This document shows, piece by piece, positions 1 to 64,000 of a stretch of DNA of 64,000 nucleotides (positions are counted from its first letter, which is position 1; each line of letters begins with the position of its first letter). Source of the DNA: Pratylenchus scribneri (taxonomy: Eukaryota > Nematoda > Chromadorea > Rhabditida > Pratylenchidae); contig JAQSEB010000050.1 in assembly GCA_030063045.1 (NCBI GenBank), positions 1 through 64,000 of the forward strand. Reading direction: 5' to 3'. The translations under genes were made by a program, and so were the position numbers. A model generated the notes under the pieces. It saw only the letters and a program-made list of their open reading frames with translations. It made no database searches and was not told the DNA's origin.

Positions 1-3000
1 AACAACATTGTTGAGTGAATTTAATCCAAAATAATTGTTCCATTTTCAAGTTTTATCGGTGTCCATTCTGGCAGGAAATTTTCGCGCGAATATGGAGTAT
101 GGTCAAGATTGGAATCATAAATGATGTTGGCATCATCCGGCATCAAATATCCCATCCACCTTTAATTATAAAATAATATTTTAGATTTGCGAAGAAAAAC
201 CAAGAAAATGTTGAAGAAGATGCCGTAATCAGCAATGAATCGCAGGCAATTGTGGCAAATGCGAGATCATTGCCCCGGGACATTGGTTTTGGCAAATAAA
301 CACCATTGAATTTCTGCAATGGGTAAATGTGAATTAAATTTTCAAATAAAATGTCCCCAAATCCAAATTATTAATTATTATTATTATTATATTTTTATTA
401 CCTTCCTATCGATGGTCAAATTTGCCAAGAAATGTTTTTCTGCGCCCATCAAAACAACAGAAATGTTGGCAAATTTTTTCTGCAATAAATTTTTTAAATT
501 AATTTTTAATTATTTTTTCATTCACCTTCAATTTGTCGCGAACAAATTCAATTCCCTTCTCCGCGAATTCCCTTTTTGATTCGAAACCAAAATTTTTGAA
601 ATCTTCTATTCGGGTATGAACGCATACTTTGTGGGCAGTGTCATTACTGAAAATTTAATAATGTGAGAATTTATTTTAAAAATTTATTATTTCGGTTTAT
701 TCTTAAACTTCCGATTTTTTTTCTAAATTTATGCATAATAACTTGAAGAATTATGCTTTAAATTTCTTTAGTTTTATTTTATGTTTTAGAGTTTTTTTAT
801 GCAATTTAAATTGTTATAAAATCGGTGCATAAATTAATATAAAAATTTAACTTTTTGAAATAATTAATTATTTTATTAATTATTAAAAACTTATAAATTA
901 TAAAAATTTTAAAAATTTAGTCAATTGGCAAGAAATTTGTGGCCAAAAAAGATGAAAATATTTAATTAATAGTTAATTTGGATTGGACAAAATTTTTTGC
1001 TAATTTGGTAAATTTAATTGTTAAAAAGTATAAAAATCCTTTTATGGAGCTGTGAGAATTTATGGGGTAAAAATTTTTTTTAGAGAAAATTAGAGGTGAA
1101 AATTTAGGCAAACCTAGATTGGTTTAATTTTATAAAATAATAAAAAAAATGTGAAATTACTAAAAAAAATAACCAATTTCTACAAAAATTTATTTTACCT
1201 GAATAATTGTTGAGCATAATTCTTGACGGTTGAACAAACATTTGGCGAAAATTGGAATATTTGCCGAATTTCTTGGCGCCTTGACTCGAAAAATTTGTAC
1301 GATTGAAAATAGTATGACTAATTAAAGGGGGACAATATTTAATTGAATTTATTGGAATAATTTTACAACCTTAATTTGCACATATTTTTGTTTCAATCGC
1401 GAAAATTTTATCCTGAAATTTATGAAAATTTGGCATTTTTGGAATAATAAGCAAATTTATAATTTCTTTTATCATTTTAAAAATTAATTTTAAAGCCATC
1501 ATCATCAGTTAGATCATAATTAAAAATTTATGTAGATAAACATAAAAGTGAATAATTCTGGACAAAATAAAATATCATTGGATAAGCCTTGTTTTAAAAT
1601 CTAAAAATTTAAAAAGATTTCTAAAAAATAAATTTCTACTTTCTAAAAAGACTTCAAAAAGATGATATATTAATAAATTTGGAATAGACCAAAAATGCAT
1701 TTAGAGTTATAATTTAATAAATTTCCTCCAAAAATTATCACTTTTCCTAAAATATTAAATTACAGTCCTTGACTTCGACAATTGAATGGAATTTTATCTA
1801 GCAGAAATAAATTTTTAATTTATTTATTTTTCGAATAATATTAAAACAAAAATATTATTTGAATACCTTTGTGGGTCATCATATTTGCAACAACCTTCGG
1901 TAAATCCATCCAAAACAATTGTTTGCTCCGGTATCAGTTTCTTAAATTATAAAAATATTAATAATTTTCTTTAAGCCAAAATCAAACAATATATTTTAGA
2001 TGGGAGGCCAAAACAGGAAACAAATTTGCCATCTCATTTTCGCCTTCACTCTCATGTGGACCTGTAATTATAAATAATTAATATTTGAAATTATGCTAAT
2101 TAGAAAAATGTAGGGAATTTTTTATCAAAAAGTGGGAAAAATAATAAAAAAATATTAAACATTTATTTTAAAACAATTTAAAAAGACGAATTTATAAAGA
2201 AATTTAATTATCAGATCAGGCCAAAATAATGATTCGGTTATTATTTGAACAAATGGTGATTTTGATTTTAATTCAATTTTAATTTTCATTGATTAAAAAT
2301 AGCATTGTAGCAGATATCGAGTTTGTGATCATGCCCATATTTCAGTACCTATGTTTTATTTAATCATTAATTTAAGGCCAATTCGATTCCACATGCTGGT
2401 TTATAGTTTGGAAAATGCTAATTCTGAACAGAATTATTAAACTTAAAAAATATTAAACCAGTTTAAAAACCGAAATTTTAATTGACCATAATTTGGATTC
2501 TCATACTAAATAAATTGATTTGAAATTTAATTCTTTAAATAAATCCCATCCTAGCGATTGACTGACTGAGACATAGATTAAGGCTATAAACTAAGAAACG
2601 CCAAAATCAAAATCGTCCAAAAATTGAGAACAGCGCCCAAAAGTTTACATTGATTTATATCAATTATGTCAAAAAAAGTTGATGCCAATTTATTCAAGCA
2701 AACCATGATCTTTGAGACATCGTTGATCCTCCGTGTAAATTGGTCGCCGTCCATACGGTCTTCCAATGCCATAAAGTGATGCAAATCGCCACATTTGATT
2801 GCCCAAACCCCCACAAAGCCAACTCCAATTGGCCAACACATATTTGCGCTCCTTTTCCGGTTGGGGTTCAAATAACCTGATAAATTATTAAATTAAATTT
2901 AAAAATTTCAAATTTTATTAACCTGTCCATTTCTTTCTTGTTGACTGTACCGGCACACATTTTTGTCCAATCATTTTGTACTTGAATATTCATTGCTTCA

Positions 3001-3925
3001 GCCAAAGTCAAAATGTCGTCTTTTTGTGGAGGCGAAAACTATGAAAATGAAAAAAAATATATTTAAATAATAAATTTGAATTCCTAAATTAGCTCTAACA
3101 TTTTTATAGCCAAAATATATAATCATAAAAATCTCCGAATTTCAGACAAGAAATTTATGGATAAATTAGGGAATAATTAAAATTTTTATTCAATTTTAAT
3201 TGAAAAATGTAACTGTATATGATCGAATAATTTATTCAGACAACTTTGAAAATTGAATTTAAAAAAAGTGTCCCCTATTATATCTACGTCGGCACCTGTG
3301 CTATTTGATTTGTGTCCCTTTTTTCCTGATGAGGAAGTAAAACGTAAGGGAAAAAATTGAAGGCTCCAACTATGCGTGTTAGGGATAGGATTTAGGGTTA
3401 GATGAGATGATTTTACCCCCATCATATCCGGAACCCATCCCTGAATGACTCTAACCCAAATCCTGATGACTCAAAGGAGGGTCATTCAGTTTTTTCTCCC
3501 CAGAAAAAAGGGAAGGGGACCCAAATTGCACAAGTACCGCTGCTATATCCTCCTCAATTTCGGAATTTCTTTTCCCTTTGTATTTTGTAAATTCATTTTT
3601 TTGGAGGAATGGCCTTAAGGATACTCCTTTAATAATGAAATTTTCGTGAAAATAATCTTTTAAATTTAAATCAAAATTATACTTGCTGCTGATCTGAATG
3701 CCAAAAGAAGGTTGCATTTTTCTCGAAAATATTTTCCCAATTTGCTGAATTCATTGAATAATAAATGACCACAATGCCAAAAGTGCAAAGCAAAAGGCAC
3801 AATTTGAATTGGAAAGGCACTCGACTGCTAATGCAACTATCACCGTTCGATGCCTTAGCCGTCGTTTGGCATTCATTTTCGAGAAGATTTTCAGTCGAAG
3901 AGGAAATCATTACAAAATTGAGCAA
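1..3925 (-). CDS. GT11 alpha-1,2-fucosyltransferase-like protein, multi-exon, 3' end beyond window
   Basis: Type II Golgi glycosyltransferase, expected to transfer fucose from GDP-fucose to glycans. Exons read leftward at about 3925-3683, 3038-2923, 2876-2700, 2061-1988, 1940-1867, 1317-1199, 646-536, 479-402, 313-201 and 159-<1, mostly with clear GT/AG borders. The first exon holds a short cytoplasmic tail and one membrane segment (CLLLCTFGIVVIYY). Later exons carry GT11 landmarks: GGLGNQMWRFASLYGIG, SYYFQSYKFFESRRQEIRQ, VCVHTRIEDF (family: HxRRxD) and SSSTFSWWMGYL. The His-Thr-Arg-Ile version of the nucleotide-binding motif differs from the usual HxRRGD. An exon between 2700 and 2061 may be missing from this model. 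The domain family is well supported; acceptor specificity is unknown. Confidence 0.8.
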
Positions 3926-4252
3926 TGAATGAATGAATTTAAATCTATTAAAAATATAAAAAATTATGTAAAAAAAGGTGAATTTAATTAATTTAATATT
4001 TTCCAGTATTAAGAAAAAAGGATGCTTTCATTGATTTATCAATAATAGAGTAAATATACGCGCATTGTTATTGGCCAATTTTGGTGAGATAATGCGCGAA
4101 ATTGAGAGGGTAATTAGAAATAGCAGCGAGATGACCGCGCGCAACCAGTATATTCCCTTTTTTGAGAATGATTTCATCCTTTGATTTTGGCCTATTTTTC
4201 CTATATACTTTTTCTTCATTCCTTCGATGCCTTTAAAATAGAGCGTATCCAA

Positions 4253-7200
4253 TCGAGATCATAATTACAACTGATTTTCTCGGTTCAGTCATTGTTTCGT
4301 CCAGTTCGAAATTCCGATATCACACCGAGATCCTAGGGATTTCTAGGTATATTTTATAAATTTTCTAATTTATAAAAAAGACAAAAATATCATAAAAAAT
4401 TATACAATTTATTCAAAAAATCACGTAAAAAGGAAATTTTCTTTCAATCGCTAATTTTGGTTTCGGGTAAAACGAGACTTGGACCATGAATCAGGGTTCT
4501 ATCTTGGACTGATGTGATCACTTAAAGTTACGGCGAGGGTTTATAATCCTGTCCGATATCTACCTCAATTTGCCATCTTTCAAAAACTTGCCAAAAATGA
4601 TTCTAAAATTTTACCATAATTAGAGAAAAAGGTAAATTATAATATGAAAGTAGGTTTTCTTTGGTCTGCTTCCTAGAGTTTCAATTTCAATATATTTATC
4701 CATTTACCAAAATGCCTACTGGGCCTGCCTCTCGCCACTTCATTTTTCTCAATTGGATTCGCATTCGCATCGTGTGCGCTTTTTCACCATTAGTTTTCCG
4801 TAACGAAAAAGGATTTTGCGTTTAATTTATTATTTAGGTTAATTATCGGCTTACAATTTTTAATAAAATGCCAATTAATAGAGTAAAATCAATTTATATT
4901 TAAATTAGATTTATTTGGAAATATGCTGTTAACTACTAATTCACATTTTGGGCAATATTAAAATAAGAATTTTTTTCATTTAAAAATAAATATATTTTAT
5001 TATTTTACGGAGAATAAATGAAAGAAAGGTAATGTAACATAAATATGGATGCAATTTGATGAGGGTTGCCAATTTTTTCGTCATTTATTTAATCAACTGT
5101 TTTTTCTTTTTGGATTTTCTGCTAATAATGAAACACAAAATTGTCATAAGCAGAGGAATCATTTTTACTAATTGTAAAATAAATTTTTTATATAAATTAA
5201 AAATTAAATGAGAATTTATTGAGTGAAATTTCATAAATTGAGGCAAAAAATTAAAAAAAATTGAATGATAGGAAAAATGATGTACATTTTTTTTTAAAAT
5301 TCTTTTATATAAAAATTGAATTTTTTGTCCATAATTTATTAGGTATAAATTATAAGTTACATTCATAATTTTTGACTTTATAAAGGAAAATATTTTTTGG
5401 AATTAAAGGTATTTTTAGGCCATGTTATTTTTTGTAACTATACATTTTGGCCATCAACAAAGTGTTTTAGAACTTTAATAGTTAGGAAGGATAAGGTTAA
5501 GAGTTCGACATGGTCAAGGTATATGGCATGAAAATTTTTTGAGGAATTGAATGATTTTATGGGTAACTTAATTTAATTAGCCATCCATTTAATTATGACT
5601 TATTTAAATTTTTGTAAATTTTAATTTATAAACAAGAAATTAGACTTCTTGATAAAAAATAATTCTACATGTTTATTAAAGAAATAAATTAGATTTAGAA
5701 ATAGAAAATACATATTATCATTATTTTATGCAATACATTTTTGGTGCATTAATTTAATTGTGCATGCTGCGCATTTTTGTAACATTTGTGATGCGGCCGA
5801 TGGGATTATTAGGAGATTAAAAATAGGTGAAAACTATATTGGACACCAAATTAGTTGTGTCATCATAAAATGGAATATATTTGCGCATTAATTGGATAAT
5901 ATTTTAATACATTGAATTTTTTTTTTGTCGAAATATGAATTTCTGCAGACCACATAATATTCACCAAATTTTAATGGAGAAAATGATAAAACAACAAAAG
6001 CATTTTCTAATCCATTGAATAAAAATGGGATATTAATTTTTATTGGCTAATTTTCAGAATTTTTGATTTATGAGAATCGTCTATTTAGTCTATGAATTTC
6101 ATTTTCGGACTCATATTTGTATTATTTACTGTAAGATCTCTACTAGCCCCACTAATGGCCCCTTTAAAAGGTCCTTGAAAATTGCCCCGAGGCGATTGAT
6201 AGAGGATTTACGGTATGTTTTGCCTTATAAATCTGAATGTTAGCTTAAACTCAAACCAGTTTAGGTTATTAATTTAATAATAAAGAAGACTTAATAAGCC
6301 TTGAATTTCAGAGAATATATTGACCAAGCAAAGCCATCTAATAGACCAACCTAGACTTCTAAATTTCTCTAGGACGAACCCGAATTTTCCAAAATTATCA
6401 ATTGACTGAATTTGGATAATTTTTATTTAAAAGTAAAGTATTATTTTATTATTGGTTGGGCAGGAAATGGTGGAAAATTAAAGAACAGAGAATTGCCTCA
6501 ATTTTATATTTAAATAAGCAAATGCTTAAATGAGTGGGCACTGGGCACAACTGTTCAGGGATCAAGCGAAAAATTTAAATAAATATTATAAAGGGATACA
6601 GGGGCATCACGCATCCTTATCCTTTTTCGTCATTTTTTTTATTTAACCAACTGCTCTATTTTTTGCATTACTTTACTAGTGATCATTAGAGATCGGAAGA
6701 GACGAGCTTTTGTATATTTTAGTATGATAAAATTTTGCAGTAATATTTTGCAGTAAAAAAGCAAAAAAAAATTGAATATTTGCATATAAATGCGATGCAT
6801 AATTTAATTCTACTGTTTAATTAATTTTAATTTTTCGACAAAAAATGGACACAAAATTATTTTAATTTGACAAACTTTGCTCATTTCGCACCAATCGCAA
6901 GCATTTCAAAACACATTAGGTCTTTTGGAGTCTGGCAACAATTTGTTTGTGCTCCAGTGAATTTTTGTGTAAAATTTGATATGAATCGGGGATTTAGTAA
7001 GATTAAATGAAAATTGTGTTGGCCCACCAATTAGTTGTTGGAAAACACCCAAAAATATATTGGAATATATTTGAGTAACCAATTATTTCGCAAAAAAGCA
7101 TATAATTTGGCAGTGATCTATATGATCATCAATGATCATCATTTTAGAGTATTAAAAATAAAAATGAAACAAAATTATGTTTTTTTGGGTAAAATTTTAA

Positions 7201-8766
7201 TTAAATCCCTATAAATCAATGTTTTCTATTTCAATTTATTCTTATGAAAATTATTTATTAATAATGAGAAAAAAATAACTTCTTAAATAAATCTTTAAAA
7301 AAATTTATTTTTTCTATAATATTCTGCCCACAATTTGAATTAATTTAATTATAATTTAATGTCCTAATTAAATTTTGAATATCTTTCCGGTAAGAAAAAA
7401 AGAGATTTTGTTGAATAAAAAAATTCAAGAAAAATTAATTCAATGCTTAACAGTGATAAACTTTTTCTAAATAATATAATGCAAATATGGATTAAATAAT
7501 TCAATGCCATAAAGTTTGGCGAACGAATGCATTTGACGGCTGCAATTATTCCCTCGCACATTATAAGCTAGATGGGACAATGTGCAGTCAAAAGCTCAAA
7601 AGCATAAAAAGCTGCGCCGCATTTCCTGGGCAACCAATTTGCAAATTTATTTACTCAAAAGGGAAATGTGGATAATTGAGGAATTAATAGTCAGTGAATA
7701 AATATTTTCTAGCGTAAACTTCTGATTTCATTATTTTTAATTTTAATATTTTTAAGTCTATCAAGTTTTGAAACCGTTATCAAAATGAGAGAATAAATTT
7801 GTATTACATTTTTCCACTCTTTGATATAGGAATCAATTGTCAACATCAATTCAAATCAAAAAAGGCTAATTGAATATATTTTTTAATATTTTTGAATATT
7901 TATACATTCACGTTTTTTTGTTTTATTTGTTTTGAATGAATGCCTTAGATGATAAACAAATAAAAATTTAGTTTTTATGTAGAAAAGGAAGAATGAAATT
8001 TAAATCTGTTATCCACAAATCAGTTGGGAATTTCCATCAAAAAATACGTATTGAATTTATTTTCTATATTTTTGGCTAATTTGAATATTTTACTTTGCAT
8101 GGGGAACATCAATTAAAATACAATCGGAATATTTTTTTAGTGAATATAGTATTTGAAAATATTGGTGGAATGTTTATTGAAAAGAAAATAATTTTATATC
8201 GAAAGGGGCGCTTATCATTCTCTTTTCTATTTTTTCTTTTCTTTCCCTTGTTGATTGGGCAGAGTGGCGATCGCTGGCTGTTTCCTTCCTTTCATTTTGG
8301 TCAGAAAAAATAAAAACATTCGTTTCAATGAACATTCACTTTAAAGGGATGTTCACTAAAAAAATATTCCGATTATAATTTTAGAATGGTAAATAAATAA
8401 AATTGAATTGTGGGACCAGATTGCCCGTTTTCAATATAAAAAATGAAAATTTTTTAAAAATGATACTGCTAAATTTTTTAATTTAAATTAATATTTCACT
8501 GTGTACTTTGAACAATCATCAATCGTACATAATATTCAAATTAGCTTATTTATTCCAAAGACAATTTAGTAGTTTTGATTCGATTAAAAAAGCAAATATA
8601 AATAAGCCAAAAATAAATTGCAGTCATCTTAATTTATTGAGTTGGTTCATAATATTTTCTTTGGTGTCAGCCCAACGCTGGCATTATTATCATCAATATA
8701 TTTTAATTGGAGACAATATCGTTGGAAGAATGAATATCCAATCCAGTAAGTTGTTGATTTTGGCAT
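4253..8766. other. AT-rich intergenic DNA with dispersed repeats
   Basis: No convincing gene was found. Short open frames here are low-complexity AT sequence. Two diverged copies of one dispersed repeat are visible (about 5770-5900 and 7000-7080, sharing a CCAATTAGTTGT-like core and GGAATATATTTG). The stretch at 6537-6680 resembles 56918-57075 on the far side of the element (shared ATCAAGCGAAAA and a TTTATTTAAYCAACTGC-like block). Confidence 0.5.
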
Positions 8767-8774
8767 GTCATCAT

Positions 8775-9988
8775 CAGAGATTGGTATACTTGGGAAATTG
8801 CCAACTATACTCTACCTCTACCTATACCTGACCACAGGTAGAGTTACCTATACATCTACCTATACTTTTTTTTTGGCAGGTAGAGTAGAGTATAGGTATA
8901 GGTAGAGTATAGCAGTTTCCTATACCTTTTCCTATACCTTTTCAAAAAAATTTTTTTATAATAAAATTAATTTTTTTTTATTTAAAATGACAATAAATGT
9001 AATAAATATTGCAAAATTTATATCGAGTAACAATTAATCAAATTTACTTTGTCATGTGGATAAATGATTTCTGGTTTAAAAGTTCAGAACAATTTGTTCC
9101 CTTTTTTGGCTCTACTTTAGTATATGGTAGCAGGAATTGGAACATGTATGATATATCATTCGATTCCTCTCGACGAGCTGAGTATGAACTATGAATCTAC
9201 AAAATTTTTATGCCGGAGGCGTCTAGAAAAAATATGATGAAATTTGGAAAAATGAAGGGTCACCCGTCACCCCTATGGGTCGAAACATGAAAATTTTTGA
9301 AATTTTTTGACCCAAAGGAGGATCTTTTGTTTCTTTATCATATTGTAACATTTTTACTAGGCACCTCCGGCAGAAAATAGTTACAGATTCGTACTCAGCT
9401 CGACGAGGAGTGTAGAATGGTATATCATACATGTTCCAATTTCTGCTACCATATATTAAAATGACCCCCTTTTCTTTTCGGTAGCCAAGTACGGATTACT
9501 GAAAATCCACTTGTGAAATTCTTTAGCTATGGTAGCGAAAAATTTGCAGAGTGAAAAAAATTTACCATAAATAACTTCGCAAAAAAGCCATAAATGATCA
9601 CGCAATAAAAAAATTTGGACATAAGAGGTCCTGAACAAAAAATTTGGCTAAAAATTCCCGCGGTAGCGAAAAATTCTGGCCATAATGGCCACGCAGTGAA
9701 AAAAAATTTAACCGTAAATGATTAATTTCCGAAAAAAAATTACAAAATGACAGAAAAAAATATGAAAAATTAAGGAAATTCTCCTAAATTTTTGGGTATA
9801 GAAAGAAGCTATAGGTATAGGAAAAAGTATAGGAAAACACCTCTATCTTTAGCTGGAAATTTTTTGCTCTACTCTACATCTACCTTTAGCTGGCCTTAGG
9901 TAGAGTATAGGTATAGGAAGCTATAGCTATAGGTATAGGTATAGAATCACCTATACTCTACTTTTTCCTATAGCTATACCAATCTCTG
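8775..9988. mobile_element. Non-autonomous hAT-like foldback element with 8-bp TSD
   Basis: The ends are perfect 14-bp inverted repeats (CAGAGATTGGTATA at 8775-8788, its complement at 9975-9988). They are flanked by an identical 8-bp duplication GTCATCAT (8767-8774 and 9989-9996). CAGAG-type ends and 8-bp duplications are typical of hAT transposons. Internally there are long imperfect inverted arms, including tracts of TATAGGTAGAG-type repeats (8800-8930 and 9790-9970) and a GGTAGCAG/GAATTGG block (about 9127-9180 against 9380-9455). No transposase is encoded, so it would depend on one supplied in trans. Confidence 0.8.
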
Positions 9989-10379
9989 GTCATCATGCGT
10001 GAAAATGAGCTGACAATCATCGCTAAAAGAACTCTGGAAAAAATATTTGTAATAGAATAAGTTGAATACAGTAAAATATTATTTGATAATTCATTTTTAA
10101 TTCTTTTTACTCAATAAAAATTTTTTAAAAATTTAGTAAAATTAAGAAGCTCTTTTTATTTGCATTTATTAAATATTGACTAATAAATTCTGGTTAAATG
10201 AGTCTCTAATATTCTAAACCCAATAATACTAATACTCTAACCAAATATTCTTATATAAATAAAATTATAATTTTATAATTTAAATAAAATTATATATCAA
10301 ATTATTTATGGCAGCAATGTGCCTTTTGAAAAAATGCAATTTTAAAAAAAATTCATTAATAGTTTATTCCAAAATTCAA

Positions 10380-12902
10380 AATAAATACCGGCAAAATGTA
10401 TTCCTTTGGAGCAAATTCAATTAGCATTTCTTGACCAGCAGAATCAGCAAATAAAAATTTTATATTTGGTGCAAATTTGATAGAATTGCAAGGCAACTGT
10501 AAAGAAATATTATTTTCTTAAGATGACTCATTTTTTAAAAATTAATACTTATTATAAATTAATAGTTCCCTGTCTAATAAAAATTTGGATTTTTGATTGA
10601 TCTTCTACATTTGCATATGATGACAAGGGAATTTAATTTTTCAAAAAATTTAAAATATGTCATTTTTCTTTAACTATGAGATTCCTGCAAGCTATAGCAA
10701 CTCAATACTCAAATGGTCATGCCAAAAAAGGAATAAAAATTAAAGAAAAAACGGCATATTTTATATATTTTTTTTTGCATTAAACATGATCTTTATAGAA
10801 TAGAAAATACCTGATAAATTCTTCTAAAATCTGCATCCGATGCACCCAGGACTTTCGCTAAAATTTTCATTTGTGCCATTGGAATGATTGTCTTGAATTG
10901 GTTATTGGGTTGAACCATCAAAATTTGATTTCGAGCCAATACAATATTAGTAGATTTACGAGATTTACCTGTAAATAGATGATATAAAGAATATTGTCCA
11001 TTCCTTAATATGATAACGTAGAAGTTAACATATTAAATTGGCACAAGTCAATATAATTCTAATGTAATCCCATCTCCTTAAACATTTTTATACTATATTT
11101 CATCTAGAATATCCCTAACGTCTTTGGTCCCCTACAAGGATAAGAATTAGAATGATGATATTGAAGAAGATGGTGATGCTGAAATGATATTCTTCATCAT
11201 CTTACTCATTATCTTCCTCATCATTAACTTAATCATCTTCTTTTCCATTTCCTTGTAGGCGACAAATTCCATACCAAAGGATAATTACTATAATTGCAGG
11301 GCCCTTCCTCTTAACTCGTGGGTTTAATTCCCTCCATACTTCTTAATTAGACTAAATTATCAAATATAAATTATGTATAAGGATATTTATATATAATTTG
11401 TGACAAATATTTAAATTCTAAATTTTCTTACGATTTTTTCCTTTGCCTTTTCCACCATCAATCACTACACTTTTTGCAACCAATGACTAAATATTGGGAA
11501 TTGCCAAAGATTGGGAGTGAAACCATTTTGTGCCACAACACATTGAAGGAAGAGTGGATTCCTCACCAAAACCAATAATTGCATATGATTTTTGTTTATT
11601 TTCATCCGGGTCATCAGAATTACTATACAAATTTTAAAAAATTTAAAAAAATTAAAATAATTTTTTATAAAATTCTCCTTTTTGCTTTCTATCTTATTGT
11701 AATTCTAACCTACTATTTCCATTAAAACTAGAGTAGATTTTGATCAGTTTTTACTTTTTAGACTCTCTTGATTTTAAAACCGGGTTTTCTTTTTTATTTG
11801 AAAATTGTCAAGTTTGATTTCGATTTCTCCCTTTTTCGCTTTTAAAAAACAAAAATTCCAAATTTCATTTTTAAATTTTTATCGAATTTCTAAAAGGAGG
11901 TGTGGGGATTTAAAAAAAACATCAAATTTTATCCTTTTTTGCTCTTTTTATATAAAATATAATATAATAAATTTTTACACTTTTTGGTACAATTTTAGTT
12001 CTTTTTAATAACGTGAACAATATAATATTAAAATACATACAAACTATTGAAGTAGAATGTAATCATTGCAGATGATTTGTTTCCCTTCAGCCATCCCATA
12101 AATGAACGAATCCCATAAGGGTTTATTGCAATTGGTGCCAGCCCCAATGAGCCATCATCAGGTAAACCTACTGCACCAGATTTTAATAATCACCCAATTT
12201 TGGTGAGCAACATTAAATCCATTTTACTAATATAATTAAAAGCAAATGGCTGAAAATTGGAAAATAGGTCCAATACAAAATTAAAATAATTTTTTTACAA
12301 AAGTGGAACGTTCGGCAGCCAAATATCCATCTCCTTCCACAGGATTGGAGAAATTTTTCGAGTAGTTTTGAAAAGTTGAAGACAAACTATAATAAAAGAA
12401 ATGCATTATTCGTATATTTTTCAGAGACTTTTTATAAATTTTTAGTAGTTGCGCCCAATCCTACTAAAACAAATTTTTCTAATCTACCTTGGTTGAAATA
12501 TTTTTCGATTATAAAATGGAGGGTCCGCTTCTGAATAATTCTTATATTCCATTTGTTCCATATACAAAACGGTGTATGGTGTGATGAAGTCAAGACTCAG
12601 ATTGAACCATTGAACTAAAAAAATGATATTTTTTCCAATTTAAACAGAAATAACTATACCGGGTATTCCAATTCCAATCGGAATAGTCATATCACAAAAT
12701 GCATAGACACGAATGCGCACAGGGTTATCTGAATGAATTTTAGTAACATCCAATTTATAATTATAAATTTAAAATTATTATTTAATTTAAAAATGTAATT
12801 CAATAATCTACCTTCAAGTATCGGTGGACTTGAAATTGGACTCCCTTCAATAATACAGGTACAAAGACACAGGGGCAAAAATAATAATTTTAAAGACTCC
12901 AT
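10380..12902 (-). CDS. Secreted pepsin-fold (A1) aspartic protease-like protein, catalytically degenerate
   Basis: Multi-exon leftward gene. It begins at 12902 with a signal peptide (MESLKLLFLPLCLCTCIIEG). Exon translations match the A1 fold in order: IPIGIGIP then FNLSLDFITPYTVLYM where active proteases have the DTGS loop; SSTFQNYSKNF followed by a GDGYL turn; DGSLGLAPIAIN where the family has DGxLGLG; a late exon ending GASDADFRRIYQ; and a terminal exon SIKFAPNIKFLF...EYILP resembling the strand before the C-terminal end. The first catalytic motif reads DFITP rather than DTGS and no second DTG is seen, so enzymatic activity is unlikely. Exon borders are approximate; a few short exons may be missed. 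Diverged A1-like proteins without the catalytic pair are known in several animals. The family call is moderate. Confidence 0.5.
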
Positions 12903-13562
12903 AATATTAGAATTATTCTTTTATAAATTGAATTGAATTTTTCTGGAAAAGTAGGGAATCTTTATTTGTTTATTTTAAATTTTAATATTAATGCTACAAT
13001 ATAAATAATGAATAAATGAAAAATGAAGATGATGAATAATGACTAAATATCTGTTATCCCATCATCATTTATTCATTCCCATATTAATTTTTCTTTCATA
13101 AAATGCTCAATTTGATGCTTTTATTAATAAGTTAAGAGTAGAATGCTCTGCTGATTGCTTCTGTTTCTTTGTGACCTTTATTAATTCATAATGGATATTC
13201 CTTCTAATTAGCCTGAAGCAATATATTGAATTGTACACAAAGGTATTTTTTTATACAATTTTTCGCCCTTATAATATATATAATTTAGATCTAGAATTTA
13301 CAACCAATTCAAGAAGACAATGAGTAAATAATAGGATGGGTTATGGTTTTAAAGTTCTGCAGAAATTGATTTTGAAATTTCGGATTAACTTTAAAATGAT
13401 TATATTCGAGTTGATTTATGTAAATAACCTAACTCGCATAAATTTAAATAAACCGAATACATTTATATCTCCCTATTATCTAATTTTGGAGTTTATAATC
13501 AATTTTAAAAAAAGAGGAAAAAATAAATATTTTGTAATCTAAAATCACATTGAAAGAAGACA
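12903..13562. other. Non-coding AT-rich spacer
   Basis: No gene-like signal apart from the putative 5' region of the leftward pepsin-like gene. The open frame at 13336-13542 has low-complexity AT composition and no recognisable motif. Confidence 0.4.
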
Positions 13563-14420
13563 CTTCAAATGGCAAACGTAGAGAATTGTGGTCCCGCCGA
13601 ATTTTTTTTTTAAAAATAAGGGAATCTCATTTTTAGGGGTAATCGATGCTGCTGAGCACGAATCTGAGCTCAGATTTTTGATATCTTACAATCTTGGTAA
13701 GATAATGCCAACTTTTACCAAGATAAAGCAAAGGGGGGACCAAGGGCATTTTTGGTGAAAATTTTTGTAGGGCCAATATATAGCTCAATCAACGCAGCTC
13801 GTCGAGAGGAATCGAATGGTACTATTTTTATTGAATAATATTGCGATATAGGCAAGTTAGACGTCAAAATATCTTACCAAGACAAATATTTCTTTTGTCA
13901 TAACTCTCCAATAATTGAATATTATCTCATAAAAATAGTACCATTCGATTCCTCTCGATGAGCTGCGTTGATTGAGCTATATATTGGCCCTACAAAAATT
14001 TTCACCAAAAATGCCCTTGGTCCCCCCCCCTTTGCTTTATCTTGGTAAAAGTTGGCATTATCTTACCAAGATTGTAAGATATCAAAAATCTGAGCTCAGA
14101 ATCGTGTTCTACGCACCCGATTACCCTTAGAAATGTGTTTCCCTTATTTTTAAATTTAAAACCGGGCGGGACCACAATTCTCTACGTTTGCCCTTCAAAT
14201 AAATTTATTCCATTTCATATATTAATTCTTGTTCGAATTTTCAAATACTTCTAATGGACAAGTTAAATGGCATTAAAAAGTTTAGTTAAATCAAATAATT
14301 TTAATTTTGGGTAAATTAAAATTTTTGTAAATTTTAATATAAAATCACATTGAAAGAAGACACTTCAAATAAATTTATTCCATTTTCTATATTAATTCTT
14401 GTTCGAATTTCCTAAACACT
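13541..14420. repeat. Local direct duplication (filled and empty insertion site)
   Basis: The block beginning AAAATCACATTGAAAGAAGA occurs at 13541 and again at 14341. Both are followed by the same AATAAATTTATTCC / ATTAATTCTTGTTCGAATTT context, but only the first is split by the foldback element. Confidence 0.8.
13571..14192. mobile_element. Long palindromic foldback transposon with 8-bp TSD
   Basis: Arms of roughly 290 bp start GGCAAACGTAGAGAATTGTG and end with the complement, and much of the element is its own reverse complement. An 8-bp duplication CTTCAAAT flanks it (13563-13570 and 14193-14200). A paralogous copy of the surrounding sequence at 14341-14400 carries one CTTCAAAT and no insert, giving an internal empty-site control. 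No protein is encoded. Confidence 0.85.
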
Positions 14421-14498
14421 TCAAATGGTAGTAGTTAAATCAAATAATTTTAATTTTAGGTAAATTAAAATTTATTTTTAAATAAATATTATTTAAAT

Positions 14499-17400
14499 TT
14501 ATCCAATTCTAAATTCATAGAATTCGATTTTGTCCAAATCATCTTCATTGAAATGAACATTGCATGTGAATTTTTGTTGGGCGGAATTGAAAGCATCGAA
14601 AAAGCCAAATTGATGGATTAAAGGGCCCAATTGCTGGGATGTATGGAAGGACTGGAAAATAATTAGAGTGGATTAATATGAATTAAATTTTATTATTACA
14701 TCGCAAAGTGTCCCTTCAATGAATGTGCGTTGATGCCATCCGTATGGGGGCACGGTGAGGCGAACAACGGGGATGGCATGGCAAAGGCTGTAGGCATCTT
14801 TGTATTCCTCGATTAACTGTGAAAATGGGTTAGGGTTTATAAAATTTGGATGAATTAAGAGAAAAATTGGTGTATTTGAAAAAATATCAAAGTCAAAAAA
14901 TTGGTAAAAAGAGGCAAAAATCTCAGAGCTAATTTAGAATTATGGCAATAGTTTTCTGGTAAATTCTGTATGATCAATCATTTAGGTTTGAATTGAATAA
15001 GTACTGCTGAAAAAATGCTGATCAAATGTCTTGAAAATTTTATTAAAAGCTTGAACGATAACAATGATTTTAAAGGAAAATTCGCTCAATCTCTTGAAGC
15101 TTTGCAATATTTTCATACCATATTAAAAAGCATATTTGTATTTTTACCAAAAAAAGAGAGAAAATTTTTTTTTTAAATTTATATGGAAATTTGAATTAAT
15201 TGACTTTGTCCAATTGGTAGATTATATTATTTTTTAATATTATTAAAATTTTTCAAAGAAATGTGGACATTTATTGGCTTACATCAAAAAGCATTTGGAA
15301 TTGATGTGCCTCCAATGCCAATTCCGAACAAACGTCTCGTCCGGTTAAAATGAATTCAAATATTGGATTCGCCGGATCCAATAATTCCTTCAATAATTCG
15401 AAAGAAACAATTTGGCCACCAATGAATGGCGTTGGCATTTTTGGCAACACAACTTTTTGTTGAGCAAATTCCACAATTCGTTGGAAAGGCAATGGCTCGG
15501 TGGTGGAACGAATTGTGAAATGGCCGGTTCGAAGCTTTGAAAAAAAGGTTAATAGAGACAGTCTTTTTTATCTCTGAAGCATTTTAGAACATTAATTCGT
15601 AGCTCATTCGATTCAGTATGGTCGAATTAATTAGGAAAATGCTAATCCTGTCCAGATTTATTAAATTTTTAAAGTCATAAACCGGTTTAAAAATCAAAAT
15701 TTTCTGCTGAAAATAGCTTTGATTCAAACAGCTTAAATCGATTTGCTAATAAATAAAAACCGACTCTAACAGATCGATTAAACCATAGATTAAAACTATA
15801 AAATAATTAGAATATAGCGAACCCAAATTTAGTCTAAAAAGATTTTTTGAAATGATTATTGAAGGAATTGCAAAAAGTTATGAGACCAAAAATGGAAAAT
15901 ATGCAAAAATCGTGCATTTTTCTTTTTTACTAGAATTTTTTGATCATATTTTTTCCAATCATTTTAAGATTCAAATTCAAATAAAATATTGTAAGAAATA
16001 AGTATTTAATTCTTTATAGTGTAAAAATATTCACTACCAGTTTAAATACTATCTGGACTGGAATAATATATTTTGACTCTCATTTTTAGCATTCAATATT
16101 ACAAAAAAATCATTTTTTATCAGAAAAAATTCGAATAATAAATTATGTAAGAAATTGACATTTTTAATGTATTTTAAAAAAGGAAATGCGCCCATCTCAT
16201 ATATTCCTTTCTTTTTTCTTAAAAGGTCATTTTAAATTGATAGGCCCTCTAGTCACATCCAATTAATATCCAATTATTCCATCTCCGGGTTCTTCTAATT
16301 CCAAGGAAACATTTTGACCAATAATCGCTTCTTCCAATTTTGGTAACACAACTTTTTGTTGTACAAATTCTTCGATTAATTCCAACGACAATTGTTCAGT
16401 GCTGGAACGAATTGATAAATGGCCGGTTCGAAGCTTTATGATAGGGAAATAAACGTTAATATGAATAGGACAATTACCCCTAAAGTAGGATTTTTTCGGA
16501 ATATTGGATCGAATCCTAGCTTTCGACGGATGAAATAATTCAAAATATTCGAAGATAATAATCGAATATTCTTTTGGTACTCTAAACCTTGCCCTTATAG
16601 ACACATCTTTCTAATAAACCGAAGCCTTAAACCTTTGTTAAATTCAGATTTTTTTTGAATATTTTCATATAAATTATTCCATTAATTGCCTACTTTGAAT
16701 ATTGGGCAATCCAGCAAAAACAATGTCAATGAACGATCATTGTACACATCCAAATATGCTTCTATTTAAATATTAGTGAAATAATTTAAAAACATATTTT
16801 ATGATTCAACCTTCGAAGCAAACATCACGAAAATGGTAGAAGAAATGTGCATTTTCTGGTCGTTCAATGCGCCAATTATTATAATTGAATGTGACCTTTT
16901 TAAGACTGCCATGATCCAGAAGAGATTTCTATGAAATTTTAATAAATTTATAAAAAAGATGAAGAAATAAAAATATGAATAAAACTGGTCTAAAAATGCA
17001 AATTTTTGACTAAATTTTTTTAAATTTTATAAATAAATTAAAATGAATAATTTCTTAAAAAAATATTTCAATCCACACCTGAGTGTACATGCAAAATGGA
17101 ATTCGTTGTGCCGGCCATTCATCACTAACAAATTGCAAATAATTTTGCCGGCATGAATCCGAACAATCCTTGAACACCTGCAAATAAAAAATGATTCAAG
17201 TAAAATTTTTTTAATTTTTGAGATTATTTCTGTCAATGGCAATAACAATAATGCCTAGGGCTTTTCCTATCCCTCACTTTTTCTCTAATAATCGCACCGT
17301 CAATCTATCAATCAAATATTAACCCAATCTGCTTTTTAAACCTATTCCTTTCCCACAAAATGTTCATTTTTTCGCCCACTTTTACTGTTATCAAAATTTT

Positions 17401-18073
17401 TCCGCAAAATTAAATATATGTATTTACTTAAGTCCAATCTAACTAATCCCAATCCCCTTACTTGGACCACTGGGGGGTTTAGGTTAGGGCCCAGCGAAGG
17501 CTCGGGAAAGAGAGCCTAGGCTTCCTCGCTTCCTCCCATCTCGAACAACATTAGTCCCATGAATAAGGATTATAAATTTCACTTTAGTTGCTTATTTTAT
17601 GGTTATTTATTATTATCAGTTTAAAAATTGAAATAAATTTTATATTCTTCTCTTAAACATAAAAATATGATAAGCCTGATCGGTAGAATTTTTTGACCTC
17701 CTTCAAAATGGTGTCTTCCGTCGGTTGCATTGTGTAATGCAATGCACAAAACAATGGGCATAGCCAAATTTTATACATTTTGTAGAGGGACAAATGCGAT
17801 TGTTCCACAGCTAGAATGCAACCCGCCCAATGGACTGGAAAACATTTTTAATTTTATATTGAAATTTTATTAATTTTTAAATTTATTTAAATATTTTGAT
17901 ATTTTATTAAAATTAATTTTTTTTTAGAATTTTTATTAAAATTATTATTTATATTTTTTGAATTTTTTACTCCCCGACAAACCATTTACGAATTCAAAAT
18001 TCTGGTTGATGTCAAAGCGATCAGAGAATTTAAATATTTCAATGAGCAAATCATCGCTCAGAATTGTTGGCAT
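14499..18073 (-). CDS. F-box-like repeat-containing nematode family protein (uncertain family)
   Basis: Leftward multi-exon gene. The first exon (ATG at 18073) reads MPTILSDDLLIEIFKFSDRF, which resembles an F-box helix. Further exons around 17820, 17170, 16920, 16750, 16440, 15540, 14818 and 14650 keep open frames with intron borders. Two paralogous exons share a repeat: KLRTGHFTIRSTTEPL at 15535 and KLRTGHLSIRSSTEQL at 16434, both followed by a VVLPK segment, so an internal exon duplication has occurred. The last exon ends EFRIG and a stop at 14499. If an F-box protein, it would act as a substrate adaptor of SCF ubiquitin ligases; such families are large in nematodes. The F-box call rests on one short segment. 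Confidence 0.4.
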
Positions 18074-19402
18074 TTTTGTTTTTATTATAACAAATCAATC
18101 ATACATAAAATGTTTTATTTTTTAGCAAAGATAAAGCTGGATGCTGGGAAGCTTGGACTTATTTTTAGCTTTGATGCTAAAATGAGGGAAATCTTTTCAA
18201 TCATTAAAGCAAAAAAGAAAAATCAATACTGGCTTTAAAAAAAGTAGACATTGGGGAATATTTGAGCAAATAAAAATGGCCAATTGTTTTGTTTTTTGAA
18301 GCAAAAAATATTAGGATAATAAAATTCTTACAATGCGGATTAGTGATAAATCAATTGATAATAAAATGCATTCTATTGAAATCAGAAAATTTTTCACAAT
18401 TTTTTTTCTAAAAATTATACATCGATTAACATTCTATCGGAAAGGATCAGCAGAATTCTCCCGAAATTTCCCTATTTGGTAAATTGTGACGATGATTGGT
18501 GGGCTTTGTATGAGCCAGCTGGGGCCACATTAATAGCAGAGGAATGTTTGAAAACAATACAAGTGAAGAAAAATATTTTAAATAAATTTTTAAAATTATT
18601 AAAAATTAAAAATATCGTAATAAATTTACGGTTAAATAAATTAATTAATTCTCTTAATATTTTTAAAATATTATTACTTTATTAAAAAAATTTATCAGTA
18701 AATTTAATTTATACTATTCAAAATTAAAAAAATATGGAAAGCAACCAAAACGTTCGTGAAGCTTCGATGATGCAACAACACCAAAGGAATTGGAATGAGA
18801 GAAATTAAAGAATTTTCAAATTTTTCTTTTCTGTTATTGTTTTATATTGTAATGATTCAACAAACAATTTTTCATTCATTTCTTATATAAATGAAAAATG
18901 TTGCAAGAATATAGTGAAAATACTAAAAACAAAAATATTTAATTGGTAAATGATTTTTTAAGGTAAAACTAATAATAATAAGTGTTAGGGCTTGTTATGC
19001 TAGCTAGATTTTGGTAGATGGTTTTAAAAAATAGAGAATTTTTAACAGATCAAAATAACATTAAAATGAGACAACAATTTAGAACCCTTTAATTTTTGAA
19101 ATTAAATTTTTGTGTCTTAATTTTATATTTTATCGTTTAAACAATTAAATCCAATAAATTTTTCCTATCATTGTTGAATTTCCCCAATAAAATTACAATT
19201 TAATCGATTTATATAGGAGAAGATTAAATATTTTCTTCATTTCCTTCACGTTCTTATCAACATTTTACCAAAAACGATTAAGGTAAAAAAAAAGAAAAAT
19301 TTCACGACTATTCAATTTAATATTGATTTTTTTAAATATTTAAAAATAATTTTTAATAATTTTTATTTATATAAATCATTTCTCAATCAATTATTTAATA
19401 GA
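18074..19402. other. Intergenic region upstream of the translocase gene
   Basis: Mostly AT-rich. A short frame at about 18450-18590 (NCDDDWWALYEPAGATLIAE) is less AT-biased than its surroundings and could be a stray exon or gene remnant; no family was recognised. Otherwise nothing is supported. Confidence 0.3.
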
Positions 19403-20332
19403 ATGAGCGAGAGCCAAAATAAATTTGATGGTCGCAAATTTTGTGCAGATTTAATCACCGGAGGCACTGTGGCCGCTGTGGCAAAAACTGTGGTGGCACC
19501 ACTAGAAAGAGTCAAATTATTATTGCAGGTAAAATTCGGAAATAATTACCCAAAAATTATTATAATTGCCCAAAAAATATTAAATAATTTACTCAAAAAT
19601 TATTAAATAATTGCCCAAAAAATAATTAAATAAATTCCCAAAAAATATTAAATAATTTACCCAAAAAATAATTAAATAAATTCCCAAAAATTATTAAATA
19701 GTTTGTCTAAAATTATTAAATAATTTACCCAAAAATTATTTTAAATAATTTATTATTAAACAGGTTCAAGATGCGTCGGCCACAATTACATCTGAAAAAC
19801 GCTACAAAGGCATTGTTGACTGTTTTGTGAGAGTGCCCAAGGAACAGGGCTTTCTTTCATTATGGTACATTTTTTAAAATTAAATCAATTGATAAAAAAA
19901 TTTTATGCGAGGTAATATGGCCAATGTGATTCGCTATTTTCCAACACAAGCACTGAATTTTGCATTCAAGGATAATTATAAGAGAATTTTCATGCATGGG
20001 TAAGTATTAAAATTAAAAGTAGTATTTTAAGTGTACTTCAATTGATAATTTAGAATAATTGTTTTTAATTTCAAAACTAATTCAAACTGTGTCCCTCTTA
20101 GCCATTGACCGTGTTAAATCCTAAAGATAAAATTTTGTAATTAGGTGAAATTCAAACAAGAAAAGGGCCATTCATTCATTGACCAACAAATGGGAAAAGT
20201 GTCCTTCTCGAAAAGAGTCGTATGAGTGCTGAATAGAAACTGAAGAATGACTTTCCGGACAGACAAAATAGGAGGAAAACTAAATGTTTATCTCTTATGA
20301 TTTTTTGAAAGAAAAATGTTAATAACACAAAT

Positions 20333-20375
20333 CCCCTTAAGAACCAGCGGGGCAAGCCCGCTGGTTCTTAAGGGG
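20333..20375. repeat. Perfect hairpin inside the translocase intron
   Basis: A 19-bp GC-rich perfect stem (CCCCTTAAGAACCAGCGGG) closes on a 5-nt loop. A second small hairpin AAAGCGC-TATC-GCGCTTT follows at 20408-20425. No protein is implied. Confidence 0.75.
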
Positions 20376-20587
20376 ACTCCGGAAGGAATACGTGGGAGGG
20401 TATAAAGAAAGCGCTATCGCGCTTTAAGAGATTCCTAGAAGGGTTATTTTTCAAATTAAAATCCATTCCCCATTTTTCTGATCAAAATTCATTCGCGCAC
20501 AACCGGTTTAAAATTTTAAACCGGTTTAATTCTCAAAATAAACCTCAAATTCGTGATCCCTATCATCGAAAACCTCTAAAAAAATTA

Positions 20588-20672
20588 TTGGCCCTTGGTG
20601 GGATTCGAACCCGCGACCTCCGTTCCCATCCCCCCATCTTCGCCAATCGGCTATGAAGGAAAAAATGCCGAG
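20588..20672 (-). repeat. tRNA-derived SINE or tRNA pseudogene
   Basis: On the minus strand a perfect B box GGTTCGAATCC (20601-20611) lies downstream of an A-box-like TAGCCGATTGGCG (20641-20653), the arrangement of a Pol III internal promoter. The T-arm has one mismatch and the acceptor strands (TTCCTT against AAGGGC) pair poorly, so a functional tRNA is unlikely; a tRNA-derived SINE head fits better. Confidence 0.6.
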
Positions 20673-21005
20673 GTACCAATTTTTGCCGGCCTCCACAGCC
20701 GTGGGTTTTGAAGATAGACCCCACAAACCATATATCATTTTGTAGCTAAGACTCTAACTTAAAATCCTAGGATAACAATGGGTATCGAAAAATCAAAAGA
20801 AAAAAAGTTTTACCTGAGCAAACTGAAAAAGTTCAATTTTTTAAACCGGTTTTTGACCAATATCTCGAAACCGAAAAAACTTTTTGGGAAAAACGGATTT
20901 TTCTGGTATGTCCCATATATATGGGAAACTTTTAAAAAAAAGATCTCGGAAATTGACCGGCTAGATTTTGCAAACTTGAAAAGAATTAACGAATTTCAAA
21001 TTTTT

Positions 21006-21256
21006 TATATATATATGTTAGCGCGAAAGTTGAAAATCCGCGAAAGTTGAAATTTACACACTATTTCGCCGAAGAAGCAGAGTACAAACCTAACCCTAGC
21101 CCTTAGCCCCTACCCCTAATCCCATGCTGCCGAGCCCCTAACCCTAAACCCATAGTTAGTTTTTCGATATCTCACTTTTCTCTGCTTCTATGACGAAAAT
21201 AGTGTGTAAATTTCAACTTTCGCGGAATTTCAACTTTCGCGCCGACATATATATAA
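21006..21256. mobile_element. Small palindromic MITE with telomere-like core
   Basis: Inverted arms carry GCGCGAAAGTTGAAA and CGCGAAAGTTGAAATTTAC on each side, with ATATAT termini suggesting TA-type insertion. The centre (about 21088-21155) is rich in CCCTAA/CCCTAG/CCCTTAG units resembling telomeric repeats. Confidence 0.65.
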
Positions 21257-22019
21257 AATGAGTTGGGGAAAATATAAAAAAATTTTAAAGCAGAAAAGAA
21301 CAAAATAAATTAATTTTAATAAATTTCTAAATTTTTAGAATTGATCAAAATAAACAATTTTGGAAATTTTTTGCTGCAAATTTGGCTGCTGGAGGTGCCG
21401 CCGGTGTTACATCCCTTTTGTTTGTTTATCCATTGGATTTTGCCCGAACTCGATTGGCAGCTGATATTGGAAAGTTAAAATTACTCTTTTAAATTTTTTT
21501 AAATTTTTAAATTGGTTAAATATGTAAAGAAAAAAAATGTTCTGATTTATTTTTATTAAAATATTAAAAAATATTCCATTTTTTGCAGGGCTGGTTCAAG
21601 GGAATTCACTGGCTTATTTGATTGCACTGCTAAAATTGTCAAGGCAAATGGTTTGGCTGGACTCTATCGGGGCTTTTTTGTCTCAGTGCAAGGTTTGGGT
21701 TTGGGCCTTCTATTTTTAATATTATTGTTTGCATTTTTTTAGGAATTTTTATCTACAGAGCTGCCTATTTTGGTTGTTATGATACAAGTAAGGCAATATT
21801 TCCCACAAATGATGGCAGAATGAATTTCTTTTTGGCATTTGCTATAGCACAGGTGAATAAAATTTTATATGATTTTAGATAATTTAAAAATTATGAAAGA
21901 TTTGCGAAAAATTTAAAAAAATTTTATATTAGGTTGTCACAATTTGTTCCGAAACATTGGCCTATCCTTGGGACACAGTGAGAAGACGAATGATGATGCA
22001 ATCCGGCAGAACTGATGCC

Positions 22020-22065
22020 AGTAGTAAGCAGACTCCGATTGGAGCCTCCCTTACCCCAGATATAA
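22020..22065 (+). repeat. Polinton left terminal inverted repeat
   Basis: 46 bp matching the complement of 46561-46606 with one mismatch (C/T at position 35). Preceded by target duplication GATGCC at 22014-22019. Confidence 0.95.
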
Positions 22066-22192
22066 TAAAAATCCCTCCCGTCACAAAAGATCTAATAAAA
22101 TCCCGATAAATAATTAAATAATTTATTAAATTAATTAAAATTATAAAATAATGTACAATTGAATATTGTATCGAAGGAATTTAAATCGATAA

Positions 22193-22624
22193 TTAGTGTC
22201 CATTCTGCAAATTCACAACTCGCCAAGTACATCTCGGACAAAGCCGGTAGTAAAAGACCAAATGTCCCGATTCAGCTTCGAAGAAAGGATATTCATCGAA
22301 TGTCCTTGCATAGCAATCGTCACACCATAAATTTTCCTGGAAATTAATCTCTCTTAGATCTTTTACCTTCAAAGGTCGTCCATATTGCCCTGGAGTCCAA
22401 CAGATTTGATTGAAAGCAAATTCGATGAGATTCAATTGATTTATTGGAAGACCTCTCTGCAAACATAGATTTGCTCGCCAGAACCGAGGATGACTAGCGC
22501 AACGGCCGCAGAATACACGCTTCCGGGGTCTGATTCTTTCTTGATTAATAGAACCAAGTGCGTCGAAATCCAAGCTCAATAACTCACAGTCGTAGCATAA
22601 TTCACGATTATTGGGAAGAGACAT
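22193..22624 (-). CDS. Small CxxC zinc-binding protein (unknown function)
   Basis: 143 residues, ATG at 22624, the gene nearest the left terminus. Four CxxC pairs are spaced along the chain (CYDC near residue 10, CGRC near 39, CDDC near 101, CPRC near 129), so two zinc sites are likely. No family was recognised. It is divergent to the next gene and shares with it an intergenic region full of GGGCGGAGTC boxes, a layout repeated at two other divergent pairs of the element. It resembles the CxxC proteins at 32427 and 44089 only in this general design. A regulatory or nucleic-acid-binding role is a guess. Confidence 0.65.
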   Translation of the reverse strand: MSLPNNRELCYDCELLSLDFDALGSINQERIRPRKRVFCGRCASHPRFWRANLCLQRGLPINQLNLIEFAFNQICWTPGQYGRPLKVKDLREINFQENLWCDDCYARTFDEYPFFEAESGHLVFYYRLCPRCTWRVVNLQNGH

Positions 22625-22679
22625 TATATAAATGGAAGGAAATAAAAAAATGAATGGACGGAATATTCAACTAAAATAT

Positions 22680-22925
22680 AAAAGGGGCGTGGCCTAATTA
22701 AGTATATTAACTTTTAGGCCCCTCGCCCACTGGGCGGAGTCGAACTTTTCTCTAACCTTGACCTCTCCTGCGCCCACTGGGCGGAGTCGGTTTTTCTTCT
22801 CATCTTGAAATCGCCCCTCAAAGGGCGGAGTCGACTTTATCCTAACTTTGAATATTTTCACCCCTCTCTCCCTTTACCGCCCACTGGGCGGAGTTATCTT
22901 TTCAACTGACTCTACATATAAACCT
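22680..22925. promoter_or_regulatory. Divergent promoter with four GGGCGGAGT boxes
   Basis: The box occurs at 22732-22741, 22779-22788, 22823-22832 and 22886-22894. Each is preceded by an inverted GCCC, so each forms a small palindrome such as GCCCACTGGGC. A GGGGCGTGG box lies at 22683-22692. TATA-like sequences face both genes (ACATATAAACC near 22915-22924 rightward; the AAATATAAAAGG tract near 22673 leftward). The same boxes recur at 32889-32970 and 38086-38142. Confidence 0.75.
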
Positions 22926-22987
22926 AGAATTCGCCCCCTCATTCTTTCATTCCTTAATATTTATCACACGAAATATATTCTACTAAA

Positions 22988-23500
22988 ATGGCCCAACCAA
23001 TCAAAGATCTTATTAAAACTTCTATTCCCGAAGTCGATATCCTTGTTTCAGCCAGAGGGATCCAACTCACATCGGACAGATTGTTCACTCCTCGATTTGT
23101 TCCATTTGATGTACCAGGAAAATGCCATCTTTGTAAAAGCGATGGAGTTGAAATCGATTTTGCGGTAAGCCAGAGGGGTGTGTTTATCTATTGCCCAAGG
23201 ATGAAAGGTTTGAAATTTGTGGCCTTTGATATTAAAACATCTCTACCAAACCATTGTACATTCCGAGTGAAATGCAAAGGCCGTGTGTTCAACATTCCCA
23301 ATACAGTCGAAGAGGAACCTTCAACTTCTACGAATAAACCAAAGGAAACAGCAACACAAATAGGCGAAAGACTTGCCAAAGAAAAGCAAGCATCCATTGA
23401 AGAAATGGTCCAGAGCATTGTAAAGACGGAAAAGAAAGAAGAGGAAGATAACCAAAACCCCATACTTGACGAGGATACCCAACACCCTTTAACATTCTAA
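22988..23500 (+). CDS. Polinton protein with cysteine-rich core and acidic tail (unknown)
   Basis: 170 residues; ATG at 22988 is the first after the promoter. A compact N-terminal domain of about 110 residues holds CHLC (46-49) and later Cys/His residues (YCPR, NHCTFRVKC) that could bind one zinc. Then follows a Thr/Ser-rich linker and a highly charged Lys/Glu tail. No family was recognised. It precedes the packaging ATPase by 45-70 bp but has the GGGCGGAGT-type promoter rather than the structural-gene type, so it may be expressed with the early genes. Confidence 0.6.
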   Translation: MAQPIKDLIKTSIPEVDILVSARGIQLTSDRLFTPRFVPFDVPGKCHLCKSDGVEIDFAVSQRGVFIYCPRMKGLKFVAFDIKTSLPNHCTFRVKCKGRVFNIPNTVEEEPSTSTNKPKETATQIGERLAKEKQASIEEMVQSIVKTEKKEEEDNQNPILDEDTQHPLTF

Positions 23501-23545
23501 TCCAACACTATTTAAGTTGATATATTTAAATATAATATTCACGAA

Positions 23546-24223
23546 TTGTATATCCATTTTATTATGATTGATACACAAATATTCGAAAATAAAGAATTAA
23601 AATTGCATCTCCCTTTTTCTATGATAATCAATGGTCCATCTTCTAGCGGAAAATCGACTTTCTTATTGAAATTCATTAATCAAGCCCAGCATTTAGTGGA
23701 TCCTCCACCGAAATCAATATTATATTGCTACGGAGAGTATAGTTCTACGGTCCCGGCATTACAAAAGGCAGGAATAGGAATATACTCTGGTGTTCCCTCA
23801 GAGGAAATTATTCAAAAACAACCGAAGCCGTCACTTATTATACTAGATGACTTACTTTACTCGATCAATGAGAGGTATCTCTCAGAGCTTACGACGAAAA
23901 AGTCGCATCATCAGAATTTTGGTTTCATTTTTGTCACGCAAAACCTATTCGAAAAGAAACTCAAAGTCGCCAGACAAAACTCAATGTACTTTGTCTTGAT
24001 GAGAGCGCCTAATAGTGCCTTAGCTATTAGAAATCTCGGACAACAATTATTCCCAAGACAGCTAGACTTTTTTCTCGATTCATATCGATATGCGACAAGG
24101 ATGCCCTACTCTTATCTATTCATTGACCTTCATCCGTCATCTGACCCAACTTTAAGACTGAGGACAAACATATTTAAGGACGACGAAAATCCTTATATCA
24201 TTTTCATTCCGAAAAATGTCTAA
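23546..24223 (+). CDS. ATP: FtsK/HerA (A32-like) DNA-packaging ATPase
   Basis: Pumps viral DNA into capsids. 225 residues; Walker A GPSSSGKST at residues 30-38 and Walker B SLIILDD at 96-102, with the arginine-rich C-terminal half usual for the family. A second in-frame ATG (MIDTQ, residue 7) is an equally good start. Its stop overlaps the next ATG by 8 bp, opening a cassette of four overlapping genes. This ATPase is one of the defining Polinton proteins; length and motifs look intact. Confidence 0.92.
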   Translation: MYIHFIMIDTQIFENKELKLHLPFSMIINGPSSSGKSTFLLKFINQAQHLVDPPPKSILYCYGEYSSTVPALQKAGIGIYSGVPSEEIIQKQPKPSLIILDDLLYSINERYLSELTTKKSHHQNFGFIFVTQNLFEKKLKVARQNSMYFVLMRAPNSALAIRNLGQQLFPRQLDFFLDSYRYATRMPYSYLFIDLHPSSDPTLRLRTNIFKDDENPYIIFIPKNV

Positions 24224-24584
24224 TGATCCGAAATTTGGTCCTCTAATATATGATAATATTGAATTTTTAAAATCACTCGCCAAAACTAAATCGCTAAATA
24301 AAAGAAAGAAAATACTCCAACAAGCAAATACGTCTCAACTTTTATCACTTGTTGAAATTTGCTTAAATATATTGAAATCAAGATTCCCTCTGACAACAAG
24401 ACAAAAGAAAAGGATACTACCATACGCTGATTTTGTTAGAAAATTAAGTCGAGTTCGCTCAGAACGAGCTGCAAAAAATATAATACAAAAAGGAAGCGGC
24501 CTCTCAGTTTATCCAGCTCTTTTGACACCAATCATTTTGGAAGTAGTCAAACATATATTAAACAAGGAAGATGGCAACAAATAG
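24216..24584 (+). CDS. Small basic virion core protein with hydrophobic tail (adenovirus pX-like)
   Basis: 122 residues. The middle is strongly basic (TTRQKKRILPYADFVRKLSR, about 60-79), followed by a glycine turn (QKGSG, 91-95) and a hydrophobic helix (YPALLTPIILEVVKHIL). This architecture is shared by a protein found next to the ATPase in many Polintons and adintoviruses and compared there with adenovirus core or membrane-active proteins. Overlaps the ATPase by 8 bp and the next gene by 14 bp. The exact virion role is inferred. Confidence 0.7.
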   Translation: MSNDPKFGPLIYDNIEFLKSLAKTKSLNKRKKILQQANTSQLLSLVEICLNILKSRFPLTTRQKKRILPYADFVRKLSRVRSERAAKNIIQKGSGLSVYPALLTPIILEVVKHILNKEDGNK

Positions 24585-25206
24585 ATTTGTATTAGTCCCT
24601 GAAGACATTTACAAAGGCTTCACTTCGACCGATACTGGAAATATTAATCTCGATTATAGTAGAAGAATGCTGGAAAATGTAAAGAAAGAGAAAACAAATC
24701 CTGCAATAAAAAATGCTCGCTATAATCAGGAACTAAGGAGATATTTACATTTGAAAAAAGAACATGAGGATAAACCTGTCAAAGTGGAAATATCCGGAAC
24801 ATCGAATATAGAGGCAACCCCTCTTTCTAAACCAAAATCGAAGCAAATCAGTCATACTCCCAATGTTCCAGTCTCCCCAATGGTTGAGCTATCAAAAGAA
24901 TTTCTAACGAGAATTAATGCCAATCCAGAAAAATTTCAAGTGACATCAGAGGGAAGAATAAAAAATGAACACAATAAAATAATTGAAGGGAGCGACATAA
25001 AGAAATCAATAAATTGGATAATAACAGCCGGAAAAGGACTTAAAGCCGGTCCAAGACCAAAAGGAACTATAGTACTGGAGAATCAAATTAGAAGGGACGA
25101 TGTTTTAGTACAAATACTTGAAAATATGAAGAGGAATGATTCATTTCCATCGCCAATTGGTCAATCTACACCCAGATCAACATTTAGAGCGCAATTATGG
25201 AGATAG
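24571..25206 (+). CDS. Conserved Polinton protein upstream of integrase (unknown)
   Basis: 211 residues. The N-terminus MATNRFVLVPEDIYKGF and the NQELRRYLHLKKE segment (about 52-64) look like a protein commonly encoded immediately upstream of integrase in nematode and cnidarian Polintons; no enzymatic motif is visible. A proline-rich middle separates it from a C-terminal domain. It overlaps both neighbours by about 10-14 bp, consistent with coordinated expression of the ATPase-to-integrase cassette. Confidence 0.6.
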   Translation: MATNRFVLVPEDIYKGFTSTDTGNINLDYSRRMLENVKKEKTNPAIKNARYNQELRRYLHLKKEHEDKPVKVEISGTSNIEATPLSKPKSKQISHTPNVPVSPMVELSKEFLTRINANPEKFQVTSEGRIKNEHNKIIEGSDIKKSINWIITAGKGLKAGPRPKGTIVLENQIRRDDVLVQILENMKRNDSFPSPIGQSTPRSTFRAQLWR

Positions 25207-26297
25207 ACGATAAAGAAAAAATACTAAGACGTCTCTATAATGATCCAAACTATCCCTCGGCATTTGCTGGAGTTGATAGATTATGGACGGAAGCTAAAAA
25301 AGAAATTCCTAAAATTAAAAGAAAAGAAGTAAAGGAATGGCTGGAAAGAAGTCGGACATATACTATTCATCGACCAAGACGGGTAAATTTTCAACGACAG
25401 AAAACGATTCCATCAGGATATATGACAGATGTTCAAGTTGATTTAGCCGATTTACAAAAATTGTCAAAACAGAATGACGGAATTAATTATGCTCTAATTG
25501 CGATCGACGTTCTAAGCAAACAAGTGTTTGCTGTTCCTGTAAAGAATAAAAGTTCTAAGGATATGCTGACTGCTTTCAAGAAATTATTTGAACTTATGCC
25601 AATGAAACCCCATAGATTATTTTCCGATAAAGGAAAAGAATTTATAAATACTGAATTAAAAAATTATTTCAAAGAAAATGAAATTGAAAAATATACTCCA
25701 AATTCATCGACCGTTAAAGCTTCATTAGCGGAAAGAGCTATAAGAAATGTCAAACAGAGACTTTATCGTTATATGTCGCAAAAACAGACAGTCGAATGGG
25801 TTCCAGCTCTACCAAAAATTGTAAAAGGAATTAATAATTCCAAAAGTCGAATCCATGGAATGAAACCATCAGAAGTAAATTTTGGCAATGCTCAAGAAAT
25901 ATGGAAGAAAATGTACGGACCAATTGAAGATCTGATAAAGCCTATGAAAAAGAAACCAAAATACAAAAAGGATGATTTTGTTCGAATGAGTAAAAATAAA
26001 GGAATATTTCATAAAGGTTATTTTCCGTCATGGAGCGATGAAATTCTGGAAATTGATAAAGTCAAGACACAGAATCCAGTTCGATATAAAGTTAGAGATT
26101 ATCAAGGAGATTTATTCAAAGGTTATTTTTATGAACCCGATCTTCAGAAAGTCAGAAAGGATGAGACCACTACATATAGAATAGAGAAGATAATTAGAAC
26201 AAAGAAAGTAAAAGGAAAAACGAAATATTATGTTAAATTTTATGATTTCCCTAATCCTGAATGGATTGATGAATCCGATATTGCCCCCACTGATTAA
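25197..26297 (+). CDS. INT: Retroviral-type (c-int) integrase with chromodomain
   Basis: Inserts the element's ends into chromosomal DNA. 366 residues; ATG at 25197 overlaps the preceding gene. The rve core contains the catalytic triad D82 (VQVDLADL), D144 (LFSDKGKEF) and E179 (SLAERAIR), the last two 35 positions apart. The N-terminal part (RLYNDPNYPSAFAGVDRLW) is the typical Polinton integrase head, and residues about 328-366 form a chromodomain (KTKYYVKFYDFPNPEWIDES) likely to guide target choice. All key residues are present, in keeping with the clean 6-bp duplication. Confidence 0.95.
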   Translation: MEIDDKEKILRRLYNDPNYPSAFAGVDRLWTEAKKEIPKIKRKEVKEWLERSRTYTIHRPRRVNFQRQKTIPSGYMTDVQVDLADLQKLSKQNDGINYALIAIDVLSKQVFAVPVKNKSSKDMLTAFKKLFELMPMKPHRLFSDKGKEFINTELKNYFKENEIEKYTPNSSTVKASLAERAIRNVKQRLYRYMSQKQTVEWVPALPKIVKGINNSKSRIHGMKPSEVNFGNAQEIWKKMYGPIEDLIKPMKKKPKYKKDDFVRMSKNKGIFHKGYFPSWSDEILEIDKVKTQNPVRYKVRDYQGDLFKGYFYEPDLQKVRKDETTTYRIEKIIRTKKVKGKTKYYVKFYDFPNPEWIDESDIAPTD

Positions 26298-26353
26298 TAT
26301 AAAAGCATTCATTTTTCATAAAATTGTTCATTTTTATCAAATTTATTACTCAG

Positions 26354-28505
26354 ATAAATTTCTTCGTAGTTTTGCCAAGCGATGTACCCGATTATCCAGA
26401 TAATAAACCAAATAAATACAGAGTTCATCTCCCAAAACCAGTAGAATTTCAAGGAGGAAATTGGGTTTGCGGACTGTATAGTATACAATACCCTAAATCA
26501 TGGGCCTCTACTATAGGGACTGATGAGCTACAATGGATACAAATATATTACAAAAATGGTACATTTCGTAGCTTGAATATTCTAAAAACTTCACAACAAA
26601 CACCAGAAGGACTAAGTGAATATCTGAAATATGCTCTTTTGAACCAGTCACTATTAGTCCATAAGAATCTACAGAATCGTAAAAGAAGATCGACCGATAT
26701 ACCTAATGGAGTAGAAAAGAGAGGCCGAAGAGAAGTTGAATCAGGAAATGAGAATACTTGGATCAATAATTTTTTCATTGAACACCCAGAAGATTATTGG
26801 GTACATATTCAAGAAGAAAGAAAAGTTTTTGAAACTTTGGAGAATACGATTAAAAATAAAATAAAGGAGAGTGATAATGAACCCGATAGGGTTAAACAGA
26901 GAAAAATACTGAATGAAATTGAAGCCCTCAATGCTACCTCCGATTCGATGTTACAAAGAATAAATTTGTTAGAGAAGGCTGCAAGAGATAAAGATGAAGA
27001 AAATAAAAGAATTGAAAATCAAATCATTGAAGAATTTTTCCGAGTCTTTCCTGAGCCAGAAAGATATCGCGAAAAAATCACTGAAGAACGACTCAGATAT
27101 GTTTCCATGGTAGAAGAGCTTCAACAAAAAGTACAACTTTATAAAGATGCAAAAAGTGTCGAAAGAATAAAGGAATTGGATAAAGAGACAAAGCTTATTA
27201 GACAACGGATTAAACTTCTAGACAAAAATTTAAGGATACTTTCAAATGCTATAATCCAAAGAGATCTCAATAAACCCTACGATGAATATGAAAAACAAAA
27301 TAATGAAAGGAATGCTTCTTTCGTAAATGACTTTTTCCAAAAATATCCAGATTATTGGCCAACAATCGGAAAACAATTTAAGATATTACAAGATACATAC
27401 AAACAAATCCGTGAAAAAAGGGAAGAATTGTCCACAGCCGTATTAACCTCTGAAAAGGATTCTTTAAAGAAGCAAATTGAAGATTTAAGAAAAGTAGCTG
27501 AATATAGACGGCATAGATTTAATGCGTTAGAATCTGAGGCCAAGAAAAGAGATAAAAGATTACCTGAAGCTCAAGCACTGACAGGAGGTCTACTACAACA
27601 AGTAAGAGAAAAACTAAATCAAAGGGAGGAAGAAAGTGATAAAACCACTCCCCAAGAAGAGGATGGTTTACTAAAACAGGTGGAAAAAAATGTAGCCGGA
27701 GAAGCTACAGAACAAACCTCATCCAAAGAAAGAGATGGTTTATTACAGAAAGTTAAAGAAAATATCGCTGAGGAAACGACAGAACAAACCACTAACCAAG
27801 AACGGGATGGACTATTACAGCAAGTTGAGGAAAAAAATTAATGACGAAGTAGACCAAACTGCCAAGCAAGACGGAGGCGGATTATTACAGCAAGTTAAAG
27901 AAACTATCACTGGGGAGGAGGAACAAACCACAAATCAAGACGGTGAAGGAGGATTATTACAGCAAGTTAAGGAAAATATCGCAGGAGAAGCGACAGAACA
28001 AACAGGATTGCTTGATAAAGTACGACAGAAACTTATTCCTATAGAAGGCACACCTGAAGTAGAATTTGAATATATTAGGAATATTGATCGATATCGAATC
28101 AAGTTTAATGATCCGGAGATTAGTCATATAGCTCTCTCTGAACAAATAGCCTATACTTGCGGATTTGAAGATGAAACTAGAGATTATATCGAGGATGGAG
28201 AAATTGGAAAATACACAGTGGACATACGAGGTGGATTCACAAGTTTTGCTGTTTATGCGAATGGACTTACAAGGAGTGTGATTCTAGGAAATTCGCTAAG
28301 CTCATTGCTCAGAATTGTAGCAGTTGATAATCAAACTGGGGGTTACATAGAACGTATTTATGATCAGCCAATGTTTATTCCAGTTTTGCCTCGTCAAATT
28401 AATGAAATAGAGATAGAATTAAAATGGATGAATGGAAGATATATACCCTTTGATTATGGGACTGTACTCGTGACTTTAGTATTTAAGAAAGTGATAAACT
28501 TGTAA
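26354..28505 (+). pseudogene. Penton/minor capsid-like protein with coiled-coil and repeats, frame broken
   Basis: The N-terminal domain (VVLPSDVPDYPDNKPN, then YSIQYPKSW) and the C-terminal domain (a YDQPMFIPVLP segment near the end and a PFDYGTVLVTLVF strand) are typical of a conserved Polinton structural protein, probably the penton or a fibre-like vertex protein. Between them lie a KRRS-type basic patch, about 300 residues of coiled coil and about eight repeats of a GLLQQVKENIAGEATEQT-type unit. Two defects are visible. The N-terminal frame has no ATG; the expected position (26354) reads ATA. The frame also shifts at a run of seven A (27831-27837), splitting it into 26324-27841 and 27735-28505. 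Non-AUG initiation and slippage at A7 are alternatives to mutation. TATA (26298) and GATAAAT (26353-26359) precede it. Confidence 0.7.
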
Positions 28506-28544
28506 ATTTACATTCATTTATTGTAAAATTTAAATTTGATAAAT

Positions 28545-29060
28545 ATGCATATACCCTTCGATACTAGAAGCGTCTCATTTGACGACCATGTATTCCAAAT
28601 CGGTGGAGGTAGAGTCGTAAATCCAGAGGAGAATGAATTAATGAATGAACCTTATACATATTATCGAGGAATGAACCCTTATCAAAGAGGTTATGGTTAT
28701 AGACAGAGTGGAGCCGGCATTGGAGACGTTTTAAGAGGAATCTGGCGTTATATTTTACCAGTAATTAGAAGAGCTGGAACATCTGTAGGAAAAGAAGCTC
28801 TGTATACGGGAGAGAGAATACTCGATAAAATTGCTGAAGGAGGAAATGTTAAAGAAGCGATAATTGAAGAAGGGAAGAAAGGAATTGACACAATTTTAGA
28901 AAAAGGTCGAAAACAGATGGGATCCGGTGCTATAAAAAGACGGAGAAAACTCGAACCTCTCCCCATTCAACATACATTAGTCGGAAGAAAAGTATATAAA
29001 CCCTTAAAAAATCCAAAACCTCCTAAAAGAAAGAGAGTCGACACTTTTGGACTCTATTAA
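28545..29060 (+). CDS. Adenovirus pVI-like minor virion protein
   Basis: About 171 residues from the ATG at 28545, which follows a GATAAAT box directly. A glycine-rich amphipathic region (GAGIGDVLRGIWRYILPVI, about 56-74) and a following helix resemble the membrane-active pVI-type minor capsid proteins of adenoviruses and adintoviruses. The C-terminus is basic (IKRRRKLE, PPKRKR), suitable as nuclear signal or DNA contact. It lies between the penton-like and major capsid genes; its stop is one base before the capsid ATG region. Confidence 0.65.
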   Translation: MHIPFDTRSVSFDDHVFQIGGGRVVNPEENELMNEPYTYYRGMNPYQRGYGYRQSGAGIGDVLRGIWRYILPVIRRAGTSVGKEALYTGERILDKIAEGGNVKEAIIEEGKKGIDTILEKGRKQMGSGAIKRRRKLEPLPIQHTLVGRKVYKPLKNPKPPKRKRVDTFGLY

Positions 29061-29061
29061 A

Positions 29062-30369
29062 ATGACTACCTTTCACAAAATTGATAAGGATTCGCCGAAT
29101 GCCATCACAAATGCTCTATCTTTGTTTGATATCCCCAGCACAAATGTGACTGTTAGTTCTTCGGCATTTCGAGAATATTTGACCCTAAACCCCCTTTCGG
29201 ATATTCCATATCATTTTAAAATCCATGCAAGCACGAATTATATTGATCTATCAAAGTGTTATATCCTTATGGAATGCCGGATAAGAAAAAGAAATGAAGA
29301 AGGAAATCTTGAGAACCTACCTGCCAATGAAAATGTTTCTGTTTGTCAAATGATTGGACATACAATCTGGAAAAATTGTAGGGTTTCAATAAACGGTACC
29401 CAAGTATTCGAAGGAAATTCCCTGATGGCCTACAAAAGTATCTTTGACTATGAACTGACCTATCCAACAACTGCAAAAATTTCATATCTTAACGCCGCTG
29501 GTTATTATAAAGATGATGATACACAAATAGCTGGAGCGGGATTCGCTGCTCGAAAAAGACTCTTTGCTGAAAGCAAAACAGCTCAGTTCATGTCAAAATT
29601 GGATATTGATTTAGCAAATCAGCCAAAATATCTAGTAAATCAATGCGAAGTTGATATTGAGCTTCTTCCGAATGACAGCAATTTTGTAATAATCACAAGC
29701 ACAGATGATACATATCATTTTGAAATTACTGGATTAAAACTATATGTTAAGACACTTGAATTGGTGGACTCCCTCGCATTTGACATCAATAAAAAACTGG
29801 AATTACACCCGGCTAGATACCCAATGAGAAAAACATCTATAAAATCAATGTTCATAGGAGAAGGTCATACGGAATATAACGCATGTCTTTGGACTGATCA
29901 AGTGCCTCGTCGCGTAGTAATTGCTATGCTGAGTAATAAGGATTATGTTGGGGATCAAAAAACTAGTCCCTTCAATTTTAAACCATTCGGTCTACGAGAG
30001 ATTACTATTGTTGCCAACGGGACAAATCATCCATTAGCTCCATATTCATTAGATTTTCCGAATAAAAAATATATGAGAGCATTTCATGACACGATGGAAG
30101 CAATTGGTTATGCTGGAACACTAGAAAGTAACGGAATAGATTACAAATCTTATGGGGATGGATGGTGTTTCTTTGTCTTCAATCTTACAAGTTCAAAGGA
30201 GGACAATGGAGAAACATTTGATTTAATCAAGCCAGGTTCTTGCCTTACTAAAATGGCATTTAATACAGCTGTGCCTGCTCATGGAATTGTGTTAATTGCG
30301 ATGGGAGAAGTTGACTCTTTGTTGATGCTTGATAGGAACCGTACAATTACCACAGATATTACCGTTTGA
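29062..30369 (+). CDS. Major capsid protein (double jelly-roll, F54H12.2-like family)
   Basis: 435 residues from ATG at 29062 (an upstream in-frame ATG at 29047 overlaps the previous gene). The sequence belongs to the widespread Polinton family annotated in nematode genomes as F54H12.2-like: SSAFREYLTLNPLSDIPYHF near the start, FAARKRLFAESKTAQF, the ARYPMRKTSIKSMF segment, VPRRVVIAMLSN and a C-terminal GEVDSLLMLDRNRTITTDI. Predicted to build the icosahedral capsid with the ATPase and protease. The frame is intact. Assignment as the major capsid protein relies on family position and size; a direct fold match was not tested. Confidence 0.8.
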   Translation: MTTFHKIDKDSPNAITNALSLFDIPSTNVTVSSSAFREYLTLNPLSDIPYHFKIHASTNYIDLSKCYILMECRIRKRNEEGNLENLPANENVSVCQMIGHTIWKNCRVSINGTQVFEGNSLMAYKSIFDYELTYPTTAKISYLNAAGYYKDDDTQIAGAGFAARKRLFAESKTAQFMSKLDIDLANQPKYLVNQCEVDIELLPNDSNFVIITSTDDTYHFEITGLKLYVKTLELVDSLAFDINKKLELHPARYPMRKTSIKSMFIGEGHTEYNACLWTDQVPRRVVIAMLSNKDYVGDQKTSPFNFKPFGLREITIVANGTNHPLAPYSLDFPNKKYMRAFHDTMEAIGYAGTLESNGIDYKSYGDGWCFFVFNLTSSKEDNGETFDLIKPGSCLTKMAFNTAVPAHGIVLIAMGEVDSLLMLDRNRTITTDITV

Positions 30370-30375
30370 TTGTCC

Positions 30376-30422
30376 CTATATAAACACTTGTTTCATTTCA
30401 TTTTGATACAGATAAATTCATG
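30376..30422 (+). promoter_or_regulatory. TATA plus GATAAAT leader of a structural gene
   Basis: CTATATAAACAC at 30375-30386 is followed by GATAAATTCATG at 30411-30422. The same GATAAAT precedes the pVI-like start (28538-28547) and the penton frame (26353-26359). It is absent from the GGGCGGAGT-type promoters, suggesting a second, late-type promoter class. Confidence 0.5.
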
Positions 30423-30881
30423 TCTATTCGATTATATTTTCAAAGATTACCAAATTATACAGAGTATATAAGATTAACAAAACAAGGGATGACATTCCCA
30501 GTTATCCTAACTTCTCCATTGCCTTCTTATTCGGAATTCCTATTGAAAAATCCGTCCTATTTAACGAACATAACAATATCAAATGAAAATACGACAAAGG
30601 ATATGATTGATCCTGTAGTGCAATATCCTTCGATCCCTTTGTGCAAAGAATCCCCCCATGAAAAATCGTTATATAGCAATATTTATTGCTATCTTTTATT
30701 GGCCTTGTATTTTTTGATTATTTGTTCTATAATTGCCTGGCAAATCCGGTGGGTATACAATTGGAGGGAAAATCAACGAAGAAGATATGAACACGGATCA
30801 AATCGACAAAATATTGAAATCGAACTCAGTGACCAAAAAATATTATCAGGGATGCTTCCCAAGCGATCAACCTCCTCATGA
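30420..30881 (+). CDS. Predicted single-pass membrane protein
   Basis: 153 residues. A hydrophilic N-terminal half with NIT and NTT glycosylation sequons, one transmembrane helix at about residues 87-108 (YCYLLLALYFLIICSIIAW) and a basic, Arg-rich cytoplasmic tail. It has its own TATA/GATAAAT leader and overlaps the protease gene in another frame by about 95 bp. No family recognised. It could be a virion or cell-surface membrane protein; its size is well below that of the fusogens reported in some nematode Mavericks. Confidence 0.55.
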   Translation: MSIRLYFQRLPNYTEYIRLTKQGMTFPVILTSPLPSYSEFLLKNPSYLTNITISNENTTKDMIDPVVQYPSIPLCKESPHEKSLYSNIYCYLLLALYFLIICSIIAWQIRWVYNWRENQRRRYEHGSNRQNIEIELSDQKILSGMLPKRSTSS

Positions 30882-31227
30882 ACTCAGTTATCCGGCTTCG
30901 CTCATATTCAATCTCGATAAATCTAATCGTGAAGGCTCTCATTGGATAGGAGTGTTTATGACGGGGCCGAAGAAAGAAGTAAATTATTTTGATAGCTATG
31001 GAATGGAACCCTTAGGAAATATAAATTTTCTTAAAAAATATTCAAAAATTATTATGAACCGTTACCCCTACCAGTCTCTATATTCGGACGTTTGTGGCCA
31101 TTATTGTATCACCTTTATCTATTTTTTATCCCTAGGCTATACATTCGACCGATTTATAAAAATGTTAGATTCAAATATAAATACAGATTTATTCGTAAAA
31201 ACTATTGTAAAAGAAATGATTAAATAA
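30787..31227 (+). CDS. PRO: Adenovirus-type cysteine protease (Ulp1-like)
   Basis: Cleaves capsid precursors during virion maturation. 146 residues from the ATG at 30787, chosen because MNTDQIDKIL is the usual family start; an earlier in-frame ATG exists at 30733. Catalytic residues are in order: His52 (EGSHWIG), Asp69 (NYFDSYG), Gln96 (YPYQ) and Cys103 (SDVCGHYC). The QGCFPSDQPP segment after residue 20 is also conserved in Polinton proteases. The frame is intact. It overlaps the 3' end of the membrane-protein gene. Confidence 0.9.
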   Translation: MNTDQIDKILKSNSVTKKYYQGCFPSDQPPHELSYPASLIFNLDKSNREGSHWIGVFMTGPKKEVNYFDSYGMEPLGNINFLKKYSKIIMNRYPYQSLYSDVCGHYCITFIYFLSLGYTFDRFIKMLDSNINTDLFVKTIVKEMIK

Positions 31228-31289
31228 AATTGATTAAAATGAAAACATATTTCTCTATTATTAAAAATTTCTCAAGATTCTTACAATAC

Positions 31290-32076
31290 AGAAGGGCCAT
31301 AGCTCCATCCTGTGACGGCCATAGCTCACCTTCCGGATCGTTTTGGGTGATCAACCTCTCTTACTATTATTTAACATATATGAAATTAAGACCGATTCTT
31401 AAATACAGAAAAGGTAACCAGAATTCCTCGGCTCCCTCTAGCCCACCCGCCGATTCCTTCCAGCCTACCAGTTCCGGATCATTTAGGCAAAGCCATGGCG
31501 ATCTACCTCTCACTATGATAAAAAAAAACATTCTATGAAATGTGTGAAACTAAATACAGGAAAATGCAAAACCAATCACACTTTGAGGAAGACCTCTCCA
31601 CATGACTGATTTTACAAATTCCGGATCATTTAGGCATTTAGCCAAGGCGATCTACCCTTACTCACTATTAATCATCTCATCCTAATAATCTAAGAACAGA
31701 AGGGCCATAGCTCCATCCTGTGACGGCCATAGCTCACCTTCCGGATCGTTTTGGGTGATCAACCTCTCTTACTATAATTTAACATATATGAAATTAAGAC
31801 CGATTCTTAAATACAGAAAAGGTAACCAGAATTCCTCGGCTCCCTCTAGCCCACCCGCCGATTCCTTCCAGCCTACCAGTTCCGGATCATTTAGGCAAAG
31901 CCATGGCGATCTACCTCTCACTATGATAAAAAAAACATTCTATGAAATGTGTGAAACTAAATACAAGAAAATGCAAAACCAATCACACTTTGAGGAAGAC
32001 CTCTCCACATGACTGATTTTACAAATTCCGGATCATTTAGGCATTTAGCCAAGGCGATCTACCCTTACTCACTATT
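31290..32076 (+). repeat. Tandem duplication of a 380-bp segment (offset 408 bp)
   Basis: Near-identical copies at 31290-31669 and 31698-32076, each starting AGAAGGGCCATAGCTCC and ending GCGATCTACCCTTACTCACT. Each also contains an internal short repeat (TTCCGGATC..TTTAGGCA..). Both keep an open frame encoding LRPILKYRKGNQ and a Ser/Pro-rich tail; length differs by one A in an A8/A9 run. It is unclear whether the frame (31230-31538) is a real small gene. Confidence 0.85.
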
Positions 32077-32203
32077 TTACTCTTCTTACTATAACCCAAA
32101 TCCTAGAATATATTTTCATTTTAATAATTTTATTTTTATTTTTTCCTACTGAGATTTATTTTTCCTATTCCTAAATTATTAATTTTAGGTTATTCAATTT
32201 TTC

Positions 32204-32325
32204 ATAAAGGAGATCAAGAATCTGGGGGACGTTATGATAACGATCTTATGTTATCAATACCCGCAAACCCCAAATACGGGTCCTACGATCTTTGTAGGAT
32301 TGACTTCAACTCCTGATTCCTTTAT
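32204..32325 (+). ncRNA. Candidate structured RNA with closing stem and three hairpins
   Basis: The outer stem pairs ATAAAG (32204-32209) with CTTTAT (32320-32325) and GAATC (32218-32222) with GATTC (32315-32319). Inside are three hairpins: GATAAC/GTTATC (32236-32241, 32250-32255), ACCCG/CGGGT (32259-32263, 32277-32281) and CCTAC/GTAGG (32282-32286, 32294-32298). A GGGG at 32224-32228 could also pair with CCCC in the second loop. It is not a tRNA. Function unknown: RNA gene, 3' UTR element or packaging signal are options. Confidence 0.5.
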
Positions 32326-32426
32326 AAAAATTTAAATAATTTTAAATTATTTTTTAATTTTAGAATATTTTTATTTTAATTTTTATTTGAATATATTATA
32401 AAATAAAATATTTTATATAATTATTT

Positions 32427-32807
32427 TTAATGTTTTGGTGAAATTAAATCAGTCATACCAATGTTGATCCCCAAGCAGTCATCGCAAAATCCGATCGCCA
32501 AATGTAAACGTCCTTCGGATCGGTGAAACTTCTTCTTGCTCTGGAAGAGTGCATTGCCACAATCGGAACATAGTTTGAAGATCAACACACTTTTATTTTT
32601 GTAGAGCTTCCAAAGCGGCTGGGAGAAGTCGATCTTCTTCTCTTCTGGTATCTCATTGTTTTCTGGCTTTTTTGGATCCTCATTGACCTCGATTTTCTTC
32701 TCTTCATCCTTGATCACTTTCTGAATTTTAGGAGAGGAAGATTTCTTTCGGTCATAGGGAGATTTCGGGGATTTTGGGGCTTTGGGAGATTTTGGGCTTG
32801 GGGACAT
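32427..32807 (-). CDS. SPK-repeat and CxxC zinc-ribbon protein
   Basis: 126 residues. The N-terminus is a chain of SPKSPKAPKSPKSP units like the SPKK minor-groove DNA-binding motifs of histone tails. An acidic/lysine linker follows, then a C-terminal zinc ribbon with CSDC near residue 80 and CDDC near 107. Divergent to the PAZ gene, sharing a GGGCGTG/TATA intergenic region. Probably a DNA-associated accessory or regulatory protein; no named family recognised. Confidence 0.65.
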   Translation of the reverse strand: MSPSPKSPKAPKSPKSPYDRKKSSSPKIQKVIKDEEKKIEVNEDPKKPENNEIPEEKKIDFSQPLWKLYKNKSVLIFKLCSDCGNALFQSKKKFHRSEGRLHLAIGFCDDCLGINIGMTDLISPKH

Positions 32808-32839
32808 TTTAATAAGAGAAAATTTATTTTTAAAAATTT

Positions 32840-33010
32840 TTGGAATAAAATGAGTAATATGGGGAAAACCCCGACTTTATATAGTTAAAGGGGGCGTGGC
32901 TTAAAATTGGAAAAAAGGCGGAGCTAGACCAAATTTATCCGAATTTTTGTTCAAAGTGGGCGTGTCTTTATAAAAGATTATATTTTCTCTATCTCATTCT
33001 ATACCACTCC
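32840..33010. promoter_or_regulatory. Divergent promoter of the CxxC and PAZ genes
   Basis: GGGGGCGTGGC near 32890, GGCGGAGC near 32917 and GTGGGCGTG near 32957 are GC boxes of the class seen at 22680-22925. TTTATAAAAG (32967-32976) faces rightward, and the complement of CTTTATATAG (32874-32883) faces leftward. Confidence 0.65.
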
Positions 33011-33065
33011 CCCAATTCCACTCAAATAATCTCCATCCAAATATTTCCTATCCAAAGAGAAAAAA

Positions 33066-33599
33066 ATGGTTCTCTTCGCCCAAGCAATTGCCGACTTTTT
33101 AAAATGCCGTGTAAAAGATCTTCGCGATCGACTTAATCATCCAGAGGAACGAAAGAAGGTAAGTTTAAAATTCTTTGGCTGTAATTTGACAACAACCTAC
33201 AAAGATCGAAATGGCGAGAAACATACATTTTCCTTTAGCGGACTTACCGAAAAAGGAGCAGATGAAATGCCAGCTTTTGGCAAATTATCAAAGGTATTCA
33301 ATTGTTCAGTGACAAAATATTTTTACGCCAAACATCGAATTCGACTCTTATTCCCATATAATCACTGCGCTGTGAAAAAATTCGTTAATGGAGAAGACCA
33401 CTATTATCCACTTGAATTACTCGAATTGAACAACGACGAAGTTTTGGATACAACGAAAATTTTTCTACCCTCGAAGAATAAAGAAAATTCAACAAAATCC
33501 AATTCCCCAAAACTGCTCATGGATGAATCTCACGAGGAGGACTTCAAAGAATGTGTATCACACGATTGGGGACGCAACTTATTCACACAAAGATGGTAA
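33066..33599 (+). CDS. Standalone PAZ-domain protein (no PIWI), candidate small-RNA binder
   Basis: 177 residues, single exon. Residues about 3-122 match the Argonaute/Dicer PAZ fold in order: an entry helix (FAQAIADFLKC), a beta segment with TTTYKDRNGEKHTFSFSGL, then SVTKYFYAKHRIRLLFPYNH, which corresponds to the SVAEYFK.KY...L.YP..PC block of Argonautes, and a terminal HYYPLELLEL (Argonaute YLPLEVC). PAZ domains bind the 3' end of small RNAs. Neither the Argonaute N domain upstream nor MID/PIWI downstream is present; the remaining 55 residues are a polar tail. It shares the element's GC-box promoter, so it is expressed as an element gene. A decoy or suppressor of host RNA interference is the leading inference. 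Divergence makes 3'-end binding unproven. Confidence 0.75.
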   Translation: MVLFAQAIADFLKCRVKDLRDRLNHPEERKKVSLKFFGCNLTTTYKDRNGEKHTFSFSGLTEKGADEMPAFGKLSKVFNCSVTKYFYAKHRIRLLFPYNHCAVKKFVNGEDHYYPLELLELNNDEVLDTTKIFLPSKNKENSTKSNSPKLLMDESHEEDFKECVSHDWGRNLFTQRW

Positions 33600-33650
33600 A
33601 TCGCCCGGGGCGGCGGCGGCGGCGGGGCGGCGGCCGGGGCCCAGGCCAAA
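33600..33650. other. Extreme GC tract after the PAZ stop codon
   Basis: About 45 bp of CGG/GGC repeats (33604-33648) in otherwise strongly AT-rich DNA, starting immediately after the PAZ stop codon. Could be a structured 3' UTR element, a terminator-like hairpin or an assembly artefact. Confidence 0.6.
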
Positions 33651-33899
33651 GGTGGACTTATACATATTTTTTCTTAAATTTTAATAAAAATAAGCTTCAT
33701 TTTTTACAAATATCATCTTCTTCTTCTTAATTTTTTAGATTTGTCATCTTCTTATTCTTAATATTGTAAAATTTCTCCTTAAAATGACTACTTCTTAACA
33801 TTAATTTTTTAATTATATCATCTTCTCAAGACTAGTTTTTAATCAAAAATTGTATTTACAATAAAAATATTTATTACAATTACAATAAATGAATAAAAA

Positions 33900-36800
33900 T
33901 TATACAATAAAACCAAAGTCTCTTACAAAATAATCTTTAGTGATAATTCCTTTTCCAACATATGGCTTGTAAATTTTCACCATTGGCCTTGAAATGATTT
34001 CACCTTTGTTTACCGCCGGTCTGATAAACCTAGGATAACACACTGGAATGTGTTCGACTTCGCCACTCTCTGCATACTTCAAGACACTTTTTTTGAAAGT
34101 TTCATAACACAACGTGTTGCTTATTATTTCACTGTTTAGAGTGATCCCTCTAACTTTTAGACTGTAACTTATCTCATTTGTTGTATTATCCCTCAACATT
34201 AATCCGTATTGTTTGGCTCCGCCAGAAATATATTCAATGATACTTTTTCCTGGATATTCATCGGTTAAATCTCCCAAATGTGGTCCGATTGACAAAGGAT
34301 TGTTATCTTCTGGATGCGAAAATATGATTGAGTCGGTATCGCAATAGAGAAGTTGGGATCCTTCTGATCTGGCGACTTTCTTCATAGCATCCAAAAGAAT
34401 CAATCTGGCTTGACTTGTCGTCCATAAGGAAATTATTATATTGGAGCAATTGTGTTCCTCTACAAATTCATCTTTGACTTGATAACTTATCAATATTGTC
34501 TCATCGGTTAATATATTTATTGAATTGACTTCAATTTTACGATCTTCCAAATATTTTCGCAATATTGCCGGTGAATTGGTGACCATTGTTTTCACTAATT
34601 GATTTCTCAAAGAGAAACGGCCCCAAAGATTGTTGGCACATAACTTTGCAATAAATCGCTTACCTTTATTAGGTATCATCTTTTCTCTTTCTATTTTGAT
34701 ATTAAATTTTTCATCGCATTCTTGGATGAATTTATCCTCATCTTCTCTCGTCTTAATTTGTTCCGGAAAGCCGCTTGCATGAATTTTCATTGCTAAAAAT
34801 TCCGCCACATATCCTCGAAATAATTTCGAATCCGTCGAAGTGAATTCCAAAACACGATACACTTTGACGACTTTGTAATTCTCTTTTAATGCGTAATTTA
34901 GTTCAATAGATGTGCATGACGAGACCCAGCCTCTCTCTTGATCTGTATGATTGCAACTATAATCGTTTATGACTCCACCATTTGGGTATTTTAGAGAACA
35001 AGCTCGACAGAGAGGGAATAATAGGCGATCATCAAACTTCATCGGCAACACGGGAACATCAATTTTTCTGGGTGGTATAACAAACACTTTGAGAAGAGCA
35101 ATTTTATAAGGATTGTCTTCCGGAGATTGCCATAGGACATTCTTATTTAAAATATGTAATTCCGGATGTCCAACCGGATATTCTGTCACAAAATTTGTGT
35201 AGGGATAAAGAGAGGTAAAGTCGTAATAGGATATTTTTTCTCTTTCTTTTGTTTTGTGATAAATTTTAAAAGGACCTGTCCGGCCGCCAAAGTAGCAATT
35301 TCTAATATTAAGAGGTCCTTCATCGAGATAAGAATCAAAACATTCCTTCATTTCACGATCCTTGGTGAGCATATCAGCAATCTGGCATTCCCAATATACC
35401 TTGACATTAGGTATTTGACTTTTTATAAAATTCATTCTCAATTTATCTATTTGTCTGATTTTTCCTGCAGTTTTTCCCGAGGGCATCATAAAATCATCGT
35501 TGGGATAATGAATTGGACACGCGTGCCACACGCATCCGTTAATCTCCAAAGCCAATTCTTGTTCTTTAATATATCCGTCTAATTTAAATTGACCACATTT
35601 ATATTCTCCTCCATCTGAGAGGCATGTTTGAATTGTAACATTATGCTTTTCTGCATACCATTTCAAAAATTTTAGAGCCAAAATGCTTTGGGTTTCGGCA
35701 CTATCATATCCTCGTTCTGGTGTAATTCCCAAATGATTTTCGGGCAAATGATTCATACGGAAATCACGCATACATCCACTTGCGATTGTAATTCCATCAT
35801 ATAAAATATCAATTCCATCGCCTGATGGCTTTTTCCACTTCCCCCAAAGACTGTTCGTGGAGCAATTCGCAATCATTTTGTACTCCTTTGATTTTTTTCT
35901 ACGGCTCAATTCAAAAAATTCTTCTCTGAAAACCACTAACGCACTGCATAATATTTCAACGTCATTCACACAATACTCTGCTAATTTTTCATTTAAATTA
36001 AATGGTTGATCTTTATTCTCTTCATAATATTTATTAAATTTTGCTCTCTTAGCTGGCATCATTCCTGCTGCCATATAATCGCTCAATGGCGGTAGTGAAG
36101 GTAGTATTTTATCATAATTAGAGGGGTTGTTTGCTAAATGAGGAAAAAATAACTTTTCCTCGATATCAAGGCCAAATGCCGACACAAGTGAATCCAATGA
36201 AATTGGCGTCAAATTGTATGAGTCTCTGAAAATGATTTCGGGATTTTTCTCGGTCCTTGGAACATTCATTTGATAAATTTTATTTCCTTTTTTGATCATA
36301 GCCGGACTATGACCAAGTTTGAATATTTCTTTGAAGGTCAAAATGTGATCAAAATGGCCTCCATAATGGGCGAAACAAATTGATTTGTAGGCAATGGGGA
36401 ATTTATAAAGTATCCAATTAACGAATACTTTGAGTGGATATTCTGTAATAATTTGGCGATCAACTGTTGTTTCAGTGAATCCTCTATGGGAGAAGGTTAT
36501 GGTTCGGGCATCGCCACAAATTTCACAATTATTCTTCTTTAGACTTTCATTGTATTTTAAATTAGCTATACACTTTGTACATATCACTTTTAGAGCAATG
36601 AAATTGACATTGTGTCGATATCTATCCGGATATTTTTCTGTGTCAATACTTTGATGTTGCATTGTTTCAACATCATAAACTAATATCCGATAATCGGCGT
36701 TAGTTTTGGGAAATAATTTTTGAATGTAGCAGCCTCGCTCTGGTTCATGAAAACTTCGGCAAGTATAACACCATCTTTCGAGACAAGAATGTCCATTTCT

Positions 36801-37325
36801 ACCATTTTTCGAGTTGTCATTTACATCATAAATTTTTCCGCAAATATCACATTGTTTTGATTGTCGACAGACCGAGCCATTATTTGAAATATGATGATTA
36901 AAACAATCCGGATTGATGAACGTTTTCTTACAATCCTCGCAAAATTTTATATAATTGGGAATAGGCGGACATGGGAATGATGGTCCTTGCCTTGTACAAT
37001 TTAAACATCTGATTTTGCATTTTTTATTATGAGCAATTTTTTTGGAGAACGGAGTTTCACACGATAGGCAATAATTTTTTCTGTCAAATAATGATGCAAT
37101 ATTCCTTACACCGTCAAAGTGATCACCGTTGTGAAAAAGAATTATTGGCGTGTCGTAATCTGATAAACCGTATTTAAAAACGGGTTTATAATCTCCAAGA
37201 TCGTTAAAAATGTACAATTTGAAGCGTCGGTCTTTAATTGTTTTATTCCAGTAATCAATAATTATAGGGCCATATTTCACTGCGTCATATGTCTTTTGTC
37301 CGAGAGGGATTGAACATTTCTGCAT
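33900..37325 (-). CDS. POLB: Protein-primed DNA polymerase B, main open frame
   Basis: Replicates the element from protein-primed ends. 1141 residues. Order of parts: cysteine-rich zinc region (about 86-200), 3'-5' exonuclease motifs (VYDVETM 216-222, AHYGGHFDH 319-327, YCVNDVEIL 451-459), an inserted restriction-like nuclease segment with NGCVWHACPIHYP (596-608), then the palm: motif A YYDFTSLYPYTN (D702), motif B KLCANNLWGRF (894-904) and motif C YCDTDS (D996, D998). All catalytic aspartates are present. The N-terminal part of the gene continues upstream in other frames (37325-38013); stop and start overlap as TAATG at the junction, so translation coupling or an ancestral frameshift is possible. 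Confidence 0.93.
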   Translation of the reverse strand: MQKCSIPLGQKTYDAVKYGPIIIDYWNKTIKDRRFKLYIFNDLGDYKPVFKYGLSDYDTPIILFHNGDHFDGVRNIASLFDRKNYCLSCETPFSKKIAHNKKCKIRCLNCTRQGPSFPCPPIPNYIKFCEDCKKTFINPDCFNHHISNNGSVCRQSKQCDICGKIYDVNDNSKNGRNGHSCLERWCYTCRSFHEPERGCYIQKLFPKTNADYRILVYDVETMQHQSIDTEKYPDRYRHNVNFIALKVICTKCIANLKYNESLKKNNCEICGDARTITFSHRGFTETTVDRQIITEYPLKVFVNWILYKFPIAYKSICFAHYGGHFDHILTFKEIFKLGHSPAMIKKGNKIYQMNVPRTEKNPEIIFRDSYNLTPISLDSLVSAFGLDIEEKLFFPHLANNPSNYDKILPSLPPLSDYMAAGMMPAKRAKFNKYYEENKDQPFNLNEKLAEYCVNDVEILCSALVVFREEFFELSRRKKSKEYKMIANCSTNSLWGKWKKPSGDGIDILYDGITIASGCMRDFRMNHLPENHLGITPERGYDSAETQSILALKFLKWYAEKHNVTIQTCLSDGGEYKCGQFKLDGYIKEQELALEINGCVWHACPIHYPNDDFMMPSGKTAGKIRQIDKLRMNFIKSQIPNVKVYWECQIADMLTKDREMKECFDSYLDEGPLNIRNCYFGGRTGPFKIYHKTKEREKISYYDFTSLYPYTNFVTEYPVGHPELHILNKNVLWQSPEDNPYKIALLKVFVIPPRKIDVPVLPMKFDDRLLFPLCRACSLKYPNGGVINDYSCNHTDQERGWVSSCTSIELNYALKENYKVVKVYRVLEFTSTDSKLFRGYVAEFLAMKIHASGFPEQIKTREDEDKFIQECDEKFNIKIEREKMIPNKGKRFIAKLCANNLWGRFSLRNQLVKTMVTNSPAILRKYLEDRKIEVNSINILTDETILISYQVKDEFVEEHNCSNIIISLWTTSQARLILLDAMKKVARSEGSQLLYCDTDSIIFSHPEDNNPLSIGPHLGDLTDEYPGKSIIEYISGGAKQYGLMLRDNTTNEISYSLKVRGITLNSEIISNTLCYETFKKSVLKYAESGEVEHIPVCYPRFIRPAVNKGEIISRPMVKIYKPYVGKGIITKDYFVRDFGFIV

Positions 37326-38013
37326 TAATCGTAGACATCTTTTGTCAATTTTCCGCTTTCTTCTTTTATTCCTTTATGATATCGAAAAAATTTCCAACGC
37401 TCATCCATATTTTGTAAGACATATTTTTTGGTTAATTGAAGGGCATAAAATAAACAATAAGAGTCGTGATTCTCTACTTTAATTAGAGTTTTGATGTTGA
37501 TACAATGCTTGACGGCAAATTTTTTAGCCTTTCCTTTCCCTCGAATCGTAAAATGCTCTTCCAAAGAATTTTTGTCAAGCACTGTGATGATTACCCTAAA
37601 AGGGGCACCCCACAATGAGCCTTCCTCTTTGGATTGGGAGACAAGAAGAAACCGGTTTAATATTGTGTCCAATGTGTTATCCGTTATTTCACGGATGGGA
37701 ATCCATATATCGGGGTCAAGCATAGGCGAGGCAATCATTGCCCCAAGTTGATCGCCTTCGATATTTTTCTTCTTACATTCATCCAATGCGTCATCAATGC
37801 ATTTCTGAAATATTTGCGATAATAATAACTCGGATCTTGGGGAAGATTTTCAATAACAAATTTTGTTTTTGATTCAAGGCATTTAAATTTTTGATTCATG
37901 TCGATATCAGAATCAATGAGTTTTACATACTCTTTAATCGAGTTTATTCCGTTTTCGATTTCATCGTTTTCGTACGAAATCCGAGGCTTTTTTGTTGGAG
38001 GAGGTCCTTCCAT
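37325..38013 (-). pseudogene. N-terminal part of the polymerase B gene in two further frames
   Basis: Two frames precede the main polymerase frame: 38013-37735 (begins MEGPPPTKKPRISYENDE) and 37786-37325 (ends GKLTKDVYD). The second carries features of the usual Polinton polymerase N-terminus (a region like NRFLLVSQSKEEGSLWGAPF and KVENHDSYCLFYAL). The first frame ends out of register near 37735, while the coding signal passes to the second frame around 37800-37850; the second then meets the main frame at 37325. Two frame changes suggest decay, indel errors in the assembly or separately translated pieces. Confidence 0.6.
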
Positions 38014-38080
38014 TTTATATTTTCTTGCAAATTTTTTGGATAAAATGAATATTTCTTTAAAATTTTCTCATTTTATGTAG

Positions 38081-38165
38081 AATAAACTCCGCCCATTTTC
38101 AAATTCCGTCCTAAAACCAAAACAGACTCCGCCCTAAAAGGGCGTGTTTTATGTTTATATAAACT
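38081..38165. promoter_or_regulatory. Divergent promoter of polymerase B and innexin
   Basis: ACTCCGCCC (38086-38094) and GACTCCGCCC (38125-38134) are reverse copies of the GGGCGGAGTC box, and GGGCGTG follows at 38140-38146. TTTATATAAAC (38154-38164) is the TATA box for the innexin. Confidence 0.75.
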
Positions 38166-38201
38166 GGGATATTTTCTTCAAATATACTCAAATTAATCAT
38201 A

Positions 38202-39326
38202 ATGTGGAAAATTCCTTTCCTCGGAGAATCCTTCATAAAACGATTTAAACCTCAATCAATTGATGACTTGACTGACTTCTTAAATTTTATATTTACTCCC
38301 TCCTTATTTGCATTCTTTGCAATACTCATCTCCGCAAAACAATATTTTGGATCGCCAATTGAATGCTTAATTCCGGCCCACTTTAATTCGGCTTGGAAAG
38401 ATTACTCCCATGAATACTGTTTCACGCATAAAACTTATTTTGTTAAAATGGATCAAGATATCCCTCCATTAAAAGACATCAGAAAATACAATCAAATTCA
38501 CTACTATCAATGGATCCCAATTATTTTGGCACTTCAATCCGTCATTTTCTACCTTCCTTCCGTCATCAAACAATGTTTGAACAGGACCGTAGGTCTCAAC
38601 GAAATTATTTCATCATTCGATGATATGTTTTGGCAAACATATCCAACTCACAAATTGAATGAAATTGCGTCATTCGTCAAAATGGTATCAGATCGGACGA
38701 AAAAATACAGGTCATTATGTTATATTCTCTTATTCCTTAACCTCATATCAATATTGAATATAACTTCCATATTCATCATAGTAAAATGTATCACAATACT
38801 CAATATTTTATTTAATTTTGCCTTTTTAACTTATATAATAGGTAAGAAAGACATATTCTGGGGATATAGAATTTTAAGATTCTCATTTTATGGTGAAGAA
38901 GAAGAAGTAAAATTCTTTCCTTATATTACATTTTGTGATATTACTTTTAAGGAAATGGGGTCAAATCATGATCATACTTTACAATGTATTCTCCCTATCA
39001 ATATACTCAATGAAAAAGTTTTCATGTTTATTTGGTTCTTTCTCATATCCCTATTCTTTGTTAATATAATCTATTTCATCAAAAGTCTGATATCCTTATT
39101 TGTTTTTCGAAATTTTCAAATTAGGCAATGTCTAAAAGGATTTAATGTTGCTAATGTAAATCAATTTATTAAAGAATACCGATTTGACTATAATATAATT
39201 CTACAAATCATAAGCAATAGGTACGGTATCCCTATCGCTTGCGAATTTATTCAATCGCTTTTTACTATCCATCAACCTATTCATCAACCAGAAATCATTC
39301 GACAATGCCAAGTCCGAAATGAATAA
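38202..39326 (+). CDS. Innexin (gap-junction channel protein) carried by the element
   Basis: 374 residues, one uninterrupted exon. Innexin marks: four membrane segments (about 29-46, 105-122, 172-212, 272-296), the YYQW signature at 101-104 before segment 2, first-loop cysteines C55 and C73 in the IPAHFNSAWKDYSHEYC context, and second-loop cysteines C245 and C262 in FCDITFKEMGSNHDHTLQC. Innexins form intercellular gap junctions and hemichannels. Length is normal for a nematode innexin, where host genes carry introns; the lack of introns and the shared GGGCGGAGTC promoter point to a viral gene rather than inserted host DNA. Innexin homologues (vinnexins) are known in polydnaviruses of wasps. 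All key residues are intact. Confidence 0.92.
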   Translation: MWKIPFLGESFIKRFKPQSIDDLTDFLNFIFTPSLFAFFAILISAKQYFGSPIECLIPAHFNSAWKDYSHEYCFTHKTYFVKMDQDIPPLKDIRKYNQIHYYQWIPIILALQSVIFYLPSVIKQCLNRTVGLNEIISSFDDMFWQTYPTHKLNEIASFVKMVSDRTKKYRSLCYILLFLNLISILNITSIFIIVKCITILNILFNFAFLTYIIGKKDIFWGYRILRFSFYGEEEEVKFFPYITFCDITFKEMGSNHDHTLQCILPINILNEKVFMFIWFFLISLFFVNIIYFIKSLISLFVFRNFQIRQCLKGFNVANVNQFIKEYRFDYNIILQIISNRYGIPIACEFIQSLFTIHQPIHQPEIIRQCQVRNE

Positions 39327-39815
39327 CAAAAATATTAATTGAATTTCAACAAAGCACTAAAAATATTATTTTGATAATTTTTTATTTTTAATATTCCATT
39401 TCTTAATTCAATTAGACCCAAAATCAAATTAATACAACAATTGAATAAATAATATTTCATTATTCATATGTATTTTGGAAAAGATTAGATAAGAAGAATT
39501 GTGATTGATTTATTTTTTCAAATTTTAGTTGGCAAAGTTTTTTAAATTTTCATCTACAAAGAAAAGAGAAGTAGGAAAGAATTTTCTGAAAGCCAGAACG
39601 GCGAATTGATAGATGATAGTTTGATGGATTGGTCGGATGCTGTCAGCATATAAATGAATAAAAAATATTTGAATTATAATTAATTTATTTAAAAATTCAT
39701 TCACCCACTCGATTTACTCAAAGTTCATTTGCAAACTCAATAGGAAGGGAAAATATCGCTACCTTAAATGTTAGCAAAGATTTACAAATCCAATTTATTT
39801 AGCGAAACACAAAAA
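39327..39815. other. Spacer between innexin and the COG3 fragment
   Basis: AT-rich; no gene recognised. Marks the change from viral-type compact coding to host-type intron-containing sequence. Confidence 0.4.
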
Positions 39816-42230
39816 ATGCAGAAGAAAATGTGTAAATTTGTAAAGAAACGCGAGAAATGTAATCAGGTTAGAAAATAATTTTTTAATTAAAATTAGAATA
39901 TTTTTGCTCAGATCTTGAACGAACTTGGCGAGAAATATAATTCCGTGGCGGACAAAACATCATCCCACCACGAAACCTGTGATCGAATGATGTCGGAACA
40001 AACCCAATTGGCTGCCGTAAATGAACGGATCAGTGCAAGTTTGCGTTATTATCAACAATATGTATGGCTTCTCAAAGTAAATTAGATAAAATTTATGTAA
40101 AATGTAACAAATTTATCAGAAATTGGCAACACCAAAGCTGTCTTTGACCGTCACTCTGTTCACCCAAATTTTGTCCGCAATCCATGAATGCATTTGCTAT
40201 TTACGTGCGCATCCGGAACAGCGCGAATCCCAGGAATATATGCACAAATATGAGCAATGTTTGAGCCGGTTTTCACTTCCATTTTATCATTAGAATTAAA
40301 AACATTTTTCATTGATTAGCTCATTGACCGCAATAAAAGCCGGTGTACTCTCTGATTTGGAAGCTTGCCGCCAAGATGTACTCTATCGCCAATCCAGATC
40401 CCACCAAAATCAAAACAAAATGTTGGTCGATCGATGGCCGGAATGCTCCCAAATGTAGCCAATGACGACACTTTCGCCCTACTTTATGGTTTTTTTGATG
40501 AAAGGCAGATGCTCGGTTAGTAAAAATGCTTTATTCGAATAATATTTTTACTGTCAGAAATGCTTTTCAACAAGCCCATCAATTCTTTGCGGACTATCCG
40601 GAATATTGAACATGAATATTTCTCAATTCGTGATCAACTTTTAAGGCCAAATGTGCAGGCAATAATTCAGGTTTCCAATTAAAATTATTATATTTACGAT
40701 GAAATATTTTTTACCATAAAAATTAATTTTGACTTCTATTAAATCCGAAACCAGTTTAGCTCAACAAATCTTATACTAATTTGTTGATCTCATCGTGACG
40801 CATCGAATGTTATATATTTTACCATGGTTTTGGCCCAAAATTAAAGTGTTTTTAAAACCAATAACTAGAAATATGATATAAACAGTTTAACTCGCTCAGT
40901 TTCGATTAATCTAAGAAATGTAAAAGTCAAAAGACGCTCTCGATGAGATCTATAAAATGGTATAAGATTTATAAGGTTTAAAACCGGTTTCTGATTTATT
41001 AGGAGTCGAAAACTTGGGATAAAACATTAAAAATTGCCTTCCTATTTTTATTGAAAATTCACCCTAATATTAGACCTTTTGCCAACGCCACCAACAATCT
41101 TCATGCACATTAACCCGTGATGGTTGCACTTTCCTCCTCCGCCTTTGCGATGATGAATTTCGACTTTATCGACAATTTTTTGTACTCGGCGGTTCGGTCG
41201 ATCCCGATACAAGGTTAAATCAAACAATGAACCATTAATATTCCAATTTTAGGGCATCTGACTCCATCGAGTCTACATATTTTCTCATTTTGGCCTCTTC
41301 AATCCGTTGGCCAATAATCTACAAATCCATTCACTGAATTCATTGATGACTGCCGAATTCTCTACGACACCCTTCGCCCACTCACAATCCAGGTTTGGAA
41401 CCGTTAGCACAAAATTTTATTTTTACCCTTTATTTACTTAATTAAAATATGATAAATTTTTAGCCTGTTATCACATTTTTATTTCTATTAAGTCAGTATC
41501 CAGTTTTAGACCGCAAAAACCTTATATGAATATTTAGATCGCAAGAAGACGTATCTTTTGACATTTAAATTTCTTAGTTTAAATTGTAATAGGGAGGGTT
41601 AAGTGGTTTAAACCATATTCCAAATTTTTGATTTTAAACAATTTTGGATCATTCGATGTGTTTTGATGAGAATAAAAAATTGCATGATTTTTATACGGTC
41701 TAAAATTGGTTTCTGACTTATTAGAAATCAAATCAAAAATATTTTTATGGTCTAAATAAAAACGGTTTAATAAATTACTTCCATTAATTAATCAGAGGAG
41801 AACTCTTCAAACAACCACCTAATATTCTCTATTTTAGTATTTATCGCACAATGGTGAGATTTGACGGCATGATGATATTCTGGTTTGTCAACGGAAAATG
41901 AACTACCATCCTGGCGCAAATGTAAATTACTAAAGCAAAATTCCTCCTTTATTCATTTTCATAGGTTCGTTGGCATTCATATCGCGGTTTACAACTTCTA
42001 AAGGCGTATTGCGATGGAACGTTGCTCATCACACGCGAAAAATGCGATTTAAATACCGAATTGTAAATCGTCCAGAAATATTATGCTTTTCGGTTTGTTT
42101 TATTATTTTTAATTTTCTAATCTGCTACTAAATTTAAGAGATTTCAAGGATATTTACAAATTGACGTTCGATGTCATCCCTAGGCGCATGTACAACACAT
42201 TTTTACTTATTGAAGAAGAATAGATGAAAT
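39816..42230 (+). pseudogene. Captured, decayed host COG3 (conserved oligomeric Golgi subunit 3) gene
   Basis: COG3 is a vesicle-tethering subunit of the Golgi. Exons: 39816-39866, then 39912-40076 ([26 protein letters not shown]-like [13 protein letters not shown]), about 40121-40260 (LATPKLSLTVTLFTQ, HECICYLRAHPEQ, MHKYEQCLS), then blocks with NVANDDTFALLYGFF (40455), SIRDQLLRPNVQAII (about 40627), [15 protein letters not shown] (about 41150) and FIDDCRILYDTLRPLTIQ (about 41340). These follow COG3 order. A frameshift near 40450 and stops elsewhere argue it is not translated whole. Introns are retained, so capture was at DNA level. It lies wholly inside the Polinton ends. Confidence 0.65.
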
Positions 42231-42330
42231 TAATTAAAAAGAAATGATGACAATTTACAAAAAATTCATCAAAAAGATTTCCATAAAGGAAATAATTCAT
42301 TCCTTCCATTCATTTTTTCATTATTTCTTT

Positions 42331-42506
42331 TTATTTCTTTTGATCTGGTGGTGTTTCCGGCTGGTGCAAAGCATCAGCTGGCTTAAATTCGGCTATCTCG
42401 GCTTGGTAGCGATCGATTCGTTCAATTATCGGGAATTGGGCCATATCAACGCCGAGCCTGATATTTACAAAATTAAACAATTAATTTCCAACTCTCTCTC
42501 ACCTTC
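42331..42506 (-). pseudogene. Tail exon of a maleylacetoacetate isomerase (GSTZ) gene
   Basis: Terminal exon at 42457-42331 reads LGVDMAQFPIIERIDRYQ then EFKPADALHQPETP and a stop, matching the C-terminus of zeta-class GST / maleylacetoacetate isomerase (VDLTPYPTI..IN, HPxxQPDTP), a tyrosine-catabolism enzyme. A donor site (42502) and a short PQAYGR exon precede it, but the rest of the gene is absent. It converges with the COG3 remnant, looking like a piece of host chromosome with two neighbouring gene ends. Confidence 0.55.
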
Positions 42507-42736
42507 CATAAGCTTGAGGGGGAATACAACTTGAGAAAAAGCGGCGAATCCAACCAAAAATCGCAATAGCAAAATCCAACAATCGAAAATGATTCGTTCC
42601 GCGCGCAATTTCGACCCCTTTTCTGTCCATCAATCCTTTTATTTCCATACAAAAGGACACCTAAGAATTTAATAAGATTTTTCAAACAAATTTAATAGAA
42701 TTTTATGAATTAGTTTTAAGAAAATTTTTTGAAAAA

Positions 42737-43273
42737 TTAAAATTGTTTATTTTGACCTACCCATTTTCCTTCCAGTTTTGTAAGCAAGAGGCGAGCAGAA
42801 AAGAGTGAGAGTTCATGAATTTCCCAACGGAAATTACGCCAATCATCCTGTCCAAAATCCTCTTGAGCCATCTCCATTTCAGCTAATTTCCGCGCATAAA
42901 AACCAGTGAATGCAATCAGCGCCAAAATGGTTGAAAGCCGATTTTGCTTTAGGCCATCCAAAAAGTTGAGAACGTTCTGATGAAAAAATTGGTAATTAAT
43001 TTTTTCGATGATTCTCACTGAGCGGAATCGACGAAAACTCCAAATGCCATCTAATTCTTGCACTATTTTTGCAATTTGTTGTCGATTTTCCTTCTCGAAA
43101 AGCACGGCGGCCTCCTCCACGACCATCCATTCACTGGGGGGATCCTCCTCACAGCAATATGGTGCTTCCATCCATTCCAGTTTGCCATCGTGTTCAATTC
43201 GGCGTTTTATATAGAAATCGAGGAAAGTGTCGGCCCCGGAAAATTGCAGAAAATTTACGTCAGATGATGCCAT
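42737..43273 (-). CDS. Bcl-2/CED-9-like protein, predicted apoptosis regulator
   Basis: 178 residues, single exon, ATG at 43273. The four Bcl-2 homology regions can be placed in order: BH4-like DTFLDFYIKRRIEHDG (15-30, like VxDxxxxxxxxxG), BH3-like VVEEAAVLFEKENRQQI (51-67), BH1-like DGLKQNRLSTILALIAFTGF (106-125; CED-9 has INWGRIVALISFGGF), and BH2-like LEGKWVGQNKQF at the end (CED-9 NWKEHNRSW). No C-terminal membrane anchor is present. Anti-apoptotic Bcl-2 homologues occur in many large DNA viruses. The NWGR of BH1 is replaced by NRLS, a notable loss. Family call moderately strong; activity inferred. Confidence 0.65.
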   Translation of the reverse strand: MASSDVNFLQFSGADTFLDFYIKRRIEHDGKLEWMEAPYCCEEDPPSEWMVVEEAAVLFEKENRQQIAKIVQELDGIWSFRRFRSVRIIEKINYQFFHQNVLNFLDGLKQNRLSTILALIAFTGFYARKLAEMEMAQEDFGQDDWRNFRWEIHELSLFSARLLLTKLEGKWVGQNKQF

Positions 43274-43479
43274 AACTAGGGAAAAAATTCGAAAAAGGGG
43301 AATTTTGATTATTGATTAATATTAATATTAAAATATGAATTAAGGTTTGTAACCTTAGATTGAAAAGTATATACACATTATTTACACACCTTTATACAAT
43401 TCTTTGTTTTTTGTTTTTAAATTTTTGCTGTTTTTTGGGTTTTTGATTTTTAGATGATTCAGGACAAGAATTTTTAAAG

Positions 43480-44088
43480 ACGGAAAGAGGAATATTTTAC
43501 AGTAAAAGATGGAAATTACAGAAAAATGGCGGAATTAAATTACGGAAAATAGACGGAATTAATGGGAGCAGAAGGGACGAATTATTAACAAAAATAGCTG
43601 AACAATGGACATAAATTGACGGAAAACATTGAAATGTATTTTAATCAGAACGGGATTAAATATTACGGAAAATAAGAGTTATTGTTTTAGAAAAATGCGA
43701 AAATCTGAGGTTAATAAGAGTATGAAAATGTAAGATGATGAGGAAAAGGAGAAATTGGTTACTGTAAAACAGATGAAATTAAATTAGTTAAAAGAACGAA
43801 TTACGGAATTAGATTAGTTAAAAAGAACGAAAATAATTAGTATGGAACAGGCTGAATTAAATTAGTGAAAATCATGCTGTATTAATTAGCGGTAAACTTG
43901 CGGAATTAAATTCGTTAAAAAAACGGATAAGGGAATTAATTTATTGAAAAAAGACGGAATTAATTAGTATAAAAGAGGTGGAATTAATTTGAGGTAGATT
44001 TAATTTATTTGAGGTATGGAATATATTTGAGGTAAGGGAGGAATTTATTTGAGGTAATGAACGGAAATGAGGTAAAAATGGAATGGAA
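43480..44088. repeat. Degenerate purine-rich simple repeat region
   Basis: About 600 bp built from diverged GGAATTAA / TTGAGGTA / GACGGAATTA units on the plus strand with strong A+G skew. No gene. Confidence 0.6.
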
Positions 44089-44762
44089 TTAATTTGAGGT
44101 GGGTAGGCGGGACGATGTTGAGGTGACTATGACTGGATAGTCTAGAAGGTCATCGTCTGGTGAGACGTGAGAAACGAACGCGTTGCCGATTTTATCACAG
44201 ACATGGCATGTGAAATGAAGGACACCGGCAATCGCTGGTGAAACATTAGCCGGTAATTGGACGTGAATTTTTTGTCTCTGCGCATATGTTACCGAACAGA
44301 AAGTTGAATTGCACACACTTTTATGGGAACAGCAGATTGGGGCTTTGGTTACTTCTTTTGTGTGGCATATGTAACACCATTTGCGGCGGCCTCCCCCTAC
44401 GCGACGGCCTCCCCCTATAAAGATGTTTGGATGGATAAAATCAAGTAAGAATCACTTGATTTTGATGGAACGGATGGAGGTGGAAGATGATGGTTGATAT
44501 TTCCCAAAGGAGGATTGGTTTTAGGCTGATGTGGAGGAATGGCCAAAGGCGGTGAATCATTTGCCAAAGGCGGTGTTTGATCCCTCCCCTGAATGGCTTT
44601 GTCGAGAGTATAATTAATGTTGTTAATTTCAATGCCATGAAGATTTATTGGGAATTTTAAATCTTCGATTTTTCTCTCGACATCATCAATTTTGTCTCCA
44701 ACCCAACAAGCCAATTGAAAATATGGATCCATTCTTGGGAGTTCCCTACGGGGGAGGTCCAT
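44089..44762 (-). CDS. Two-part CxxC zinc protein, frame change or intron between parts
   Basis: The upstream frame (44762-44415) begins MDLPRRELPRMDPYFQLACW, has a short coiled coil and a Pro-rich stretch. The downstream frame (about 44440-44089) carries a Gly/Arg run (GGGRRVGGGRRKW) followed by CYIC, CC, VC..FC and FTCHVC, a set of paired cysteines able to bind two zinc ions. The Gly/Arg part is encoded by a short tandem duplication of GGCCTCCCCCTA. The two parts lie in different frames with no clean intron seen. No family recognised; possibly a viral nucleic-acid-binding protein. Confidence 0.45.
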
Positions 44763-45145
44763 TCGGTGGGAATTAGTCGAAAGTTTGATTGATATTTACG
44801 GTGGGAATTGGTCGAAAGATTGATAGATATTATCTTAAAAAAAGGATATTTGAAAGAAAGAGGATTCCCACATATTATTTTAAAAAGGATACAAAAAAAG
44901 GAATGAAAATTGATGTCAAGAGCTTAATAATGAGAACCAAATTATATGGAGAAGATGTTTATAAATGAGGAAACCAAAGAAAGGGGTCCAATTTTATACC
45001 CTCAATTGTTATTGGCCAATTGAGGGATGTTCCCAAGCAAATTGAATGGGAGTAGTCCTGGCAGGCCAAAATAAGTGTCAAATTTTCATGAGGAGAAGAA
45101 TTTTTCTTCCTTAAGTGTCGAATTTATTTTCAGTTTATTTTATTC

Positions 45146-45485
45146 TCTTTATCTTAACCGAAATTCTTATTAGGAACGGCCATTAGGGTCAAATTTTATG
45201 TTAGCAAAACATGTCCTCCTTTTCAATTTCTCTTTATCTTAACCGAAATTCTTATTGGGAACGGCCAATAGGGTCGAATTTTATGTTAGCAAAACATGTC
45301 CTCCTTTTAAATTTCTCTTTATCTTAACCGAAATTCTTATTGGGAACGGCCAATAGGGTCGAATTTTATGTTAGCAAAACATGTCCTCCTTTTAAATTTC
45401 TCTTTATCTTAACCGAAATTCTTATTGGGAACGGCCAATAGAGTCAAATTTTATGTTAGCAAAACATGTCCTCCTTTTCAAATTT
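45146..45485 (+). repeat. Four 85-bp tandem repeats within the element
   Basis: Units begin at 45146, 45231, 45316 and 45401 with TCTTTATCTTAACCGAAATT and share TTATGTTAGCAAAACATGTC. Spacing is exactly 85 bp and divergence is low, so the expansion is recent. Confidence 0.9.
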
Positions 45486-45880
45486 AGCCGAAAGAGACAT
45501 CTTTATTCTCAAATTACAAAAATGCAAATTTAAAATAAAATTTTATTTACGAAAATTGATCAATTTCATTTAATAATAAAGAAATTTACATAAAGCTTTT
45601 ATCAAATTTTGCTGAATAAAAATAAATAATCGAAGAATGCATACAAATACGCAAAGAATGGACCAAATAAATGATCAAAAATTGGGGAAGATTTGGGTTT
45701 TTTTTTGATAACAAAATAAAAGCGGAATTTATAAAATCGGTTTGGGAATACAAAATACGGAATAAATAAATATTGGATGTGATTTTTGTTGTGATTATAT
45801 TCATCGTCCATTCCGCTCAAAAGAATTTTGGAAGGCGATATACCATTGGAAAGCCCAAAGAGTCCTCTACAATTCCTTCT

Positions 45881-46303
45881 TTATTTGCGCCACACAATTA
45901 ACCAGAAGATAAACTGGCCAAGGGTGGAAAAAGCCACCACACCCAGAAAGAAGATTTTGAGGCATTTCCGGTTCAGATGAATTTTGAGGGAATTCTTCGG
46001 AAGTTTTAAATTTATTTTTGATTAAAATTTTTTAAACCTTGTTAAATTCAATGTCATTTCGGACGGCTAATTGGCCAGGTGGTTTGTTCAACTCTTCATC
46101 GTTTCGGACAGCAAATTGGAGATGGCGTGGGTTGATGCGAGTTAACTGATGGAAAAATTTTTATGATTAAAATTATTTATTAATTTTAATAAAACTTTGT
46201 TCAACTCTTCGTCATTTCGGGTTGAATTTGCAAATGGTGCGCATAATGCCTGTTCAACGTCTTGATTGTTCCAAATTTCGTTCACTTCATTGTTAAAATC
46301 CAT
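45881..46303 (-). CDS. Three-exon small membrane protein with triplicated histone H2A motif
   Basis: Exons 46303-46196, 46145-46038 and 45994-45881 (108, 108 and 114 bp), with clean GT/AG introns in phase 0; 109 residues. The histone H2A segment LTRIxPRHLQLAVRNDEELNK appears nearly intact in exon 2 (TRINPRHLQFAVRNDEELNK). The RNDEELNK core is repeated at the end of exon 1 (STRNDEELNK) and, diverged, at the end of exon 2 (VRNDIEFNK). Exon 3 has a basic patch then one membrane helix (FFLGVVAFSTLGQFIFWLIVW). It is not a functional histone. It is the gene closest to the right terminus. Function unknown; a histone mimic anchored in a membrane is one speculation. Confidence 0.65.
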
Positions 46304-46560
46304 TTAATTTTTGGAGGAAAAGCCGTTTATTTTATAAATTGTTTAAATCGTTGAATTTAAATTGAACGCTCTGAAATAAAAAAAAAGAGTCAATTTTTAT
46401 TTTTAAAATTTTTTAAAACAGGAAATCAAAAATTCAATTAAATCTAATTAAAATTCATTTTAGAATTATATTTATTTTTTTATTTTCATTTAATATGAAA
46501 TAAAATCTAATTTTAGACAATTCGCCAAATTCTTTTATTTAAATATTACTCGAATGGTCC

Positions 46561-46606
46561 TTATATCTGGGATAAGGGAGGCTCCAATCGGAGTCTGCTT
46601 ACTACT
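46561..46606 (-). repeat. Polinton right terminal inverted repeat
   Basis: Complement of the left end, followed by GATGCC at 46607-46612. Homology between the two ends stops after 46 bp, short for a Polinton, where repeats of over 100 bp are common. Confidence 0.95.
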
Positions 46607-46909
46607 GATGCCATTTATAAAAGTAAGGAATTATTCTTTGATTCTTAAAATTTTTTAAATATTTTTAAATATTTGATAAAAAAAAAGAATTTATAAATTT
46701 TATTTATTTAGATTCATTGGACTGCGCATTGAAAACAATAAGCGGAGAAGGCCTCTTTAAAGGAATGTTCAAAGGGAATTTGTCCAATGTAAAATATTAT
46801 TCAATATTTATTATTTTCATTATTTTTTTCTCCTTAATAGATTTATCGTGGCATCGGTGGCGCATTAGTTCTTGTGCTTTATGATGAAATGAGAAATTTT
46901 TTCAAATAG

Positions 46910-47468
46910 TTTTTAATATGTGAATTATTTTTATAAATGATAATATCCATGGAATTTAGTAGAATAAAAAGGAAAAAGGACTGGGATTGGGCATTGGGAC
47001 TTGGGAGGTCGGGTATTTCAGGATAGAAATCTTTGGAAATATGCCAGACAGAAGTAATTGATTATTCTACAAATACCGTAGGATATGAGAATCGAAAAAA
47101 GACAATCAATGGTCTTCCTCTCCAATTCTCTGACATTGGAAATCTATTAAAGGGGAAAACATTGACAAAAAGGGATATTGCTGACCAAAATTGCGGCTGA
47201 TTCCATATTTGGTGGCATATTTGTCTAAATTCAAAATATAATAATAACTTACATCCTTAATTCCATTAATTCATTTTGATTAAGTTACTAATCGATTTTG
47301 TGCGTGAATCTATTAAATATTAGACCCAGAAGCTAACATTTTCAAAATGCATTTCATTCGAACTGGAATCACAGCTGTAGGATTCGGAAGAAAAAGGTGG
47401 ACCGGAAAGCATGAATCAGTTAAGCTGCTCCGACGAGATGGCATTCAAAATATGAATTCAATGATGGA
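46910..47468. other. Intergenic spacer downstream of the translocase
   Basis: No gene recognised. Confidence 0.4.
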
Positions 47469-47648
47469 TCACCGACCATTATTCCATTCGGACATTTTAC
47501 GCAATTTTCCACCAATTAAGTGCATTTTTTGTGCAGACAATATTTCCTTGACCAAATTCTGGAAGCCATCCTCCAGGCTGATTTGGCCCTGTTCACTCCA
47601 TTCCTCTACCAAAATGTCGCAAAGACGAACGAATGTTGACGGAATGTA
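47469..47648 (-). CDS. Possible terminal exon of an unidentified host gene
   Basis: A 60-codon frame runs from an acceptor-like TTGTAG (47649-47654 complement) to a stop: YIPSTFVRLCDILVEEWSEQ ... GGKLRKMSEWNNGR. Amino-acid composition is unlike random AT sequence. Upstream exons were not found; the next 370 bp are tandem repeats, so it may be an orphan exon. Confidence 0.35.
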   Translation of the reverse strand, partial: YIPSTFVRLCDILVEEWSEQGQISLEDGFQNLVKEILSAQKMHLIGGKLRKMSEWNNGR

Positions 47649-47780
47649 CTACAATTGAAACACAAAATGAGAAAGAAAAAAAGAATGACAATAAAATGCA
47701 TCTGGATCGTAAGGGATTTACGCGAGAATGATGCCAAAAATGCATTAGGATCGTAAGAAAATGCATCTGGATCCTATTCA

Positions 47781-48030
47781 ACCTGATGCCAAAAATGTAT
47801 ATGCAACGTCAGCCTGACGCCAAAAATGTATATGCAACGTCAGCCTGACGCCAAAAATGTATATGCAACGTCAGCCTGACGCCAAAAATGTATATGCAAG
47901 ATCAGCCTGACGACAAAAATGTATATGCAACGTCAGCCTGACGCCAAAAATGTATATGCAACGTCAGCCTGACGCCAAAAATGTATATGCAACGTCAGCC
48001 TGACGCCAAAAATGTATATTGATCGTCAGG
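47781..48030 (+). repeat. 31-bp tandem repeat, about eight copies
   Basis: Unit CAGCCTGACGCCAAAAATGT plus ATATGCAACGT, nearly identical copies with one variant (GCAAGAT) and a diverged last unit. Confidence 0.9.
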
Positions 48031-48044
48031 CCTGACCCTAATTT

Positions 48045-48310
48045 TATTTAATGCTGAACCCATTCAGCTTTTACCATTCCGAATGCAGTTATTGTTGAGC
48101 CTATTAAACTCCTTAGTCTCCAGATATTTTTATGATGACTTAATCTTTATATAGTAAGCCTCTATCTGCCGTTAAGCATTATCTTGTCCACTTTTGATTA
48201 ATTAGTGCTGAGCCCATTCAGCTTTTTCCATTCCAAATGCAATTATTGCCGTCCCTATTCAACTCATTAGTTTCCAGATATTTTTATGATATGACTCAAT
48301 AATTATTTAA
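48045..48310 (+). repeat. Imperfect direct duplication
   Basis: Two diverged copies of about 95 bp (GCTGAACCCATTCAGCTTTT at 48052 and GCTGAGCCCATTCAGCTTTT at 48208), both running into CCAGATATTTTTATGAT. Confidence 0.7.
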
Positions 48311-48720
48311 TTTTTGTCTGCCATTAGAAGCAAAAAATCGCCTGAAAGAATTGAATTAATTGATCGATTAAAAAATTTTTGAGCGGAAATTTCGCCTGAG
48401 GAAAATTCCAAAAATCTTATTCCTGATTTCTCGTCTATCATTTGGTCCTTTGGAATTGCCCAATAATGATAAGTGGAAGTATTGGTTAAAAATATTGTAA
48501 GTGCTCTTCAATCTATTTGATAACTTTAAACAATGACATAATTCAAAACTTTTTTATGTCCTAAAATTTGGCAAATAGAATTCCTAAATATTGTTGCGTT
48601 GTAGTGATAAAAATTATAAAATTGTTTTAATTCAAAAATAAAATAGCTAACTTGTAAGGTGTTTGATGTAATTATAATGAGAGAATACGGTATTTGGGAT
48701 AGAAAATCAGAACAAAACAT

Positions 48721-51700
48721 TTTCTGGAATGAAAATCAAAACAAATTCATTCCCGAATGAAATCAGAACAAATTCAAAACATTTTAAAACAGAACAACAA
48801 AACATTTAAATCAGAACAACAAAACTTTTAAAATCAGAACAACAAAACATATAAAATCAGAACAATTAAACATTTAAAACCAGAACAACAAAACATTCTT
48901 AAAATCAGAACAACAAAACATTTAAAATCAGAACAACAACAAAACATTTAAAACCAGAACAACAAAACATTCTTAAAATCAGAACAACAAAAGATTTAAA
49001 ACCAGAATAACAACAAAACATTTAAAATCAGAACAACAACAAAACATTTAAATTCAGAACAACAACAAAACATTTAAATCAGAACAACAACAAAACATTT
49101 TTTAAATCAGAACAACAACAAAACATTAAAATCAGAACAACAAAAAACATTTAAAATCAGAACAACAAAACATTTAAAATCAGAACAACAACAAAACATT
49201 TAAATCAGAACAACAACAAAACATTTTTTAAATCAGAACAACAACAAAACATTAAAATCAGAACAACAAAAAACATTTAAAATCAGAACAACAAAACATT
49301 TAAAATCAGAACAACAACAAAACATTTTTTTAAATCAGAACAACAACAAAACATTTAAAATCAGAACAACAACAAAACATTTAAAACCAGAACAACAAAC
49401 ATTCTTAAAATCAGAACAACAAAACATTTAAAATCAGAACAACAAAACATTTAAAATCAGAACAACAAAACATTTAAAATCAGAACAACAACAAAACATT
49501 AAAATCATAACAACAAAAAACATTTAAAATCAGAACAACAAAACATTTAAAATCCGAACAACAACAAAACATTTTTAAAATCAGAACTACAACAAAACAT
49601 TTTTAAAATCAGAACAACAAAACATTTAAAATCAGAACAACAACAAAACATTTAAAATCAGAACAACAACAAAACATTTAAAACCAGAACAACAAACATT
49701 CTTAAAATCAGAACAACAAAACATTTAAAATCAGAACAACAAAACATTTAAAATCAGAACAACAACAAAACATTAAAATCATAACAACAAAAAACATTTA
49801 AAATCAGAACAACAAAACATTTAAAATCAGAACAACAACAAAACATTTTTAAAATCAGAACTACAACAAAACATTTTTAAAATCAGAACAACAAAACATT
49901 TAAAATCAGAACAACAACAAAACATTTAAAATCAGAACAACAACAAAACATTTAAAACCAGAACAACAAAACATTCTTAAAATCAGAACAACAAAACATT
50001 TAAAACCAGAACAACAAAACATTCTTAAAATCAGAACAACAAAACATTCTTGAAATCAGAACAACAACAAAACATTTAAAACCAGAACAACAAAACATTC
50101 TTAAAATCAGAACAACAACAAAACATTTAAATCAGAACAACAACAAAACATTTTTAAAATCAGAACAACAACAAAACATTTAAAACCAGAACAACAAAAC
50201 ATTCTTAAAATCAGAACAACAAAAGATTTAAAACCAGAATAACAACAAAACATTTAAAATCAGAACAACAACAAAACATTTAAATTCAGAACAACAACAA
50301 AACATTTAAATCAGAACAACAACAAAACATTTTTTAAATCAGAACAACAACAAAACATTAAAATCAGAACAACAAAAAACATTTAAAATCAGAACAACAA
50401 AACATTTAAAATCAGAACAACAAACATTCTTAAAATCAGAACAACAAAACATTTAAAATCAGAACAACAAAACATTTAAAATCAGAACAACAAAACATTT
50501 AAAATCAGAACAACAACAAAACATTAAAATCATAACAACAAAAAACATTTAAAATCAGAACAACAAAACATTTAAAATCAGAACAACAACAAAACATTTT
50601 TAAAATCAGAACTACAACAAAACATTTTTAAAATCAGAACAACAAAACATTTAAAATCAGAACAACAACAAAACATTAAAATCATAACAACAAAAAACAT
50701 TTAAAATCAGAACAACAACAAAACATTTAAAATCAGAACAACAACAAAACATTTAAAATCAGAACAACAACAAAACATTTAAAATCAGAACAACAACAAA
50801 ACATTTAAAACCAGAACAACAAAACATTCTTAAAATCAGAACAACAAAACATTTAAAACCAGAACAACAAAACATTCTTAAAATCAGAACAACAAAACAT
50901 TCTTGAAATCAGAACAACAACAAAACATTTAAAATCAGAACAACAAAACATTTAAAATCAGAACAACAACAAAACATTTTTAAAATCAGAACTACAACAA
51001 AACATTTTTAAAATCAGAACAACAAAACATTTAAAATCAGAACAACAACAAAACATTTAAAATCAGAACAACAACAAAACATTTAAAACCAGAACAACAA
51101 AACATTCTTAAAATCAGAACAACAAAACATTTAAAACCAGAACAACAAAACATTCTTAAAATCAGAACAACAAAACATTCTTGAAATCAGAACAACAACA
51201 AAACATTTAAAACCAGAACAACAAAACATTCTTAAAATCAGAACAACAACAAAACATTTAAATCAGAACAACAACAAAACATTTTTAAAATCAGAACAAC
51301 AACAAAACATTTAAAACCAGAACAACAAAACATTCTTAAAATCAGAACAACAAAAGATTTAAAACCAGAATAACAACAAAACATTTAAAATCAGAACAAC
51401 AACAAAACTTTTAAATTCAGAACAACAACAAAACATTTAAATCAGAACAACAACAAAACATTTTTTAAATCAGAACAACAACAAAACATTAAAATCAGAA
51501 CAACAAAAAACATTTAAAATCAGAACAACAAAACATTTAAAATCAGAACAACAAAACATTTAAAATCAGAACAACAACAAAACATTTTTTTAAATCAGAA
51601 CAACAACAAAACATTTAAAATCAGAACAACAACAAAACATTTAAAACCAGAACAACAAACATTCTTAAAATCAGAACAACAAAACATTTAAAATCAGAAC

Positions 51701-54700
51701 AACAAAACATTTAAAATCAGAACAACAACAAAACATTAAAATCATAACAACAAAAAACATTTAAAATCAGAACAACAAAACATTTAAAATCCGAACAACA
51801 ACAAAACATTTTTAAAATCAGAACTACAACAAAACATTTTTAAAATCAGAACAACAAAACATTTAAAATCAGAACAACAACAAAACATTTAAAATCAGAA
51901 CAACAACAAAACATTTAAAACCAGAACAACAAACATTCTTAAAATCAGAACAACAAAACATTTAAAATCAGAACAACAAAACATTTAAAATCAGAACAAC
52001 AACAAAACATTAAAATCATAACAACAAAAAACATTTAAAATCAGAACAACAAAACATTTAAAATCAGAACAACAACAAAACATTTTTAAAATCAGAACTA
52101 CAACAAAACATTTTTAAAATCAGAACAACAAAACATTTAAAATCAGAACAACAACAAAACATTTAAAATCAGAACAACAACAAAACATTTAAAACCAGAA
52201 CAACAAAACATTCTTAAAATCAGAACAACAAAACATTTAAAACCAGAACAACAAAACATTCTTAAAATCAGAACAACAAAACATTCTTGAAATCAGAACA
52301 ACAACAAAACATTTAAAACCAGAACAACAAAACATTCTTAAAATCAGAACAACAACAAAACATTTAAATCAGAACAACAACAAAACATTTTTAAAATCAG
52401 AACAACAACAAAACATTTAAAACCAGAACAACAAAACATTCTTAAAATCAGAACAACAAAAGATTTAAAACCAGAATAACAACAAAACATTTAAAATCAG
52501 AACAACAACAAAACATTTAAATTCAGAACAACAACAAAACATTTAAATCAGAACAACAACAAAACATTTTTTAAATCAGAACAACAACAAAACATTAAAA
52601 TCAGAACAACAAAAAACATTTAAAATCAGAACAACAAAACATTTAAAATCAGAACAACAAACATTCTTAAAATCAGAACAACAAAACATTTAAAATCAGA
52701 ACAACAAAACATTTAAAATCAGAACAACAAAACATTTAAAATCAGAACAACAACAAAACATTAAAATCATAACAACAAAAAACATTTAAAATCAGAACAA
52801 CAAAACATTTAAAATCAGAACAACAACAAAACATTTTTAAAATCAGAACTACAACAAAACATTTTTAAAATCAGAACAACAAAACATTTAAAATCAGAAC
52901 AACAACAAAACATTAAAATCATAACAACAAAAAACATTTAAAATCAGAACAACAACAAAACATTTAAAATCAGAACAACAACAAAACATTTAAAATCAGA
53001 ACAACAACAAAACATTTAAAATCAGAACAACAACAAAACATTTAAAACCAGAACAACAAAACATTCTTAAAATCAGAACAACAAAACATTTAAAACCAGA
53101 ACAACAAAACATTCTTAAAATCAGAACAACAAAACATTCTTGAAATCAGAACAACAACAAAACATTTAAAATCAGAACAACAAAACATTTAAAATCAGAA
53201 CAACAACAAAACATTTTTAAAATCAGAACTACAACAAAACATTTTTAAAATCAGAACAACAAAACATTTAAAATCAGAACAACAACAAAACATTTAAAAT
53301 CAGAACAACAACAAAACATTTAAAACCAGAACAACAAAACATTCTTAAAATCAGAACAACAAAACATTTAAAACCAGAACAACAAAACATTCTTAAAATC
53401 AGAACAACAAAACATTCTTGAAATCAGAACAACAACAAAACATTTAAAACCAGAACAACAAAACATTCTTAAAATCAGAACAACAACAAAACATTTAAAT
53501 CAGAACAACAACAAAACATTTTTAAAATCAGAACAACAACAAAACATTTAAAACCAGAACAACAAAACATTCTTAAAATCAGAACAACAAAAGATTTAAA
53601 ACCAGAATAACAACAAAACATTTAAAATCAGAACAACAACAAAACTTTTAAATTCAGAACAACAACAAAACATTTAAATCAGAACAACAACAAAACATTT
53701 TTTAAATCAGAACAACAACAAAACATTAAAATCAGAACAACAAAAAACATTTAAAATCAGAACAACAAAACATTTAAAATCAGAACAACAAAACATTTAA
53801 AATCAGAACAACAACAAAACATTTTTTTAAATCAGAACAACAACAAAACATTTAAAATCAGAACAACAACAAAACATTTAAAACCAGAACAACAAACATT
53901 CTTAAAATCAGAACAACAAAACATTTAAAATCAGAACAACAAAACATTTAAAATCAGAACAACAACAAAACATTAAAATCATAACAACAAAAAACATTTA
54001 AAATCAGAACAACAAAACATTTAAAATCCGAACAACAACAAAACATTTTTAAAATCAGAACTACAACAAAACATTTTTAAAATCAGAACAACAAAACATT
54101 TAAAATCAGAACAACAACAAAACATTTAAAATCAGAACAACAACAAAACATTTAAAACCAGAACAACAAACATTCTTAAAATCAGAACAACAAAACATTT
54201 AAAATCAGAACAACAAAACATTTTTAAAATCAGAACAACAACAAAACATTTAAAACCAGAACAACAAAACATTCTTAAAATCAGAACAACAAAAGATTTA
54301 AAACCAGAATAACAACAAAACATTTAAAATCAGAACAACAACAAAACATTTAAATTCAGAACAACAACAAAACATTTAAATCAGAACAACAACAAAACAT
54401 TTTTTAAATCAGAACAACAACAAAACATTAAAATCAGAACAACAAAAAACATTTAAAATCAGAACAACAAAACATTTAAAATCAGAACAACAAACATTCT
54501 TAAAATCAGAACAACAAAACATTTAAAATCAGAACAACAAAACATTTAAAATCAGAACAACAAAACATTTAAAATCAGAACAACAACAAAACATTAAAAT
54601 CATAACAACAAAAAACATTTAAAATCAGAACAACAAAACATTTAAAATCAGAACAACAACAAAACATTTTTAAAATCAGAACTACAACAAAACATTTTTA

Positions 54701-56870
54701 AAATCAGAACAACAAAACATTTAAAATCAGAACAACAACAAAACATTAAAATCATAACAACAAAAAACATTTAAAATCAGAACAACAACAAAACATTTAA
54801 AATCAGAACAACAACAAAACATTTAAAATCAGAACAACAACAAAACATTTAAAATCAGAACAACAACAAAACATTTAAAACCAGAACAACAAAACATTCT
54901 TAAAATCAGAACAACAAAACATTTAAAACCAGAACAACAAAACATTCTTAAAATCAGAACAACAAAACATTCTTGAAATCAGAACAACAACAAAACATTT
55001 AAAATCAGAACAACAAAACATTTAAAATCAGAACAACAACAAAACATTTTTAAAATCAGAACTACAACAAAACATTTTTAAAATCAGAACAACAAAACAT
55101 TTAAAATCAGAACAACAACAAAACATTTAAAATCAGAACAACAACAAAACATTTAAAACCAGAACAACAAAACATTCTTAAAATCAGAACAACAAAACAT
55201 TTAAAACCAGAACAACAAAACATTCTTAAAATCAGAACAACAAAACATTCTTGAAATCAGAACAACAACAAAACATTTAAAACCAGAACAACAAAACATT
55301 CTTAAAATCAGAACAACAACAAAACATTTAAATCAGAACAACAACAAAACATTTTTAAAATCAGAACAACAACAAAACATTTAAAACCAGAACAACAAAA
55401 CATTCTTAAAATCAGAACAACAAAAGATTTAAAACCAGAATAACAACAAAACATTTAAAATCAGAACAACAACAAAACTTTTAAATTCAGAACAACAACA
55501 AAACATTTAAATCAGAACAACAACAAAACATTTTTTAAATCAGAACAACAACAAAACATTAAAATCAGAACAACAAAAAACATTTAAAATCAGAACAACA
55601 AAACATTTAAAATCAGAACAACAACAAAACATTTTTTTAAATCAGAACAACAACAAAACATTTAAAATCAGAACAACAACAAAACATTTAAAACCAGAAC
55701 AACAAACATTCTTAAAATCAGAACAACAAAACATTTAAAATCAGAACAACAAAACATTTAAAATCAGAACAACAACAAAACATTAAAATCATAACAACAA
55801 AAAACATTTAAAATCAGAACAACAAAACATTTAAAATCAGAACAACAACAAAACATTTTTAAAATCAGAACTACAACAAAACATTTTTAAAATCAGAACA
55901 ACAAAACATTTAAAATCAGAACAACAACAAAACATTTAAAATCAGAACAACAACAAAACATTTAAAACCAGAACAACAAAACATTCTTAAAATCAGAACA
56001 ACAAAACATTTAAAACCAGAACAACAAAACATTCTTAAAATCAGAACAACAAAACATTTAAAACCAGAACAACAAAACATTCTTAAAATCAGAACAACAA
56101 AACATTTAAAACCAGAACAACAAAACATCTTAAAATCAGAACAACAAAACATTCTTGAAATCAGAACAACAACAAAACATTTAAAACCAGAACAACAAAA
56201 CATTCTTAAAATCAGAACAACAACAAAACATTTAAAACCAGAACAACAAAACATTTAAAACCAGAACAACAAACATTCTTAAAATCAGAACAACAAAACA
56301 TTTAAAATCAGAACAACAAAACATTTAAAATCAGAACAACAACAAAACATTAAAATCATAACAACAAAAAACATTTAAAATCAGAACAACAAAACATTTA
56401 AAATCAGAACAACAACAAAACATTTTTAAAATCAGAACTACAACAAAACATTTTTAAAATCAGAACAACAAAACATTTAAAATCAGAACAACAACAAAAC
56501 ATTTAAAATCAGAACAACAACAAAACATTTAAAACCAGAACAACAAAACATTCTTAAAATCAGAACAACAAAACATTTAAAACCAGAACAACAAAACATT
56601 CTTAAAATCAGAACAACAAAACATTTAAAACCAGAACAACAAAACATTCTTAAAATCAGAACAACAAAACATTTAAAACCAGAACAACAAAACATTCTTA
56701 AAATCAGAACAACAAAACATTCTTGAAATCAGAACAACAACAAAACATTTAAAACCAGAACAACAAAACATTCTTAAAATCAGAACAACAACAAAACATT
56801 TAAATCAGAACAACAACAAAACATTTTTAAAATCAGAACAACAACAAAACATTAAAATCAGAACAACAGA
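48721..56870 (+). repeat. AACAAC-type satellite array with higher-order structure
   Basis: About 8.15 kb of 20-28 bp units such as AAAATCAGAACAACAAAACA with variable (AAC)n and T-run length. A marker variant (ACCAGAATAA) recurs at 49001, 50233, 51363, 52470, 53601, 54303 and 55434, mostly about 1.13 kb apart. The variant AAAACTTTTAAATTC occurs in alternate blocks (51405, 53640, 55473), implying an approximately 2.24-kb dimer. Apparent minus-strand proteins rich in CFVVLILRMFCC are translations of the repeat and not genes. Confidence 0.95.
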
Positions 56871-57588
56871 GGGGTTTTGTCAGTGGAAAGCAAAATTGGT
56901 AAAAAAAATAGGCAAAAGCTAAGGGCTGAACACAACTTTTCCGGTATCAAGCGAAAAGTGATAATTGAAGTAAATAATTATTATAATTGGGCACAGAGGC
57001 GTCATTCTCCCTTTTCATCATTTTTTATTTAGTCAACTGCATTTTTTGTTGCATTTACGAATGATCATTCTCCATGAATTTTTGTGGCTATTTTTGCTGA
57101 AAATTTTATTATTCAATTGTTTTGGCTTTACTCATCTATTTTATTTTGAACTGTTATTGAATAAATATTTGCATCAAATTTCAAATTCAAAAATGTTCTA
57201 AATTCATCAATTTGATGCCAAATATAATATGGTATATTTGGAGATTAATAATGAATGAATTTATATGATTGGTCGGATTAATATAAAATGTTTTTTCCAC
57301 TATAATTTGGATGAAAATTATGCTTAAATATAAAAGAATAAAAAATGATTAATAATAAAAAATGAAATCAAATTTGATCATCCCAACTATCCAATTCTTC
57401 TTCGTATTTGTCATATCATTGGCCGCAATCGCAGCAGGAATTTTATTTGCTAGATGTTGATTGCTTAATTATAATGCAAATTTTATTATAAATTTATTAA
57501 TTTGGGGGAATGGTGCATTATGTGGGTGGAAGAATATTTATATAAAAGTTGTCCCTAGTAAAATCTCTAGAAAAAACCATCCGTGTTT
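56871..57588. other. Non-coding flank of the satellite
   Basis: Contains a dispersed-repeat copy (56918-57075) related to 6537-6680; no gene recognised apart from low-complexity frames. Confidence 0.4.
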
Positions 57589-58303
57589 TTAAATAGCAAA
57601 AGTCAAAAAAAAATTAATTAAATATAATATAAATAATACCTCTTTGACGCGTTCTTTTTCGGCTAGAATATTCTTGAACAAATTCTGCAATTCTGCCATT
57701 TTCTCTTCCATGCTGCTATTTATTTCGGTGCTCAACATAATCTGTTCTTCAAGGGCGCGTCGAGCTTGTTTTTTATTGTAGGGCATTGCTCCCTGAAATT
57801 ACAATAATTTATGGAAATATCTAATTTGACCAAAAGATTTACTTTCTGCAAGTTTATCCTAGACCCATTAACCTTAGACTCAATCGAGAATCTCGTCAAG
57901 ATACATCATTTGGTGATGTTTTGGCTATGGTTTAACCAACCAATTCTAATTTATTTTATACCAAAATCTTTTTAAACCTTTTGATACCCTTTAATTTTGA
58001 CTAAACCATGACAAATTATATACCATTTAATGTGAATCTTAGCAATTACTGAGATGTTTGTGTGTGAATATATGATAAAAATTAAATTGGCTGATTTATT
58101 TTTGTAATTTATTGTAAATTTCAAATTAAAAATACCTCTTTTTTAGCAATATATCCAAGAATTTTCTCCTTCCATTCATCAGTTTCCTTCTTTATTATGT
58201 CCGTTAATTCCTGCTTTTCCTCCATTTCTTTTTCCAATTCCTCTAATTGTTTATAGTAGTATTTCATGAAAGTAGAATCAGCCTCATTGTTTTTCTTTTC
58301 CAT
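57589..58303 (-). CDS. Short coiled-coil protein gene, two visible exons
   Basis: Exon 1 (58303-58136) starts MEKKNNEADSTFMKYYYKQL and exon 2 (about 57793-57641) starts GAMPYNKKQARRALEEQI. Both are heptad-rich in Glu/Lys/Leu; the introns have GT/AG borders. A third exon further left is expected but not identified. No family recognised; a structural coiled-coil role is all that can be said. Confidence 0.5.
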
Positions 58304-59127
58304 TTCTAAAAATATAAAAATTTTAATTTAATTTAATAAAATAATCGGTTTAAGGTATTTTTGGAGAGGATTTCTGGGCCATTTCCCGAACCTTTATAAT
58401 TTTTTTTATAAATAAAATCGATCTATGAGAAAAATTTTATGATCAAATATAATGGAATGTGATTAACTTGACCCCCTCCCCCCATGAATCCATTTTTTTC
58501 ACCAGCAGCCAAATTGGCAGTCTTTCAATCTTTTTCCCAATTTAATTATTTGGCCAATTGTTCCATTCTTCTTCCAATTGCCCCAAATCCCAATTGCTTT
58601 TAAAATCAAATAAATTATGTTAAGCTGATAGCCGAAAAAATTTTTTAAAGAACATTTGCTTTTAATTTTTCTTTTCTTAGCTTCCATTCAATTCTTATCC
58701 GTAATCTTTCATCATATTTATCGGGAGCCGCCGCCCACCAGCTTCCTTTTGTTAATTAAATAAATTATTTTCATCTTCCACTTATTGGTTTAATTTGTAA
58801 TAAACGAAGAAAAAGGACGAGAAGAACAAAAGGTGCAAAAAAATGAGAGAATTTGGGAGACAAAAGAATAATAGGCAAGGCTCGTTCCATAGCCACTGAT
58901 CTTCTTCAAATCAAAACTTACGAAATAGCAATTTTCTTTACATTTAAATTTTTTCTAAATACAAATTTATTTGGTTCGATTAAAATTTAAAAAAGTTATA
59001 AAAGTGCATCAAAATTAGAATTTATACAATTAGGAAAATATAAAAATTTACAGAAATAAAAAATATTCCAACCCGAAAATTGAAAATGGATAATAAAAAT
59101 TTAAAAATAATCCACTCATTTCACAAT

Positions 59128-60381
59128 TCAAATTCGTAACATCTTAGGAAAAATCGGGGCTTCGTCATTATCATTATCATCATTTTGTTCCTTTGCTTGT
59201 TCAACTGCCGCAGCCTTTTTCTTGGGCTTTTTGGTTTGCTTTCTATTTCCGGCCAAATTATTCAACGTTTCAATTTCATCTCGATATACTGATTTTTCAA
59301 TTTCTTTCTCAAGCATTTTTCTCACATGTTTTTTAGTTTTCTTGTCCAATTTGCCGACTTCCTTTAGTTTTTTCATTTCTTCAATAATATAATCCAATGC
59401 CGTATCTAAAAAGGCATTTAATTAAATTACCTAAAAAATGAATTAATTTTCTGAAAGATTTTCTCATTTAACAAATAATAAAATTATTATTTGCAGTGGA
59501 AAGCGGATTTTGATTTCCAATGTCTAAAGGGTAAATATTTTAATTTGTGGTAGATAGCCATATCTCAGAGATATCCTAGACCATTAATTTATGGGTCATT
59601 CAATTCCGGAATCCAGATGCTCAATTTTGTTGAAAAAATATTTTTGATCAGATGTGGGATGTGGCTATTTTAAAAAAGTTAAACCAATTTAATCCCTAAA
59701 TTTAGCAGAAACTTTGTGGTCCAAAGTTAAATCGATTTGAAATCTTCTAAACAAACGGACCTTACTGAAATTTATAGGGCTATTGATTGAAAAATGAATG
59801 ATAGGAATATGACCACATCAAAATTGGTTCAAAATCAAAATTGGCTTAGACATAATAATTGTGTAAAAGTTTAATAAAAAAAATAATATGGATGAAGTAT
59901 TAAATAGAATAAAAAAATCAAAAATACAATTACATCATACCTTCAATATTTTTCTTTACATTTCCAGCTTCGACATTTTTGTTCTTTTTCTTCAATTCAA
60001 TTGTTTCTTTGACGGCTTTTTCGACAACTTTTGTTTCACTCAGAATTCGATCCACAAATGCAACATAAATTTCCTCCTTGAGCAGCATTTTCAGTTGATA
60101 TTTCGTCACTTTTGTTGCCGCATAAATATGCTTTTGGAGGAGTTGATCTTGAATAAAAATAAAATTGTGGAACAAAAAATATTAGCCAAGTAGTTAATCA
60201 AAAAGCATAACAAAAACTGACCAATAATGGCATTTTCAAGGGCAATTATATCATATTTTTCTTCAGGATTTTTGACTAATTGAATGCTTTCATTCGGTTT
60301 GGCTAACATTTCTTTCAACTCCCTTTTGATAGTATCGGTATCATCTTTGGATATATTTCCATCGCGATGATCTAAATTCAT
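59128..60381 (-). CDS. Lysine-rich, probably nuclear protein, three exons
   Basis: Exons 60381-60222, 60147-59941 and 59405-59128 join in frame. The protein starts MNLDHRDGNISKDDTDTIKR, has charged helical segments (TKVTKYQLKMLLKEEIYVAF) and ends with a basic, nuclear-signal-like KQTKKPKKKAAA followed by an acidic Asn/Asp stretch and PKMLRI. The intron between exons 2 and 3 contains a dispersed repeat. No family recognised. Confidence 0.55.
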
Positions 60382-62128
60382 TGCTATAAATTAAAAATAT
60401 AAAAAATGCAGTTATGTATATAATAGACTTCATACAGAATCGAGAATAGATTCATCGACTCAACATTAATTGTTGATTTTCTCTCTGAACTTTCAATTTC
60501 AGGCCAATTTTGGGTTAAAAATAAATATTTATAATTTATAAACCAAAACCGGTCTACCTTTAAACAATGTTTCGTTTGACAAGTTCATACCTGTTTGGAA
60601 TTTCATAAACTATGCATGCTGAATTGAATGGTCTTATTCTCGATGATATACGAAATCTATTATGTAAAATACCTTTAAAATATATTAAAATATATAAATA
60701 AATCATTTTACGAAATGTAGATAGAGTTCTCTTTGGGAATTCAACCAAAACAATTGCACCAATGATGGCAAAAAGCGGCACATTGTTTGGAAACATTGAA
60801 AATTTTGAATAATTTGCCCCTTAATTTGAAAATTTATGAATTTCTGATGGATTTTACGGAAGGTCGAAGTGATTGAATGAAGGGTAAAATGCACTTTCCT
60901 CAAGAAGAGAGGCCAATTTTATGGATTCATTTGGCCATTTTACCAAAGGAATAAGGATGTTTGTGGGTGGCCAATGCGGCACAATCGTGGCAAATGTGTG
61001 GCTTGCGATTTTGAGGTGAGGGCTTATTAGGGTGCCCTAATGTCAATATTTTTCCATTTTCCCTCTCATCCTTCTTCCCCTTCCATATTCATCTTCCACA
61101 ATGGATTTCGGCATTTTGATGGGCCACTTTTTCCCTTTATTTTCTCCTATTTATTTATTATTTTTTCTTTTCTTAATAAAGGCTTAAGATTAAGAAGCTA
61201 TTGGCTTTCTCTCCTTTCATTCTCTCATCTTCAAATCAAATCATCAAAAATGCCCATGAATATTGTGTGATTGCCCAACTTGGCCTAATGCCAATATGAA
61301 AATTTGTTAAGGAATTAGAAAGGTGAGAGAAGAAAGGAGAAAAGGACATCAGTTTTTTGGTCTTGGTTGAGAAAATAAACGAGAAAAATAGTAGCTAGCG
61401 AAAAACCAAAAAAAACCTCTTTCCCCATTTGGGCCAATCATAATCTACCGTTGATTTATTGCTTTCCGTCGATATAAATTAGGAAAGCTATTTTGGAAGT
61501 TTTAATTGACATATGTGGATTAAAAAAATCAAATAAGCGAATTTGCCAAAAAAGTATTGAAATCGTTGAAAATAAGTGTGCATAAAATCTAATATTATGG
61601 TTTAAAGGTTTATCCTACATTCACAAACCATATTCCATTGGATAAAGCTGGTCAAGAAGCATCGAATGATATATATAATTTGTCATGGTATGATCAAAAT
61701 TAAAGGGATATTAAACGGTTTAAACCAATTTTGATCGTTAAATAAGGTAGAATTTAAACCTAAGCCAAAACATAATCAAATGATGCGTCTTGTCGAGAAT
61801 TATCAATTGATATAGGATTTTTGGGTTTGGGATAAACCGCTGAACCAATACAATCTTTTTTGCAAATTAATACTCATTTCGAATGTCTTTTTTCGACATG
61901 GATTACCAAATATTGAATTATAAATTTACAAATTTAACAGCCATATTTATATAATCGGCGGAATATATATTTGAAAGAAATTTACAAATTAAAATATATC
62001 CGAAAAATAGAAAAAAAATTAAAAAATCTAAAAAAGGATCTACATTGATTCCCCCCAAAGGTTTTAAAATTCTCGTCAATTCCCATTTTCACTTCACATT
62101 GGCACTTCAATCATTCCTCAATTTCGCC
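60382..62128. other. Intergenic DNA with dispersed repeat
   Basis: No gene recognised. The part at 61600-61870 is a copy of a dispersed repeat also present (in either orientation) at 57860-58050, 59560-59860, 40740-41030 and 41460-41790, with a core like GACGCATCATTTGAT and ATGTTTTGGC. Confidence 0.5.
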
Positions 62129-63225
62129 TCAATCTTCGTCAACTTTTCCGACCTTTTTACCATCATTTTCATCGCCCATTTCCGTGGCATGGTCCTTTTC
62201 ATCTGCCTCCTCAACATTTCGTTCATCTCCGTTGGTAACCACACTTTTTCCTTCTTCCCTAAAATCAACTCCGGAATTTATTTCCGATGGGACTGTTTCT
62301 TCCTCTTCAAAGCGGTCCAATCCTCTTCCCAGCAAATCCTTCCCATTTTCCTTATCTTCTGCCTTTTGTGATTTACCGCCGAACGCATCATCCGGCTCAA
62401 CTGATCGTTGGATGCCGGCTTCATTGTCAGGCCCCTCATCGTCTTGTTCATGTACTTCAGCTGAGGATCGTGCCAATACTTCGCCTCGTTGTTCGACGTC
62501 ATCTTCGACTCCGCCGAAACTTGCCCCATACCGCTTGCCATTTGTCAGTGCTAAAAATGGGAAAATATTGAAAAAATTTTTAAAATAAGATTATTTACCA
62601 TATTAATATTTAATAAACTTTAATTCTGCATATGTCGCAACCGATTTTAAATTGGGCAATTTTGGGCCAATTTTTTTCGGCATATTCTAATTCAATTTAA
62701 CATATAGCTTACTCCTAATCTATGACTCAATTGGGTCAATTTGTTCACATAATCTAATTTTCATACAGATTTATTCAGTTTGACCTTAAAGTTATAACAA
62801 AATAAAATGCCGAGCTTTTAAATCGGCTTAACATTTTAAAAAATTAAAGAAATCTAGCTAGAATTAGTAAACATTTTTCAAACGAATAAATTGACTTTGC
62901 TAAAGTAATAGAATGAACTTTAATCAATTCTCAATTAGAAATGACCATAATTCTCGCTGTTATTTTTGATCAATGGAAATCAAAATCGACCTTAGCGTAT
63001 ATTTTGTTTTAATTTAATTGAATTGACTGCTCACTCCTTAAATATTAATAAATTCAAAACATTACGCAGGGAATCATCATCCGATTCATTGCGCTGCTCC
63101 TCGTCCATTCCGTCAAATTGATTATATGAATCCGATGATTCATTCTGGTCATATTGGCTATCCATCAAGTGCGAATATTCTTCTTCATTATGCTGCTCTG
63201 CTGGTACATTATGATTTCCATGGTT
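62129..63225 (-). CDS. Acidic low-complexity protein gene, 5' end not found
   Basis: Two exons: about 63225-63072 (QNHGNHNVPAEQHNEEEYSH then MDEEQRNESDDDSL) and 62553-62129 (LTNGKRYGASFGG, DNEAGIQRSVEPDDAFGG, ending GKVGKVDED). The best joint uses a GTAATG donor at about 63071 and TTTTAG before 62553. The protein is highly acidic with Asp/Glu/Asn runs and few hydrophobic residues, probably disordered. Upstream exons must exist beyond 63226. No family recognised. Confidence 0.5.
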
Positions 63226-63860
63226 CTGTCAAAATTTAAATATCAATGTGATTTTACATTACTATCATATTTGGATGGAAATATTGAATACCAAATACAA
63301 ATGGAACTACACTTTTTCTACCATTAAATAAGATTAATTACATGTAGAAAGCCATTCGTCGTAATTAATTATTACTATAATATTTTTTATCGTCCAAATC
63401 GCCATTAATTAATAATTTTAAGCCATTTTCTACAAAAAAATATTATAAAGCTATGTTTACAAAAATGGAGCCAATGCGAGGAATAGGATTTTTGATTGTA
63501 AAAATTTTTCTTGTTGATCAAAAATTTTTTATACCAAAAAATTGAGTATACTTTACTGTATCGGAGAGAATAATTTTAAAATTTTTTACTTTTATAAAAT
63601 TATTTAAAAATTTGAAGCCAACGATTAGGCCAGCGTTACAAATTAATTTGAATCGCTGACTCATATATTGGCTCAAAATTTTTTAATAATTTTATAAAAA
63701 GTTTAAAAAATTTAAAAATTATACTATCCGTTGCAGTACTGCTCTATTTGGCATAAAAATTATTTTAAATTTTTTTAACATATTTAAAAATTCTACTCCT
63801 CTTGGAGCCAATGCGTTGGTTCCATTTTTGTCTGTACTCCGTATGTTGTAAACATGGCTT
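63226..63860. other. AT-rich non-coding sequence
   Basis: No gene recognised; contains small inverted repeats around 63470-63830 (for example GAGCCAATGCG near 63468 and 63805). Confidence 0.4.
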
Positions 63861-63972
63861 ATATAAAATGCTTATGCATTGTTCCATAAAATGGAACAAG
63901 CAAAAAGCATGATGCATGCAATATGCTTTTTGCTTGTTCCATTTTATGGAACAATGCATAAGCATTTTATAT
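63861..63972. repeat. Perfect 50-bp inverted repeat at the right edge
   Basis: Arms 63861-63910 and 63923-63972 are exact complements (ATATAAAATGCTTATGCATT...), separated by 12 bp. The inner part GCAATATGCTTTTTGCTTGT starts to repeat again at 63973, so a larger array may continue past the window. Confidence 0.9.
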
Positions 63973-64000
63973 GCAATATGCTTTTTGCTTGTTTCATTTT

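Follow-up and report, generated by a model that had tools for sequence, protein, structure and literature searches.

A stand-alone Argonaute-type PAZ gene in a nematode Polinton, predicted to encode a small-RNA 3'-end binder

The Polinton and its PAZ gene

The window analysed here is a stretch of 64,000 nucleotides of the genome of Pratylenchus scribneri (contig JAQSEB010000050.1, positions 1 to 64,000 of the forward strand). It contains a Polinton in which a free-standing PAZ protein is encoded between a divergent gene for a small CxxC protein and a convergent gene for a type B DNA polymerase. The inverted repeat of this element, as detected, is 47 nt long (22019-22065 and 46561-46607, with one mismatch); when it is read one base in, the element has AG...CT ends and is flanked by a 6-bp GATGCC duplication, and the element bounds are therefore placed at 22020 and 46606. 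The features are as follows.

22014 to 22019, no strand: target-site duplication GATGCC, left
22020 to 46606, no strand: Polinton, 24,587 bp, ends 5'-AG...CT-3', identified by its terminal inverted repeats and target-site duplication
22020 to 22065, forward strand: left terminal inverted repeat, 46 bp, from inverted-repeat comparison
23564 to 24223, forward strand: A32-like packaging ATPase (Pfam Pox_A32, E 8.1e-5, 22.6 bits against a cut-off of 22.8)
25197 to 26297, forward strand: rve integrase with a weak chromodomain-like match at its end (Pfam rve, E 1.2e-7, 32.3 bits against a cut-off of 32.6)
29062 to 30369, forward strand: major capsid protein (MCP) candidate, 435 aa, from its place and size
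30787 to 31227, forward strand: Ulp1/adenain-like protease (Peptidase_C48, E 0.0071, and Peptidase_C5, E 0.033, both below cut-off)
32427 to 32807, reverse strand: small CxxC...CxxC protein, encoded divergently next to PAZ, with relatives at 19 of 20 loci
33066 to 33599, forward strand: stand-alone Argonaute-type PAZ gene, 177 aa, open from ATG to TAA
33900 to 37325, reverse strand: type B DNA polymerase, in convergent orientation to PAZ (Pfam DNA_pol_B_2, E 8.9e-40, above cut-off)
38202 to 39326, forward strand: innexin gene within the Polinton (Pfam Innexin, E 5.4e-67)
46561 to 46606, reverse strand: right terminal inverted repeat of 46 bp with one mismatch
46607 to 46612, no strand: target-site duplication GATGCC, right

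The hallmarks of Polintons are terminal inverted repeats, 5'-AG ends, a 6-bp target-site duplication, a type B polymerase, an integrase, a protease and an ATPase. The location of the PAZ gene in a Polinton is confirmed, as the element agrees with known Polintons/Mavericks in its inverted repeats, 6-bp duplication, polymerase, integrase, protease and ATPase, whereas it differs from them by its PAZ and innexin genes. The scores of the ATPase and the integrase are only just below the Pfam cut-offs and that of the protease is about 4 bits below, and a Pfam scan of the MCP candidate gives no match to a capsid family. No report of PAZ or innexin in Polintons was found in the literature searched (titles, the beginnings of abstracts, and passages). 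Relatives of the innexin occur at 10 of 20 chosen Polinton loci, and this gap-junction gene in Polintons may merit separate study. To the right of the Polinton, at 48760-56868, there is an 8.1-kb satellite array with a period of about 25-26. The 22-nt nematode SL1 leader has 227 exact occurrences, and its reversed control has 0, which supports the nematode origin of the window.

The PAZ reading frame consists of a conserved core (approximately residues 1-125) and a variable tail (residues 126-177). Inside it there is a GTAAGT donor (33159) and a TTTCCTTTAG acceptor (33238), 80 nt apart, and excision of these 80 nt would alter the reading frame; the unspliced reading is considered the probable one, because homology and purifying selection (see below) continue across this stretch. 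Immediately 3' of the stop codon, at 33600-33656, the AT-rich element has a tract of 86% GC with CGG/GGC runs. A TATAWAW motif is present within 200 nt upstream of PAZ at 13 of 17 loci, but this TATA-like motif was given no weight, as by a rough estimate it is near chance in such AT-rich DNA.

The PAZ family match and the 3'-end pocket

Taken as a single sequence, the PAZ match of the protein is marginal. The Pfam PAZ domain (PF02170) is matched by residues 27-125 with an E-value of 1.1e-4 and 22.6 bits, which is below the cut-off of 28.8 bits, and when compared with the PDB by phmmer, residues 5-119 align with the PAZ domain of Drosophila AGO1 (1r4k; E 5.6e-4). For the family-level comparisons, 23 diverse relatives of the 177-aa protein, picked among the matches in the source genome, were aligned (alignment A1). 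All 23 match Pfam PAZ at E<=1, the best at 1.3e-10, and the profile of this family matches 27 distinct Argonaute sequences of the PDB, with E-values from 6.5e-10 to 1.7e-6, the next match being one ribosomal protein at E 3.8. Likewise, the hhalign comparison of the family with an Argonaute PAZ profile (based on five PAZ exons of the host together with human and fly AGO1) gives a probability of 98.2 and an E-value of 2.7e-14. The Argonaute-type PAZ identity is accepted because these family-level matches are strong, though the single sequence is marginal, and membership of the PAZ family is, by such profile comparisons, shown. The AlphaFold2 model of the protein, computed from one sequence only, has a pLDDT of 36.8, too low for a usable model of the fold.

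The single-sequence match to AGO1 begins, at residue 5, in the Argonaute segment that precedes the Pfam PAZ range, and the match of the family profile begins at position 27-32. The earlier start of the former weakly favours an Argonaute source of the domain. The PAZ domain of Dicer belongs to the same Pfam domain, but a Dicer origin was rejected, since no Dicer chain is present among the 28 PDB matches of the family profile. The polymerase gene begins 300 bp beyond the end of the PAZ frame, and the MID and PIWI domains of an Argonaute are not found: there is no match to either in the PAZ frame, nor in the 19 further reading frames of the region (of at least 92 aa, a subset of the frames of that size) that were scanned with Pfam. 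The original prediction, which aligned the first 120 residues with the PAZ fold and noted the lack of MID and PIWI, agrees with the phmmer range, the family profile, the hhalign score and the Pfam scan of these frames.

The residues of the Argonaute PAZ pocket that holds the 3' end are named in passages of PMC5896489. Twelve of these were scored by the residue class of human and fly Argonautes, with M273 and AGO2 H336, also named in those passages, left out, in 27 aligned PAZ sequences (26 with Polinton context and L035). Three stretches of the window protein correspond to such residues.

33198 to 33200, forward strand: Tyr45, which corresponds in position to hAGO1 His269 (Tyr, His, Phe or Trp in 27 of the 27 aligned sequences)
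33318 to 33335, forward strand: Tyr85 to His90 (YFYAKH), corresponding in position to hAGO1 Tyr309, Lys313 and Tyr314, and to hAGO2 Tyr311, Arg315 and His316
33402 to 33413, forward strand: YYPL, in which Tyr113 corresponds to hAGO1 Tyr336 and Pro115 is invariant in A1

By class, H269 and Y314 are kept in all 27 sequences, Y309 and Y336 in 26, K313 in 24, R275 (as Lys or Arg) in 20 and Y277 in 14, with Tyr replacing His269 in 22 of the 27. Not kept in place are F292, P293, Q295 and K333 (0 of 27 each) and T335 (2 of 27); the column one past F292 has Tyr, Phe or His in 25 of 27, so part of the loss of F292 may be due to the alignment. When an AGO2 sequence is altered at R315 and H316, its score against the family profile is 31.2 bits compared with 39.9 bits for AGO2, which is 8.7 bits lower, suggesting that the R/K-H pair of the family aligns with R315 and H316. 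In the copies of BEL elements described below (L068 and L069), Arg is found at the place of Y314 and Val or Leu at the place of Y336.

It would seem, therefore, from these columns that the family has mostly retained the residues in contact with the 3'-OH and the last phosphate but not those on the base side, a pattern that is partly supported. The full set of 12 residues is no better than random columns (mean 0.51 compared with 0.40 in the 74 other columns; a mean at least this high arises in 3,684 of 20,000 random sets), which is not significant. A subset of six columns gives 0.89 compared with 0.38 (29 of 20,000), but was picked after seeing the table and is unfit as a test; pocket conservation as a statistical proof was rejected, as the six-column result failed to hold over all 12 residues. 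When compared with the PAZ domain of animal Argonautes (PF02170; human AGO1, 1si2, and Drosophila AGO1, 1r4k), the Polinton protein aligns over about 95-115 residues, with the phosphate and 3'-OH residues mostly kept, whereas it differs in being free-standing, without MID or PIWI, and in the five pocket residues that are not kept in place.

Occurrence, selection and origin

The source genome, which carries many Polinton copies, holds at least 150 matches to the PAZ protein of the window; 247 first-look candidates were obtained, of which 150 were scored. Twenty loci (L009-L028) were chosen across the identity range and 10 kb was taken around each. At every one of them at least two other Polinton proteins are encoded beside PAZ, namely relatives of the polymerase (POLB) at 17, of the CxxC protein at 19, of the MCP candidate at 12 and of the innexin at 10. 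The gene order around PAZ varies, as its neighbour may be POLB, innexin, PRO or the ATPase block, and the MCP identity to the window copy is as low as 48% at some of these loci; PAZ has therefore accompanied the elements while they diverged deeply and their gene order changed. Polinton genes are adjacent to, or not more than 20 kb from, 22 of the 23 A1 members, the exception being L035, on a 36-kb contig, without Polinton genes nearby.

Of 150 PAZ matches, 106 have a listed match to POLB or the ATPase not more than 20 kb away, and the stretches within this distance account for 3.8% of the genome. Among the remaining 44, at least two are also in Polintons: at C15:77695 (L050) PAZ has a divergent ATPase on one side and POLB on the other, and at C110:1258784 (L045) it adjoins relatives of the ATPase and of o22988. 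PAZ is found within 20 kb of 120 of the 150 POLB matches listed (out of 162) and of 117 of the 150 listed ATPase matches, L063-type PAZs included in both; near-identical copies are counted separately in these linkage figures. No PAZ was found within 20 kb of the other 30 listed POLB matches. Unless divergent copies escaped the search, elements can therefore do without the gene.

PAZ and ATPase matches repeat every 20,144 bp or so at C63:11727-62414 and every 38,409 bp or so at C138:32168-119486, as if these were head-to-tail Polinton arrays or an assembly artefact. The end of the L063 PAZ (residues 73-116 approximately) is matched at about 50-61% by many short frames of some 50-70 aa, for example at C90:767403, C118:2608 and C42:931104. 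Searches of IMG/VR with PAZ, MCP or POLB queries gave no relatives, the phage records gave no PAZ relatives, and PADLOC gave no match.

The PAZ core is under purifying selection. The dN/dS values, calculated according to Nei-Gojobori for the first 125 codons, are between 0 and 0.30 in 15 of 17 pairs (some sharing a sequence); for the other two pairs the value is not computable, one being without synonymous change and one being saturated. In 15 pairs the tail could be compared with the core, and its dN/dS is above that of the core in 13, equal in 1 and below in 1. The low values of the core fit any conserved function.

PAZ is also found in a second class of elements. Pfam PAZ is matched within two open frames, one of 3606 aa and one of 2338 aa, and in L069 the PAZ match follows DUF5641 (E 2.5e-19) within one 499-aa piece. 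Peptidase_A17, the peptidase of Pao-type retroelements, shares strand, reading frame and open-frame length with a PAZ match at seven places.

C234: PAZ/Peptidase_A17 frame of 2338 aa, DUF5641 also in frame
C46:518440: PAZ/Peptidase_A17 frame of 3606 aa, DUF5641 also in frame
C61: PAZ/Peptidase_A17 frame of 3139 aa, DUF5641 also in frame
C30: PAZ/Peptidase_A17 frame of 2793 aa
C46:1606657: PAZ/Peptidase_A17 frame of 3296 aa
C223: PAZ/Peptidase_A17 frame of 3303 aa
C46:1066824: PAZ/Peptidase_A17 frame of 2644 aa

The first three match the L069 PAZ at E 4.4e-28 or better (C234 being L069 itself), and the PAZ matches of the last four are weaker (E 1e-6 to 4e-5). The PAZ frame of L067 (C68:407218) follows matches to Peptidase_A17 and DUF5641 on the same strand, at distances of about 5 kb and 3 kb respectively, and is in another frame. 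A PAZ-like match is also present in a 2446-aa open frame at C110:695537, with no adjoining Peptidase_A17 among the matches listed. In these BEL/Pao retroelements the PAZ-like stretch is inside a long polyprotein frame, whereas in the Polinton it is a separate gene. The presence of PAZ in both Polintons and BEL/Pao frames points to its uptake by elements with unrelated replication.

The origin of the domain was addressed with a tree of 41 rows and 88 columns, comprising 30 mobile PAZs and 11 human, fly and host rows, each of the 8 host rows being one exon assumed to belong to an Argonaute. The branch that splits the mobile PAZs from the others has values of 92/95, is not starred, and separates long branches. 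In the best tree the Polinton PAZs are not one clade, as the BEL sequences and L067 are inside, but a single Polinton clade is not rejected (p-AU 0.185). The tree fits an old acquisition of PAZ by mobile elements and would be compatible with one capture as well as with several. A recent host fragment or pseudogene was ruled against by the conservation, the dN/dS values and this tree.

The claim that a Polinton encodes a stand-alone PAZ is borne out by an element with inverted repeats, target-site duplication and polymerase, and by the conservation of the gene across elements. The earlier account overlooked the PAZ in BEL/Pao frames of the same genome. The evidence also speaks against the gene being a recent piece of the host: it sits with Polinton genes at 20 of 20 chosen loci, its core is under purifying selection, the tree places the mobile PAZs apart from host, fly and human Argonautes, and neither the absence of a PAZ match nor an unconserved fragment of a host Argonaute is what the profiles and conservation indicate.

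Proposed function and its alternatives

In nematodes, mobile elements are held in check by small RNAs, and the siRNAs made by nematode RdRPs would be the obvious target for a small-RNA 3'-end binder. The best reading, towards which the balance tips modestly, is that the Polinton protein is a captured binder of this kind, predicted to blunt host silencing. An Argonaute PAZ domain would have been acquired by Polintons long ago and retained as a separate gene, and its product would hold the 3' ends of host small RNAs. Being free of MID and PIWI, it would sequester these RNAs or compete with the host Argonautes, as proposed in the original prediction, which is partly supported, and the outcome would be weaker silencing of the element, to the benefit of the element. 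A small-RNA trap or competitor is regarded as the best explanation because the domain is under selection, because domains that could use a guide are not found with it, because the residues for the phosphate and the 3'-OH look kept, and because it occurs in two element classes. A DNA element and a retroelement have small-RNA silencing in common and not a polymerase, which supports the anti-silencing reading.

It is conceivable, though unlikely, that PAZ binds the 3' ends of ssDNA or RNA in replication or packaging of the element, for example in end protection or protein-primed synthesis, and not small RNAs. A POLB relative is within the same 10 kb at 17 of the 20 chosen loci, the ligand may differ from that of Argonautes as the base-side residues are not kept, and DNA molecules have been shown to bind to the PAZ domain of AGO2, according to passages of a review (PMC6361761). 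This proposal agrees less well with the variable gene order, in which PAZ is not tied to one replication gene, with the 30 of 150 listed POLB matches near which no PAZ was found, and with the BEL/Pao frames, whose replication differs. It is rather unlikely that PAZ and its N-terminal segment act as a dominant-negative protein decoy, occupying partners of Argonaute or Dicer, or loading factors, without holding RNA. Such a decoy would explain why the AGO1 match starts at residue 5, ahead of the Pfam range, why 5 of the 12 scored pocket residues are not kept, and why the tails are acidic, Cys/His-rich or Trp-ended, as protein-binding tails may be, but it has no need for the phosphate and 3'-OH residues, which are among the best-kept columns, and in 13 of 15 pairs the tail is under weaker constraint than the core. 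That the element itself uses small RNAs, with PAZ delivering or stabilising them to regulate its own genes or to exclude competing elements, is very improbable: competition between elements is plausible with many Polinton copies in one genome, but the frames scanned encode no MID or PIWI partner, and nothing that would use a guide was found. A functionless recent Argonaute fragment or a chance resemblance, to which the single-sequence score under the Pfam cut-off would correspond, is hardly credible given the family-level E-values, the conservation and dN/dS, and the branch (92/95, not starred) that sets the mobile PAZs apart.

When the trapping of small-RNA 3' ends is extended to both element classes, the capture of a lone Argonaute PAZ would be a general counter-silencing strategy of nematode Polintons and BEL/Pao elements, reached by separate capture or by exchange, a generalization that is evenly balanced between being right and being wrong. 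Like the known viral suppressors of RNAi (such as the dsRNA-binding protein of IIV-6 and viral RNase III), the Polinton PAZ would act on the small-RNA pathway of the host, but those two proteins bind or cut dsRNA. No description of a lone PAZ encoded by a Polinton or a virus was found in the literature searched (titles and the beginnings of abstracts, and passages of PMC11071308, PMC8288018, PMC6361761 and PMC8947103, with few subscription papers covered), and within that scope the original statement that no Polinton gene of this kind is known to have been described is unchanged.

The proposed function bears on how large virus-like elements persist at high copy number despite small-RNA silencing. 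If it is true, the presence of PAZ in two classes of element that are unrelated would answer this directly and testably, and the protein would represent a previously undescribed kind of RNAi suppressor with a new mechanism, in which a domain of the host defence is turned against its source.
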